From the IMG/VR virus record IMGVR_UViG_3300020119_000044, positions 1 through 44,238 of that record: a DNA stretch of 44,238 nt. One strand, 5' to 3'. Positions 1-44,238 of this stretch are shown piece by piece. Origin of the DNA: a virus. The notes below the pieces were generated by a model, which saw only the letters and a list, made by a program, of their open reading frames with translations, searched no databases and was not told the DNA's origin. Positions within the stretch are counted from its first letter, which is position 1. Every line of letters begins with the position of its first letter. The position numbers and the translations under genes were made by a program.

Positions 1-384
1 AGGGACGCCTGGGACGCCAGGGACGCCTGGGACGCCAGGGACGCCAGGGACGCCTGGGACGCCAGTGACGCCTGGGACGCCAGGGACGCCAGGGACGCCT
101 GGGACGCCAGGGACGCCTGGGACGCCAGGGACGCCAGGGACGCCTGGGACGCCAGTGACGCCTGGGACGCCAGGGACGCCAGGGACGCCTGGGACGCCAG
201 GGCCGCCTGGGCCGCCAGGGCCGCCTGGGACGCCAGGGACGCCAGGGCCGCCTGGGACGCCAGGGACGCCAGGGCCGCCAGGGCCGCCTGGGGCGCCAGG
301 GACGCCAGGGCCGCCTGGGACGCCAGGGCCGCCAGGGCCGCCTGGGACGCCAGGGCCGCCAGGGCCGCCTGGGACGCCAGGGCT
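1..384 (+). repeat. 9-bp coding minisatellite (left copy of the contig-spanning tract)
   Basis: The tract is an unbroken run of the 9-mer GACGCC(A/T)GG and its variant GCCGCC(A/T)GG. A higher-order period of 90 bp is visible: bases 1-112 match 91-202, and the rare AGT variant recurs at 64 and 154. In frame 1 it encodes triplets of the form (D/A)-A-(R/W). The same unit fills the right end of the window from about 44119, so both contig ends sit in one repeat that an assembler probably could not span. Confidence 0.95.
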
Positions 385-456
385 AGAAAGCATCGCGACA
401 AATTGCTGGAGCTTCTGGCAGCCGCCCGTGCTCGCGGACAGCGCGGAGGGAGATAA
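1..456 (+). CDS. C-terminal part of alanine-rich triplet-repeat phage protein (5' end at 43667)
   Basis: Frame 1 is open from the first base to a TAA at 454-456. It reads as repeats of DAR, DAW, AAR and AAW triplets for about 127 residues, then a unique basic amphipathic tail ([20 protein letters not shown], then GR). The amino-terminal domain and the same repeat register are found at 43667-44238, so this is the other half of one gene broken by the contig ends. The stop lies 3 bp before the ligase start. Proteins with a small conserved N-terminal domain followed by Ala/Trp/Arg repeats recur in phages; their function is unknown. Frame 2 is also open and would give a collagen-like Gly-X-Y product, but it lacks the family register. 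Confidence 0.7.
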
Positions 457-459
457 ACC

Positions 460-1353
460 ATGAAGCCCATGCTCTCAGCAAAGACGGACGGAACCAATCT
501 GCGGTTCCCCTTGCTAGTCAGTCCCAAGCTAGACGGCATCCGGGCCCTTATCATCAAGGGGAAAGTTTACAGCCGCAAGCTCAAGCTTATCCCCAACGCC
601 CACGTCCAAAGGCTCCTCGGCCACACAGAGCTCAACGGGCTGGACGGTGAGCTGATCGTGGGCAGTCCCACAAGCCCCACAGCCTACCGCGACACTATGA
701 GCGCGGTTATGAGTAGAGATGGCGAGCCCGATGTGACCTTTTGGGTGTTTGACGATTTCATAAATTACAAGGACACCCCATTTCATGAACGATTGAAGAT
801 GGCTCAAAAAAGAGTCCACGAAATTCGCAGATGCCACGTCACTAGCAACATCAAGCTTGTTCCCCACACTGCCATTGGGACGGAGAATGGACTAGAAGGA
901 ATGGAGGAAATGTACCTTTACGATGGGTACGAGGGCATCATGTTGCGGGACCCCTACGGTCTCTACAAAGAAGGACGCTCCACCCTCAAGGAGGGTTGGC
1001 TCCTCAAGCTCAAGCGCTTTGAAGACAGCGAGGCTGAGATCATGGGCTGGGAAGAGCATCAGCATAACGCGAACGAAGCCACAGTAGGTGAGCTCGGCCA
1101 GACCAAGCGGAGCAGTCACAAGGCCAATAAGCACGGTACCGGCAAGCTGGGGGCGCTGTGTGTGCGAGATGTGGTGAGTGAGGTGGAATTCAACATCGGC
1201 ACCGGCTTCACGGATGCTGAGCGTCAAGAGCTGTGGGCCCGTAAGGACAAACTCTACGGTCTCATCGTGAAGTACCGCTTCTTCCCCAGCGGGAGCAAGG
1301 ACAAGCCGCGCTTCCCGACCTTTGTTGGATTCCGCGACCCTGACGACATGTAA
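460..1353 (+). CDS. ATP-dependent DNA ligase
   Basis: This 297-aa protein seals nicks in phage DNA after enzyme adenylation. The nucleotidyltransferase motifs are in order: motif I KLDGIR with the adenylated lysine at K23, DGE at 62-64, motif III FWVFDDF near 94-100, motif IV YEGIML near 157-162, and motif V LLKLKRF near 181-187. A C-terminal OB-fold region follows, ending in a basic tail. It is a minimal two-domain ligase with no added N-terminal DNA-binding domain, as is usual for phages. The ATG has a GGAGGGAGATAAACC leader and starts 3 bp after the repeat-protein stop. It heads the left replication block. The family call is secure. Confidence 0.93.
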
Positions 1354-1355
1354 CT

Positions 1356-1383
1356 TTGCAGCGCACACCAAGGGGTGTACACT
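1356..1383 (+). promoter_or_regulatory. putative early promoter A (TTGCAG-N16-TACACT)
   Basis: TTGCAG (1356-1361) and TACACT (1378-1383) are separated by 16 nt, and GGTG directly precedes the second hexamer. The same architecture occurs at 7806-7833 and 40167-40194, each time in a short gap just upstream of a gene start. Here it lies between the ligase stop and the gene at 1426. Both hexamers resemble weak sigma70-type boxes. The recurrence, not the match to the bacterial consensus, is the main support. Confidence 0.55.
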
Positions 1384-1425
1384 ACCAACCGGCCCACTGC
1401 GGGCCCCCTACCTAACGGAGCAACG

Positions 1426-1821
1426 ATGCCCAAAGAACCTGTTTTCAAGTTGCCGAAATCACTGGCCGCGTGCGCGGACCTGTACCACAAGACCAAGCAG
1501 GAGCGGCTCGCCCAGGAGAAGGTCGCAGCCAAGACTAAGGAGAATGAAAGCATCCTTCGCGAACATTTGATCAACAACCTCTCCAAGGGTGAGCAGGGTG
1601 GCGTTCAGGGTAAGGTCGTTCGTGTGGCCGTGGTGCTGAGCGAGGAGCCCACAGTCGAGGACGAGGAGAAACTCCATGCTTACATCGTGAAGAACAAAGC
1701 CTGGGACCTTCTCACCAAGGCCATCAGTAAGAAGGCCGTACTAGAGCGCTGGAACGCCAAGAAGGTCATCCCTGGTGTGGGGAAGTACACGGTCGTCAAG
1801 CTCTCTTGTAACAAGGTGTGA
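1426..1821 (+). CDS. conserved phage protein of unknown function
   Basis: A 131-aa soluble, lysine-rich protein. The reading frame opens at 1375, but the ATG at 1426 has a CGGAG ribosome site 5 bp upstream and the leader carries promoter A, so I place the start there. Residues about 15-45 are helical and likely coiled coil (many K, E and Q). A beta-rich middle segment (GKVVRVAVVLSEE) and a C-terminal WNAKKVIPGVG motif follow. Proteins of this design recur next to phage DNA polymerase genes, but I know of no assigned role. It begins the operon leading to the polymerase, so a replication accessory role is an inference only. Confidence 0.75.
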   Translation: MPKEPVFKLPKSLAACADLYHKTKQERLAQEKVAAKTKENESILREHLINNLSKGEQGGVQGKVVRVAVVLSEEPTVEDEEKLHAYIVKNKAWDLLTKAISKKAVLERWNAKKVIPGVGKYTVVKLSCNKV

Positions 1822-1822
1822 T

Positions 1823-2038
1823 GTGACCTTCCCCGTCCGCTTTGCCCTCCTTCTGTTGTGCGCTATCGGCGCTTGTCTCTGTGGCTCTGTGGTCTACAAT
1901 GCCTACCGGGATAGCGCCTGGCCTGCATTCGCCATCTTCATCATGTTCGCCGTCGTGTTCTTCGTTTTCATGATCCTGCTCTGGGTTCCAGGGCCAGCTG
2001 TTGCGGACTACAAAGCATTCCGCAAACTTTCTAAATAG
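1823..2038 (+). CDS. small two-TM membrane protein
   Basis: About 71 aa. A GTG at 1823 lies just after the preceding stop (1819-1821), with AAGG upstream as a weak ribosome site. Upstream in-frame codons overlap the previous gene and are unlikely to be used. Two hydrophobic segments are clear: FALLLLCAIGACLCGSVVY near the N terminus and a second of about 20 residues (FAIFIMFAVVFFVFMILLWV), followed by a short basic cytoplasmic-type tail. No family recognised. Its position inside the early replication operon argues against a holin, although the size would allow it. Membrane anchoring of replication or host takeover are open options. Confidence 0.6.
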   Translation: MTFPVRFALLLLCAIGACLCGSVVYNAYRDSAWPAFAIFIMFAVVFFVFMILLWVPGPAVADYKAFRKLSK

Positions 2039-2047
2039 GAGTTTCCC

Positions 2048-2833
2048 GTGGCAAAGAAACCGACTACTCAGCTCAACTCGTGGGACGCCAAGCTGGCTGC
2101 CATGGCAGCAGGCGCGGCGAACGCAGAAGCCAGCACAGGCACAGGCAGCGCGTTCCTCACGGTGAAGAAGGGCGCCCGCCTGGCCTATAACGGTGAAGAG
2201 ATCGACGGCAATGCCCTCAACGTCGTGGTGTTGGATGCCATGTTCCTCAATACATGGTACAAGGATGCCTTTGACCCCGACAATCCGACAAGCCCCGCCT
2301 GCTTTGCCATGGGGCGGGAGGAGTCAGACATGGTTCCGCACGAGAACAGCACGCTCCCCCAGAGCGATGCCTGCCACGGCTGCCCCCTCAATGAGTTTGG
2401 TAGTGCGGAAAAGGGCAGGGGCAAGGCCTGCAAGAACAGCCGCCGCCTGGCCATGATCCTGGAGAGTGACTTGGAGGACCTGGACAACGCCACGCCCTTC
2501 TTCGTCAACCTCAATCCTGGGAGCCTCAAGGGGTGGGCCAAGTACGTGAAGAACCTCAACGACATCTTCAAGCGTCCCCCACTGGCCTTCATCACTGAGA
2601 TCAGCACGATCCCCGACGACCAGTTCCAGCACAAGTTCGTCTTCAAGCAGCTTTCGCAGATCAGTGAGAACGACGTGCTCGGCGCGCTCATCACCAAGCA
2701 AGAACAGACCGAGAGCGAATTATTCACGCCCTATCAGCCCTACGTGGAGCCCCCGCCCAAGCAACAGCGGGCCGTCCGTGGTGTGGGGCGCCCCGCCCCC
2801 GGCAAAGCCCCGGCTGGTAAGGGCCGTAAGTAA
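2048..2833 (+). CDS. putative ssDNA-binding-like protein with cysteine cluster
   Basis: 261 aa, ATG after a TAGGAGTTTCCC leader. An N-terminal 50-residue Ala-rich region precedes a core with four cysteines (near residues 85, 109, 112 and 127, as PACF, CHGC and ACKN) that could bind zinc. A beta/alpha section follows, then a Pro/Gly/Lys/Arg-rich disordered tail (GRPAPGKAPAGKGRK). The placement directly upstream of the family A polymerase, the size and the flexible tail fit an ssDNA-binding or polymerase accessory protein. I recognise the pattern from phage replication modules, but no residue proves the function. The basic rather than acidic tail is unlike classical SSB proteins. Confidence 0.6.
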   Translation: MAKKPTTQLNSWDAKLAAMAAGAANAEASTGTGSAFLTVKKGARLAYNGEEIDGNALNVVVLDAMFLNTWYKDAFDPDNPTSPACFAMGREESDMVPHENSTLPQSDACHGCPLNEFGSAEKGRGKACKNSRRLAMILESDLEDLDNATPFFVNLNPGSLKGWAKYVKNLNDIFKRPPLAFITEISTIPDDQFQHKFVFKQLSQISENDVLGALITKQEQTESELFTPYQPYVEPPPKQQRAVRGVGRPAPGKAPAGKGRK

Positions 2834-2873
2834 CCCGGGCTGTTTGTAGTCGTCCGACTTCTTGGAGTTTATC

Positions 2874-3062
2874 ATGGCAAGCGTGCTCAAAACCTGGACT
2901 GACCTCCAAGAAGCTCTCCGTACGATGACGGAGGAGGAGTGCTGGAAGCTGCTCAAGCAAGAGCAGAACGGCAAGTGCCGTAAGCAATTCCTCCTTCGCA
3001 TCTACGGTCGTGCTAACCGTCTGCGAATTATCCGTGAGCGTAACGCTCTACAAGGTGTGTAG
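2874..3062 (+). CDS. small hypothetical protein upstream of polymerase
   Basis: A 62-aa basic helical protein. The ATG at 2874 has GGAG 6 nt upstream; an in-frame ATG at 2862 has no such site. The sequence includes TEEECWKLLKQEQNGK and ends in arginine-rich helices (RIYGRANRLRIIRERN). Its TAG stop overlaps the polymerase GTG by one base, so the two are translationally coupled. The family is unknown; similar short basic proteins often precede phage replication genes. Confidence 0.65.
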   Translation: MASVLKTWTDLQEALRTMTEEECWKLLKQEQNGKCRKQFLLRIYGRANRLRIIRERNALQGV

Positions 3063-4972
3063 TGGCCATCCCCCGCCCAATAGTCATTGACTTCGAGACC
3101 GAGCCAATTCAACAGCGGCCCGCATACCCACCCAAGCCCGTCGGGTTCAGCATCAAGCGCCCTGGTGATCGCAAGAGCACTTACTACGCTTGGGGACACC
3201 CGACCGAGAACAACTGTACCTTCAACGAGGCACAGCAGATTCTGCTGGATGCGTGGGAGCACCACGACGGCTTGCTGTTCCACAATGCCAAGTTTGACTA
3301 CGACGTGGCGATGGAGTGGATGGGGTGTGCGGAGCTACCCTGGCAGAACATCCACGACACCATGTTCCTCCTCTTTCTACATGACCCACATGCCCCGAAC
3401 TTACAGCTCAAACCCAGTGCTGAGCGTCTACTAGGCATGGCTCCTACAGAGCAAGCCGATGTGGAGAAGTGGGTCCGCACCAACCTGGAGAAACAGGTGC
3501 GGGAGGAGAAGAAAGCTGCGGGGGACGACAGCCCCTTTCAATGGGGCGCCTACATCGGCAGCGCTCCTGGAGGATTGGTGGGAAAGTACGCGGACGGTGA
3601 TGTCATCCGTACTGAGAAGCTTTTCAAGCTGCTCTACCCGCTGGTCCAACAGGCGGGAATGCTCCCGGCCTACGACCGTGAGCGTGAACTCATGCCCATC
3701 CTTTTACGCAACGAGCAAGAGGGTGTCTGCGTGGACCTTCCACTGCTCAAGGCGGACATCAAGATCTATGAGCAAGCACTGGCAACGTGTGATGCTTGGT
3801 TACGGAAGAGACTGGGGGTACCAGACCTCAATATAGACAGCGACAAAGACCTGGCCGACAAGCTAGACGAGTTGGGCATCGTCACCGACTGGGTGATGAC
3901 GTCCGGAGGAAAGAAAGGCACACCACAAAAGAGCGTGGCTAAGAAGAACCTCACGCCGGACATGTTCAACGATCAAAAGGTGGCAAGGGCCCTGGGCTAC
4001 CGCAACCGATTGTCCACTTGTTTGGGCACCTTTATGCACACTTGGCGCGGTATGGCCGAGCACAGCGGGGGTCGCGTCTACACCAACTGGAACCAGGTAC
4101 GCCAACCCAACGCACGCGGGGGCAAGGGCACTAGCGGGGCGCGTACTGGTCGGTTGAGTTCTAACCCTAACTTCATGAACTTGCCCACAACGTGGGACGA
4201 CAAGGACGATGGATATGCCCACCCCGTTCACATCCGCTCTTTGCCACAACTACCTCAACTTCGGAGATACTTCCTACCTGACAAAGGTTGCCTCTTTGGT
4301 AAGCGGGACTACAGCCAGCAAGAACTTAGAATCCTCGCTCACTTTGAAGATGGGAAGCTTCGACTGGCCTATGCTGACGATCCCAAACTCGACGTCCATG
4401 GATTCGTAAAGGACGAAGTCAAGAATATCCTTGGTGTAGATTACGAGCGAAAGGTAATCAAGGAAACCAACTTCGGAAGAATCTACGGCCAAGGGATCGG
4501 CAGTCTAGCGGAGAAACTCCACATCACGGTGGACGAGGCTAAGAGAATTCAGGAAGCTGTGAATCGTGCCATCCCAGGTCTCAAGGAGCTTGATAAGGGT
4601 ATCAAGAAGGGAGCGAAGGAGGGCTGCCCCATTGTCACCTGGGGCGGGCGTGTGTACTACGTGGAGGACCCCAAGGAAATCAACAAACGAATGGTCACCT
4701 TCGAGTACAAGCTGTTGAACTACCTGATTCAAGGCAGCGCGGCCGACTGTACCAAGCAAGCCATCATCAACTACGACAAGATGAAACAGCACGGTCGGTT
4801 CCTTGTTACCGTGCACGACGAAATCAACATAAGCTGCCCCAAGAAATTCATCAAGGAAGAGATGGCCATTCTCCGCAAGGCGATGGAGATGGTTGAGTTC
4901 GACGTGGCCATGCTCAGTGAGGCAGAGGTCGGCCCCAACTGGGGAGAATTAGAAAAGAAACCGACATGGTAA
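3062..4972 (+). CDS. family A DNA polymerase with 3'-5' exonuclease domain
   Basis: A 636-aa replicative polymerase with no 5' nuclease domain. The proofreading domain has DFE (D10, E12), HNAKFD (N75, D79) and the YADGD motif (Y176, D180). The palm and fingers carry motif A DYSQQE (D416), motif B R463-K467-F471-Y475 (RKVIKETNFGRIYG) and motif C HDE (585-587). All catalytic residues are present, so it should be active. The fingers position that sets ddNTP discrimination is F471. It starts with GTG overlapping the preceding stop. It is the core of the left replication block; its partner primase-helicase is in the right block at 37772, close across the circular junction. Confidence 0.96.
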   Translation: MAIPRPIVIDFETEPIQQRPAYPPKPVGFSIKRPGDRKSTYYAWGHPTENNCTFNEAQQILLDAWEHHDGLLFHNAKFDYDVAMEWMGCAELPWQNIHDTMFLLFLHDPHAPNLQLKPSAERLLGMAPTEQADVEKWVRTNLEKQVREEKKAAGDDSPFQWGAYIGSAPGGLVGKYADGDVIRTEKLFKLLYPLVQQAGMLPAYDRERELMPILLRNEQEGVCVDLPLLKADIKIYEQALATCDAWLRKRLGVPDLNIDSDKDLADKLDELGIVTDWVMTSGGKKGTPQKSVAKKNLTPDMFNDQKVARALGYRNRLSTCLGTFMHTWRGMAEHSGGRVYTNWNQVRQPNARGGKGTSGARTGRLSSNPNFMNLPTTWDDKDDGYAHPVHIRSLPQLPQLRRYFLPDKGCLFGKRDYSQQELRILAHFEDGKLRLAYADDPKLDVHGFVKDEVKNILGVDYERKVIKETNFGRIYGQGIGSLAEKLHITVDEAKRIQEAVNRAIPGLKELDKGIKKGAKEGCPIVTWGGRVYYVEDPKEINKRMVTFEYKLLNYLIQGSAADCTKQAIINYDKMKQHGRFLVTVHDEINISCPKKFIKEEMAILRKAMEMVEFDVAMLSEAEVGPNWGELEKKPTW

Positions 4973-5058
4973 GAGGATTCACCAAGCGCCTGTTGCGCGT
5001 TCCCACCACTCCACTCGGCTGGCTTAGGCGGCTGTTGTGGGCCCTGTTCCGCTTTTGA
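4966..5058 (+). CDS. possible 30-aa basic amphipathic peptide
   Basis: An ATG at 4966 overlaps the polymerase stop (ATGGTAA). It opens a 30-codon frame rich in Arg, Leu and Trp (MVRGFTKRLLRVP, then LGWLRRLLWALFRF). The TGA at 5056-5058 abuts the GAGGAG ribosome site of the next gene. This fills the only gap between the polymerase and the nuclease. The ribosome site is weak (AGAAAAG). The composition could suit a membrane-active or nucleic-acid-binding peptide, but chance cannot be excluded. Confidence 0.35.
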   Translation: MVRGFTKRLLRVPTTPLGWLRRLLWALFRF

Positions 5059-5067
5059 GGAGCCCCT

Positions 5068-5739
5068 GTGGCCATCCGAAAGATAGAGAAAATCACCGCC
5101 TGGTCCTACAGCCGGTGGGCGACGTACCGTACTTGCGCGTACAAGGCCAAGCTCAAGTTCATCGACAAGCTCCCCGAGCCCAGCGGTCCCGCGGCTGAGC
5201 GTGGTACGCTCATTCACGCTCTGGCACAGAGTTACCTGGAGGGCATGTTCAAGAAACTTCCAGAGGAGCTGAAGCTCTTCAAGGAGGAGTTCAAGGAGTT
5301 GAAGAAAGGAAGCGTGGAGTGTGAAGGAGAGTGGGCGTTTACCAGAACGTGGCAGCCCACGGGCTGGTTCGCGGCCGACGTATTCTGCAGGATCAAGACG
5401 GATGCATACCTGGAGGACCGTAAGGGGCACGCTGCCCGTGTGGTGGACTTCAAAACTGGCAAAGTCAACGAAGAGCACATCACCCAGCTTGAGCTCTACG
5501 CACTGGGGGCCTTCCTCCGCAACCCCCACTTGCGTGCGGTCACTGCTGAATTGTGGTACTTGGACAAGGGTGTGGTGGAGAAGCGTGAGTTCGAGCAGGG
5601 AATCATCCCTACGCTCAAGGACAACTGGGTGAACAACACACGCGCCATGCTGGTGGATACGCGCTTTGCGCCAACCCCTAGCGCAGCGTGCCGCTGGTGC
5701 CACTTCCGCAAAGACAATGGCGGCCCCTGTAAGTTCTAG
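5068..5739 (+). CDS. Cas4/RecB-like PD-(D/E)XK exonuclease with Fe-S cysteines
   Basis: A 223-aa nuclease. RecB-family motifs appear in order: GTLIH (H50), an acidic D104 (AADVF), VVDFKTGK (D127, K129) and QLELY (Q140, Y144). Four cysteines, C23 in the N-terminal helix and C208, C211 and C221 at the C terminus (CRWCHF...C), match the [4Fe-4S] arrangement of Cas4 and AddB. Such phage proteins are thought to process DNA ends during recombination or replication, or to degrade host DNA. No Cas1 or CRISPR array is present, so an adaptation role is not supported. It starts with GTG, with GAGGAG 5 nt upstream. Confidence 0.85.
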   Translation: MAIRKIEKITAWSYSRWATYRTCAYKAKLKFIDKLPEPSGPAAERGTLIHALAQSYLEGMFKKLPEELKLFKEEFKELKKGSVECEGEWAFTRTWQPTGWFAADVFCRIKTDAYLEDRKGHAARVVDFKTGKVNEEHITQLELYALGAFLRNPHLRAVTAELWYLDKGVVEKREFEQGIIPTLKDNWVNNTRAMLVDTRFAPTPSAACRWCHFRKDNGGPCKF

Positions 5740-5748
5740 GAGGTTATG

Positions 5749-6030
5749 ATGTTCGCAGTTGAGGAAGGAATTCCTATTCCAGAAATTGAAAAATCCGATA
5801 ATCGTGATGTGAACTCACATCTTTGGATCACGACTGGAGGATGTCGAGTGTACCCCTTCGATCAGATGAAAGTCGGAGGTAGCTTGTTCGTGCCCTGTGT
5901 AACTAAGGAGGAACTGGATTACGTACACAGCAAGGTCAACAAGGCCGCTAGAACCTACGGTAGAAATCATGAAAAGAAGTATATCACCAGGAATATAAAG
6001 ATAGCTGGACCCATGGGCGTGCGATGCTGA
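5749..6030 (+). CDS. small conserved phage protein (YPFDxMxVGxSxFVP type)
   Basis: 93 aa. Two adjacent ATGs exist. The second (5749) is 5 nt from AGGAGG and is preferred over 5746, which is only 2 nt away. The protein begins with an acidic segment including IPIPEIEK, followed by YPFDQMKVGGSLFVP and a C-terminal basic part (RNIKIAGPMGVRC). This signature belongs to a widespread family of small phage and plasmid proteins with no known activity. It sits between two nuclease genes; a DNA-metabolism accessory role is possible but unsupported by motifs. Confidence 0.7.
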   Translation: MFAVEEGIPIPEIEKSDNRDVNSHLWITTGGCRVYPFDQMKVGGSLFVPCVTKEELDYVHSKVNKAARTYGRNHEKKYITRNIKIAGPMGVRC

Positions 6031-6046
6031 CGAGTGGAGACGGTGG

Positions 6047-6424
6047 ATGAGACTCACTGAGAAAAGATACGTTCAAAAACCTGTGATCGACTACGCCAAG
6101 AAGCTAGGGCTGCGGGCAGATAAGCTCAGCACAGGTTCCCGGTTCCAAAGCAATAGTCTCCCCGACTACATCTTCTGGATTCCCGGGGGGCGACCTTTAC
6201 TGATCGAGTTCAAGGCCCCTGGACATACCCTCACACCCCGCCAAGCCCTCACTCACGAGGAGCTGGAAGGACTACACTATGACGTCCACGTCATTGATAG
6301 CAAAGAAGCTGGTATCGCGCTCATCAAAAAAGCAATGGGTGCCCCACAGATACCAGCAAAAGACAATGGCCTTCATGCTACGGCAAGGGGCCGCGCTGCT
6401 TCTTCTAGATCCCGGTCTAGGTAA
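6047..6424 (+). CDS. VRR-NUC domain nuclease
   Basis: A virus-type replication-repair nuclease of up to 125 aa. The fold signature is NSLPDYIFWIPGGRPLLIEFK, with D40, E54 and K56 as the metal-site residues, followed by the conserved glutamine in TPRQ. Stand-alone phage members end soon after the helix that corresponds to DSKEAGIALIKKA. The last 28 residues here are read in a frame that overlaps the helicase and look non-native (Ser/Arg-rich). These enzymes act on branched or flap DNA and are usually paired with an SNF2 helicase, as here. The ATG has GGAG 8 nt upstream. Confidence 0.85.
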   Translation: MRLTEKRYVQKPVIDYAKKLGLRADKLSTGSRFQSNSLPDYIFWIPGGRPLLIEFKAPGHTLTPRQALTHEELEGLHYDVHVIDSKEAGIALIKKAMGAPQIPAKDNGLHATARGRAASSRSRSR

Positions 6425-7775
6425 GACGGCCATTAGTTACGGGGTCGCTAAAGTCTTGCGTCAGCGCGGGCTTTCTAAGAAGATCTTGGTGATCGCTCCT
6501 CTCCGCCCTTGTTATCTGGTATGGCCAAAAGAGCAGGAGAAGTGGGAGGACTTCAAGAACCTGCGGGTGGAGGTTCTGCACGGCCCACACAAGGACGATG
6601 CGCTGGCGCGAGAGGCTGACATCTACGTGATCAACCCCGAGGGGCTGCGCTGGCTCTTCGGCATTCACGAGAAGCGCACCCCGTCGGGCAAGGTGAGTCT
6701 GGTGCATGACATGAAGCGCGTGCGATCCCTAGGGTTCGACATGCTCATCGTAGATGAGATCGACATGTTCAAGAACCCACAGAGCGACCGCTCCAAGATC
6801 CTCAAGCCTGTGCTTCCATTGTTCACCCGGCGGTATGGTCTTACGGGCGACCCAGTGGGGAACCATCTGGAGGACTTGTTTGGAGAGACTTACGTGGTGG
6901 ACTTAGGCCGGTCCTTTGGCTCATACATCACAGCCTTCCGTCGCGAGTACTTCGACTCCACTGGGTTCGGGGGCTTCGAGCTACGCCCCAAACCAGGCGC
7001 GGAGGAGAGGATCTACGAGAAGCTCAAACCCCTAGCCATCCGCATGGCTGCAGAGGACTACCTGGACATGCCAGAGCTCATAGAGCGCGACGTCTGGGTG
7101 ACCCTGCCCCCCAAGGCTCAAAAGGCTTATGACGAGATGGAAGCGCAGCTCTTCACCGCGATCGACCAGCACACGGTCACGGCTGCCAGCGCAGCCAGCG
7201 CGAGCATGAAGTGTAGACAGATTGCAGCGGGGGGCCTGTACAAACAACTCTTGGGAGAGACACGCCCTGCCCTCAAATGCGAGCAATGGATCGAGCTGCA
7301 CAACGCCAAAACGGAAGCACTACGGGAGATCGTAGACGAGAGCCAGGGCCGCCCCATCCTCGTGGCGTACGATTTTCACCACGACTTGGAGCGACTACAA
7401 ACCGCCTTTGGTAAAACCATGCCGCACATAGGCGGGGGCACGACGCCCAAAAGGGCAGCGGAGCTGGAGAGGGCGTGGAACGCGGGGGAGTTGCCCCTGT
7501 TGGCGGGTCACCCGCTGAGTATCGGCCACGGCCTCAACCTGCAAGAGAGCCCCTGCAATCGGGTGGTGTGGTACACCCCTACGTGGGACCGTAGGCTCTA
7601 CAATCAGCTCAACCGCCGTGTGCGGCGTCAGGGCAGCACGCAAAAGCGGGTGCACGTGGATCGCATCCTGGCCTTTGGGACCATCGACTGGGCCATGGTC
7701 CAGTCCCTACTACTACGGGGGGCTGTTCAGACTGCCCTGTTCAAAGCTCTAAGTGACTACAAGAAGTCTAGATAA
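6279..7775 (+). CDS. SNF2-type superfamily 2 helicase/translocase
   Basis: A 498-aa ATPase. Walker A is DPGLGKT (K49), the DEAD-box equivalent is DEID (159-162), motif III is LTGDP near 188 and motif VI is QLNRRVRRQG near the C terminus. This places it with phage SNF2-like helicases that partner VRR-NUC proteins. The ATG at 6279 has AAGGA upstream but overlaps the nuclease by 146 nt. A GTG at 6339, just before the conserved PHRYQ region, would be the homology-based start. Removing one A from the A6 run at 6326-6331 would fuse nuclease and helicase in frame. Likely role: remodelling forks or recombination intermediates. Confidence 0.88.
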   Translation: MTSTSLIAKKLVSRSSKKQWVPHRYQQKTMAFMLRQGAALLLLDPGLGKTAISYGVAKVLRQRGLSKKILVIAPLRPCYLVWPKEQEKWEDFKNLRVEVLHGPHKDDALAREADIYVINPEGLRWLFGIHEKRTPSGKVSLVHDMKRVRSLGFDMLIVDEIDMFKNPQSDRSKILKPVLPLFTRRYGLTGDPVGNHLEDLFGETYVVDLGRSFGSYITAFRREYFDSTGFGGFELRPKPGAEERIYEKLKPLAIRMAAEDYLDMPELIERDVWVTLPPKAQKAYDEMEAQLFTAIDQHTVTAASAASASMKCRQIAAGGLYKQLLGETRPALKCEQWIELHNAKTEALREIVDESQGRPILVAYDFHHDLERLQTAFGKTMPHIGGGTTPKRAAELERAWNAGELPLLAGHPLSIGHGLNLQESPCNRVVWYTPTWDRRLYNQLNRRVRRQGSTQKRVHVDRILAFGTIDWAMVQSLLLRGAVQTALFKALSDYKKSR

Positions 7776-7789
7776 AAATATTTTCAGAA

Positions 7790-7807
7790 AAGTGCAATTT
7801 TGCACTT
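7790..7807. promoter_or_regulatory. 18-nt inverted repeat overlapping promoter B
   Basis: AAGTGCAA-TT-TTGCACTT is a perfect 8-bp inverted repeat with a 2-nt centre. It lies 14 bp after the helicase stop and its right arm runs into the -35-like box of promoter B. It has operator geometry. No T-run follows, so it is not a good terminator. I found no second copy elsewhere by eye. Confidence 0.45.
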
Positions 7808-7833
7808 GCGCGGTTTTGGGATGGGTGTATTCT
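7806..7833 (+). promoter_or_regulatory. putative early promoter B (TTGCGC-N16-TATTCT)
   Basis: TTGCGC at 7806-7811, a 16-nt spacer ending in GGTG, and TATTCT at 7828-7833 follow the same design as the elements at 1356 and 40167. An upstream TTTTGCAC in the inverted repeat copies the extra TTTGCRC half-box seen at 40160. It sits 66 bp before the gene at 7899 and would drive the small-gene operon up to the terminator at 9466. Confidence 0.55.
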
Positions 7834-7898
7834 TGTTCACATGGAAGGCAAGGTGCCAACCACAACAACCAAGGGCGAAACCGCCAACAGGAGCTAAC

Positions 7899-8093
7899 AT
7901 GATCACGAACTTCCCCCTCGAAACCAAGATCGCCTTCACGGTCAAGGAGAACCCCAAGATGGTCGGTTCCAAGGCCCGTCGTCGGTTCGGCCGCTACATG
8001 GGTAGCAAGACCGTGGAGCAGTTCCTCCAGAAGGGTGGTCGGCGCGACGACCTGATCTGGGACATCAACCACGGCTACGTCGTCGTCAAGTAG
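7899..8093 (+). CDS. small conserved phage protein
   Basis: A 64-aa protein. The ATG at 7899 follows CAGGAGCTAAC; the upstream in-frame codons lie in the promoter region and are not used. The sequence has an N-terminal beta strand (KIAFTVKENPK) and then GSKARRRFGRYMGSKTVEQF, GGRRDDLIWDINHGYVVV. The pattern of a basic helix, TV-x-F, and D-L-x-W-D-x-x-x-G-Y recurs in small phage and prophage proteins of unknown role. It is the first gene of the operon behind promoter B. Confidence 0.7.
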   Translation: MITNFPLETKIAFTVKENPKMVGSKARRRFGRYMGSKTVEQFLQKGGRRDDLIWDINHGYVVVK

Positions 8094-8101
8094 GGGCGGA
8101 C

Positions 8102-8278
8102 ATGACCAGGGAACAATTCAAGCACGAATACCGATGCGCGAGAATCGCGGCTCGTAACGATGAGCCCATGTTCTACAGCGTGGCCGTGCGCTGCCTCCGT
8201 GACCGCGAAGCACTGCCCAGGTGGGCCGACCCTTGCTATTCACCGGTCGTCGCTCTGCTGGTGCGGAGGATGCAATGA
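8102..8278 (+). CDS. hypothetical small protein
   Basis: 58 aa, ATG at 8102 preceded by GGGGCGGAC. The sequence starts MTREQFKHEYRCARIAAR and has two cysteines within mostly helical, basic segments. The stop overlaps the next start as ATGA, typical of tightly packed phage operons. No family recognised. A short gene with no visible catalytic motif. Confidence 0.55.
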   Translation: MTREQFKHEYRCARIAARNDEPMFYSVAVRCLRDREALPRWADPCYSPVVALLVRRMQ

Positions 8279-8448
8279 CCCCCACCAAGTTCCAGACCCT
8301 CCCCCGCGTGGTACCTACCAAGGACATGACCGTGGACGCCTGCGTCAGAGGCTTTCACATGCTGGAGTCTGAACCCTTCAAGATCACCGAAACAGTGTGG
8401 GCGATGTGGCAGGACAATCGCTACATCTTTGCTAGCACCAAGAACTGA
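8275..8448 (+). CDS. hypothetical small protein
   Basis: 57 aa. The ATG at 8275 overlaps the preceding TGA by 4 nt and has GGAGG a few bases upstream, so I prefer it to the longer in-frame opening at 8221. It contains PTKFQTLPRVVPTKDM and a C-terminal WAMWQDNRYIFAS segment. No family recognised. It is the third of five small genes between promoter B and the terminator at 9466. Confidence 0.6.
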   Translation: MTPTKFQTLPRVVPTKDMTVDACVRGFHMLESEPFKITETVWAMWQDNRYIFASTKN

Positions 8449-8520
8449 CGTTTACGGGACAGCCCACAGGGTTGTCCAGCAAGAGCCACGCGGACGATCC
8501 CGCAACTGCTTGGAGACAAC

Positions 8521-8778
8521 ATGGCCCGCGTTATTCCGGTCCACGCCCACCTGGAGGTTTCTTTCTGGATGGGTAATCCCCAGCCGGGGAGCCTTCACCT
8601 CACCGCTCTGGAGTCCTTCGATGGCCCCAAGGGATTCCACTTTTCTGAAGGAGATCTTGTCGTCAAGTTCCACGGGGCCGATGGCTTTGGCATCCACCGG
8701 ATGCACGACTGGCTCAAGGACAACCGGGCCATCAAGCTGCAGAGCGCCAATTTCCACGTCCCTGGCTTGCAGGAGTAG
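8521..8778 (+). CDS. hypothetical protein
   Basis: An 85-aa, mainly beta-strand protein with many histidines (HAHLEVSF, GFHFSEGD, KFHGADGFGIHRMHDW). The ATG follows TTGGAGACAAC, a good ribosome site. A 72-bp gap before it shows no terminator or promoter I can support. The acidic and histidine content might bind metal, but no known motif is present. It lies immediately upstream of the lysine/proline-rich gene, 3 bp away. Confidence 0.65.
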   Translation: MARVIPVHAHLEVSFWMGNPQPGSLHLTALESFDGPKGFHFSEGDLVVKFHGADGFGIHRMHDWLKDNRAIKLQSANFHVPGLQE

Positions 8779-8781
8779 GCC

Positions 8782-9444
8782 ATGGAGCCGGGAGTGTACT
8801 GCGATCACCATCGCCACTGCGTTGTGGCGTGGGGAGACGACCGACACACCTCGTTCGTGGAAAACAACGGCACAGAGGTGGACCTAGTTACCTGGGACAC
8901 CCCACGATTCCAAAAGCTGTACCAATACTCCCTAGCGGGGTATGATGTGAAGACGGTAGCTCAGAAGTTCCTGGGCACCCAAACCATGGTGGTCACGCAT
9001 CGTGCTGCCAAACAACTCACCAAACTCATTTCAGGAGCCACAATGGCCGCCAAGAAGCCCGAACCCAAGAAGTCCTCAGCCCCTGCCAAGGCTGCCCCCA
9101 AGCCCGCGCCCAAGGCAGCGCCTGCTCCCGCCAAAGGTCCCGTGAAGGTGGACGCCAAGGCTACCCCCAAGCCCACCCCGGTCCCTGCCAAGGCCACCCC
9201 CAAGAAGGATGCTGGCGAGGACACCCCCTTCAAGTCCCGCTACAAGGGGAAGACCATCAAGCCGGTCAAGGACTGCCAGATCACCGGTCGCGAGGGAAGC
9301 TGGACTGCCCGCATGATCGAGATCGCCACGGAGTCGGCCACCACCGACGAGGCCACGGCCACGCTCGCTAAGGACAAGGAGTTCAGCGACAAGCGCATGG
9401 ACTTCGGCTGGCTCGTCGCCAAGGGCGTGATCACCATTCAGTAG
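8782..9444 (+). CDS. Lys/Ala/Pro-rich histone-like protein, possibly two genes in one frame
   Basis: The 220-aa frame has three parts. Residues 1-87 form a globular segment with several His and Trp residues. Residues 88 to about 150 are a low-complexity KPAPKAAP-type tract resembling histone H1 tails. The C-terminal 70 residues are an ordered segment ending in DFGWLVAKGVITIQ. A second in-frame ATG at 9043 carries TTTCAGGAGCCACA, a strong ribosome site, so the tract and C-terminal part may also be made as a separate 133-aa protein. The basic tail suggests DNA binding or compaction. The terminator at 9466 follows directly. Confidence 0.65.
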   Translation: MEPGVYCDHHRHCVVAWGDDRHTSFVENNGTEVDLVTWDTPRFQKLYQYSLAGYDVKTVAQKFLGTQTMVVTHRAAKQLTKLISGATMAAKKPEPKKSSAPAKAAPKPAPKAAPAPAKGPVKVDAKATPKPTPVPAKATPKKDAGEDTPFKSRYKGKTIKPVKDCQITGREGSWTARMIEIATESATTDEATATLAKDKEFSDKRMDFGWLVAKGVITIQ

Positions 9445-9465
9445 GTCAAGCACCTGGTACCTCGC

Positions 9466-9495
9466 AAAGCCCCGCCTAACCAACGGGGCTTTGTT
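9466..9495 (+). terminator. rho-independent terminator before the hypermodification cassette
   Basis: AAAGCCCCG (9466-9474) pairs perfectly with CGGGGCTTT (9484-9492) across a 9-nt loop, followed by GTT. The 9-bp stem with its flanking A and T runs is the best terminator in the window. It separates the small-gene operon from the radical SAM gene, whose ribosome site starts only 6 nt after the TTGTT. I see no promoter between the two, so cassette expression may depend on read-through. Confidence 0.85.
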
Positions 9496-9512
9496 ACGCA
9501 AAGGAGACGTCT

Positions 9513-10475
9513 ATGTCCTACACTCAGCACCCCCCTTACGCGGTCCAGATTGAAATGGTCCAGGGCTGCAACCTGGGGTGCACGTTCTGTGGCATCAACG
9601 CGCTAGGATACCAGAAACTGAAGCGTGGCAAGGACATGATGACCATCGAGCTGGCGGAGAGCATCGCGAGCCAGATGGCTGCTGCGGGGTGGTGCCCCCG
9701 CGTTGAGTTCGCCATGCACGGGGAGCCTACTCTAAACCCCGATCGTGCAACCATTGTGGGGGTATTCCGAAAGCACCTGCCCAAGGCATACTTGATGATC
9801 ACCAGTAACGGGGGCGGTCTGCTGGTAGGGGACGTCACTCGAAACGTGGACCGCCTGTTCGACGCGGGTCTAAATACCCTAGCGCTGGACCACTACCAGA
9901 ACGTCACGCTCGTCCCCAGGATCCGTGAGCAGTACCGAGGCCAAGTACCTGTGGTAGACTACCCCGACGACACTACCGGCAACCCCCACCAGCGCCACAA
10001 CTGGAAGATGATCAGTATCATCGCAGACATCAGCGTGACCGCCAAGGGCACCCACAGTCATCTGAACAACCACGCGGGCAGCGGGATGCCGCTCAACGAC
10101 CACGGAGAGGGAAAGCGCTGCGCCAAACCTTTCCGAGAGATGAGCATCCGCTGGGATGGGAACGTGGCCCTGTGCTGCAACGATTGGCCAGGCGTCTACC
10201 GTTGTGGAAACGTGGTAGCCGACGGGCTGCTCAAGGTGTGGCAAGGACCCGCCTTTACGGCTGCCAGGCAGATGCTGCTCCAGGGTCGCCGGGAGTTCAG
10301 CCCGTGCCACGGCTGCGATGCCACAAGCTACCGCGTGGGGCTACTGCCCGACCCCCGTGGCAAGGAGGAACTACCAGAACCAGACGCTAATACCAAGCGA
10401 ATCATCCGCCGGGCACAGGCACAGGGCCCCTACACCACGCCCGTGAGAGAACCTCTTACTGAGGAGACAGCATGA
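9513..10475 (+). CDS. radical SAM enzyme with SPASM-like C-terminal cysteines
   Basis: 320 aa. CNLGCTFC places C19, C23 and C26 as the ligands of the SAM-cleaving [4Fe-4S] cluster, with the GEPTLNP SAM-binding motif at 70-76. Six cysteines in the C-terminal third (C203, C221, C222, C231, C265, C268) form a SPASM-like pattern for an auxiliary cluster. Such enzymes perform radical chemistry on peptides, small molecules or nucleic acid bases. It is the first gene of a four-gene run with ATGA-type coupling to the glycosyltransferase, so its likely substrate is the modified base or its side chain. A radical SAM step is known in phage thymidine hypermodification (phage M6 type); the exact reaction here is unknown. 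Confidence 0.85.
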   Translation: MSYTQHPPYAVQIEMVQGCNLGCTFCGINALGYQKLKRGKDMMTIELAESIASQMAAAGWCPRVEFAMHGEPTLNPDRATIVGVFRKHLPKAYLMITSNGGGLLVGDVTRNVDRLFDAGLNTLALDHYQNVTLVPRIREQYRGQVPVVDYPDDTTGNPHQRHNWKMISIIADISVTAKGTHSHLNNHAGSGMPLNDHGEGKRCAKPFREMSIRWDGNVALCCNDWPGVYRCGNVVADGLLKVWQGPAFTAARQMLLQGRREFSPCHGCDATSYRVGLLPDPRGKEELPEPDANTKRIIRRAQAQGPYTTPVREPLTEETA

Positions 10476-11245
10476 GAATTTACATTCCCACGCTAGGTCG
10501 CTGCAACAATCAGCGCACTTGGCAGGCGCTGCCAAAGAAGCTTCAGGACATCACCACCTTGGTCGCTCCCTATGAGGAGAAGAATAGATACACGGGGTAC
10601 CCCAACGTCTTGATCACCAGCCCTACCATCAAGGGCATCGGCCCCACACGCCAGTTCATCATCGAGCACCACGCAGCCCACAACGAAGACGGTCGTCTGC
10701 TGATGCTGGACGATGATCTGTCATTCGCCAAGCGTCGTGAAGACGAGCCCGACAAGTTCGTGGACGCTGAGCCTGCGGACATCGTGGACGCTGTACGAGC
10801 GGTGGACAAGGCGCTCAAGCGGCATGCACACGTAGGCATACTCAGCCGGGAGGGTGGTAACCGCTTCACGCATGGTGATGTGGAGAACGTACGACTGCTC
10901 CGCGCTCTGGGGTACGACGCTCATGTACTGCTCAAGCATGGAGTGAAGTTCAATCGCATCATCGTCATGGAGGACTTCGACGTTGCTCTTCAGCTCCTGC
11001 GCCTGGGCTATCCTAGCTTGGCCATCACCAAGTGGGTGCAGGATCAGACGGGGGGCAGCAACGCTCCCGGCGGATGCAGTACCTACCGCACCATGGAGAA
11101 GCAGATGGAGGGGGCCATTGGACTACATAGGCTCCATCCTGATTTCGTCCGACTGGTGGAGAAGACCACCAAAACCGCGTGGGGCGGCCAGACCCGCACA
11201 GATGTTGTCGTGTCATGGAAGAAGGCATACAATGCGAACCGATGA
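10472..11245 (+). CDS. GT-A fold glycosyltransferase, TET/DNA-modification-associated type
   Basis: 257 aa. The N terminus MRIYIPTLGR and a DDD motif in LMLDDDLSFAKR are typical of nucleotide-sugar-binding GT-A enzymes. C-terminal conserved patches include VMEDFDVALQLLRLGY and the TGGSNAPGG loop. The pattern matches the family described as TET-associated glycosyltransferases, which decorate oxidised or hydroxymethylated pyrimidines in phage DNA. No TET/JBP dioxygenase is present here; the hydroxymethyl group would instead come from the thymidylate-synthase-fold enzyme at 12084. It overlaps the radical SAM gene by ATGA and the next gene by 14 nt. The sugar donor cannot be read from sequence. 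Confidence 0.78.
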   Translation: MRIYIPTLGRCNNQRTWQALPKKLQDITTLVAPYEEKNRYTGYPNVLITSPTIKGIGPTRQFIIEHHAAHNEDGRLLMLDDDLSFAKRREDEPDKFVDAEPADIVDAVRAVDKALKRHAHVGILSREGGNRFTHGDVENVRLLRALGYDAHVLLKHGVKFNRIIVMEDFDVALQLLRLGYPSLAITKWVQDQTGGSNAPGGCSTYRTMEKQMEGAIGLHRLHPDFVRLVEKTTKTAWGGQTRTDVVVSWKKAYNANR

Positions 11246-12080
11246 CCTCTTCGCTTTCATCCGTGAGCGATACCTGATCTGGGATCGCAGAGAGCGGGGA
11301 ATGCCCAAACCCTGGACGCAGGATGAGATCCTCCAGTCCTACCGTTTCTGCAACGTGTACCGAGAGTTAGATACGGTGACGCAGTGGATCTCCGCGAATT
11401 GGAGAGACCGACACCCTTTTGAATCTGATCTGTGGTTCGCCATGGTGGTCGCACGTCTTCTCAATTGGCCAGACACCCTCTATGATATAGGGTTCCCTAT
11501 CAACAGTCGTGGACAGTGGCGAGCGGATCTATTCTGCGAAGTTATCCACGGGCGCCAGGAAGCGAGGCTCAAAACCTACAGCGGGGCCTACATCGTCAGC
11601 ACTAACGGATATCGGATGGACAAAGCCATCTACTTAGCCCAGCATGTACTCACCCCTCTGTGGGGAGCTCGTAAGGATCTACGCCCTAAGAAGGGAGACA
11701 CACTCGCCAGCTACCACGCTAAGCTTACCAAGTACGATGGCCTAGGCAGCTTCATGGCTGCCCAGGTAGTCGCAGATCTCAAGTACGTGGAGCCCTTACT
11801 TAGCGCTGAGGACTGGCTCACCTGGGCGGCCAGCGGGCCGGGCAGCCGGAGAGGTCTCAACCGTGTGTTTGGATTGTCAGTAGAAAACCCGTGGAAAGAA
11901 GTGGACTGGCTTTACAATCTGTGCAGGCTCCACAATGAGGTCGTCCATCTAATCTGTAGGGCGGGGATGCCACAGCTTCATGCTCAGGATCTTCAGAACT
12001 GTCTGTGTGAATTCGACAAGTACGAAAGAGTCCGGCTGGGTGAAGGTCGCCCACGTTCTCTCTACCCAGGAAAGGGGTGA
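11232..12080 (+). CDS. DNA base hypermodification protein (HMUDK-helical / aGPT-Pplase-like)
   Basis: A 282-aa all-helical protein. The frame is open further upstream, but the ATG at 11232, overlapping the glycosyltransferase by 14 nt, fits the family. Conserved patches are SYRFCNVYRELDTVTQWI, DLWFAMVVARLLNWPDTL and LGSFMAAQVVADLKY. These match the helical domain attached to phage 5-hmdU DNA kinases and the alpha-glutamyl/putrescinyl-thymine pyrophosphorylase group, which act on hydroxymethyluracil in DNA. No Walker A motif exists in this protein, so it is not itself the kinase. It is sandwiched between the glycosyltransferase and the thymidylate-synthase-fold enzyme. Confidence 0.8.
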   Translation: MRTDDLFAFIRERYLIWDRRERGMPKPWTQDEILQSYRFCNVYRELDTVTQWISANWRDRHPFESDLWFAMVVARLLNWPDTLYDIGFPINSRGQWRADLFCEVIHGRQEARLKTYSGAYIVSTNGYRMDKAIYLAQHVLTPLWGARKDLRPKKGDTLASYHAKLTKYDGLGSFMAAQVVADLKYVEPLLSAEDWLTWAASGPGSRRGLNRVFGLSVENPWKEVDWLYNLCRLHNEVVHLICRAGMPQLHAQDLQNCLCEFDKYERVRLGEGRPRSLYPGKG

Positions 12081-12083
12081 TCT

Positions 12084-13076
12084 ATGGAAGTCTTATTGTC
12101 AACGAATGTGAACAAGGCGCTGGCCGACGCGCTCTGGCTGGTGAAGTGCAACGGCCATAAAGAAACCAGCCGTAACGGCCCCGTGCTGGTGTGCCCCACC
12201 CCCGTGACCACAGTCTACAGCCACCCCACTCAGCGCGTTTTGTTCAGTCCCTTACGGAATGCCAATCCCTTCTTCCACCTAATGGAGGCTTTGTGGATGA
12301 TCGGTGGCCGCAACGATCTTGACTGGCCCTTGCGGTTCAACAAGAATTTTGCCGGATTTAGTGACGATGGAGTGACTCTACACGGGGCCTACGGCCATCG
12401 TTGGCGCACCCATTTCGGGATTGATCAGCTCATGGTCCTTGCGGAGGAACTCACCCGCAACCCGAACAGCCGCCGGGCTGTGCTAGGAATGTGGGACGTG
12501 ACGCAGGATCTGGGACGTGATGGCAAAGACGTGCCCTGCAACACTCATGTCTATTTCGACGCTCGCAATCACCGGCTCAATATGACCGTGTGCTGTAGGA
12601 GCAACGATATCCTCTGGGGAGCCTATGGGGCGAATGCTGTGCACTTCAGCATCCTACAGGAGTTCCTCGCCGCGTGGGTGGGCATCCCCGTGGGCGTGTA
12701 TCGCCAGATGAGCAACAACCTCCACCTCTACACTCACGTCCTGTCAGAATCTAAGATCCAAGACATGGTCCTGGATGCCAGCCAGAATGACCTTTACGAA
12801 CTGGGAGAAGTCAAGACCAGCCCACTTGTTCGCGTGGCCATTCACCATTGGCTACAGGATCTTGAGGCATTCCTCGACAACCCCCTCAACGTGGAATACG
12901 AGTACATCGATCCCTTCTTCAAAAATACCGCAGTCCCGATGTACATGGCTTGGCATCACCGCAAGACGCTAAAGAGCAGTGGAGCAGCGTGGGCAGCCAG
13001 TATCGAAGCAGAAGACTGGAGAGAAGCCTGCACAGCCTGGATCACCAGAAAGGAGGATTCCCGTGCCGCAAGCTAA
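12084..13076 (+). CDS. thymidylate synthase-fold dUMP hydroxymethylase (putative)
   Basis: 330 aa. The catalytic cysteine is C152 in VPCNTHVYF. The phosphate- and base-binding loop is R172-S173-N174-D175 in CRSNDILWGAYGANAVHFS, and HLY (214-216) is the sugar motif. Asn184 in the position expected for uracil recognition points to dUMP and not dCMP. The C terminus ends in a charged EDSRAAS, not the short hydrophobic tail that closes the ThyA active site, which favours transfer of hydroxymethyl over methyl. With the neighbouring base-modification genes this suggests synthesis of 5-hydroxymethyl-dUMP. A plain ThyA remains possible. Confidence 0.8.
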   Translation: MEVLLSTNVNKALADALWLVKCNGHKETSRNGPVLVCPTPVTTVYSHPTQRVLFSPLRNANPFFHLMEALWMIGGRNDLDWPLRFNKNFAGFSDDGVTLHGAYGHRWRTHFGIDQLMVLAEELTRNPNSRRAVLGMWDVTQDLGRDGKDVPCNTHVYFDARNHRLNMTVCCRSNDILWGAYGANAVHFSILQEFLAAWVGIPVGVYRQMSNNLHLYTHVLSESKIQDMVLDASQNDLYELGEVKTSPLVRVAIHHWLQDLEAFLDNPLNVEYEYIDPFFKNTAVPMYMAWHHRKTLKSSGAAWAASIEAEDWREACTAWITRKEDSRAAS

Positions 13077-13497
13077 CGAACGACAAGTAGGAGGTTCACA
13101 CTACCAGTCCGGATTCCAACATTGGGATTTTGTGGTCAGGTGCCTGGACAACAGGTACTTGGAGGGGCAGATCACCAAGTACGTTTCCCGGTGGAGGAGG
13201 AAGAACGGTTTCCAAGATCTAGAAAAGGCCAGCCATTTCTTGGAGAAGTTGACAGAGGAATTCAAGGAGGGGCGCATCCGTCCCTTGCGTCACGTTCCGG
13301 GTTTCGAACCCATGGCCGAGAAGTTCTGTACTTACAGTGAACTCAAGGGGTGCGAGCGCAGCATTGTCGTTTGCCTAGCCACTTGGTCAGGCATGGACCA
13401 GCTTACGACAGCTCGTGTGGCGATGGACGAACTGATGAACCAGAACGAGCCCACCTCAGGATTTCCACCTGTCTACTTGTCGGTCGAGGGGGCTTGA
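13063..13497 (+). CDS. DUF3310-domain protein
   Basis: 144 aa. A GTG at 13063 with AAGGAGG 5 nt upstream is the best start; it overlaps the preceding gene by 14 nt. Residues about 7-70 carry the DUF3310 signature: QVGGSHYQ, DFVVRCLDNRYLEGQITKYVSRWRRKNG, then a DLEKASHFLEKL helix. DUF3310 is common in phages and has been linked to nucleotide metabolism by context only. The remaining 75 residues have no recognised domain. It is the last gene of the plus-strand early block, and its 3' end overlaps the holin gene on the other strand by 25 bp. Confidence 0.85.
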   Translation: MPQANERQVGGSHYQSGFQHWDFVVRCLDNRYLEGQITKYVSRWRRKNGFQDLEKASHFLEKLTEEFKEGRIRPLRHVPGFEPMAEKFCTYSELKGCERSIVVCLATWSGMDQLTTARVAMDELMNQNEPTSGFPPVYLSVEGA

Positions 13498-14012
13498 GCG
13501 AGCAGCTCGGTCTTGCGGTCACTCCCGCTGCTGGAGCCGAAGTAGTAGGTCACCACGCTGATCCAAGCCGTGCCCAGGGACCCCAGCATCACGTTGAGGA
13601 TGTCCTTGTTTGCTGTGGGTACGTCGTGCCGGAGCATGTAGCTCAGCAACCCAAAGAAGCCCAGGGTCACCCCGTAGGCCAGTAGGCGGGGCGTCCAGTC
13701 CCTCACCTGCACCTCTCTCTCCCGTGCGCTGGCGCGGTCTCCGGCTGCCAGCGCCTCCAGGTCCTGCACGCTCTTGATGTTCAGCTCGGCCATTTGTAGC
13801 TGAAACTGCTGCTCCGCCTGCTTGAGGGCCAGGAGCTGCTCGGGCGTTACATTTTGCACGAGCTTGGCCAGGTCGTCGGGCGTGGCCTTGGTGGGGTCGC
13901 CCCCAAGGGCGTTAGCGAGCAGCTTGCCCGCGATGCCCCCCAGTGGACCGCCCAAGGCAGTGCCCAGCATGGGAGCTGCAGTCTTCACCAGGGATTTCCA
14001 ATCGAAACTCAT
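13473..14012 (-). CDS. 3-TM-type phage holin (GTA holin-like)
   Basis: 179 aa. The N terminus carries APMLGTALGGPLGGIAGKLL, a Gly-rich hydrophobic helix. A charged helical middle with VTPEQLLALKQAEQ follows. Two transmembrane spans come near the end: PRLLAYGVTLGFFGLLSYML and VMLGSLGTAWISVVTYYFGSS. This layout matches the three-TM holin family of gene transfer agents and siphoviruses. Holins open the inner membrane to release endolysin at a set time. It is the last gene of the late operon, overlapping the endolysin gene by ATGA. Confidence 0.8.
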   Translation of the reverse strand: MSFDWKSLVKTAAPMLGTALGGPLGGIAGKLLANALGGDPTKATPDDLAKLVQNVTPEQLLALKQAEQQFQLQMAELNIKSVQDLEALAAGDRASAREREVQVRDWTPRLLAYGVTLGFFGLLSYMLRHDVPTANKDILNVMLGSLGTAWISVVTYYFGSSSGSDRKTELLAQAPSTDK

Positions 14013-14578
14013 GCAGCCTCCTCAGGGGGCAGGGACTTGGCGCGGCCAAGTAGGTCAGTGCGGAATTTCTCGCGGTCGTGGGGGTCGTGATCAATCCATG
14101 CCATGTAGTGATGCGCCAGCACAGCGCACAGCCCGTCAAGTACGCGCTGTGGGTCGAGTGAATCAACCAACTTGGCGGTCGCGGGCCCCATGCGTCCGTC
14201 CACCAGGAGTTGCTGACCGCCGAAGCTGTTCACCACCTGTTGGAGATACATGATCGCCCGCTGGGGGCCCAGGTTGACACCCATGTCGAAGACCTTGGAC
14301 GCCACAAGCTGTGGGCTGATGAGGGGCAACTTGGGCTCGTTCCAGTATCGTCGCTCGTAGAACGGCTCGGCGTCCTCCTCGGTGAGGAGTTTCACGTCCT
14401 CTGCGTTCACCACCCCGTCGTGATTGAGGTCGTACAGGGTGCCCTCGCCAGACAGCGTCTTCAGGGTGACGCCGTACTTGGTGGGGCCCCCGGGATCTCC
14501 GGGCGTGTTGGTGTAGTTCTGGAAGTGATTCCACTCGTGTGGGGCCATGAACTGGAAGGCTGGTTTGAACTCGCTCAT
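14009..14578 (-). CDS. GH108 endolysin (muramidase) with an EF-hand-like loop
   Basis: 189 aa. The ATG at 14578 follows CAAGGAGAGCGCACG; the longer frame upstream is not coding. The catalytic region is HEWNHFQNYTNTPGDPGGPT with E15 as the acid and KYGVT after it, the glycoside hydrolase 108 pattern. A peptidoglycan-binding-type C-terminal domain starts at SPQLVASKVFDMGVNLG. Residues 50-61 (DLNHDGVVNAED) form a dockerin/EF-hand calcium loop inserted after the catalytic motif. There is no signal peptide, so export depends on the holin. It cuts murein glycan strands at lysis. Confidence 0.88.
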   Translation of the reverse strand: MSEFKPAFQFMAPHEWNHFQNYTNTPGDPGGPTKYGVTLKTLSGEGTLYDLNHDGVVNAEDVKLLTEEDAEPFYERRYWNEPKLPLISPQLVASKVFDMGVNLGPQRAIMYLQQVVNSFGGQQLLVDGRMGPATAKLVDSLDPQRVLDGLCAVLAHHYMAWIDHDPHDREKFRTDLLGRAKSLPPEEAA

Positions 14579-15357
14579 CGTGCGCTCTCCTTGTGTATGG
14601 GGCAGTTCGGTGGAATTGTGCATTCCCCCATCCGCTGCCCGGGGATCGTTCCTGCTGGTATGACGCTGCCAGCCCACTGGAAGATGGTAGTCTTGCCGCG
14701 GACACCTCGGACCGTGACGTGCACAGGAATGTGCTCTCCAGTAAGGGCGTGAACGTAGACCGCGTCGCGAGCGGCGAAGCTGAGCTGGTCTTCGATGATG
14801 CGCTTCCACCAGTCCTCGGCTTCATCCAACTGATCAGGTGGAATAAGATTCTTCCAACCCTTGCCGCGTAGCTGATCCAGGGTCCACCCAGTGAGGTTAC
14901 GGAAGGCGTCGTTGATGGCCAGGCAGTTGCCCTGGGCATCGGTCACGAACCGAGCCTCGTGGTCGCTCAGCCAGTAGGTGTGCATCAGGTTCTGTCCGCG
15001 CGACTGTCCCTCGCTCAGGTCTTCCATCCGTTTCTCTTGATGGGTGCGGAACTCTCCGAACTCGTCCTTCAAGTTACCGAGAGTGGTGTTTATCCCGGAG
15101 ATGAGCTGGCGCTCGCGCTCCCGATCCTCCTTCTCCCGTCGCTTTGTGGCCTTGGCTTCTTCTCGCCGGTTCACGTGGAGAAACCACCACTCGCCCACGG
15201 TCTTGCTCCACAACCATGCTGCGGGCTGCTTCAGCAGGTACCGCCACAGCCCGTAGAGGAACGTACCGAGCACAGTCAGGTACCCTGCCCAAGCGGCTAG
15301 GTTCTTGGCCTCGTCAGCGGCTTTTTCAACGTGGTGTGGCTCCATGGGCGGGGTCAC
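14575..15357 (-). CDS. membrane-anchored PAS-domain protein in lysis cassette
   Basis: 260 aa, GTG start with GAGGAGCCGTC upstream. Residues about 20-45 are a hydrophobic helix (AAWAGYLTVLGTFLYGLWRYL). Residues 65-125 are a charged coiled coil. Residues about 135-235 form a PAS domain: ARFVTDAQGNCLAINDAFRN, LTGWTLDQLRGKGWKNLI, then DAVYVHALTGEHIPVHVTV. PAS domains sense light, redox, oxygen or small ligands. No kinase, cyclase or DNA-binding output domain follows, so the coiled coil or membrane helix must transmit any signal. It overlaps the endolysin by ATGA, which suggests a role in lysis timing or in sensing host state. Confidence 0.8.
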   Translation of the reverse strand: MTPPMEPHHVEKAADEAKNLAAWAGYLTVLGTFLYGLWRYLLKQPAAWLWSKTVGEWWFLHVNRREEAKATKRREKEDRERERQLISGINTTLGNLKDEFGEFRTHQEKRMEDLSEGQSRGQNLMHTYWLSDHEARFVTDAQGNCLAINDAFRNLTGWTLDQLRGKGWKNLIPPDQLDEAEDWWKRIIEDQLSFAARDAVYVHALTGEHIPVHVTVRGVRGKTTIFQWAGSVIPAGTIPGQRMGECTIPPNCPIHKESAR

Positions 15358-15366
15358 GACGGCTCC

Positions 15367-16782
15367 TCAGTAGTCGGTTTCGACAGAGAATTCGTTAGTG
15401 CCATAGTGGATTTCTTGAGTGGTGCCGGAAGTAGCCCGATTATTCAGCTCTGCGAAACCGCAGAATCCATCGGTGTTCACAGGAAGGTCAGAAGAAAGAG
15501 CAGCCGGGGCGTAGACCGCGCCGGTCGCACGATTGGTCACCTCTACCGTCATCGTAGACCCATTAGGGGAACACCCTATCTTGAGTCGGATGGGGTCGGT
15601 GGTGTTGCGAGGGAAGCTGGATCCAAGGTCGGTACGAGTGGCCGTGCCAGTCCCGTCGTTGTACATGAGGATCCAGTTACCTGAGGAGGAGTCCGCTGCA
15701 TCGAAACCAAGGCCGATGATGTTCGTCTGACTGCTAGGGTCCGCATTTCCTATTGCTGTGGTGGACTGTCGAAGTCCGAAGAACCCCATCGCTCCGTTGG
15801 TGTTGGTGCCGAGACAGAATTCCTGAACGTAGACGAAACCGCCAAGCCCTGCTCCGTTGCCGCGCCAGCACATTCCCTTAGAGCTACTGGCGACTGCAGT
15901 CATGGTGCAGGGACCAACACCAGTACCAGAGCCAGTGCCCGGGAGCTTGTTACGCTGCCACTGCCCCTTGTACGTGCCAAACGTGGGGGCCAAAGCAGCA
16001 AGAGTTCCAGATAGACTAACGTTGGCGATACCTGCTCCGCTGTTGCCAGCCCCACCACTGCTCACCAAACGGGCGTTGGCCCTACCCGCGAGCCACGGCT
16101 GGAGGGAGAACGGCACTGCGTCAGCCCCCGCGTAATACCGAGGCATCGAGAAGCCGACTTGGGTGTACCCATAGAGGAGACCGTACCCGGAGGAAGGCTG
16201 GGAGGGGTCAGCTTGATCGATCAACGGAAGTGCTGAGGACCACACGGGATCCCCAGAAGTCACACCCACCACCACCTGGTACTTGGTGCCAACGGCCATG
16301 GCCGTCATCGCGCTCGCGCCCTGTGCGACGAGAAACGTGTGCGCGATGGGTGAGACCAAGCCCGTCCCCCCGTCGGGCGGAGTGAGCGGACTGGCGAAGT
16401 AGCGGCCCTTGACGTTACCAGAAGAATCCAAGACCGTAGGCTCTGACCCCGCCGACCACAGTAGATTGTCACCAGGCTGGAGCGTCACCTTCATGACCAC
16501 GCGCAGAGTCGAACTATCATTGAGTTGGATGGTGACCGTGGCCGCTGCGTTGTCCGCGTTCCACACAGAGAACCGAAGCGGGATTCGGACCAAGCTACCC
16601 CCGGGGGCCGCAACCATCACCACTGCGGTCGTACTGTTCGTCACTCCGTCCGCACTCTTACCAGCGGAGGTGGAATTGTCTGAGGCCTGCTCGCTGTACC
16701 CTACCGTCCAAGGAAGCTGTGTTCCTGGCGCTCCCGCCAATACTATCTCTAGGTCTTTGCCCGTAGTGTCTAGGAATATCAT
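15367..16782 (-). CDS. tail fibre / receptor-binding protein
   Basis: 471 aa, rich in Gly, Ser, Thr and beta strands, with no enzyme motif. The N-terminal half (MIFLDTTGKDLEIVLAGA, then repeated beta-rich segments) resembles fibre attachment domains. The C-terminal 200 residues contain FFGLRQ, IIGLGFDAADSSSGNWILMYNDG and end in EIHYGTNEFSVETDY, a jelly-roll-like receptor-binding region of the sort seen at phage fibre tips. It starts 4 bp after the stop of the preceding fibre gene and precedes the lysis cassette. Host range probably depends on it. The exact fold is inferred. Confidence 0.7.
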   Translation of the reverse strand: MIFLDTTGKDLEIVLAGAPGTQLPWTVGYSEQASDNSTSAGKSADGVTNSTTAVVMVAAPGGSLVRIPLRFSVWNADNAAATVTIQLNDSSTLRVVMKVTLQPGDNLLWSAGSEPTVLDSSGNVKGRYFASPLTPPDGGTGLVSPIAHTFLVAQGASAMTAMAVGTKYQVVVGVTSGDPVWSSALPLIDQADPSQPSSGYGLLYGYTQVGFSMPRYYAGADAVPFSLQPWLAGRANARLVSSGGAGNSGAGIANVSLSGTLAALAPTFGTYKGQWQRNKLPGTGSGTGVGPCTMTAVASSSKGMCWRGNGAGLGGFVYVQEFCLGTNTNGAMGFFGLRQSTTAIGNADPSSQTNIIGLGFDAADSSSGNWILMYNDGTGTATRTDLGSSFPRNTTDPIRLKIGCSPNGSTMTVEVTNRATGAVYAPAALSSDLPVNTDGFCGFAELNNRATSGTTQEIHYGTNEFSVETDY

Positions 16783-16786
16783 CTCT

Positions 16787-17296
16787 TCACCCCATCCAGA
16801 TTCGAGCCTGCACTGCGGGCATGGTCATTGAGAAAAGGTTGGTCACGTCCGACGCGTAATACGGGAACGGAGCGACGGGGAAGGTAGCATCCGTGTCCAC
16901 GACCCCGCTAGTGCTGCGGACGACGCGCATGATGCGACCACCGAAAACCGTACCGGCACCAGAGTAGAAGAGCATGTTGGGCGGGAACGTGGTCCCCGTG
17001 GCGAACCAGGCAGGGCGCGTGAAGGCGTTGTGGAACCCGTGGTAGATCCAGGGACCGTCCTGCGCAGGGTTGGTCTGCGAGTTCGCCCAGAACGTGTCAC
17101 CAGAGCTGATGCTGGTGCCGTCAGCGGTCAACGATGAAGGGCCGCTGGAAATGGTGAGGTTCGATCCCGAGTAGATCGCCTTGACCTGGTTCAGCCCCAC
17201 GATGAGCGAGGCCAATGCAGACTCCGGCACGAGCGCAGTGCTCACCGGAGTCACGCTCTGTGGTGTGGCGTTCTGTGCCCAGGCCGAGTCACCCAT
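16787..17296 (-). CDS. putative tail-fibre-associated protein
   Basis: 169 aa, beta-rich. The start ATG shares its first base with the TGA of the upstream fibre gene (TGATG), and AGGAGGG precedes it. The sequence has an N-terminal Ala/Val helix region (ESALASLIVGLNQVKAIY), a Ser/Gly-rich strand section (SGDTFWANSQTNPAQDGPWIY) and a C-terminal segment ending VQARIWMG. No family recognised. Position between two fibre proteins and composition suggest a fibre subunit or connector. Confidence 0.65.
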   Translation of the reverse strand: MGDSAWAQNATPQSVTPVSTALVPESALASLIVGLNQVKAIYSGSNLTISSGPSSLTADGTSISSGDTFWANSQTNPAQDGPWIYHGFHNAFTRPAWFATGTTFPPNMLFYSGAGTVFGGRIMRVVRSTSGVVDTDATFPVAPFPYYASDVTNLFSMTMPAVQARIWMG

Positions 17297-18018
17297 CAGA
17301 CCCTCCTAACCCAGCGGATGATCCCCTTGTTTCCGGCCGTGGTGTTCGCGGCCAGAGCCCCGAGGACGAAATGAGTGATGGCTGGGAGGAAGGCCGTTTT
17401 ACTCTCCTGTAACATCCGTGTCCACTCCACTCCGTCGCGCGAGAAGTACCACGTAAGATTCGTGGAGTCGAGCTTCACGCGCAGAAATCCGTCCCATGGA
17501 CCAAAGCCGACAGACGTCTGGCTAGCGAGCGTGTTGGAGTCTGTCCAGTTATCTCGGTACACCCCACAGTATCCTCCGTTGTGAGCCAGCCGCAGCGTCT
17601 GGAGCTTGCCTGATCCAGAATCGTAGAGGCCGCCATAGCATCCGGAGAAGTTGCCCATGTTGTTGCCCTGGATCATCACCGGCCAACTCACGTCGAAGGT
17701 GCCGGAGATAGGCTTTATCAAACTCCTGAGAGAAGCTGCGCCCGTCGCCGTGGGGTCGTACACCACAAGTTGTCCGTTGCTGATGGTGTAGGTCGCCGCG
17801 CCCTGGTTCAGCCAGCTCCACACAGCCGAACCAGAGGGGCCTGTGTCCACATCAAACTCATCATCGAAAGCATTGGCTGTGGTCGGTGGGATGTCTCCCT
17901 TCACCACAGCGGTGAGGTCTCGATCCACCGCGTCGAAGAACGTGCCTATGGTGACGTCCCAGCCAGTCTCTCCGGCTGCGGGAACGTAGAAACTGAAGTG
18001 TGCTGTGTAGCGGCCCAT
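17296..18018 (-). CDS. tail fibre protein with concanavalin-like lectin domain
   Basis: 240 aa. Residues about 1-45 form a tail-binding strand region (MGRYTAHFSFYVPA). From residue 50 on (DDEFDVDTGPSGSAVWSWLNQG) the spacing of Trp, Gly and Asp residues, with WDGFLRVKLDSTNLTWYFSRDG near the end, is typical of LamG/concanavalin-type beta sandwiches. Such domains bind glycans and are common in phage fibres. AGGGAG precedes the start. I infer surface polysaccharide recognition; no catalytic residues are visible. Confidence 0.7.
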   Translation of the reverse strand: MGRYTAHFSFYVPAAGETGWDVTIGTFFDAVDRDLTAVVKGDIPPTTANAFDDEFDVDTGPSGSAVWSWLNQGAATYTISNGQLVVYDPTATGAASLRSLIKPISGTFDVSWPVMIQGNNMGNFSGCYGGLYDSGSGKLQTLRLAHNGGYCGVYRDNWTDSNTLASQTSVGFGPWDGFLRVKLDSTNLTWYFSRDGVEWTRMLQESKTAFLPAITHFVLGALAANTTAGNKGIIRWVRRV

Positions 18019-18027
18019 GGCGGCTCC

Positions 18028-18318
18028 CTAGTAGTTGTAGACGGCTTTCACCGCAGCGTGGACCGTCGTATAAGCATTGGCCGAAGTAAGCACACCCACC
18101 CAAGCCCGCTCCGCCGGGGGTACAATCTGGGGTGGGAAGAGGTACTGAGTGTCGTCGGTGGGGTCGGTGCCGAGGAACACGCGAACCTCGAAATGGAGCA
18201 AATTGCCAGTGGGCCACGGTTCGGTGTAGCTCCACGCGACGCTGAACTGTTGGCGGCTCAGCGACGTCGTGCCGTCTGCCCCCAGGGAGCCGCCCCCGCC
18301 GGTGTCGATTGGTCGCAT
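18028..18318 (-). CDS. small tail protein
   Basis: 96 aa with an AGGAGGCGACC leader. A Gly-rich start (DTGGGGSLGADGTTSLSRQ) is followed by a single beta-sandwich-like segment (FSVAWSYTEPWPTGNLLHFEVRVFL in two strands) and an Ala-rich end. The layout resembles an Fn3-like module that links hub and fibre proteins. It lies 9 bp downstream of the tail hub gene. Function inferred from place only. Confidence 0.6.
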   Translation of the reverse strand: MRPIDTGGGGSLGADGTTSLSRQQFSVAWSYTEPWPTGNLLHFEVRVFLGTDPTDDTQYLFPPQIVPPAERAWVGVLTSANAYTTVHAAVKAVYNY

Positions 18319-18327
18319 GGTCGCCTC

Positions 18328-20424
18328 CTAGATGTTGGTGATGGTCAGTGTGACGCTGGTCGGACTGGCGTAGGGGTTGGCACCGAGTACGACGTGTGTG
18401 CTCGGTGTGAGACCGGACAGGTCCTGCAGCCCACCGCCCCACGAGTTGAAACTCTGTAGCTTGACGTAGATGGTCTGCCCAGCGAGACCAGGAGGAAGAA
18501 CGTACTTGAAGGGCGTCTGGTCCAGCCGGGCGAAGTCAGCACCGGAGCTGTGGGAGGCTGCGGGGGTGCCGTACAAGGCGCGGCGGAGGGTGGTAAGATC
18601 ATAATGACCAGCGCTGGTGAGCGTCGCGGTCTCGTAGGCCACTATCTCCGTGCCCGATCCGCTGCCCACGACGCACAGAGTGGCGAGCGCGTTGTAGTCG
18701 GTGGCCGTGGCCGTGAGCAGGATGCCCCCGCTCGTGCTGATGTTCACCGCGAGCGTGTTCGTCGTGTCTGGGTCGGCGTGGTTGGCCAGCGTGGCCGTGA
18801 GCGAGCCGTACCTGCACCCGGCGAGGATGGACCCCACCCGCTGGTACGTCGCGTTGTCCGTGCTGACCCACACGTAGGCCCCACCCCACAGCGCTCCACC
18901 GCTGGCGAGCACCCACAGTTCCGGCTGGCCAGAGTCGCTGAGCTGGAGCGGAGGCTCGAAGAAGACGGGAACGTTGGCGTTGCCTGGATCGACTTGCGTG
19001 TCCGGCACGTAGCCCCCGCCGGTGGAGTGTCCGTACTGCGTCGCGTTGGCAACGCCGAAGGGCCACTCCTCAGCCACCATCGCGAGCGCTCCCTGCTCCG
19101 TCTCCGTCACCTCGGTCAGACGAACGGTGACTTTGCTGTAGAAGCCACCCCACGCCTGCTGGCCGAAGGGAGACGTGCCCCACGCCCCCGAGTCCACCAG
19201 CACGATGTTCACCAGGTCCATGGGCTCCAGCAGACCGAACCGCAAGGACAGGTTGAACTCGTACACGTTCCTCACGTAGAGCTGGCGCGTGCCGATCAGC
19301 TGGATGACGTTGCGGGCGATGGCCATGTCGTGGATGAAGTGCGCCCGTACGGGTCCTCCGCTGGGCTGGCGCAGACCGAAGGCATCGATGTTCGCCTGGT
19401 CCTTCCACTCGGCGATCGCTGGGTTGTAGTCCTGGGTCCGGTCCAGGAACTCGATCTGCATGCAGTTGTACGCGTCCGCCTGGGTCTTGCGGGTGATCTG
19501 TATGGGGTCGACCGCCTCCCCCGAACTGGGAGTCATGGACGATCGACCAGAGTTGGGCAGGAAGTCGTCGTCGGTGAGGTCGTACTCTGGGGTAGTGTTG
19601 GCCACGTAGGTGTGGCCGTTGCCGGTCACGTCCTTGTCGGCGTAGGGGATCACCTTGAGCAGGCCTTCAGACCAGACGAACTCGCAGTTGCAGGCGCCGA
19701 TCACCTCGGTCAGGTCCTCCCGCGCTGCCCGCTGTGTGTCCCAGGCGGGGCCGATGAAGATGCCCAGGGCCGCTGCGTAGTTGTAGAAGTCTGTCCAAGA
19801 GGCTAGTTTGGAGGATGGGAATCCCGCCCCGTGGGTGGCATTAGTGAGATAGTCGGTCAGGGAGTCGGAGGGAACCGCGTCGTAGATCCCACCACCCACG
19901 TTGAATCCGTAGGGACCCTGAACCTCCACGCTCTGATTCTTCATCGCGCCTGACGCGCCGAGGTCGTAGGCTCCTATGGCCACGTAGGCGAGCCCGCTGT
20001 AGGGGTCGGCGTCTGAGGGATGGTTCGAGGTCAAGTAGGTCCAGGCGCTCTGTCCGTAAGCCCCCAAGAAGGTGGACCAGTTGGACCAGCCGTCCGCAGC
20101 GTATTTGTCTTTGTCAGACCACATCTGCTGGAAGCTGATCACCGGCCCCTCGCACAGCCCGAGCGCTACCGCTGCCGTGTACGTGTAGTCCGTCTGGCTG
20201 ACCGTGGTCTTTCCGCCCTTACCACCCACAGCCGTGGAGCTGGTGTGCGGGATGGCCGTGAAGTCGTTGTAGTAGATCACGTTGGCCGCGATGCGCGACC
20301 GACCGTGAACGATGGGCACGGGCTTGCCGTAGACTGATGTCATCCCCTGGATGCCAAGAAGCTGTTGCTCCGTGGTGGAGACCGTCTTGGACCCAAAGCC
20401 GAGCCAACTGCCGAGACCGCTCAC
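18328..20424 (-). CDS. central tail hub / fibre-attachment protein
   Basis: About 698 aa. The frame reaches 20448, but a GTG at 20424 overlaps the NlpC stop as GTGA and follows GCGGGGGTGG, so I start there. N-terminal residues hold TEQQLLGIQGMTSVYGKPVPIVHGR, a signature of siphovirus and gene-transfer-agent tail tip proteins. The middle has hub-like beta domains (GACNCEFVWSEGLLKVIPYAD). The C-terminal third looks like Ig or Fn3 modules. It is the last of the DUF2460, DUF2163, NlpC, hub series that builds the tail tip and guides DNA injection. Confidence 0.82.
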   Translation of the reverse strand: MSGLGSWLGFGSKTVSTTEQQLLGIQGMTSVYGKPVPIVHGRSRIAANVIYYNDFTAIPHTSSTAVGGKGGKTTVSQTDYTYTAAVALGLCEGPVISFQQMWSDKDKYAADGWSNWSTFLGAYGQSAWTYLTSNHPSDADPYSGLAYVAIGAYDLGASGAMKNQSVEVQGPYGFNVGGGIYDAVPSDSLTDYLTNATHGAGFPSSKLASWTDFYNYAAALGIFIGPAWDTQRAAREDLTEVIGACNCEFVWSEGLLKVIPYADKDVTGNGHTYVANTTPEYDLTDDDFLPNSGRSSMTPSSGEAVDPIQITRKTQADAYNCMQIEFLDRTQDYNPAIAEWKDQANIDAFGLRQPSGGPVRAHFIHDMAIARNVIQLIGTRQLYVRNVYEFNLSLRFGLLEPMDLVNIVLVDSGAWGTSPFGQQAWGGFYSKVTVRLTEVTETEQGALAMVAEEWPFGVANATQYGHSTGGGYVPDTQVDPGNANVPVFFEPPLQLSDSGQPELWVLASGGALWGGAYVWVSTDNATYQRVGSILAGCRYGSLTATLANHADPDTTNTLAVNISTSGGILLTATATDYNALATLCVVGSGSGTEIVAYETATLTSAGHYDLTTLRRALYGTPAASHSSGADFARLDQTPFKYVLPPGLAGQTIYVKLQSFNSWGGGLQDLSGLTPSTHVVLGANPYASPTSVTLTITNI

Positions 20425-20876
20425 ACCCACCCCCGCATGCGCCAGCAACCCTCGAAGGTGTTCTGTAGGGGACCGTTGGTAGCGTCAGCGTAGACCACGC
20501 CCTCGCGGATGTATGAGTGTATCACCACTGGCCACTCGGCGACGACAGCTCCGTGAGAAACCGTCTTGCCAAAGCGGAAGAGCGCGATGTCGCCAGGCAA
20601 AGGGTTCTCACCAGGTGAAAGCGGACGGGCGTACCGCTCCACCCACCCCCGGTACAGCTCAGAGGTCTGGTGAAGGTGCCAGTCGGCGGGATAGTAGCCT
20701 GGGTCGAGTTCTGGCAGCACGCCAGCCTCGCGAAACACCTCCAGCAGTAGCATCCCGCAGTCCACACCAGCACCTTTCACGCGACCGTGGGTGTGGTACG
20801 GGGTGCCCAGCCAGCCTTTGGCAGCGGCCACCACTGCCTGGCGCTGCTCCTGCTCGGTAGAGATCTGGGCTATCAT
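20421..20876 (-). CDS. NlpC/P60 family tail-tip peptidase
   Basis: 151 aa. The catalytic cysteine is C40 in GAGVDCGMLL, the histidine is H108 in KTVSHGAVV, and a further polar site lies near H120 (VVIHSY). This triad defines papain-like NlpC/P60 endopeptidases that cut murein stem peptides. Single-domain members in this gene order are tail-tip enzymes that open the cell wall locally during infection. ATGA overlap upstream and GTGA overlap downstream show tight coupling with the baseplate genes. Confidence 0.88.
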   Translation of the reverse strand: MIAQISTEQEQRQAVVAAAKGWLGTPYHTHGRVKGAGVDCGMLLLEVFREAGVLPELDPGYYPADWHLHQTSELYRGWVERYARPLSPGENPLPGDIALFRFGKTVSHGAVVAEWPVVIHSYIREGVVYADATNGPLQNTFEGCWRMRGWV

Positions 20877-21739
20877 CGCACAGCCTCCGGAGTGGGTACG
20901 AACCGCGTGCCCCTAAAGCGAGCCGTGTTGCTGAACTTGGCGCACCCCTGGGACCCTAGGGTCTTGTCGCAACCGGGGACGATGGTGAAGGCGTCCCCCG
21001 TGGTGGGTGCGTAGGGCAGAGGCAGGGCAAAGTCCACCTCTCCGCTTGCGTTGAGGTACGTCTTCACCGTGCGGTAGGCCCCCGTGTTTTGTCCACTGGT
21101 GAAGGTGATGGTCCCAAGCTCGAAGTAGTGATCCGACTGGGTGAGGCTGGTGTGAAGCGAGAACTTGGTGGACCCAGAGGAGACCGTCCCGCTCACCAGG
21201 AAGGTGGCCCGCACCACCCCGCAACCGGTATCGTAGAGCGTGTTCCAGCACCCCGGCTGGTACAGGTTGCGGGGCATCATGGTGTCTAGCAGTTGCAGGG
21301 GGGAGGACACGGTGATGACCGCGCTGTTCCGGCTGCACTTCACGTTGGACACGTAGCCGTCGAACTGGTACAGGGTGCCTGGGCTGACGTCACCAGGGGA
21401 TGGCATGAACACGCGCTCGAGGAGGACTGTGGCCCCGTCGAAAGCCCCGCTACCAATGGCTTGGGCCAGCGGCACCCCGCCTAGCAGCGTAGTCATGGGA
21501 GCCCACAGGGTGAACTCCAGTGCGTCGACCGTGAGGCCCACCACGCTCTTGATGCCACGACGTACGAAACCAGTGTCGTCAGAAGAGAACGTGTGGCCAC
21601 CGACCACGAGGTCCGTCTGCCAAGAGGTGTACCGAAGAACCGTGCCTGTGGTCAAAGTGATGGTGAGTAGGTCCGCGTAGTAGAACTCCGTGTTGCTGTT
21701 CAGCAGGGCGATGAGCTGTGCAGATGCGCTCTTCATCAC
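20873..21739 (-). CDS. baseplate hub protein, DUF2163 / phage BR0599-like
   Basis: 288 aa. The N-terminal part (MKSASAQLIALLNSNTEFYYADLLTI, in two strands) and the central VNSxEF-like beta barrel match DUF2163. The C-terminal BR0599-type part has paired cysteine motifs: CWNTLYDTGC near residue 170 and PGCDKTLGSQGC with KFSNTARFRGT near the end. It forms part of the tail tip in gene transfer agents and related siphoviruses. The start is GTG or the overlapping ATG one codon later, both touching the previous stop. Confidence 0.85.
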   Translation of the reverse strand: MMKSASAQLIALLNSNTEFYYADLLTITLTTGTVLRYTSWQTDLVVGGHTFSSDDTGFVRRGIKSVVGLTVDALEFTLWAPMTTLLGGVPLAQAIGSGAFDGATVLLERVFMPSPGDVSPGTLYQFDGYVSNVKCSRNSAVITVSSPLQLLDTMMPRNLYQPGCWNTLYDTGCGVVRATFLVSGTVSSGSTKFSLHTSLTQSDHYFELGTITFTSGQNTGAYRTVKTYLNASGEVDFALPLPYAPTTGDAFTIVPGCDKTLGSQGCAKFSNTARFRGTRFVPTPEAVR

Positions 21740-22335
21740 AGCACCGAGATCAGCTCGAGCGTCTTGAGCTCAAGCAGTTTTGAGAGGAACTCCTCGAAGT
21801 CGAGTTGGTCCTGAGCGAACCGGACGCGCCAGTAGTACGCTCCCGTCCACGTGAGCACAGCGTTGACGGCGGGCGGGGCGGTGAAGGTCACCAGTCCGGT
21901 GGAACCGATCGTGTAGTCGGTGGTCACTGTCTGCAGGGTGCCGTTCTTGTAGATGCTAGGTGTGCCGTTGACATCCTTGACGTTCTCGTAGAAGCCACCG
22001 AGGGACCGTCGGAGTTGGAAGGCCGTGGTCGCCCCGTCCCCCGTACCGAAGTTCTCTGTCGTCGCCGTGTTGTCCAGGACGTCGTTGAAGAGGAAGGACT
22101 CCAGTGCCCCCAAGCGGGACATGAAGAAGGCCACGATGGTGTCGTAATGGGTCTGAGTGAGGAAGCCTCCGCGCCCCTCGTCGAAGGACAGCGTCCGTAT
22201 CCACACGGGGGCCGCGTAGAATCCGAACCTGGTGTCCTTGCCGCTGACGGCCCTGTTCACCTGCGTGGAGAATACGGGCTTGCGACCCACGGGCCACACG
22301 ATGCCCGGCAAGGTGGGAAAGATGGCTTGGCTCAT
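21736..22335 (-). CDS. distal tail / baseplate protein, DUF2460
   Basis: 199 aa. The start MSQAIFPTLPGIVWPVGRKPVFSTQV (two segments) is the characteristic DUF2460 N terminus, equivalent to the distal tail protein of gene transfer agents. A central beta region (FGTGDGATTAFQLRRSLGG) and a YYWRVRFAQD stretch near the end complete the fold. It probably forms the ring joining tail tube and hub. ATGA overlaps on both sides link it to the tape measure and DUF2163 genes. Confidence 0.88.
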   Translation of the reverse strand: MSQAIFPTLPGIVWPVGRKPVFSTQVNRAVSGKDTRFGFYAAPVWIRTLSFDEGRGGFLTQTHYDTIVAFFMSRLGALESFLFNDVLDNTATTENFGTGDGATTAFQLRRSLGGFYENVKDVNGTPSIYKNGTLQTVTTDYTIGSTGLVTFTAPPAVNAVLTWTGAYYWRVRFAQDQLDFEEFLSKLLELKTLELISVL

Positions 22336-24716
22336 CGACGACCCCGCTCGAAGCTACGCGCCGCGCTCGCGCCAACCCGCACGACCGCCCCGGTATTCTG
22401 GTGGAGGAACCCCTCGAAGCTACGGGCGTCCATCGCCTGGATGTAGAAGTGGTTGGTCATGTTGCCCCCGCCCATCGACCCGCCCGCAGCCGCCTGACGG
22501 ACGCTCTGTGCTAGAGACGCAGGAAGCACCATCTCATTCTTATGGATCATGGCGAGCTGATCGCTGGGGACGTTGTCCCATCCCCCGGCTGCTGAGTTCA
22601 GCAAGCCCTTGGCGGCTCCGTACACGGCCAGGCCCGCGCCAATGGCGATCATCCAGCCGTAGGGACCGTCCTGCGCAGCGCTGGCCATGGCCGCACTGCC
22701 TGCCTCGGCCGCATTGCCGCTGACCGTGGCCGCTGCGGTAGCCTTGCTGGATGCCAACTTGATGACCTCGGCCCTCACCCAGTCCAGGGCCATCTGGAGG
22801 ACCATCTCCTCGAACTTGCCAGCCGCGTCCTTCATGATAGCGGCCCACTTCTCAGACCAGGACTTTCCCGCATTGCTCATGGAGACGAACATGGACGCCC
22901 ACCCGGAGGTGACGCTATCCAAGTACCCCTTCCACTTGCTCTGCTGAGCGAGCACGAGCTGGTCGTTCATCTGGGTCATCTTGAGGGTGTGCTGTTGCTC
23001 CAGCTTCTCAATCGCCGAGAGCTTCTCCTGGTGCTTGACGGGGTCCAGCTCGAGAGCAGCCTGCTCGCGGGAGGCAGCGAGCATGATCTGGTACTTCTTC
23101 TCTTCAAGCTCCTGTAGGGCGATCAGCTCCTCCGCGTCGCTCTTGCCGTAGAGTTGCTTGGCCGTCTTGATGTCCTCAGTCCGCAGCTCCAGCTCAGCGA
23201 GCTCGGCGTCCCGTTCCATTTGCTGGCGCACCTCCCAGATCTTCCGCAGCTCGTCGTTCTGCTTCTGCTCCTCCTCGCGCACCTTGCCCAGCGCCTTGAC
23301 GTACTCGGCGGACTGGGCGCCCTTCACAGCCTTGACGCGCTCGGCCTCCTGCATCGCTATCGCTACGCGCCAGTCGGCGTCGTGCTGGGCGTCCTTGAGC
23401 TGCTCCTCGAACTCGGCCTTGTCCTCCGCGTCTTGCTTGACTCGCATCTCCTTCTTGGTCTTGTTGAGCTGCTCCCAGGCGTAGGACTCAGACTTGCTGC
23501 CCTTGGTCACCACATCTAGCTTGGCGGACCAGAACTCAGCCTCCTTAGCAAGACTCCACGTGTGGACCTCCTCCTCGGCGGCCTTGCGTTTCTCGAACTC
23601 GATCTTCAGGGCTGCCAGTTCCTCGTCGGGGCCTTTCTTATCCTTGGGGACAAAGTGATCTGAACCCTTGGGCCCAGCCCCGCCCGCTGCGCTGGCTTTC
23701 GAAAGTGACGTCACCACGTCCGAGTAAGTCAATGCCAGCTTAGCGTTCTCCTCTTCGAGCTTACGAGTGGCGATCGCGTCCGCCTCCTTGAAGGATATGT
23801 CACCCTTGAGCACGCGGGCAGACACGTCCATCACCGTGGTCAGCATGGACCAGTCGTGCGTGAGGTGCGCGATGGCAAGCCGGAGACCCGCCGTGCTGGT
23901 CCTGGCGAAGTCGATTGTGGGCTTCATGTTGTCTGCAAGGAAGGTGACGAACTCGGTGAGCACGGGCAGGAGCTGCTCGCCCACGGCCACCTTGAGCGCT
24001 TGGTTGTCAGTGCCCAGCCGACCCTCGGCCCGCTGAAACTCCTCCATCCCCTCAACAGCGTCCTCCCCGATCTTCACTCCGAACTCGTCGGCAGCCGCTT
24101 TGCCCGCCTCAAGATTGTCCACGAAACGCTTGATCTCAGCGCCTGCTGCCACGCCCGCGCGTCCCATAGCAAGCTGCATGAACTGGTTCCGCTCCCCGGC
24201 CGAGGTGAATTCATCAGCTCGCTGGGCGACGCGCTTGAGGTATTCCTCAAATGGCAGCGACAGAAGCTCTGCCTTGCTAGTCGCCAACCCCTGTTCCACA
24301 AGCTGATCCGCGTTGGCTTTGATGGCCCGCGTAGAGGAGCGGACCCAGCCCTCAAGCTGGTTCACACTACCGCCGATCATCTTGAAAGCAGCGTCCGCCG
24401 CGTTCAACTCGTCGTAAGTCAGCCCCGTCTCGTAGCTGAGCTTGTGGTAGCTCTCTGCCAGCTCAAGCGTCTCTTTGACGCTGTCCTTGACGAACTCCAG
24501 TCCCTCGTGGACGCCCTCGATCGCCAGACCGACCACAGCCAGTCCGGCGACCATGCTGACGGACATGTTACCGAGGGCGTCGCTGAGGGACCCCAGGTCC
24601 CCCTTCATGCCTGCGACGGCGGACTCCACGTGCTCCGCGCCCTTGTCGAAGCCGTCCACCAAGCCCTTCACGTTGGCGGTGATGCCTACTTCTACTGGGC
24701 GGGGCTGGTCGCTCAC
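22332..24716 (-). CDS. tail tape measure protein
   Basis: 794 aa, mostly helical. The N-terminal 350 residues contain Ala-rich hydrophobic helices (SVSMVAGLAVVGLAIEGV). Residues about 360-590 are charged coiled coil rich in Glu and Lys. A further hydrophobic, Ala-rich zone (SSKATAAATVSGNAAEAGSA) lies near residue 690, before a Gly-rich C terminus. This is the usual layout for a protein that sets tail length and forms a channel for DNA entry. At about 1.5 angstrom per residue the tail would be near 120 nm. GTG start overlapping the chaperone stop as GTGA. Confidence 0.92.
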   Translation of the reverse strand: MSDQPRPVEVGITANVKGLVDGFDKGAEHVESAVAGMKGDLGSLSDALGNMSVSMVAGLAVVGLAIEGVHEGLEFVKDSVKETLELAESYHKLSYETGLTYDELNAADAAFKMIGGSVNQLEGWVRSSTRAIKANADQLVEQGLATSKAELLSLPFEEYLKRVAQRADEFTSAGERNQFMQLAMGRAGVAAGAEIKRFVDNLEAGKAAADEFGVKIGEDAVEGMEEFQRAEGRLGTDNQALKVAVGEQLLPVLTEFVTFLADNMKPTIDFARTSTAGLRLAIAHLTHDWSMLTTVMDVSARVLKGDISFKEADAIATRKLEEENAKLALTYSDVVTSLSKASAAGGAGPKGSDHFVPKDKKGPDEELAALKIEFEKRKAAEEEVHTWSLAKEAEFWSAKLDVVTKGSKSESYAWEQLNKTKKEMRVKQDAEDKAEFEEQLKDAQHDADWRVAIAMQEAERVKAVKGAQSAEYVKALGKVREEEQKQNDELRKIWEVRQQMERDAELAELELRTEDIKTAKQLYGKSDAEELIALQELEEKKYQIMLAASREQAALELDPVKHQEKLSAIEKLEQQHTLKMTQMNDQLVLAQQSKWKGYLDSVTSGWASMFVSMSNAGKSWSEKWAAIMKDAAGKFEEMVLQMALDWVRAEVIKLASSKATAAATVSGNAAEAGSAAMASAAQDGPYGWMIAIGAGLAVYGAAKGLLNSAAGGWDNVPSDQLAMIHKNEMVLPASLAQSVRQAAAGGSMGGGNMTNHFYIQAMDARSFEGFLHQNTGAVVRVGASAARSFERGRR

Positions 24717-24934
24717 TTCTTTCCTCCGGTGAAGGCATTCACCATAGCTTTGACAGCGTCCGGCGGGGTGGGTTCGAACTTCCTAGGGGCGGAGCCCGTG
24801 GGCAGCCCCACGAGCTTCTTCATCAAAAGGTGTTGCGGAGGATTCTCCTTCCAGTAGTCGAGCAAGTCCAGGAGCACCGGCCACGGGGTGTCTTCAATTT
24901 GCTGGAAGGTCCATCCCGTGGTGGTGATGATCAT
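24713..24934 (-). CDS. tail assembly chaperone, downstream (T-like) frame
   Basis: 73 aa from its own ATG, but the frame stays open upstream to the end of the preceding gene and reads LGPLDWGRLYSMIITTTG before the ATG-led sequence. This extension looks coding, so the natural product is probably a -1 frameshift fusion with the gene at 24964-25254, as in lambda G and GT. The sequence TFQQIEDTPWPVLLDLLDYW is typical of the T region that binds the tape measure. Located directly upstream of the tape measure, as expected. Confidence 0.75.
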   Translation of the reverse strand: MIITTTGWTFQQIEDTPWPVLLDLLDYWKENPPQHLLMKKLVGLPTGSAPRKFEPTPPDAVKAMVNAFTGGKK

Positions 24935-24963
24935 TGAGTAGAGACGGCCCCAGTCTAAGGGGC

Positions 24964-25254
24964 CTAAGCTTCCCCCTCCTTGGGCTCCCGACCTCCCTGT
25001 GTCAGCCGGATGACATCTCCCACGGCTTGCTTGAGGTCTGGCATGGGCAGGTCCTCAAGGTCGTCGGAGGGAACGCCGAGGACCGCGGAGAGGAACTTGA
25101 CCGTGTTGTCGACCACGGCCACCGCGACCTCGGACCCCTTGCTAGAGAGCCCCTCCACCCCCGCGAAGTAAGCGGTGAGGTGGAGACGCACCTCCTTAGC
25201 CGTGAGGGCGCGTAGGGCGACCTCGGTACCGTCGTTGAGCTTGAGAGAGTTCAT
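24964..25254 (-). CDS. tail assembly chaperone, upstream (G-like) protein
   Basis: 96 aa. The ATG at 25254 is preferred over the in-frame opening at 25278, which lies inside the tube gene. It is 6 bp after the tube gene stop, with GGAG upstream. The protein is small, acidic and helical (LRALTAKEVRLHLTAYFAGV, DDLEDLPMPDLKQAVGDVI), with the size and place of the G-type chaperone between tail tube and tape measure. It coats the tape measure during tail assembly and is replaced by tube protein. A -1 shift near its end would extend it into the next frame. Confidence 0.78.
   Translation of the reverse strand: MNSLKLNDGTEVALRALTAKEVRLHLTAYFAGVEGLSSKGSEVAVAVVDNTVKFLSAVLGVPSDDLEDLPMPDLKQAVGDVIRLTQGGREPKEGEA
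24970..24978 (-). other. probable -1 ribosomal frameshift site
   Basis: On the minus strand the end of the upstream chaperone gene reads GAG GGG GAA GCT TAG. The five-G run (24972-24976) lets a GGG-decoding tRNA re-pair after a -1 slip, three codons before the stop, and the -1 frame enters the downstream chaperone without a stop. It is not a perfect X-XXY-YYZ heptamer, so the exact slip codon is uncertain; both frames overlap for some distance. Confidence 0.55.
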
Positions 25255-25259
25255 GGTGG

Positions 25260-25997
25260 TCACTCCGACTCGTACCACTCGATGACGTTTCCGCCAGCGT
25301 CGGCCGATGCGATGAAACTGATATCCTGCTCCGCCCAGTCCTCGCTCTTCATTCCGAACGCGAACTTGTCGAAGGCGACCTCGAAGAGCTTGACACCCCA
25401 GTGCTTGGTCGTGCCGTGGATGGCCGTATCGTTGAAGAGCATCAGCTTGAACGTGCTGGCCGTGCCCATGAGTTGATTGGTCAAGGTGACCGTGTTCCCG
25501 CCCGCGATCGTGTAGCTGTAGCTAATCTTGACCGCGAGGGTGGTGTCCGCAGCCGCGAAGGTGTACACGCCCGCAGCGCTGACCTTGTACTGGCCCGTTG
25601 TGGGGGTGCCACTCTGTACTTGCATCAGAGGAACGCCCGTGGCCGCGAAGGTCACACCGAGATCGTCCTTGAACGTGGCCGTCTGGGCGACGGTGATGGC
25701 GTAGGGGGTCCCCGGGATGGTGGCGCTCTCCTGGAAGATGGCCGTAGTGGTGCCGGTCGCGCTGGTAGAACCGACGAGTAGCGTGGCCATGATGGTGGAG
25801 AAGAGCTGGTGCGTCTTGGCCTTGCCGCTGATCTTGCCAGCCGCCTGGCCGAGCGCCTGAGCGTAGCGGAGCTGGCCCCGGAGCTCCTTTATGGAGCCGA
25901 GGTCCATGTCCAGCGCGACGTCCTTGAGAATGGTGAGCTGGACGGGGCCGGTGGAGGTCTCGATGACCACCTGTCCGATGCCGAAATTAGCTTGCAT
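25260..25997 (-). CDS. major tail tube protein
   Basis: 245 aa with AGGAGGCTGAC before the ATG. The start MQANFGIGQVVIETSTG, alternating beta strands, and an Ig-like central part (residues about 85-180, Thr/Gly/Ala-rich) fit a siphoviral tube subunit. The C-terminal part ends ISFIASADAGGNVIEWYESE. Position immediately before the chaperones and tape measure supports the call. It polymerises into the tail tube. Confidence 0.8.
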   Translation of the reverse strand: MQANFGIGQVVIETSTGPVQLTILKDVALDMDLGSIKELRGQLRYAQALGQAAGKISGKAKTHQLFSTIMATLLVGSTSATGTTTAIFQESATIPGTPYAITVAQTATFKDDLGVTFAATGVPLMQVQSGTPTTGQYKVSAAGVYTFAAADTTLAVKISYSYTIAGGNTVTLTNQLMGTASTFKLMLFNDTAIHGTTKHWGVKLFEVAFDKFAFGMKSEDWAEQDISFIASADAGGNVIEWYESE

Positions 25998-26006
25998 GTC
26001 AGCCTC

Positions 26007-26210
26007 CTAGAAGTGGGAGGCAAGGAGCTTCTTCAGCTTTTCCTTGGCCTCGTAGCAGTGGTTGTAGATGTGGCCGGGGACGGACCCGGGGCCGGTGAAG
26101 TGATCGCGGAACCAGTGTTCCACGGCCTCCTCGACTTCGGAGGGCAGCTCCTTGACCTTCTCCTCGATCTTCTCGAGTTCTTGTTCGCCCTTCTCTTTCC
26201 AGTCACTCAT
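26007..26210 (-). CDS. small acidic helical protein of unknown function
   Basis: A 67-aa, Glu/Lys-rich protein (EKGEQELEKIEEKVKELPSE) with a second helix including EHWFRDHFTG. TAGGAGGGCACC precedes the ATG. The charged first half could form a coiled coil. It lies between the tail terminator and tail tube genes, where many siphoviruses have no gene. A chaperone or minor tail role is a guess. Confidence 0.6.
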   Translation of the reverse strand: MSDWKEKGEQELEKIEEKVKELPSEVEEAVEHWFRDHFTGPGSVPGHIYNHCYEAKEKLKKLLASHF

Positions 26211-26219
26211 GGTGCCCTC

Positions 26220-26672
26220 CTAGGCTGTGGTGAGAATCTCGAGGCTCACCTTCGCGACCGCCTGGCCTTCGAAGATTCCCTCGTCCGTGGTTACATCGGT
26301 GATCCAGCAGTGCTCCACCGTCCCGCCCAGCGTGGTCGCGTACGGACTGTTCGGTTTGTTGCTCTCGTTGGGCTGTAACTCGAACGCGGTCTCCACAGCG
26401 TTGAGCAGGGCCGCGAGCTGTAGGCCGGGGGCAGCCTGGGGGTCCGCGTCGTTCCTGCAGTACACCCACAGAGCGGTCTCGATGCGCCAGCCCGTGGGCA
26501 GGCCCCGCGACTGGGTGGGTCTCTCGTTTCCGACCGGGATGAGGGCGACCGGCTGCTCCTCGGGCAGCACATTATCCCAATGCCTCCACTTGTTGCTCAC
26601 GCTCTTGAACCCCGCGATGCCCTGAAGACGGGTGACCAGGGCGTTGTAGATGGCGACGCGATCGATGCTCAT
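26220..26672 (-). CDS. tail terminator / head-tail joining protein
   Basis: 150 aa, ATGA overlap with the upstream neck gene. The N terminus MSIDRVAIYNALVTRLQGI and the beta-sheet core (QPVALIPVGNERPT, IETALWVYCRND) follow the usual tail-terminator fold, and the C terminus ISLEIL-like strand (AKVSLEILTTA) fits. These proteins cap the tail tube and join it to the head connector. The gene order connector, neck, terminator, tube supports the call. Confidence 0.72.
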   Translation of the reverse strand: MSIDRVAIYNALVTRLQGIAGFKSVSNKWRHWDNVLPEEQPVALIPVGNERPTQSRGLPTGWRIETALWVYCRNDADPQAAPGLQLAALLNAVETAFELQPNESNKPNSPYATTLGGTVEHCWITDVTTDEGIFEGQAVAKVSLEILTTA

Positions 26673-27151
26673 AGCTGATCTCCATCGAGGACACTAACCA
26701 GTCGAGCGCGGACTTGGTCGCGCATCTCGTCGAGGCTGCTGAGCAGGAAAGACCTGGGGGCGAAGTGCTTCATGGAAGGAGGATGCTCGGAGAAGTACTT
26801 CGCCAACGCTCCCGGAGTCTCCAGCGTGCGGGGACCGCCCCGCGCCCCTGCACCCACCTTGCGATCGAACCCGCGCTCCCAGTAGGCGCCGTAGTTCACC
26901 ACGGTGCCCACGAGGCCCGTGATGTTGTCCTCGGTGTCTATGACCTTCTGCGTGATGCTCCGCCGCAGGCGGCCCGTCTGGTTCTTCAACACCTGGCCGC
27001 TGAGCTTCTCGTCCTTGACCTTGCGCTGGAGCTCGATGGTCAGGAGCTTCACCTCCTTGAGCAGGGCCATGCGCTTCTTGCTCCCCAGCGCGAGCATGTC
27101 GCGCTTGAGAGTCTCCAGACCGACTACGCGGACGTCAAGGCCGTCGCTCAT
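26669..27151 (-). CDS. head-tail neck protein (HK97 gp10-like)
   Basis: 160 aa from the ATG at 27151, which overlaps the previous stop as ATGA; the frame extends to 27172 without a better signal. A helical first half (LETLKRDMLALGSKKRMALL) is followed by NQTGRLRRSITQKV, VGTVVNYGAYWERGF and HFAPRSFLLSSLDEM. The TGRLRRSI and YGAYWERG patterns are typical of gp10-type neck proteins. It forms part of the interface between portal-connector and tail. Confidence 0.8.
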   Translation of the reverse strand: MSDGLDVRVVGLETLKRDMLALGSKKRMALLKEVKLLTIELQRKVKDEKLSGQVLKNQTGRLRRSITQKVIDTEDNITGLVGTVVNYGAYWERGFDRKVGAGARGGPRTLETPGALAKYFSEHPPSMKHFAPRSFLLSSLDEMRDQVRARLVSVLDGDQL

Positions 27152-27897
27152 GCGGGCACCACCTTTCGCCACTGCTTGAGGTTGGTCTTCACGTCCTCGG
27201 GGACGTCCTTCTGCGAGTAGCTGACCGTCTCCGCCCCGCCCACGCTCTTGCTCACCTCACCCGTGCGGCTGCGCTCGCGGTACCGCAGAGCGATGATCTC
27301 GATGACAGACTCCTCCAGGTCCAGGGGAACCGACGTGTAGCCACCCACGTAGACCACTGTGCAGTTCATCAGCCCGCGAGCGAAGGTGTCTCCCTTGATA
27401 AAGGTGATCACGTCGCCGCTGAAGACGTAGTTGGTGGCAGGCACCAGCACCCCGCCCACGGTCACGCTAGTCACGCTCTGGATGGGGCCGTCCCCTACGA
27501 ACCACTTGGCTCCGCCATTACCGTCACGAGTCTCCGTGTACGTAGCTGTCAGGATGGTGCGGGACAACCACTGCTCGACCCACCGGCTAGCAGCCGTGAT
27601 GAACCTGCTGAGCAGTGGGTCGTCGCTGCTGGCGAAGCCATAGGACGAATAGGCCGTAAAGGCGGTCGTGTCCACCCCGATGCTGAAGTGGTCGGCGTCG
27701 ACCTTGGTGGCCGTGTACACGTTTCCGTTCACCTGGGTCATGCCCACAACCCCACTCAGGCCTACCTGCTGGCCCGTCACCAGCCCGTGCGCCACAGCGT
27801 TGACCACGCCAGGGTTCGCCTGGGTGATGCCCGCGATGGGCGCACCCTTCAGGCCTAGGTAGGCCTTGACGTTCGCCAGCGTGGTCAGGTCGCTCAC
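27148..27897 (-). CDS. head-tail connector with inserted FCCH-like domain
   Basis: 249 aa, GTG start overlapping the upstream stop. The N-terminal LTTLANVKAYLGL and DDPLLSRFITAASRWVEQWL helices are those of gp6-like connectors, but residues about 18-88 lie between them. This insert reads AVAHGLVTGQQVGLSGVVG, MTQVNGNVYTATKVDADHF, the pattern of the FCCH-type beta barrel seen in phage structural proteins. The C-terminal ELL-like helices include IEIIALRYRERSRTG. It forms the ring below the portal. Confidence 0.78.
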   Translation of the reverse strand: MSDLTTLANVKAYLGLKGAPIAGITQANPGVVNAVAHGLVTGQQVGLSGVVGMTQVNGNVYTATKVDADHFSIGVDTTAFTAYSSYGFASSDDPLLSRFITAASRWVEQWLSRTILTATYTETRDGNGGAKWFVGDGPIQSVTSVTVGGVLVPATNYVFSGDVITFIKGDTFARGLMNCTVVYVGGYTSVPLDLEESVIEIIALRYRERSRTGEVSKSVGGAETVSYSQKDVPEDVKTNLKQWRKVVPA

Positions 27898-28247
27898 TTC
27901 TGCTCCTTGTTACCTTCGGGGAACTCCTCGGCCAGCGCAAAAAGCTGGGCGATGCGGTTGTCCTTGTTACCGCTGAGCACGCGGAAGAAGGTCTCCTCAG
28001 CAAACTCGGTCAGGTCCTTGTTCGTCTTGTCCTTGATAGGGTGGAGGGACATGAGGATCGCCGGAAGCCCCGGCTCCGGCTCTTTCTCTTCGGACTCTTC
28101 CTCCTTCTCCTCCTGCACACCGGAGAACCCGTGCTCCTGCGCTGGCTCCAAGAACTCGGTAGGGATCTCGAACAGACCGTCCTCGCCGATGTCGAACTGC
28201 TGACCGCCGAAGGACGCGCTCCTAGTGCTGGGGTGCTTCATCTTCAT
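27894..28247 (-). CDS. uncharacterised acidic protein in the head-tail region
   Basis: 117 aa with GGGAGGACAAC before the ATG. Residues 1-35 contain FGGQQFDIGEDGLFEIP. Residues about 42-60 are a Glu/Lys/Pro-rich linker (EEKEEESEEKEPEPG). The C-terminal half is helical (DKTNKDLTEFAEETFFRVL). No family recognised. Between capsid and connector genes; a head completion or minor capsid role is plausible. A strong hairpin precedes it. Confidence 0.65.
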   Translation of the reverse strand: MKMKHPSTRSASFGGQQFDIGEDGLFEIPTEFLEPAQEHGFSGVQEEKEEESEEKEPEPGLPAILMSLHPIKDKTNKDLTEFAEETFFRVLSGNKDNRIAQLFALAEEFPEGNKEQK

Positions 28248-28261
28248 GTTGTCCTCCCTGT

Positions 28262-28290
28262 GGCGGGGCGCTGAGGGTAGCCGCCCCGCC
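28262..28290 (-). other. GC-rich hairpin after the major capsid gene
   Basis: GGCGGGGCG (28262-28270) pairs with CGCCCCGCC (28282-28290), a 9-bp perfect stem with an 11-nt loop, 15 bp after the capsid stop on the minus strand. No T-run follows, so termination would be weak. It may stabilise or delimit the capsid mRNA. Confidence 0.6.
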
Positions 28291-28305
28291 CGAAGAGCCG
28301 CGTGG

Positions 28306-29784
28306 TTACGGGGCGATGTTGGCGATGATGCCCATGGAGGCCGGGAAGTAGTGCTGGAAGAGTGAGTCGTTGTAGACCCCGTACTCCCACTTCCTGGTCT
28401 TCAGCGGCCACTCGGTCGCGTAGTAGGCCTTCCGCTCCTTGATCTGGTACACGTTCCCCACGCCCGTGAGGGGGTAGGGAATGCGGTCGCTGATGGCGAG
28501 CAGCGTGCCCTGGGGCAGGTAGGGGTGGGTCTCCATGGGGATGACCTCGCCCGTCACCGGGTTGAGGATCTCGGTGACCATGGCGCCCGCGCTGATGCCT
28601 CCGTGCGGGGACTGGGCGTCCATGTTCAGGCGGATCAGGGGGGCTCCACCGTTCTTCACCACGAGGTTGGAGATGTTCCGGCTCTCGCGCGAGCTAACGA
28701 GGATGCGCGTGGGGCCGAGCCGGAGGGTGTCGTACATGGTCTGGAACATGTCGTTCAGCTCGGTGATGCCGCCCGCTCCGTCGCTCGTGAGCTGGGTGCC
28801 CGTGCCCGCAGTGCCCGTGGCCAGGCTCTTGAAGTAAGCGTTGGAGCCGCTCTTCAGCGCCTGGTACAGGAAGCCGTCGTACTGGTAGGTGGCGTCGTCG
28901 CTGTAGTCGGTGCTGGCGAGGGCGCTGGCAGCCTGGGTCGTGGTGGCATAGGCCGTGAGGACCACCGAGTTGATAGTGGTGATGGCCGCGAGCTTCTCGG
29001 AACCAGCGGTCGCGCCGCAATACCAGGCGTAGGCGAACGCGCCCTTGACGGCCGTGACCGTGGCCGCGATGCTGCCAGTGGTACCCGTGACGCTCACGGT
29101 TGCGTTGGCGCTCTTGATCGCCGTGCCCCCGTTGAGGGTGTCGCTGGAGCCGTCAGCGTTGGTCCTCGCGATGGTCTGCACCACACCACCCGCGACGGTC
29201 GCGTTCTTGTAGCCGTCGTAGCTGAGGGCGACGCAGATCACGCTCGCAGCCGCCTGGGTGGCCATGCTGCCAGCGCTGCCAGCGGTCAGGCTGGGCGTGG
29301 GCGTGGTGCCCAGGGCCGTGCTGGCGTTGCCGCCGAGCAGCATGTTCTCTTCCATGATCATGAAGGACTGGAGCAACCCGAGGGTCGCGTCGGCCTTCAC
29401 ATTCTCGAAGTACTCGGCCGCGTAGTCGGCATCGAAGGTCACGTAGTCCTCAAGACCCAGGCCGATATACGCTGCGGTGAGGCTCGCGGTCGTGGTGGTG
29501 ATCACTCCGCCCCGCTGCCCCTCGCTCACTCCGCCTTTGGTGCCAGCTGTGTTGATGCCCGTGATGGTCTTCCAGCGCGTGGCGGTGTCGCCTCGGCCCG
29601 CGACCCGGGGGCAGCGGTTGCGAAGGGGAGACAACACGGGGTACAGCTTGATGGCCGGAGCCTGAAGGTCGTAGTTGACCAGACCGAGCGCCTGGTTGAA
29701 TGCCTTGCGGAGGTTGTCGCTCCCCCTGATGTCGAGGATTGCCGCCTTCGCGGCATCCAAGGTGTCCTGAACAGATCCGCGCAT
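28306..29784 (-). CDS. major capsid protein (HK97 fold) with Ig-like insertion
   Basis: 492 aa, ATG after AAGGAGACCGCT. The N-arm and spine region includes YPVLSPLRNRCPRVAGRGD and the C-terminal part has ETHPYLPQGTLLAISDRIPYP, YYATEWPLKTRKWEYGVY and EL-type ends, typical for HK97-like major capsid proteins. Residues about 175-300 are Ala/Thr/Gly-rich and beta in nature (NATVSVTGTTGSIAATVTAV), consistent with an Ig-like insertion exposed on the shell. It is flanked by two hairpins and follows the protease-scaffold gene. Confidence 0.88.
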   Translation of the reverse strand: MRGSVQDTLDAAKAAILDIRGSDNLRKAFNQALGLVNYDLQAPAIKLYPVLSPLRNRCPRVAGRGDTATRWKTITGINTAGTKGGVSEGQRGGVITTTTASLTAAYIGLGLEDYVTFDADYAAEYFENVKADATLGLLQSFMIMEENMLLGGNASTALGTTPTPSLTAGSAGSMATQAAASVICVALSYDGYKNATVAGGVVQTIARTNADGSSDTLNGGTAIKSANATVSVTGTTGSIAATVTAVKGAFAYAWYCGATAGSEKLAAITTINSVVLTAYATTTQAASALASTDYSDDATYQYDGFLYQALKSGSNAYFKSLATGTAGTGTQLTSDGAGGITELNDMFQTMYDTLRLGPTRILVSSRESRNISNLVVKNGGAPLIRLNMDAQSPHGGISAGAMVTEILNPVTGEVIPMETHPYLPQGTLLAISDRIPYPLTGVGNVYQIKERKAYYATEWPLKTRKWEYGVYNDSLFQHYFPASMGIIANIAP

Positions 29785-29802
29785 AGCGGTCTCCTTTGGA
29801 TG

Positions 29803-29818
29803 TCCCGGATTGCCGGGA
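29803..29818 (-). other. short hairpin before the major capsid gene
   Basis: TCCCGG (29803-29808) and CCGGGA (29813-29818) form a 6-bp stem with a 4-nt loop in the 37-bp gap between the protease-scaffold stop and the capsid start. There is no T-run. With the larger hairpin after the capsid gene it brackets the capsid message. Confidence 0.4.
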
Positions 29819-29821
29819 AGG

Positions 29822-31015
29822 TTAGTTGCTGATGGCCTCGCCGCGGAGGGCCTTGCGGATGTCCTCCTTGGCGGAGTCGGGATCGTGGGTGCCCTTCTCG
29901 TACTTCTTCATCGACTCTTCCTTGCCGCCGATGCCGACGTCGTCCTTCTTGTCGACCGCCGTGGGGACCTGGAACTTCGCGCCCTTGGGGTTGTCGGCGA
30001 CCTTCTTGAGTAGCTTGTTCACCTCGCCGGTCAGTTCCTCGACCGTCGCGCCGAGGTCCTCCACACTCTTCCTGAGATCGTCGCGCTCGGCGCTGACCTT
30101 GGCCAGCTCCTCGTCGCGCTTGGCCAGCAGGTCGTCCTTCTCCTTGATGACGCCCTCAACCTTCTTCAGGTCTTCGGGCTTGGCTGCGTTCTCCATGTCG
30201 TCCTCCTTGGACATATAGCCGAGCCCGTTCATGCAGTCGGCCGCTTTGTTGATGTGGTCGTGCGCCTCGGCAAGCTTCGCCTTGGTGTCTTTGCTGTACT
30301 TCTGCCCCACCTTCTGCAGGTCGCCCGCAGCCTCCGCAGCCTTGAGCTGCTCCAGGAGCTCGGCACTCTCCTCTGCGGCCATCTCGTTGAAGACCTCCAC
30401 GCCCGCAGCCAGCCACTCCTTCAGCTTGGCGGGAACGGGGGACTGGTCGCCCTCGTACGTGGATTCGTTGATGCAGCCTTGGACCATGTAGCTCAGGCCC
30501 TGGAGCATACTGGCCAGGTCGCTGACCGCGTACATCCCCTTCTTGAGGTCTTCCACCTTCTCCTCCTTGTCCATCTTCACGAGCGTGAACACGCTATCGG
30601 GATTACTGGGGCGGTCCACCAGGCTGATCTCGGTCAGCTTGATGCCCGTGATGATGCTCTTGTTGAGAGTGTCCCGCTGGGTCTTCTTCCCGCCAATGCT
30701 GAAACCTTTGAGAACTTTGTTCCGCACCTTCTTGCACGAGCCCTCGTCCACGATGTGGGCTTCGAACTTGGTCACCCCCTCGTCATCTACTTCGATGCTG
30801 ATGGCCGTGCCAGCGGCGATGTCGCCGTGCATCTCGCGCACCGCGCCGAAGCGCATGTAGTCGGGGATGGCAGCGCGGATGGCGTCGGCCTTGACGATCT
30901 CGCCCTGGCTGTCCTCGCTCTCGGAGCTGGCGATGCCGCTGACGATGAGCGTACCGTCGTCCTGCTCCTCCACCTTCTGGAGGTCGCCGTACAGCTTGAA
31001 CTTCTGAGTCTTCAT
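29822..31015 (-). CDS. prohead protease (XkdF-like) fused to scaffold
   Basis: 397 aa, ATG after AGGAGGCTGACC. Residues 1-150 form an S78/XkdF-type serine protease domain: SGIASSESEDSQGEIV, H63 in EMHGD, and S106 in GFSIGG, followed by LTEISLVDRPSNPDS. Residues about 280-350 are a long coiled coil (DDLLAKRDEELAKVSAERD) and serve as scaffold. Protease and scaffold are thus one chain, cleaved during head maturation. It sits directly upstream of the capsid gene. The role is well supported by motif and order. Confidence 0.85.
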   Translation of the reverse strand: MKTQKFKLYGDLQKVEEQDDGTLIVSGIASSESEDSQGEIVKADAIRAAIPDYMRFGAVREMHGDIAAGTAISIEVDDEGVTKFEAHIVDEGSCKKVRNKVLKGFSIGGKKTQRDTLNKSIITGIKLTEISLVDRPSNPDSVFTLVKMDKEEKVEDLKKGMYAVSDLASMLQGLSYMVQGCINESTYEGDQSPVPAKLKEWLAAGVEVFNEMAAEESAELLEQLKAAEAAGDLQKVGQKYSKDTKAKLAEAHDHINKAADCMNGLGYMSKEDDMENAAKPEDLKKVEGVIKEKDDLLAKRDEELAKVSAERDDLRKSVEDLGATVEELTGEVNKLLKKVADNPKGAKFQVPTAVDKKDDVGIGGKEESMKKYEKGTHDPDSAKEDIRKALRGEAISN

Positions 31016-31017
31016 GG

Positions 31018-31257
31018 TCAGCCTCCTGACTGGTGAACTGGGGTGGTTTCGTTGAGTACCGCGTTGAGCTCAAAAGCAGCCTTGTAAGCCGCAACGGGGT
31101 CGGGCCCGTCCTTGGTGATGGGGACGTTCAACAGCGCCTGGGCAGCCGCGCAGAGCCGCGTGTAGTGGTCGGCCATGATCTGACAAACGCTGTGGCCGTC
31201 CTGGTCGCAGAATTGGTAGTTGCACGAGCAGTTCTTGCCCACGCTGAGTCTAAGCAT
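31018..31257 (-). CDS. small cysteine-rich hypothetical protein
   Basis: 79 aa. The ATG at 31257 follows AAGGAGAGCGACA and the start overlaps the portal gene end by 8 bp. Four cysteines are within the first 40 residues (CSCNYQFC, HSVCQIM) and one more in RLCAAAQALL, so a small metal site is possible. The C-terminal half is helical. No family recognised. It is between portal-MuF and protease genes. Confidence 0.6.
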   Translation of the reverse strand: MLRLSVGKNCSCNYQFCDQDGHSVCQIMADHYTRLCAAAQALLNVPITKDGPDPVAAYKAAFELNAVLNETTPVHQSGG

Positions 31258-33718
31258 TGTCGCTCTCCTTCACCACGGGCAGCAGGTCGCACACGCAACG
31301 GGGATGGTAGGGCGGCTGGCCCAACCCTCCGAAGTCGCTGTCCAGCGGCTGCACGCCCATGTCGGCCGCTGCATTGCACTCGTCATCATCGTCATGCTCG
31401 CTGCCCAGCACGCTCTCCACGCCCTCGACCACGCCACTCTCGCGCCAGCCTAGGAGGTTGCCTTGCGTGTCGGCGTAGGCCGTCTCGGTGCGGGCGATGG
31501 TCTCAGCTCTGGACTCGCTGAACAGGTAATCACTCTCCAGCCGGTCGGCGAGGTCGTCGTTGCTCCACCCCTCCTGCTCCGCCTGGGCGACCAGGTCCTG
31601 CACGCCCTTGCGCGTGTCTGCGTCGATCCGCCACTTGGCGTCGGGGTTGTCCACGAGCTGGCCGTTCTCGTCGAACCGCTTGCCCACCATCTCGGCCGCC
31701 CGGTCCTTTGCCCACTGCACGCCCTGGTCGTTCACCAGGCTGAGCATCTCGTCCAGGACCTTGTCGTCCCCGATGTAGTCCTTGACGGAGTCCACCGCGC
31801 CCTGGGCGCTCTCCACCGTGACGCTCTCCAGGTAGGGGGCCAGCGCCTTGGCCACGTCGTACCAGTCGGTGCTGTCGAAGCGCTCGAGCAGCTTCTCGAG
31901 GTCCCGCTGATCGAACTTGGCCAGCTTGGAGGTCTTGCTCTTCTTACCCCGCACGAGGGTCGCTAGGTCATCGCCCAGCTTGCCCAGCTTATCAGCCAAC
32001 ACGCGCTTCATCCCCTTCCACGCCTTGCGCGTGGTGGGTCGGTCCTTGCCCAGCGGGGCGGGGCGCTTCGCCTTGGCGAGCGCTGCGGGCTTCTTGCCAG
32101 CGACTGGAGTCATTGGGGCCTGTCCCGCAGTGCTCTTTCCGCCGGTCTGTTTGGTGGAGGGTGTCCCCGCCCCACCCGCAGAGCCGACAGCTCCCTGGAC
32201 CACCACAGGCGGGGGCGGCTCAGGTTTCTCGAACTTGTCCAGGTCCTTGAAGATCTGCTCGACATCCGCAGGGTCCATGTCGGGGAAAGCAGCCTGGACC
32301 AGCGCAGTCGCCGCTTCGGCGGGCAGGCTCTTGGCCGTCACCGCCTGGGCTACCGCGAGAATGGCCGTGGTCGCGCTGGCCCCGCCCGCTTCTGTACCCA
32401 CCTGCTGGAGGCCCATCTGGGCACGCTGGTCGTCCGTCAGGGGGTCCATACCGTACTGCTCGCGGGCCTCGTCCACGTGGATGATCTTCTTGTCGACTAG
32501 GGTGCCAGCGACGTCGGCCTTGGTCTTCGGATCCACCACCTCCTCGTCGAGGAACGTGAATTCGAAGTCGGTCTCGCCGTAACACTCCCACAGGATGGTG
32601 TCCTTCAGGTCCTTGTACCAACCCTTCAGCGGCTCGAGACCCTCCTCCTTGGCGGTCTCCTTGTTAGTCTGGCCCGTCGCGCGGTTCATGTCCTTGACCA
32701 GCGCGCTCGGGCTCAGGCTGTAGCACCAGCATATGATACGGGCGAACCACTCGTCCGTCTCGTCCTTGAGCTTGGGGTCCTTGAGCTGGATGTAGGGGTT
32801 GGTGTTCCCGCCGGGGATCATCTTCATCCGGCGCTTCTGCACCTGGTCCCCGGCCATCTGGTCCCACCAGTCCTGGAACTTCTTGATCTGGTCGGGCTGC
32901 CAGTCCACAGGCATCTGCAGGAGGCTGTCGGGGACTGTGCCCTCGGTGTAGAACTGGAGCTGCGAGAGCTGCTTCCGCAGGGCGACGTTCACGATGCCCA
33001 CGAACTGCTCGATCCTCCCCAGCGCATAGATCCGATAGGGGAGCACGTTGTACGGAGCGTAGATGAGCTCGTCCACCGTGTAATCCACAGCAGCCACGCC
33101 CTTGAGCTTCTGCTGATAGGCAGGTCCCGTCAGCGGGGTGCGCCCGCCCGCATCCAGCACGCGCTTGATGGTCGCCCCGTCCACCTGCTCGGGGGTGTAG
33201 ATCCCGCGCTTGGCCGTGGGGCGCTTGTAGATGCTCACCGCGTCGATGGTCAGGTAGTCCTCGAGGATGCCGCGCTGCCATTGAGCGTACCGGTTCACCC
33301 CGTCGGGCTTGTAGAAGAGGTCGCGCTTGAGCTGCTCAGCCTTGGCCTCCAGGTCTTTGCGCTTCGGGTCCCGGGGCTTGAGCGTCCACTTCTGCGCGGC
33401 CACCTGGTCCTTTCGCGTCTCGATCGCCAGGCGCAGGAGGTCCAGCCCCCCTTGTGCGACGTCGGCCAACCTGCGGAGCGTGGGGAAGTCGATCGCGTTG
33501 TCGCTCGGCTCGGTACGCGGCCCCCACTGCAAATTCGTCGCGAAGGGGTAGTCCCAGGCGCGACCCTGCACGTCCTCCGGAGCCTGGGGTGCCATGGGGG
33601 TGCCTGGGCCAAACCACTGGCCTCCTGGTCCGCCGAAGTCAAAGCCCTGCATCCCCGCAGCGCGGGCGACCATGCCAGCCTCTACCTGTGTCATCTTGGG
33701 CGCGTTGGGCGAGGCCAT
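31250..33718 (-). CDS. portal protein fused to MuF-like head morphogenesis domain
   Basis: 822 aa. Residues about 30-450 are a portal protein: DNAIDFPTLRRLADVAQGG, QVAAQKWTLKPRD and DEWFARIICWCYSLSPSALV are conserved stretches. Residues about 510-580 are a Pro/Ala/Lys-rich linker. The C-terminal 250 residues end with RAETIARTETAYADTQGN, ESGVVEGVESV, CNAAADMGVQPLD and PPYHPRCVCDLLP, the MuF-type pattern of minor head proteins. In most phages these are two genes. The portal forms the dodecameric DNA gateway; the MuF part is packaged in the head. TGATG overlap upstream. Confidence 0.88.
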   Translation of the reverse strand: MASPNAPKMTQVEAGMVARAAGMQGFDFGGPGGQWFGPGTPMAPQAPEDVQGRAWDYPFATNLQWGPRTEPSDNAIDFPTLRRLADVAQGGLDLLRLAIETRKDQVAAQKWTLKPRDPKRKDLEAKAEQLKRDLFYKPDGVNRYAQWQRGILEDYLTIDAVSIYKRPTAKRGIYTPEQVDGATIKRVLDAGGRTPLTGPAYQQKLKGVAAVDYTVDELIYAPYNVLPYRIYALGRIEQFVGIVNVALRKQLSQLQFYTEGTVPDSLLQMPVDWQPDQIKKFQDWWDQMAGDQVQKRRMKMIPGGNTNPYIQLKDPKLKDETDEWFARIICWCYSLSPSALVKDMNRATGQTNKETAKEEGLEPLKGWYKDLKDTILWECYGETDFEFTFLDEEVVDPKTKADVAGTLVDKKIIHVDEAREQYGMDPLTDDQRAQMGLQQVGTEAGGASATTAILAVAQAVTAKSLPAEAATALVQAAFPDMDPADVEQIFKDLDKFEKPEPPPPVVVQGAVGSAGGAGTPSTKQTGGKSTAGQAPMTPVAGKKPAALAKAKRPAPLGKDRPTTRKAWKGMKRVLADKLGKLGDDLATLVRGKKSKTSKLAKFDQRDLEKLLERFDSTDWYDVAKALAPYLESVTVESAQGAVDSVKDYIGDDKVLDEMLSLVNDQGVQWAKDRAAEMVGKRFDENGQLVDNPDAKWRIDADTRKGVQDLVAQAEQEGWSNDDLADRLESDYLFSESRAETIARTETAYADTQGNLLGWRESGVVEGVESVLGSEHDDDDECNAAADMGVQPLDSDFGGLGQPPYHPRCVCDLLPVVKESDNA

Positions 33719-33948
33719 CAGAGCCCCCTACCAAAATCGACGTTATGAACCATCTTTTCGAATTTCTTTGGATCTAAGCTCACCACAAGTTCGGACACCT
33801 GCATTGGCTCTGTAGGAAGAAACAGGCGCATCAGCCGCTCGGCCGCCTGCTGCCTGGTGAGCGTGAAGCCGAGCTCAGGCTCCAAGTCCTTGGCGTATCG
33901 GTCCAGGCGCTCGGCCACGTCCTTGGGAATGCGTAAAAGTCTAAACAT
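33718..33948 (-). CDS. small protein with ribbon-helix-helix-like sequence
   Basis: 76 aa, ATG after CTGGGAGCGCCCGACC. The N-terminal strand FRLLRIPKDVAERLDRYAKD and the following TLTRQQAAERLMRLFL look like a ribbon-helix-helix or similar small DNA-binding fold. The C-terminal part has SLDPKKFEKMVHNVDFG. No family match is certain. Being in the late operon before the portal, it could be a minor head protein instead of a regulator. Confidence 0.55.
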   Translation of the reverse strand: MFRLLRIPKDVAERLDRYAKDLEPELGFTLTRQQAAERLMRLFLPTEPMQVSELVVSLDPKKFEKMVHNVDFGRGL

Positions 33949-34042
33949 GGTCGGGCGCTCCCAGGAACGTCCCGCTTAGGCGGGGCTCCTCCCGCACGAA
34001 GCGGCTGTAGAAGGTCGCTGAGAGCGCCCGAGGGGTGAGCAT
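33941..34042 (-). CDS. possible 33-aa small ORF in the head operon
   Basis: An ATG one base after the stop of the structural gene opens 33 codons (MLTPRALSATFYSRFV, then REEPRLSGTFLGAPDHV). It ends at a TAG overlapping the next start. It fills a 95-bp gap exactly and contains a small CCCGC/GCGGG hairpin. There is no clear ribosome site, so it would rely on coupling. Chance is a real alternative. Confidence 0.3.
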   Translation of the reverse strand: MLTPRALSATFYSRFVREEPRLSGTFLGAPDHV

Positions 34043-34043
34043 C

Positions 34044-34790
34044 TTAGGCCAGCACGTCGGCGATGACGTACAGGTCGGCCGTCACAGCCGCGCCCTGTGC
34101 CGTGGTGAGGCTCAGGTACAGGTTGGCGGCGGTGAGCACGTCGGTCTGAGAAGCAACCGTCAGGTCCACGAACTTGGACGCAGCGGTGAGCGCCGAGTAA
34201 ACCTGGGAGTTGGCGACGATGGCCGTCCCGCCCTTGCTCGTGGTGGGGTAGACCCCGCCGACCGCTGTGTCCAGGCTGATGCTGGCGTTGGTGCCGATGA
34301 TCCCGCGGACGATGTACTTGGCGCAGTCGATGGCGATCGCCTGGTCAGCCGTGGAGTTCATGTTCGCACCGATGAGCTTGCCCACGATGCGCCGCTTGAG
34401 GATGGCCTTGTTACCGGGGACCAGGACCCAATCCGCGCCGACGCTTGCCTGAGTTCCGCCCGCGTTGGCCACGATGCACTGGATCACGTCGCCGGGGCCG
34501 CAAGGCAGACCACTCGCCCCGCCGATCTTGCCCGCGACGCTCACGTGGTACTGGTCACCAACCACGCCCGACGGGTAGTTCGGATTGGTGGAGCAGTCCT
34601 TGGCACCCTTGTCGAGCACTCCGCCCACGTTCACCGCGTACTGGAGCCCAGCGCAGATGCAGAAGGCGATCCACTGATTGGGCACAGCGACGATGCCGTT
34701 GGTGTCGGCGCTCGCAGAGGTCCCATCGGGGAACTCCACCACGGTTACTCCTGCGGGGGCCTGCATGTTCGTCGTGGACATCGCGGACAT
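34044..34790 (-). CDS. putative structural (decoration-like) protein
   Basis: 248 aa, ATG after AGGAGACGCG. It is rich in Ala, Gly, Val and Thr with many strand segments (SGVVGDQYHVSVAGKIGGAS, WVLVPGNKAILKRRIVGKLI) and a C-terminal LYLSLTTAQGAAVTADLYVI. Three cysteines occur near the middle. No family recognised. Location between terminase and portal, composition and strong ribosome site suggest a virion protein such as a decoration or head fibre protein; this is inference. Confidence 0.6.
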   Translation of the reverse strand: MSAMSTTNMQAPAGVTVVEFPDGTSASADTNGIVAVPNQWIAFCICAGLQYAVNVGGVLDKGAKDCSTNPNYPSGVVGDQYHVSVAGKIGGASGLPCGPGDVIQCIVANAGGTQASVGADWVLVPGNKAILKRRIVGKLIGANMNSTADQAIAIDCAKYIVRGIIGTNASISLDTAVGGVYPTTSKGGTAIVANSQVYSALTAASKFVDLTVASQTDVLTAANLYLSLTTAQGAAVTADLYVIADVLA

Positions 34791-34802
34791 CGCGTCTCCT
34801 TA

Positions 34803-36209
34803 TCAGCGGTTGCCGAGCGCGTGGGCGTCGGAAGGTTGATTGTCTTTTCGCGCTTTGCTAGCCGCTGCTTCTTGCCGGTAGAACTCGAACATGCCCGTCG
34901 TACCCTCGTCCATGAGCTCCGTCACTGCCCAGACCATGGCGTCCATCCGGTTGGGGCTCTTTTGCTGGCCCGGAGGAAGCGTGGGGTCGAAGTCACAGAG
35001 CTCATCCTCCAGTTTGCCCAGGGTGCCCACAATGTGGAGTCGTCCCTGTTCACTCAGCATGGCCACGGGCTCGGCCCTTAGCGCCTTGCCCCGTGTAGCC
35101 GTGACCTTCTTGTACTTGACATTGGTTCCGCGAAGCGTGCCCCCGGCGATGCTGGGGACGACAGCCGTGCGAATGGCCATCTCCACCAGGTCGCCCCCGT
35201 TGTTGACCTCACCCACGATGACGTCAGCCTTGCGACGGTCGTAGACCCTCACAGCCGCAGACGCCCACTTGTCGGGCGACGCGCCGAGCGTGGCGTCCTC
35301 GAACACGTAGAAATGGGGAGGCACAGAATCGTCACGACCGACCGCCACAATGCCCGTGTCGTCACTATCCTCGTTGGATGTGACTGCGGGGTCCACACCC
35401 ACGGCGATGCGGACAAGGGTTTCAGGAGCCATGATCACACGATCACGGTCCAGGTCCGCTTGCTTCCAAAGCGCGTTGGGATTGTCTTCCAGCAGGATGC
35501 CTTCAAGCTCCTGACGACCGAGCCGCGTACCCTGGTACTTCTCCACGACCTTGGTGAGGAACGTGGGGGCCAGGTTGATTTCATTGTCGTGCGTTGTACC
35601 GCGTGTGACGATCGTGGTGGGAGACTTGACAAGGTCTTTGATAAACTTGGTAGGGCGGGGCGTCGTGGTGGCGATCACCTGGGGGTTGATGCCAAGGCGA
35701 AGACCGAACATGAACTGATCCCAGGCCTCGGGGTAGCGCCAAGCGCCTGGTTCGTCCGCCCAGCCCTTTTCATGTTGCTTGCCACGAAGACGTTCCGGTT
35801 CATCCGCACTGAAGACGAGGGACTTCGCTCCGTTGGGCCATCGCAGCTGGGACTTCCCAGGCATGTAGACAGGGCGTTCCCGGTTGGGGCACACGGCCAT
35901 GATGCCTGACTCGCCCTCAATCATGATGTCCCGCGCATCCGCAGCCGTGGCACCGACGAGATTCACATACTGGAAATCCTTGACCCATTCACGGACTGTC
36001 TCTGCACCAGCGCGGGTCTTGCCGAATCCACGACCGGCCATGATCAGCCAGACGATCCACATACCTTGCGGAAGTCGCTGCTCAGGGCGGGACCAGAACT
36101 CCCAATCATAAAGAAGCTGGACTTGCTCTTCCCGAGTGAGACTACCCAGCTTCTTGAGCAGAAGCTTGGGCGTCATCTGGCGGAAAGCGTCAGCGGAGTA
36201 GCTTAGCAC
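34803..36209 (-). CDS. terL: terminase large subunit
   Basis: About 468 aa from a GTG at 36209, 7 nt after AAGGAG and overlapping the small subunit gene; the frame is open to 36248. Walker A is MAGRGFGKT (K64) and a Walker B-like acidic pair lies in KGWADEPGAW. The C-terminal RNase H-type nuclease has IAVGVDPAVTSNEDSDDTG, VNNGGD and NRMDAMVWAV. This is the ATP-driven motor that cuts concatemers and packages DNA. A headful mode would give circularly permuted ends, in keeping with the contig structure, but the mode cannot be proven here. Confidence 0.93.
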   Translation of the reverse strand: MLSYSADAFRQMTPKLLLKKLGSLTREEQVQLLYDWEFWSRPEQRLPQGMWIVWLIMAGRGFGKTRAGAETVREWVKDFQYVNLVGATAADARDIMIEGESGIMAVCPNRERPVYMPGKSQLRWPNGAKSLVFSADEPERLRGKQHEKGWADEPGAWRYPEAWDQFMFGLRLGINPQVIATTTPRPTKFIKDLVKSPTTIVTRGTTHDNEINLAPTFLTKVVEKYQGTRLGRQELEGILLEDNPNALWKQADLDRDRVIMAPETLVRIAVGVDPAVTSNEDSDDTGIVAVGRDDSVPPHFYVFEDATLGASPDKWASAAVRVYDRRKADVIVGEVNNGGDLVEMAIRTAVVPSIAGGTLRGTNVKYKKVTATRGKALRAEPVAMLSEQGRLHIVGTLGKLEDELCDFDPTLPPGQQKSPNRMDAMVWAVTELMDEGTTGMFEFYRQEAAASKARKDNQPSDAHALGNR

Positions 36210-36498
36210 GGAGCTTCTCCTTTGCGACTTCCTGCTCAGACGTGTCATTCTCGTCAGGGTCCAATCCTAAATTGGCTTGCGCGACGAGCTTGGGGTGCAT
36301 GAAAGGCGCTGCGGACTTCGCAGCATCGAATCGCTCTGAGAACATGGGCTTCCTTTTCAGGATGTGCTTCTTGCCCTTGACCCAGAGCTCCTCTTCAAAC
36401 ACTTCTTTCCCACCCATTACCCGGAGAAGAAAATCCAAAGGAGTGTCGCCGGTAGCGACCGCCTTTTTCAGATTCTCCTTGAGGGCTTTGGAAGACAC
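36190..36498 (-). CDS. terS: terminase small subunit
   Basis: 102 aa from a GTG at 36498 with CGGAG 8 nt upstream; the frame also opens at a TTG at 36519. The sequence has ALKENLKKAVATGDTPLDFL and the RFDAAKSAAPFMHPKL segment. Both are hallmarks of a common phage small terminase family. The C-terminal tail is charged and disordered. It recognises phage DNA and regulates the large subunit. It is the first gene of the late leftward operon, so its promoter should be in 36499-36700. Confidence 0.85.
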   Translation of the reverse strand: MSSKALKENLKKAVATGDTPLDFLLRVMGGKEVFEEELWVKGKKHILKRKPMFSERFDAAKSAAPFMHPKLVAQANLGLDPDENDTSEQEVAKEKLRAKLLR

Positions 36499-36538
36499 GT
36501 GAGTTGCTCCGTGCCACAATGATGTGCCTCTGTAAAGG

Positions 36539-36588
36539 CCCCCGCAAGCATATTTTTATCATAACTGCCGACTACGCATTTGCGGGGG
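36539..36588. repeat. 9-bp inverted repeat flanking an AT-rich core
   Basis: CCCCCGCAA at 36539-36547 is the exact reverse complement of TTGCGGGGG at 36580-36588. The 32-nt interior includes ATATTTTTATCATAAC, which on the minus strand reads TTATGATAAAAATAT. It lies 41 bp upstream of the small terminase GTG. The stem could be an operator pair or a weak terminator for plus-strand read-in. Confidence 0.5.
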
Positions 36589-36904
36589 TCACGTAAACTG
36601 GCTGCAGCAGCGGATCGACGCGCTCTTTGTGGGGTGCGAAATTATTTTGTGTATCGGAGATGTACTTTTCGTAGAATGGCTGGTGGTGCGGGTTTACGGG
36701 CTGTCTTTTACACTATTACACTTTTACTAAGGTTAAAACTAAGTATAGGGCTAAAAGGCTATTGCTATTACCAAAGGTTTGCGCGGCTGTGTAATTTGTA
36801 ATTTGTATTCGTACGTCGATTTCTCATCTTCTCAACTGCTTCATTCCACAGCACTTATATGCCCTTGCGCGAAAACCCAGACTAATACACAATACACAAC
36901 CACA

Positions 36905-36918
36905 ACCCCTGCGGGGGT
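36905..36918 (+). other. small hairpin in the leader of the right early operon
   Basis: ACCCC-TGCG-GGGGT forms a 5-bp stem with a 4-nt loop, followed by TTCTTAGCCCTTTTCTTATAGG and the ribosome site of the gene at 36950. It could be a leader hairpin or an attenuator; the stem is short. Confidence 0.35.
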
Positions 36919-36949
36919 GTTCTTAGCCCTTTTCTTATAGGAGAACTAA

Positions 36950-37345
36950 GTGACTAACCAGTTTACACTACAAACCAGAATTGCCGAGTGGCGGAGAAGG
37001 ACGTTGCCAAAGCAAACTTCTCACTCCACCGCGCGTCACATTTCCAACGAAATCGTAGAGCTTCAAGCAGGAATTGATGCCCACGATTTGAAGAATATAA
37101 AGGAAGAAGTCGCCGACATTGGCATCCTTTTGTTCAACATAGCGGACATGAATGGATTCGATTTCTTAGCAGCTGTGGAGGAGAAATTCGCAGTTGTGCA
37201 GACGCGCCAATGGGGACTCCCGAACGAGCATGGAGTACAGCACCATATAAAGGTGCATCAATTCTGTCAGCATCATAATAAGACTGTAGTGCGGTCCAAA
37301 GACGAAACATACGTGGAATGCGCCGACTGCGGGGAGAGACAGTGA
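36950..37345 (+). CDS. MazG-like nucleotide pyrophosphohydrolase
   Basis: 131 aa, GTG start with TAGGAG 6 nt upstream. The metal-binding helices carry E34xxE37 (NEIVELQAG) and E53xxD56 (KEEVADIGILL), the MazG motif. A C-terminal tail with CQHH and CADCGERQ may bind zinc. MazG-like enzymes hydrolyse NTPs or dNTPs. In a phage that seems to replace or modify thymidine it might trim the host dNTP pool, but that link is inferred. It is the first gene of the right early operon. Confidence 0.75.
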   Translation: MTNQFTLQTRIAEWRRRTLPKQTSHSTARHISNEIVELQAGIDAHDLKNIKEEVADIGILLFNIADMNGFDFLAAVEEKFAVVQTRQWGLPNEHGVQHHIKVHQFCQHHNKTVVRSKDETYVECADCGERQ

Positions 37346-37551
37346 TGCCTCCCCTAATCCTCTGCCACCCAGAAGACAAAGAATCCATCATGCGGTTGAT
37401 CGCCACAGTATTCAACAACGGCGACCTCATCCTTACGTTCAATCCTCCCGCAGTGGAGTGCGATCCGTTGGTCCCAAGGGGCGCTACGATCATGGGCACC
37501 CCTCCGGCGGTTCATGATCTACTTCGCAAGCTTCCCAGGAGTGAGGAATGA
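37345..37551 (+). CDS. hypothetical small protein
   Basis: 68 aa. The ATG at 37345 overlaps the preceding TGA (TGATG) and has GGGGAGAGA upstream, so it is preferred over the frame opening at 37318. It has an alpha/beta pattern (LILCHPEDKESIMRLIATVF, PPAVHDLLRKLP). No family recognised. Four-base overlap with the next gene. Confidence 0.65.
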   Translation: MPPLILCHPEDKESIMRLIATVFNNGDLILTFNPPAVECDPLVPRGATIMGTPPAVHDLLRKLPRSEE

Positions 37552-37772
37552 TCTACGTCCTCCCCCTGCACAAGACCTGGCCAAGTAAGAAGTGGCCGTT
37601 CAAGTGTCGTTGCTTCTTGGTCGCTGACTCTCGCCAAGAACTGATTGAGTTCGCCACGCAGAAACTAGGGCTGCGTCATCAATGGCTGCAGGAGGGCAAG
37701 CGTCCACACTTCTTCCTAAGCGCTGACAACCGAGAGAAGGCACTCGCGATGGGCGCACAGGGGGTGGAGTAA
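37548..37772 (+). CDS. DUF4031-like small protein
   Basis: 74 aa. The pattern FLVADSRQELIEFATQKLGL, then HQWLQEGKRPHFFLSADN and REKALAMGA, matches DUF4031 proteins of phages and bacteria (AD-x-xEL, R-x-WxQ, PHYDL-like, KR-x-A-x-xxGA). Their activity is unknown. The ATG overlaps the gene before and its TAA overlaps the primase start, so this is part of a coupled operon. Confidence 0.7.
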   Translation: MIYVLPLHKTWPSKKWPFKCRCFLVADSRQELIEFATQKLGLRHQWLQEGKRPHFFLSADNREKALAMGAQGVE

Positions 37773-39832
37773 TGGCCCGCCCAATCAAGACGGTCTACCG
37801 CAGCAAGGCAGAAGTCCTAGCCGCGATGCACCTCAAACTAGAAGGCAGCGACCTCTCCCCCGCCGATGGGAAGAAGCTGGGATATGTGGCAACGTCGGCA
37901 GACGAGGCGCAAGCCATACCCACGCTCCCCGCCCACAAGGCCGGGTTCGTCATCCCTTACTTCGACTTAGCTGGAAAGAAGACCAAGTTCTGGCGATACC
38001 GCTACCTAGAACCCACGCGCGAGGGACTGAGCGCCCTCACCGCCAAGAAAGACCTGCGGTACACACAGCCGCCCAAAACGGTGAACGAGCTGTACCTGCC
38101 CCCGTTGCGGGATTGGACCAAGGTGGCAGACAACGCCAAGCACCCTATCCTCATCACGGAGGGCGAGCTCAAGGCCGCGTGTGCTTGTAAGCACGGTTTT
38201 GCCACCATTGGGCTGGGGGGCGTCTGGTGCTTCAAGGCCAGTAGCCAGCATATGGCCATGCTCCCCCAGTTCGAACTGTTTGACTGGAAGAACCGTCCCG
38301 TCTACATCGTGTACGATAGCGACGCGGTGAGTAATGCCAAGGTAAGCATGGCCGAGAACGCCCTGGCCAAGGAGCTAACGGCCCGAGGGGCCGAAACACA
38401 TATAGTAAGGTTGCCGCATCTAAAGCCTGGTATCAAGTGCGGGTTGGACGACTATCTGGTGCTCAATGACCCCGAGGACCTCCAAGCTGTGCTAGACGAC
38501 AGCACCCCGTGGCGTGCGGTCCAAGAGCTTTACCGCCTGAATGAGGAGGTGGTGTATGTGGAGGACCCGGGACTGGTCCTAAGGCTAGACAACCTCCAAC
38601 GCCTGAACCCGCGTGGGTTCTGCGAGCACGCTTACGCCCCTAGAATCTACTATGAGGAGCAGATCACGGAGAAGGGGACCAAGCTGCTAGAGAAGTCAGC
38701 AGCTAAGGAGTGGCTCAAGTGGCCCGCACGCGCCACAGCCAGGCGCATAACGTACGCCCCAGGGCGCGACCGCGTGGATGCCACGGGTGAGTTCAACGTA
38801 TGGCCGGGCTGGGGCACAGAACCCGAGCCGGGTGATGTCGGCCCGTGGAACGAGCTGCTCGATTTCTTGTTCAAGAAAGAAGAGTCTAGCCGCAAGTGGT
38901 TTCAGCAATGGTGTGCTTACCCCCTGCAACATCCGGGTGAGAAGTTGTTCACCGCAGCAGTGCTGTGGGGTACGGTGCACGGTACAGGCAAGAGCATGGT
39001 CGGCTACAGCTTGGGGCGCATCTATGGCCGCAACTTTGCAGAGATCGGCAATGATGAGCTAGACGGTACGTTCAACGAGTGGGCCGAGAACAGACAGTTT
39101 ATCCTAGGGGAGGAGATAACTGGGGGTGATAAACGGCACATGGCCGATAAGCTCAAGAGCATGATCACTCGCAAGCAGATCCGCATCAACGTCAAGTTCG
39201 TCCCCAGCATCGCCCTGCCCGACTGCATCAACTATCTGTTTACCAGCAACCACCCCGACGCATTCTACGTGGAGGATACCGACCGCCGGTTCTTCATCCA
39301 CGAGGTGCAGGGCACCCCACGCGAGAGCGAGTTCTACCAAAGGTACTACGACTGGTTAGATGCAGGTGGTGCAGCTCACTTGTTCCACCACCTGTTGACG
39401 GTGGACGTAACAGACTTTAGTCCCAAGGGCCACGCCCCCACGACCAACAGCAAGCGCGACATGATCGACAGTGGGCGGAGTGACCTGGGCAGTTGGGTCG
39501 CCCAGTTGCGCGAGAACCCAGATGCTGTGCTGCACCACAACGGTCAGCCCTTGGGGCGCAGCCTGTGGAGCACGACCGAGCTGCACACCCTGTACGATCC
39601 CAGCGGCCAAGGTAGGGTGACGGCCAATGGTTTGGCGCGCGAGCTAAAGCGGGCAGGATTTAGTAAGGTGCTAGACGGGATGCCCGTGCCCGGCCCTACG
39701 GGCATTGCCCAGCGCCTATGGGCTATCCGCGACCCCGACAAGTTGTTGAGGATGAACTGGCAAGCCATCAGAACGTTGTACTACAAGGAACAGGAGACAC
39801 CCCATGCCCTCCGTAAAAAGTACAGTCGTTAG
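37772..39832 (+). CDS. primase-helicase (DUF3854 Toprim-like plus SF3 helicase)
   Basis: 686 aa. The N-terminal half is a DUF3854/Toprim-like primase: TEGELKA (E130, E132), YDSD (D182, D184) and LDDYL near 216-229. The C-terminal half is a superfamily 3, DUF5906-like helicase: Walker A GTVHGTGKS (400-408), Walker B FILGEE (443-448), and the motif C asparagine in LFTSNHPDAF with DRRF after it. The protein should prime and unwind at the origin, in the manner of P4-type primases. It pairs functionally with the family A polymerase at 3062. TAATG coupling upstream. Confidence 0.9.
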   Translation: MARPIKTVYRSKAEVLAAMHLKLEGSDLSPADGKKLGYVATSADEAQAIPTLPAHKAGFVIPYFDLAGKKTKFWRYRYLEPTREGLSALTAKKDLRYTQPPKTVNELYLPPLRDWTKVADNAKHPILITEGELKAACACKHGFATIGLGGVWCFKASSQHMAMLPQFELFDWKNRPVYIVYDSDAVSNAKVSMAENALAKELTARGAETHIVRLPHLKPGIKCGLDDYLVLNDPEDLQAVLDDSTPWRAVQELYRLNEEVVYVEDPGLVLRLDNLQRLNPRGFCEHAYAPRIYYEEQITEKGTKLLEKSAAKEWLKWPARATARRITYAPGRDRVDATGEFNVWPGWGTEPEPGDVGPWNELLDFLFKKEESSRKWFQQWCAYPLQHPGEKLFTAAVLWGTVHGTGKSMVGYSLGRIYGRNFAEIGNDELDGTFNEWAENRQFILGEEITGGDKRHMADKLKSMITRKQIRINVKFVPSIALPDCINYLFTSNHPDAFYVEDTDRRFFIHEVQGTPRESEFYQRYYDWLDAGGAAHLFHHLLTVDVTDFSPKGHAPTTNSKRDMIDSGRSDLGSWVAQLRENPDAVLHHNGQPLGRSLWSTTELHTLYDPSGQGRVTANGLARELKRAGFSKVLDGMPVPGPTGIAQRLWAIRDPDKLLRMNWQAIRTLYYKEQETPHALRKKYSR

Positions 39833-40148
39833 CACTGCCTATTCCGTGTTGGGGGTGCACCCTGCCAGCACCCCCGCCGAGTGTCAGCAGGCCTATACGG
39901 CTTTGGCCAAGATGCATCACCCCGATGCAGGGGGTGACCCCAACGAGTTTGTGCGGGTGGGCATTGCGTGGTCGCTTATCAAGTTTCCACAGACTAGGCA
40001 GAGCTACGATGCCATGCTGCGCCAGACGTACGACTCCTGTGCCACGTGCGGGGGCCGGGGCCTTACCTACAAACAGGTGCGCATGGGTGTCCGCAAGGGG
40101 ATGGTGTGTTCTAAGTGCTGTGGGGTCGGCTACTTCTGTCGTGCTTAG
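39804..40148 (+). CDS. J-domain (DnaJ-like) protein with zinc-finger-type tail
   Basis: 114 aa. Residues 10-72 are a J domain: AYSVLGVHPASTPAECQQAY, HPD at 39-41, and RQSYDAML. The C-terminal part has CATCGGRG and CSKCCGVGYFC, which resemble half of the DnaJ zinc-finger region. J proteins stimulate DnaK. A phage copy may recruit the host DnaK to the replication complex, as lambda P needs DnaJ and DnaK. It overlaps the primase-helicase end by 29 bp, and promoter C follows. Confidence 0.85.
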   Translation: MPSVKSTVVSTAYSVLGVHPASTPAECQQAYTALAKMHHPDAGGDPNEFVRVGIAWSLIKFPQTRQSYDAMLRQTYDSCATCGGRGLTYKQVRMGVRKGMVCSKCCGVGYFCRA

Positions 40149-40166
40149 ATATTTGTAACTTTGCGC

Positions 40167-40194
40167 TTGCAATCCCGCTGGGCAGGTGTACGCT
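40167..40194 (+). promoter_or_regulatory. putative early promoter C (TTGCAA-N16-TACGCT)
   Basis: TTGCAA (40167-40172), 16 nt ending in GGTG, and TACGCT (40189-40194) repeat the design seen at 1356 and 7806. An extra TTTGCGC half-box lies 6 bp upstream, as at 7800. It lies in the 66-bp gap after the J-domain gene and 20 bp before the GTG of the next gene. Confidence 0.55.
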
Positions 40195-40214
40195 TATGGT
40201 TGTAGGAGTTTTCC

Positions 40215-40445
40215 GTGCCCCGTTACCAGCCCACCTTCACCTACCGTCAGCGCCCCTGGGAGGACGTGGTCCTGCGGGCCTGCGCCTTCCCCTTTGTGCT
40301 GGCTTGGCGGATAGCCTGGCGCCCCGCCGGTAGAGGTAGCAGCCTGATCATGCCCATAGTCCGCGAGACGTGGCGCGACGTGCACTGGTACCGCACCCAC
40401 GTCTGTGTTGAGGTCCTTCCCACCTGGCCCGGTTACTCGGAGTGA
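40215..40445 (+). CDS. hypothetical protein, arginine/tryptophan-rich
   Basis: 76 aa, GTG start with TAGGAGTTTTCC upstream. It contains RACAFPFVLAWRIAWRPAGR, a helix that could sit at a membrane, and several Trp/Arg pairs (RETWRDVHWYRTHV). No family recognised. It is the first gene behind promoter C and overlaps the next start region by 4 bp. Confidence 0.65.
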   Translation: MPRYQPTFTYRQRPWEDVVLRACAFPFVLAWRIAWRPAGRGSSLIMPIVRETWRDVHWYRTHVCVEVLPTWPGYSE

Positions 40446-40447
40446 CT

Positions 40448-41632
40448 ATGCGAACCCTCTTTCTTTCCCTGTTCACCCTCTGCCTGGGGGCCCAGATGCC
40501 GACCGACGCCCTTTGGGCCAAGACCATGGCGCCCTTACTTCAGCAGCCGCTGTGGGACGACCTGCATGCCTACGACGCGGGGGACTACCTCATGGTGCCT
40601 CAGGCGTGGGCTTTCAGATCTCGGGGGACACAGGAGGAGCAAACGGAATTGTCATTGTTTTGGGTCCGTTGGCAATTGCTTGGTTCCCCAGTGCCCGCTG
40701 ATCACCTCACCCGGCTCCAATTCCTCTACGCGGCCAGTCAGCACATGCGGCTAAACCCAGCGCGTGGTCGTGGGCTGCGTGGTATTCTTGGTGCGCATAT
40801 CCAGGTTCTCTGGGCCACAGCCCCCGCCATCCAGTGGGAGCACGCCAGCTTCAACGGCATCAAGGCGCGGACCGTGTACAAGCTCAGCCTGACGAACCCG
40901 CGCAAGAGCTACTTCCGCGCCTTCACGGACGAGGACTTCTTCCTCTTCGCCATCGCCGCTGACCTGCGAGCCTACGACCGCGCTCATGCCTACTCCTCCG
41001 ACCCGGTACTGGAAGAGATCGGTGCGATGACACGCATCGTCTGCAACCGCGCCTTCCTCCCGTACGAGGACAAGCTGTACATGCAGCCGGGCGTCTGGAC
41101 CGACCATCCCGACTACGCCTACGCCGGGCACGAGTCCATCTACCCTGGGATGCTGCCCGTGAAGCTCGCGGACGTGAGCCCCGACATCTCCCACCAGCAC
41201 CGCGTCCCGCTGTGGCTGCGGAGCTTCGGGGACGGCGATCCTGACGCGGCCAGCTACTACGCGGACCTGCGGCACCGCCTGGCCGGGGCCTTCTTCGGGG
41301 CGTGTCTTGAAAAGTCCGGCCCATTTTTGCGCACTACCAACTTCCTGGACGGTCGCAACGGCGTCTACCGCTTCGGCTACGCCACGACGAACGGCTCGGG
41401 CTACGACGCCTGGCAGCTCAGCGGCACCATGACCAGCGGCTGGTGGGCCTTCCTGGGCGACTCGCGGTGCAAGGGCATGCACCAGCGGCTGGCTGCCCAG
41501 TTCCCGCTGAGCGACGACGCGCTGAAGTGCTACGTGGGCCCGGGTACCACGCGGGTGCAGGATCCTCTCTGCGCCCAGGGGTACACCAACGGCTTCCGCG
41601 AGCTGCTGTGCAGATTGGCTGGTGAGCTGTGA
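40448..41632 (+). CDS. secreted protein, possible alpha/alpha-type carbohydrate-active fold
   Basis: 394 aa. The ATG at 40448 is 5 nt after CGGAG; a GTG at 40442 is less likely. Residues 1-16 form a signal peptide (MRTLFLSLFTLCLGAQ). The mature part has repeated aromatic helices (AFTDEDFFLFAIAADLRAYD, SYYADLRHRLAGAFFG) and Gly/Trp loops (LSGTMTSGWWAFLGD), a pattern that suggests an alpha/alpha toroid like those in glycoside hydrolases and lyases. No catalytic residues can be assigned. Export by a non-virion early gene may serve to alter the host surface or block superinfection; this is inference. Confidence 0.7.
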   Translation: MRTLFLSLFTLCLGAQMPTDALWAKTMAPLLQQPLWDDLHAYDAGDYLMVPQAWAFRSRGTQEEQTELSLFWVRWQLLGSPVPADHLTRLQFLYAASQHMRLNPARGRGLRGILGAHIQVLWATAPAIQWEHASFNGIKARTVYKLSLTNPRKSYFRAFTDEDFFLFAIAADLRAYDRAHAYSSDPVLEEIGAMTRIVCNRAFLPYEDKLYMQPGVWTDHPDYAYAGHESIYPGMLPVKLADVSPDISHQHRVPLWLRSFGDGDPDAASYYADLRHRLAGAFFGACLEKSGPFLRTTNFLDGRNGVYRFGYATTNGSGYDAWQLSGTMTSGWWAFLGDSRCKGMHQRLAAQFPLSDDALKCYVGPGTTRVQDPLCAQGYTNGFRELLCRLAGEL

Positions 41633-41949
41633 CCTCCCACGACCTGACCCCCGAAGCGCGAGAGGTGCTAAAAAAAGAACTACAGCAGCTTAATGTCAAG
41701 CACAGGATGGATGAGGAAGATTACTGCACATGGACTGAGGCAGCGGAAGAAGTTGCCCTCACCCTCCTCGCCCAGCTCCAGGCGCGGGATGAGCGGATCA
41801 AGTCCCTAGAGGCCTCCCTTCAACGCCTTGGGTCCATGGAGGGTTTCGTCTTCTGCGGAACCCTGGGGGATAGCGGCCTCGCTGATGAGTGTAGAGCCCG
41901 TATCGACTTCGCTCGCGCTGCCATGAAGCCTAAAGGAGCCCACCCATGA
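41629..41949 (+). CDS. hypothetical coiled-coil protein
   Basis: 106 aa, GTG overlapping the previous stop as GTGA. It starts with helices (LTPEAREVLKKELQQLN), has a long central helix (ARDERIKSLEASLQRLG) and ends near ARIDFARAAMKPKGAHP. No family recognised. Its last bases overlap the ATG of the next gene (CCATGA). Confidence 0.6.
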   Translation: MTSHDLTPEAREVLKKELQQLNVKHRMDEEDYCTWTEAAEEVALTLLAQLQARDERIKSLEASLQRLGSMEGFVFCGTLGDSGLADECRARIDFARAAMKPKGAHP

Positions 41950-42137
41950 AGACTGAGACCATCACCATGCAAGTCAAGGTGCGGATCACGTATGACGATA
42001 CCCATGAGGGGGCGCGAGAACACGCGGTTGAGCTGACCGGTGAGGCGCTCAGTCAAGAGGTGGGGGCCTACGGGTCCTGGAAAGATGGGTATAGCGCTGA
42101 AATGCTCGCCGAACCTGTAGAGGTCCCCAATGTCTGA
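41946..42137 (+). CDS. small MKTETITM-family protein, copy 1
   Basis: 63 aa. The first 17 residues (MKTETITMQVKVRITYD) match the start of the gene at 43166 almost exactly, also at the DNA level over the first 26 bases. The C-terminal tail LAEPVEVPNV lies in a 34-bp exact repeat found again at 42683-42716. The N-terminal strand pair suggests a small beta-containing fold. Function unknown. This is one of several shuffled small genes near the right end. Confidence 0.6.
   Translation: MKTETITMQVKVRITYDDTHEGAREHAVELTGEALSQEVGAYGSWKDGYSAEMLAEPVEVPNV
42104..42137 (+). repeat. 34-bp direct repeat, copy 1
   Basis: This 34-bp stretch is identical to 42683-42716. It encodes the tail AEPVEVPN of the upstream gene and contains a GAGGT ribosome site and an ATG for a following gene. 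In copy 1 the ATG is followed by a decayed sequence; in copy 2 by a full gene. A degenerate third version lies at about 43333-43355. Confidence 0.9.
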
Positions 42138-42221
42138 TGCGCTGATGGCTTCTGCTCCGATGGCTGCAAGGCGGAGCACTACGGCGAACGCGAGGCCTTT
42201 ATGGAGATGGATGAGCAGTAG
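42138..42221 (+). pseudogene. remnant of a cysteine-containing small gene
   Basis: Directly after the stop of the gene at 41946, the same frame reads CADGFCSDGCKAEHYGERE then AFMEMDEQ and TAG. The C-x-x-x-C spacing and acidic end look like a real small zinc-binding-type protein tail, but there is no start codon or ribosome site. The 34-bp repeat abuts it, so it is probably the 3' remnant of a gene lost by recombination. The alternative frame from the ATG at 42130 gives an implausible sequence. Confidence 0.5.
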
Positions 42222-42265
42222 GCACGACGTTTGCATACCTTGTCACACTGCCACCAAGGAGTAAA

Positions 42266-42382
42266 ATGAGATTCCTAGACGGCTTCATCATCGGGATGGG
42301 CGCGACGCTGCTGACGGTCGTGGTGCTGATCGTCACCGGGGCGCTGGACAACTGGATCAAGCGATGGAGGGACTGGCGATGA
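42266..42382 (+). CDS. 38-aa single-TM membrane protein
   Basis: The ATG follows AAGGAGTAAA, an excellent ribosome site. The product starts MRFLDGFIIGMGATLL, has one transmembrane helix (ATLLTVVVLIVTGAL), and ends in a basic amphipathic tail (NWIKRWRDWR). Its TGA overlaps the next ATG (ATGA). Size and charge distribution are like small phage membrane regulators or toxins of the inner membrane. No family recognised. Confidence 0.7.
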   Translation: MRFLDGFIIGMGATLLTVVVLIVTGALDNWIKRWRDWR

Positions 42383-42654
42383 ACAGCTTCCTAACGCAGG
42401 CGATGAATGCCCGACCGGATCGACGATTGCTAACACGCCGCGTGCAAGACGGTATTAGTGGCTCGGTTGCGGAGTACGGTCACGACGCGACACTGGCACA
42501 CGAGATGCTGGCGTTGCTGAAGGAAGGCGCCGTTGCGCTTGCGCAGACGAGCAATCCGAAGTGTGAGTTCTGCGGTGCGATGAAGTACGACAACGCACAC
42601 GCGCCAGATTGCTGGTTCAACCGCGTCCTCCCCTTCATCGAGGACAACCCATGA
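42379..42654 (+). CDS. hypothetical protein with CxxC motif
   Basis: 91 aa. The ATG at 42379 overlaps the preceding stop, with GGAGGG upstream; the in-frame ATG at 42364 is less suitable. Residues about 25-60 are helical (ATLAHEMLALLKEGAVAL). CEFCGAMKYDNAHAPDCW near residues 67-84 resembles a short zinc-binding motif, seen in small phage proteins of unknown role. The stop overlaps the fragment at 42651 as ATGA. Confidence 0.65.
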   Translation: MNSFLTQAMNARPDRRLLTRRVQDGISGSVAEYGHDATLAHEMLALLKEGAVALAQTSNPKCEFCGAMKYDNAHAPDCWFNRVLPFIEDNP

Positions 42655-42716
42655 AGCTCCGTGACATCACACCCGGCACCTGGCTCGCCGAACCTGTAGA
42701 GGTCCCCAATGTCTGA
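42651..42716 (+). pseudogene. truncated gene fragment ending in the 34-bp repeat
   Basis: An ATG at 42651 opens only 21 codons (MKLRDITPGTWLAEPVEVPN, then V). The first 11 residues, MKLRDITPGTW, resemble the start of longer phage proteins. The last ten are identical to the tail of the gene at 41946 because both lie in the 34-bp repeat. It looks like a hybrid made by recombination at that repeat. It could still be translated and serve only for coupling to the next gene. Confidence 0.55.
42683..42716 (+). repeat. 34-bp direct repeat, copy 2
   Basis: Identical over 34 bases to 42104-42137. Here it carries the end of the 21-codon fragment and the ribosome site and ATG of the gene at 42709. The two copies are 579 bp apart, in direct orientation, bounding the module 42138-42682. 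Confidence 0.9.
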
Positions 42717-43176
42717 GTCGCTGAACCAGAAGATCCGAGAGGCGTACCGCGTTATCTACCCTGGTGCCGAATTGCCCGACAGCATTACCGGCAGCTCGCT
42801 TTATCAAGTGGCGTACTCCATTGCAGAGTCCCAGGAATCCCTGCTCGCGGAGCAGGCTCAGCGCATAATTGAGCTTGAGACGGATCGAGAACAGGCATGG
42901 ACACACTACGCGGCTTGTGCGGGAACCCCGCTCATGGCAGACCTCCAAAAGCAGCTCGCTTCGCAGGCTGCGGAGATCGAGAGCCTTCAGACTCTGCACG
43001 AATACCTGCAAGTCTGCCCAGGATGCGGCGCTACCCTTAAGGCTGGCGATCACTGGCCACCCATGGATTGCGAACACAGGGAGACCAACCCAAGTGATAA
43101 CTGTGATGGCTGCATCGCTCGGGATGCACTCGCGCATGATTTACGGCGGCAGAAGGAGTTTGGCCATGAAGACTGA
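42709..43176 (+). CDS. coiled-coil protein with C-terminal zinc-ribbon-like region, MSE-family copy 1
   Basis: 155 aa, ATG inside repeat copy 2. The start MSESLNQKIREAYRVIYPG resembles the gene at 43353. A coiled coil (LLAEQAQRIIELETDREQ, LQKQLASQAAEIESLQTLH) follows, then cysteines in CPGCGATLKAG and CEHRETNPSDNCDGC that could bind zinc. The function is unknown. Its 3' end overlaps the MKTETITM copy 2 start by 11 nt. Confidence 0.65.
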   Translation: MSESLNQKIREAYRVIYPGAELPDSITGSSLYQVAYSIAESQESLLAEQAQRIIELETDREQAWTHYAACAGTPLMADLQKQLASQAAEIESLQTLHEYLQVCPGCGATLKAGDHWPPMDCEHRETNPSDNCDGCIARDALAHDLRRQKEFGHED

Positions 43177-43360
43177 GACCATCACCATGCAGGTGCGCGT
43201 GCGGATCACGTATGACGAGACCTTGCCGCGCAAAGCTGGTCGGAAAGGAGTGCTCTACGACCTAAACGTAGGATTGAAAGAGGCGATCAACACCTGTGCG
43301 CTGTTCGACAAAGCAGACGCAAAGATGATTGGCCAAGCTAAGGAGGTCCCTAATGAGTGA
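43166..43360 (+). CDS. small MKTETITM-family protein, copy 2
   Basis: 64 aa. The ATG at 43166 has GAAGGAG upstream. The N terminus MKTETITMQVRVRITYDET duplicates the gene at 41946; the rest diverges (GLKEAINTCALFDKADAKM) and ends KEVPNE, a relative of the VEVPNV tail of copy 1. So whole-gene duplication was followed by divergence or exchange of the middle. Function unknown. Confidence 0.6.
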   Translation: MKTETITMQVRVRITYDETLPRKAGRKGVLYDLNVGLKEAINTCALFDKADAKMIGQAKEVPNE

Positions 43361-43670
43361 GGCGCTCGATAAAATGAGTGAGGCGCTCGATAAGAAGATC
43401 AGAGACCACCAAGATGAGCATTGCTTGGGTACCTATGAAGAGACCACCTACGCAGTAGCCTATCAACTACTGGGCCAGGTCGAGCAGCTGGAGGCCGAGA
43501 AGGCGGAGCTGGGAAATGACGTAGCTCGCGCCAAAGCTCGCGCCGATGATTTCGAGGGTAATTGCATCAACCTGGAAAGTCGGCTCGCCTCCGAGCACGC
43601 AGCGCGAGTGGAGGCGGAGACGCAGCTGGCACAGGCGCTCGCAGCGCCGAAGCATGAGGAGAAGAAATGA
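43353..43670 (+). CDS. coiled-coil protein, MSE-family copy 2
   Basis: 105 aa, ATG 6 nt after AAGGAGG. The first 14 residues are a tandem 21-bp duplication (MSEALDK MSEALDK), giving two possible starts. The rest is related to the gene at 42709 in its first part and then forms a long coiled coil (QVEQLEAEKAELGNDVARAK) with an Ala-rich end. It lacks the zinc-ribbon-like tail of its paralogue. The stop overlaps the repeat-protein start as ATGA. Confidence 0.65.
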   Translation: MSEALDKMSEALDKKIRDHQDEHCLGTYEETTYAVAYQLLGQVEQLEAEKAELGNDVARAKARADDFEGNCINLESRLASEHAARVEAETQLAQALAAPKHEEKK

Positions 43671-44238
43671 GAGCATTCACCAACACCGTCCAGACCAAGA
43701 CGCAGGCCGTCGCCATGATGCAAGAGCATCGGCGACTCGATCAGATCATTGCCGGTGCCTACAGCAACGGCCAAGAAGGCGAAGACTTCAGGGGCTGTCT
43801 CGTGGGCTGCGCCACCCACGGCGACCACATGCTTTTCGAGCCCCAGTTCGGGATTCCGTGGCGTGTCGCGTGGTTGGCCGATGACATCTTCGAGGGTCTC
43901 AACAAGGAGGACGGCGCGGCTTTCGCGGTCGAGTTTTTCGAGGCCATCCCAGAAGGTGCAGATCTATCGCGTGTTTTCGATGCGTGGTGCGCTTGGATGC
44001 TCGCGGACAAGGTTGACGGCCTGATCGCCATATCATCCGGACCGTCCGTCGCCACCATGGGCGGTCTCTTCTCTCGCGCAGCGACTGGAGATGAGCCGAC
44101 TGCCGAGGAGTGGGAAGAGGCCGCCAGGGCCGCCAGGGCCGCCTGGGACGCCAGGGACGCCTGGGACGCCACGGCCGCTACGGCCGCCAGGGCCGCCAGG
44201 GCCGCCTGGGACGCCAGGGACGCCTGGGACGCCACGGC
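43667..44238 (+). CDS. alanine-rich triplet-repeat phage protein, N-terminal part (3' end at 1-456)
   Basis: 190 codons to the window end. Residues 1 to about 135 are a globular domain with features shared by a family of phage proteins of unknown function: MRAFTNTV, DQIIAGAYSNGQEG, GCLVGCATHGDHM, GIPWRVAWLADDIFEGL and FFEAIPEGADLS. From about residue 150 on, AAR, AAW and DAR/DAW triplets begin. The last codon is cut (GC). Joining to base 1 directly would shift the frame by one nt relative to the frame-1 half, so at least one base, and probably several repeat units, are missing at the break. Confidence 0.75.
   Translation, partial: MRAFTNTVQTKTQAVAMMQEHRRLDQIIAGAYSNGQEGEDFRGCLVGCATHGDHMLFEPQFGIPWRVAWLADDIFEGLNKEDGAAFAVEFFEAIPEGADLSRVFDAWCAWMLADKVDGLIAISSGPSVATMGGLFSRAATGDEPTAEEWEEAARAARAAWDARDAWDATAATAARAARAAWDARDAWDAT
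44119..44238 (+). repeat. 9-bp coding minisatellite (right copy of the contig-spanning tract)
   Basis: The same GCCGCC(A/T)GG and GACGCC(A/T)GG units as at 1-384, with ACGGCC variants (44169-44180 and the last bases). It continues to the final base of the window. The full tract is at least 500 bp long. Confidence 0.95.

Follow-up and report, generated by a model that had tools for sequence, protein, structure and literature searches.

The four-gene cassette at positions 9513-13076 lies on the plus strand of a 44,238-nucleotide contig (IMG/VR record IMGVR_UViG_3300020119_000044, hereafter the window) and comes from a virus of bacteria. It encodes a radical SAM enzyme (9513-10475, 320 residues), a TAGT-family GT-A glycosyltransferase (10472-11245, 257 residues), an HMUDK_hel protein (11232-12080, 282 residues), and a thymidylate-synthase-fold enzyme (12084-13076, 330 residues). 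The genes are translationally coupled: the first two share an ATGA overlap (10472-10475), the TAGT and HMUDK_hel genes overlap by 14 bases (11232-11245), and a 3-base gap precedes the synthase gene. The HMUDK_hel ORF most likely starts at ATG 11232 rather than at TTG 10983. All four proteins exceed the curated Pfam cut-offs, which together with this coupling bears out the four-gene cassette noted in a first-pass annotation.

The synthase-fold protein matches Thymidylat_synt (PF00303, E 1e-17) and PHROG 5131 (6e-117), shares 46% identity with gp58 of Pseudomonas phage M6, and groups with the M6-type hmdU enzymes (46-47% identity). Its catalytic cysteine, C152 of the KDVPCN motif (12537-12539), aligns with that of thymidylate synthases (TS) and CMP-hydroxymethylases. 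At the base-selecting position, equivalent to N177 of E. coli TS, it harbors an asparagine (N184, 12633-12635), as do TS, the M6 enzyme, and those of loci L003 and L007, whereas a T4-like gp42 homologue and MilA carry the aspartate of dCMP/CMP hydroxymethylases. The TS fold, C152, and the asparagine agree with a dUMP 5-hydroxymethylase, and the protein is predicted to be of this thymine-directed type. The initial proposal of a putative modified thymine-like base is strengthened to that extent.

HMUDK_hel ("aGPT-PPlase clade 1") matches PF18723, a hallmark of M6/ViI-type systems, with an E-value of 7e-46. Using VIA, its model (pLDDT 96) has the PaMx11 5-PmdU glycinyltransferase as nearest match, with a best Z of 11.2 that helical folds may reach by chance; the VIA list comprises almost only HhH glycosylases, this glycinyltransferase, and DUF2419. 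Foldseek returns no match below 0.001 for the same model, and a profile comparison with ADDT is not significant. The alignment of 58 members displays 27 invariant columns. In Bacillus phage Goe26, HMUDK_hel is fused to a P-loop kinase. Since the 5-hmdU kinase is active on hmU DNA and inactive on hmC DNA (PMC6457204), HMUDK_hel is tied to uracil.

No such kinase accompanies HMUDK_hel in the window. The 5-hmdU kinase family PF18748 has no match there at E ≤ 10, a profile built up from the kinase of M6 gives none either (best E 0.93), and no open frame of at least 60 codons contains a kinase-type Walker A, the sole near-Walker A pattern being located in the terminase. PF18748 used alone is an insensitive detector, as it misses a kinase in L010 recovered by the profile derived from M6; it was therefore dropped as lone detector, and the M6-grown profile and the motif searches carry the weight of the absence. 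The amino-acid:DNA transferase PF18724 has no match in the window at E ≤ 10 (best E 1.1 with an M6-grown profile), and 23 further records with GT-type loci likewise yield no match to PF18748 or PF18724. Both contig ends display an identical GGGACGCC[A/T] repeat, encoding RDAWDA-type repeats in open frames; they fall within one repeat-coding gene, and little sequence is missing. The gap is thus probably filled by more of the same repeat and not by a hidden kinase. A kinase concealed in the window, or at the junction as the first-pass annotation had named for a possible refutation, is rejected on the basis of these searches and of the repeat ends.

The kinase-free state is normal for a large class of loci that combine HMUDK_hel and the synthase. 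Among 49 dereplicated loci, retrieved mainly with a GT-type-phage query and in a few cases with TAGT, so that frequencies are biased, 16 possess a P-loop kinase. The remaining 33 harbor a TAGT (22 loci), a GT-B-like protein (six loci, weakly assigned with a best E of 6e-5, below the cut-off), or protein X (five loci, counted as a GT-type partner by position). The single locus left over in this count, L025, carries a divergent TAGT. The GT-B family has no match in the PDB by sequence, and protein X has no informative match in the PDB, Pfam, or PHROGs. Kinase and GT-type partners are never found together in these 49 loci (Fisher p 5e-12); the alternation is not absolute, however, as locus L141 combines a kinase, protein X, a TAGT, and a radical SAM enzyme. 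In kinase loci with amino-acid chemistry, a separate ADDT is present. Partner states are interleaved in the HMUDK_hel tree, whose backbone is weakly resolved, with 15 changes as compared to 17.5 in shuffles (27 of 200 shuffles reach 15 or fewer); sister pairs associate a kinase with protein X (L065 and L058) or a TAGT with a kinase (L044 and L040). Considering this alternation, the mixed tree states, and the Goe26 fusion, HMUDK_hel looks like a DNA-side component with a swappable catalytic partner. Its identification at the outset stands; rather than pointing to a kinase, the protein is more plausibly a factor that binds DNA and presents the base. The missing kinase had been taken to call for another activation route or for direct sugar addition to the hydroxymethyl group; the former is not needed in a locus class that lacks no step, and the alternation makes the latter the likely route.

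The TAGT exceeds its Pfam cut-off (PF20691, E 4e-21; 76.3 bits for a curated value of 27.5), and matches PHROG 842, the beta-glucosyl-HMC-alpha-glucosyltransferases (2e-48). Its residues 80-82 (DDD, 10709-10717) form a "DxD"-type motif that we take to be the GT-A nucleotide-sugar/metal site. TAGTs are a phage DNA-glycosyltransferase family, and a 2026 study reports that 288 out of 753 phage genomes carry solitary TAGT genes, with unknown substrates (PMC13216743). Judging from its family and gene context, the TAGT of the window probably adds a sugar directly to the hydroxymethyl group of 5-hmdU, although TAGTs of known product transfer it to glucosyl-hmC, which counts against this assignment.

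The radical SAM enzyme possesses SPASM (E 2.8e-12) and Radical_SAM (E 5e-10) Pfam domains, the Twitch/SPASM part forming its C-terminus. A CxxxCxxC motif (C19, C23, and C26; 9567-9590), invariant in the eight-member alignment A1, would hold the SAM-binding [4Fe-4S] cluster. By phmmer, the best PDB match is BtrN (4m7t, E 2.5e-10), and the model, of modest confidence (pLDDT 72), also leads to BtrN with Foldseek (E 2.6e-11) and VIA (Z 19.2 vs. 12.6 for the family ranking second). Among the folds nearest to it are those of the cyclitol/sugar enzymes BtrN, SpeY, and DesII. The auxiliary cluster of BtrN has four cysteine ligands (PMC9012708), with which C203, C221, C265, and C268 align (10119-10316). 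These four are invariant in the family alignment, as is C222, and the enzyme thus displays the hallmarks of a BtrN-like Twitch protein. A relationship to the radical SAM enzyme of M6 is ruled out (E 0.43 with the M6 profile). The family is nearly virus-only: the family alignment retrieves at least 155 IMG/VR matches, where a single-sequence scan of viral contigs found none; a collection of genomes from 84,980 species yields only two, one of them (L181) distant; and no close homologue was found in cultured-phage records. When the family is retrieved independently, a TAGT or GT-B protein adjoins it in 47 of 55 clusters, HMUDK_hel occurs in 49, the synthase in 50, and a kinase in one. Its neighbors thus include glycosyltransferases of at least two kinds. 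Because of this neighborhood and of a fold shared with an alcohol dehydrogenase, the enzyme probably oxidizes a sugar as BtrN does its substrate. The radical SAM assignment made at first is retained, with the precision that the enzyme is not M6-type and is a BtrN-like protein tied to glycosyltransferases.

The sequences show which families the coupled genes belong to, their diagnostic residues, the lack of a kinase, and the kinase/GT alternation across loci; every reaction of the pathway below, its order, and the purpose are inferred. The synthase-fold enzyme would convert dUMP into 5-hydroxymethyl-dUMP, which, once phosphorylated, would replace some or all of the thymidine in phage DNA. HMUDK_hel, with a putative HhH/DNA-glycosylase-like fold, would then bind DNA and present the 5-hmdU base, a role it probably also plays for the P-loop kinase of M6-type and Goe26-type phages. 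Its TAGT partner would link a sugar straight to the oxygen of the hydroxymethyl group; as the nucleotide sugar supplies an activated group, no kinase or pyrophosphate activation would be needed. The radical SAM enzyme would alter the sugar, most likely by a two-electron alcohol oxidation, acting on the nucleotide sugar prior to transfer or on the DNA afterwards. The cassette would most likely swap thymine for a sugar-decorated version, presumably protecting the phage from host restriction. Glycosylation of DNA thymine is, with reasonable but far from full confidence, the best explanation of the cassette. More tentatively, at somewhat less than even chances, it may represent a widespread virus-only modification, in which 5-hydroxymethyluracil bears a radically oxidized (e.g., keto/carbonyl) sugar, built with an HMUDK_hel adaptor and a swapped kinase/glycosyltransferase.

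The same glycosylation could occur with a radical SAM enzyme acting on the base, e.g., by oxidizing the hydroxymethyl group or by forming a C-C bond. Work by Lee and colleagues from 2022 reportedly describes M6-type pathways in which other radical SAM enzymes have the base adduct as substrate, and MoaA is an example of a Twitch enzyme that is not a dehydrogenase. That version is unlikely for an enzyme outside the M6 family, endowed with the four-cysteine cluster of BtrN and closest to cyclitol/sugar folds, in a family rarely beside a kinase and adjoining at least two kinds of glycosyltransferases. HMUDK_hel could also be catalytic, the final base bearing more than a sugar, e.g., through a kinase-free amino-acid transferase step. 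The PaMx11 resemblance and the invariant columns point that way, but these columns also fit a base-binding pocket, HMUDK_hel occurs with kinases as well as with GT-type partners, one phage has it joined to a kinase in a single protein, and kinase loci with amino-acid chemistry carry their own ADDT; such a role is decidedly unlikely.

A T-even-like cytosine system, with a synthase-fold enzyme yielding 5-hmdCMP and a TAGT glucosylating 5-hmC, would agree with the best known TAGT relatives, whose substrate in T6-type phages is glucosyl-hmC and whose genes adjoin that of a dCMP hydroxymethylase. N184 in place of aspartate, the grouping of the synthase with hmdU enzymes, and the inactivity on hmC of the kinases partnering HMUDK_hel make it very improbable. 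Phages also carry surface-sugar glycosyltransferases, and the TAGT and radical SAM enzyme might make a host-surface or capsule sugar as chance neighbors of nucleotide genes. This is scarcely credible for overlapping genes, one of them from a DNA-glycosyltransferase family, whose association with HMUDK_hel and the synthase recurs in dozens of divergent loci.

If thymine glycosylation holds, one class of solitary TAGTs gains 5-hmdU in DNA as a target that can be tested, and the lack of a kinase in such phages is explained. HMUDK_hel, named for the kinase, would become a common DNA-side partner for several chemistries, and a radical SAM family specific to viruses, matched at least 155 times in IMG/VR, may bring undescribed sugar chemistry to DNA. 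Sugar-bearing bases would affect restriction, CRISPR, and the sequencing of phage DNA. The alternation and the radical SAM partner appear to be new.

Among known systems, phage M6 (M6/ViI-type, 5-NedU) possesses homologues of the dUMP hydroxymethylase (46% identity) and of HMUDK_hel (36%), and its modification after replication is the plan expected here. In contrast, the window lacks the P-loop 5-hmdU kinase, the amino-acid:DNA transferase, and the PLP enzyme, with a glycosyltransferase in the kinase's place and a radical SAM enzyme of a different family. T6-type 5-hmC glucosylation shares the TAGT family and a hydroxymethylpyrimidine target, but employs an aspartate-bearing dCMP-type hydroxymethylase, and an alpha-GT (or beta-GT) acts first. 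BtrN, a 2-deoxy-scyllo-inosamine dehydrogenase, shares 18% identity with the radical SAM enzyme and belongs to a bacterial antibiotic pathway, not a phage DNA cassette. The combination of synthase, HMUDK_hel, and TAGT was noted earlier in HTVC023P-type loci of pelagiphages, in an account whose relevant portion does not mention the radical SAM enzyme or kinase replacement (PMC9599517). The cultured Brevibacterium phage LuckyBarnes harbors adjacent TS-TAGT-TAGT-HEL genes resembling those of the window, with two TAGTs, a long divergent synthase, and no radical SAM gene in the neighborhood examined.

The four-gene cassette proposed in the first-pass annotation is present at 9513-13076 on the plus strand. 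Its genes match the Pfam families SPASM/Radical_SAM, TAGT, HMUDK_hel and Thymidylat_synt, each above the curated cut-offs. Read directly from the DNA, gene 2 starts within the ATGA terminating gene 1, the ATG of gene 3 (11232) lies within the 3' end of gene 2, and a three-base gap precedes gene 4. In this 44,238-base virus record, nearby early genes encode DNA polymerase A, an SNF2-type helicase, an exonuclease and a DNA ligase, which places the cassette in the replication region, as is its counterpart in Pseudomonas phage M6, where thymidine hypermodification is kinase-dependent. The cassette class is best placed within known thymine hypermodification. PMC9599517 already reports a thymidylate synthase (TS), HMUDK_hel and a TAGT-like gene together in pelagiphages, and TAGT glycosyltransferases without an alpha- or beta-GT are common, their substrates being unknown (PMC13216743). 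No published link between the radical SAM family and the cassette genes was found by a literature search that missed the field's central papers, and no priority is claimed.

The apparent lack of a 5-hmdU kinase holds after profile searches of the whole proteome. Neither PF18748 (5-hmdU kinase) nor PF18724 (amino-acid:DNA transferase) has a match across the record, even at E 10. PF18748 is insensitive, missing the kinase of locus L010, and a profile was therefore grown from gp54, the M6 kinase, which does find it. This profile recovers kinases with a GxxGxGK[ST]-type loop in 22 related loci and has no match in the window (best E 0.93), where open frames of at least 60 codons also contain no kinase-type Walker A. 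Both contig ends consist of one repeat: the ORF exiting on the right and that entering on the left both code for RDAWDA-type repeats. The break in the assembly probably falls inside a single repeat-coding gene, and the missing junction most likely holds further copies. Positions 1-382 and 44119-44238 share the same 9/18-base GC-rich tandem repeat.

Comparison of HMUDK_hel (HEL) loci, sampled mainly with a query from a GT-type phage and in a few cases via a TAGT query, reduced 88 loci to 71 clusters at 90% identity, 49 of which have 2.5 kb or more of upstream sequence as well as a synthase. Their partners are a kinase (16), TAGT (21), a GT-B-like protein (6), protein X, classed as GT-type by position only (5), and, in L025, a divergent TAGT under the score limit used. 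None of the 49 combines a kinase with any GT-type partner (p 1e-5 for TAGT against kinase alone, 5e-12 for all GT-type), and whole-record searches of 23 other records of GT-type loci gave no match to PF18748 or PF18724. On the HEL tree, these states need 15 changes, against a mean of 17.5 for shuffled labels (15 or fewer in 27 of 200 shuffles); partner state thus has little phylogenetic signal. The backbone is weakly resolved, but well-supported mixed-state groups (L065/L058, L044/L040, L037/L045, L071/L076/L067) are independent of it. The simplest reading is a constant core of HEL and synthase on which kinase or glycosyltransferase is exchanged. An exception to the alternation, L141:4351-12112, carries HEL, P-loop kinase, protein X, TAGT, radical SAM and synthase together. 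Protein X, an unannotated family beside HEL in kinase-free loci (L005:104-1051, L013, L075, L058, L009, L050, L166), has invariant QxDYTI-PP and ANRFYE-like motifs and is possibly a divergent GT-B.

The HEL model is confident (pLDDT 96, pTM 0.91). In structure comparison it matches the PaMx11 5-PmdU glycinyltransferase (Z 11.2), DNA glycosylases of the HhH superfamily, mostly at Z 6-10, and also the DUF2419 queuine-salvage fold. Its predicted membership in the HhH-glycosylase fold is provisional, since Foldseek alone gave no significant match. Kinase and HEL are neighbouring genes in M6, and in Bacillus phage Goe26 the P-loop 5-hmdU kinase and HEL are fused into one 636-aa protein (L096:5062-6969), which suggests that the kinase has HEL as its DNA-side half. 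A supported HEL clade (L011, L016, L021, L030, L041, L052, L057, L070), with several members on 100-460 kb contigs, shows no synthase, kinase or glycosyltransferase close by, and six searched records of it gave no TAGT match.

The closest phage relatives of the window synthase are M6-like and Bordetella phage enzymes (46-47% identity). Its N184 occupies the position of E. coli TS N177, which is Asn in M6 and TS and Asp in a T4-like gp42 homologue and the CMP hydroxymethylase MilA; this residue points to dUMP as the probable substrate. Hydroxymethylase and TS are inseparable by sequence alone, and the relationship to M6 and the partner genes favour the former.

An alignment query found 155 relatives of the radical SAM enzyme in IMG/VR and only two, one distant, in an 84,980-species genome collection. 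Single-query tblastn found no close homologue in 50,697 phage records; its matches, from Campylobacter phages and a single unclassified record, were at only 24-25%. Distant BtrN-like radical SAM genes occur in Campylobacter phages (MK408758.1 78826-79569 and others), and some of them are annotated 'BtrN protein'. Among 55 clusters fetched by radical SAM alone (53 viral, two genome loci), TAGT or GT-B lies beside it in 47, only protein X in four, HEL in 49, synthase in 50 and a kinase in one. Among the four that lack a GT-type partner, contig ends truncate L145 and L148, the radical SAM of L181 is distant, and L104 is a real exception. The closest solved relative is BtrN (sequence E 2.5e-10, Foldseek 2.6e-11, VIA Z 19.2, next 12.6); the relative lists also contain SpeY, DesII, BlsE and AbmM, whose substrates are cyclitols, sugars or sugar nucleosides. 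The window enzyme retains all four cysteines found in the auxiliary-cluster region of BtrN. In BtrN itself, a four-cysteine low-potential cluster accompanies two-electron alcohol oxidation, and MoaA differs (PMC9012708). The window enzyme probably oxidises a hydroxyl group of a sugar, either on the nucleotide sugar or on DNA.

In the pathway that we propose, the synthase would convert dUMP to 5-hmdUMP, 5-hmdU would be built into DNA and presented by HEL, TAGT would glycosylate it directly, and the radical SAM enzyme would oxidise the sugar. A kinase would be unnecessary because a nucleotide sugar is already an activated donor. The sequence data establish the gene families, residues and co-occurrence, and each step of the pathway is predicted. 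Ten loci pair TAGT with a GT-B-like gene beside radical SAM (L100, L138, L139, L143, L144, L146, L159, L160, L176, L178), where each base possibly carries two sugars.
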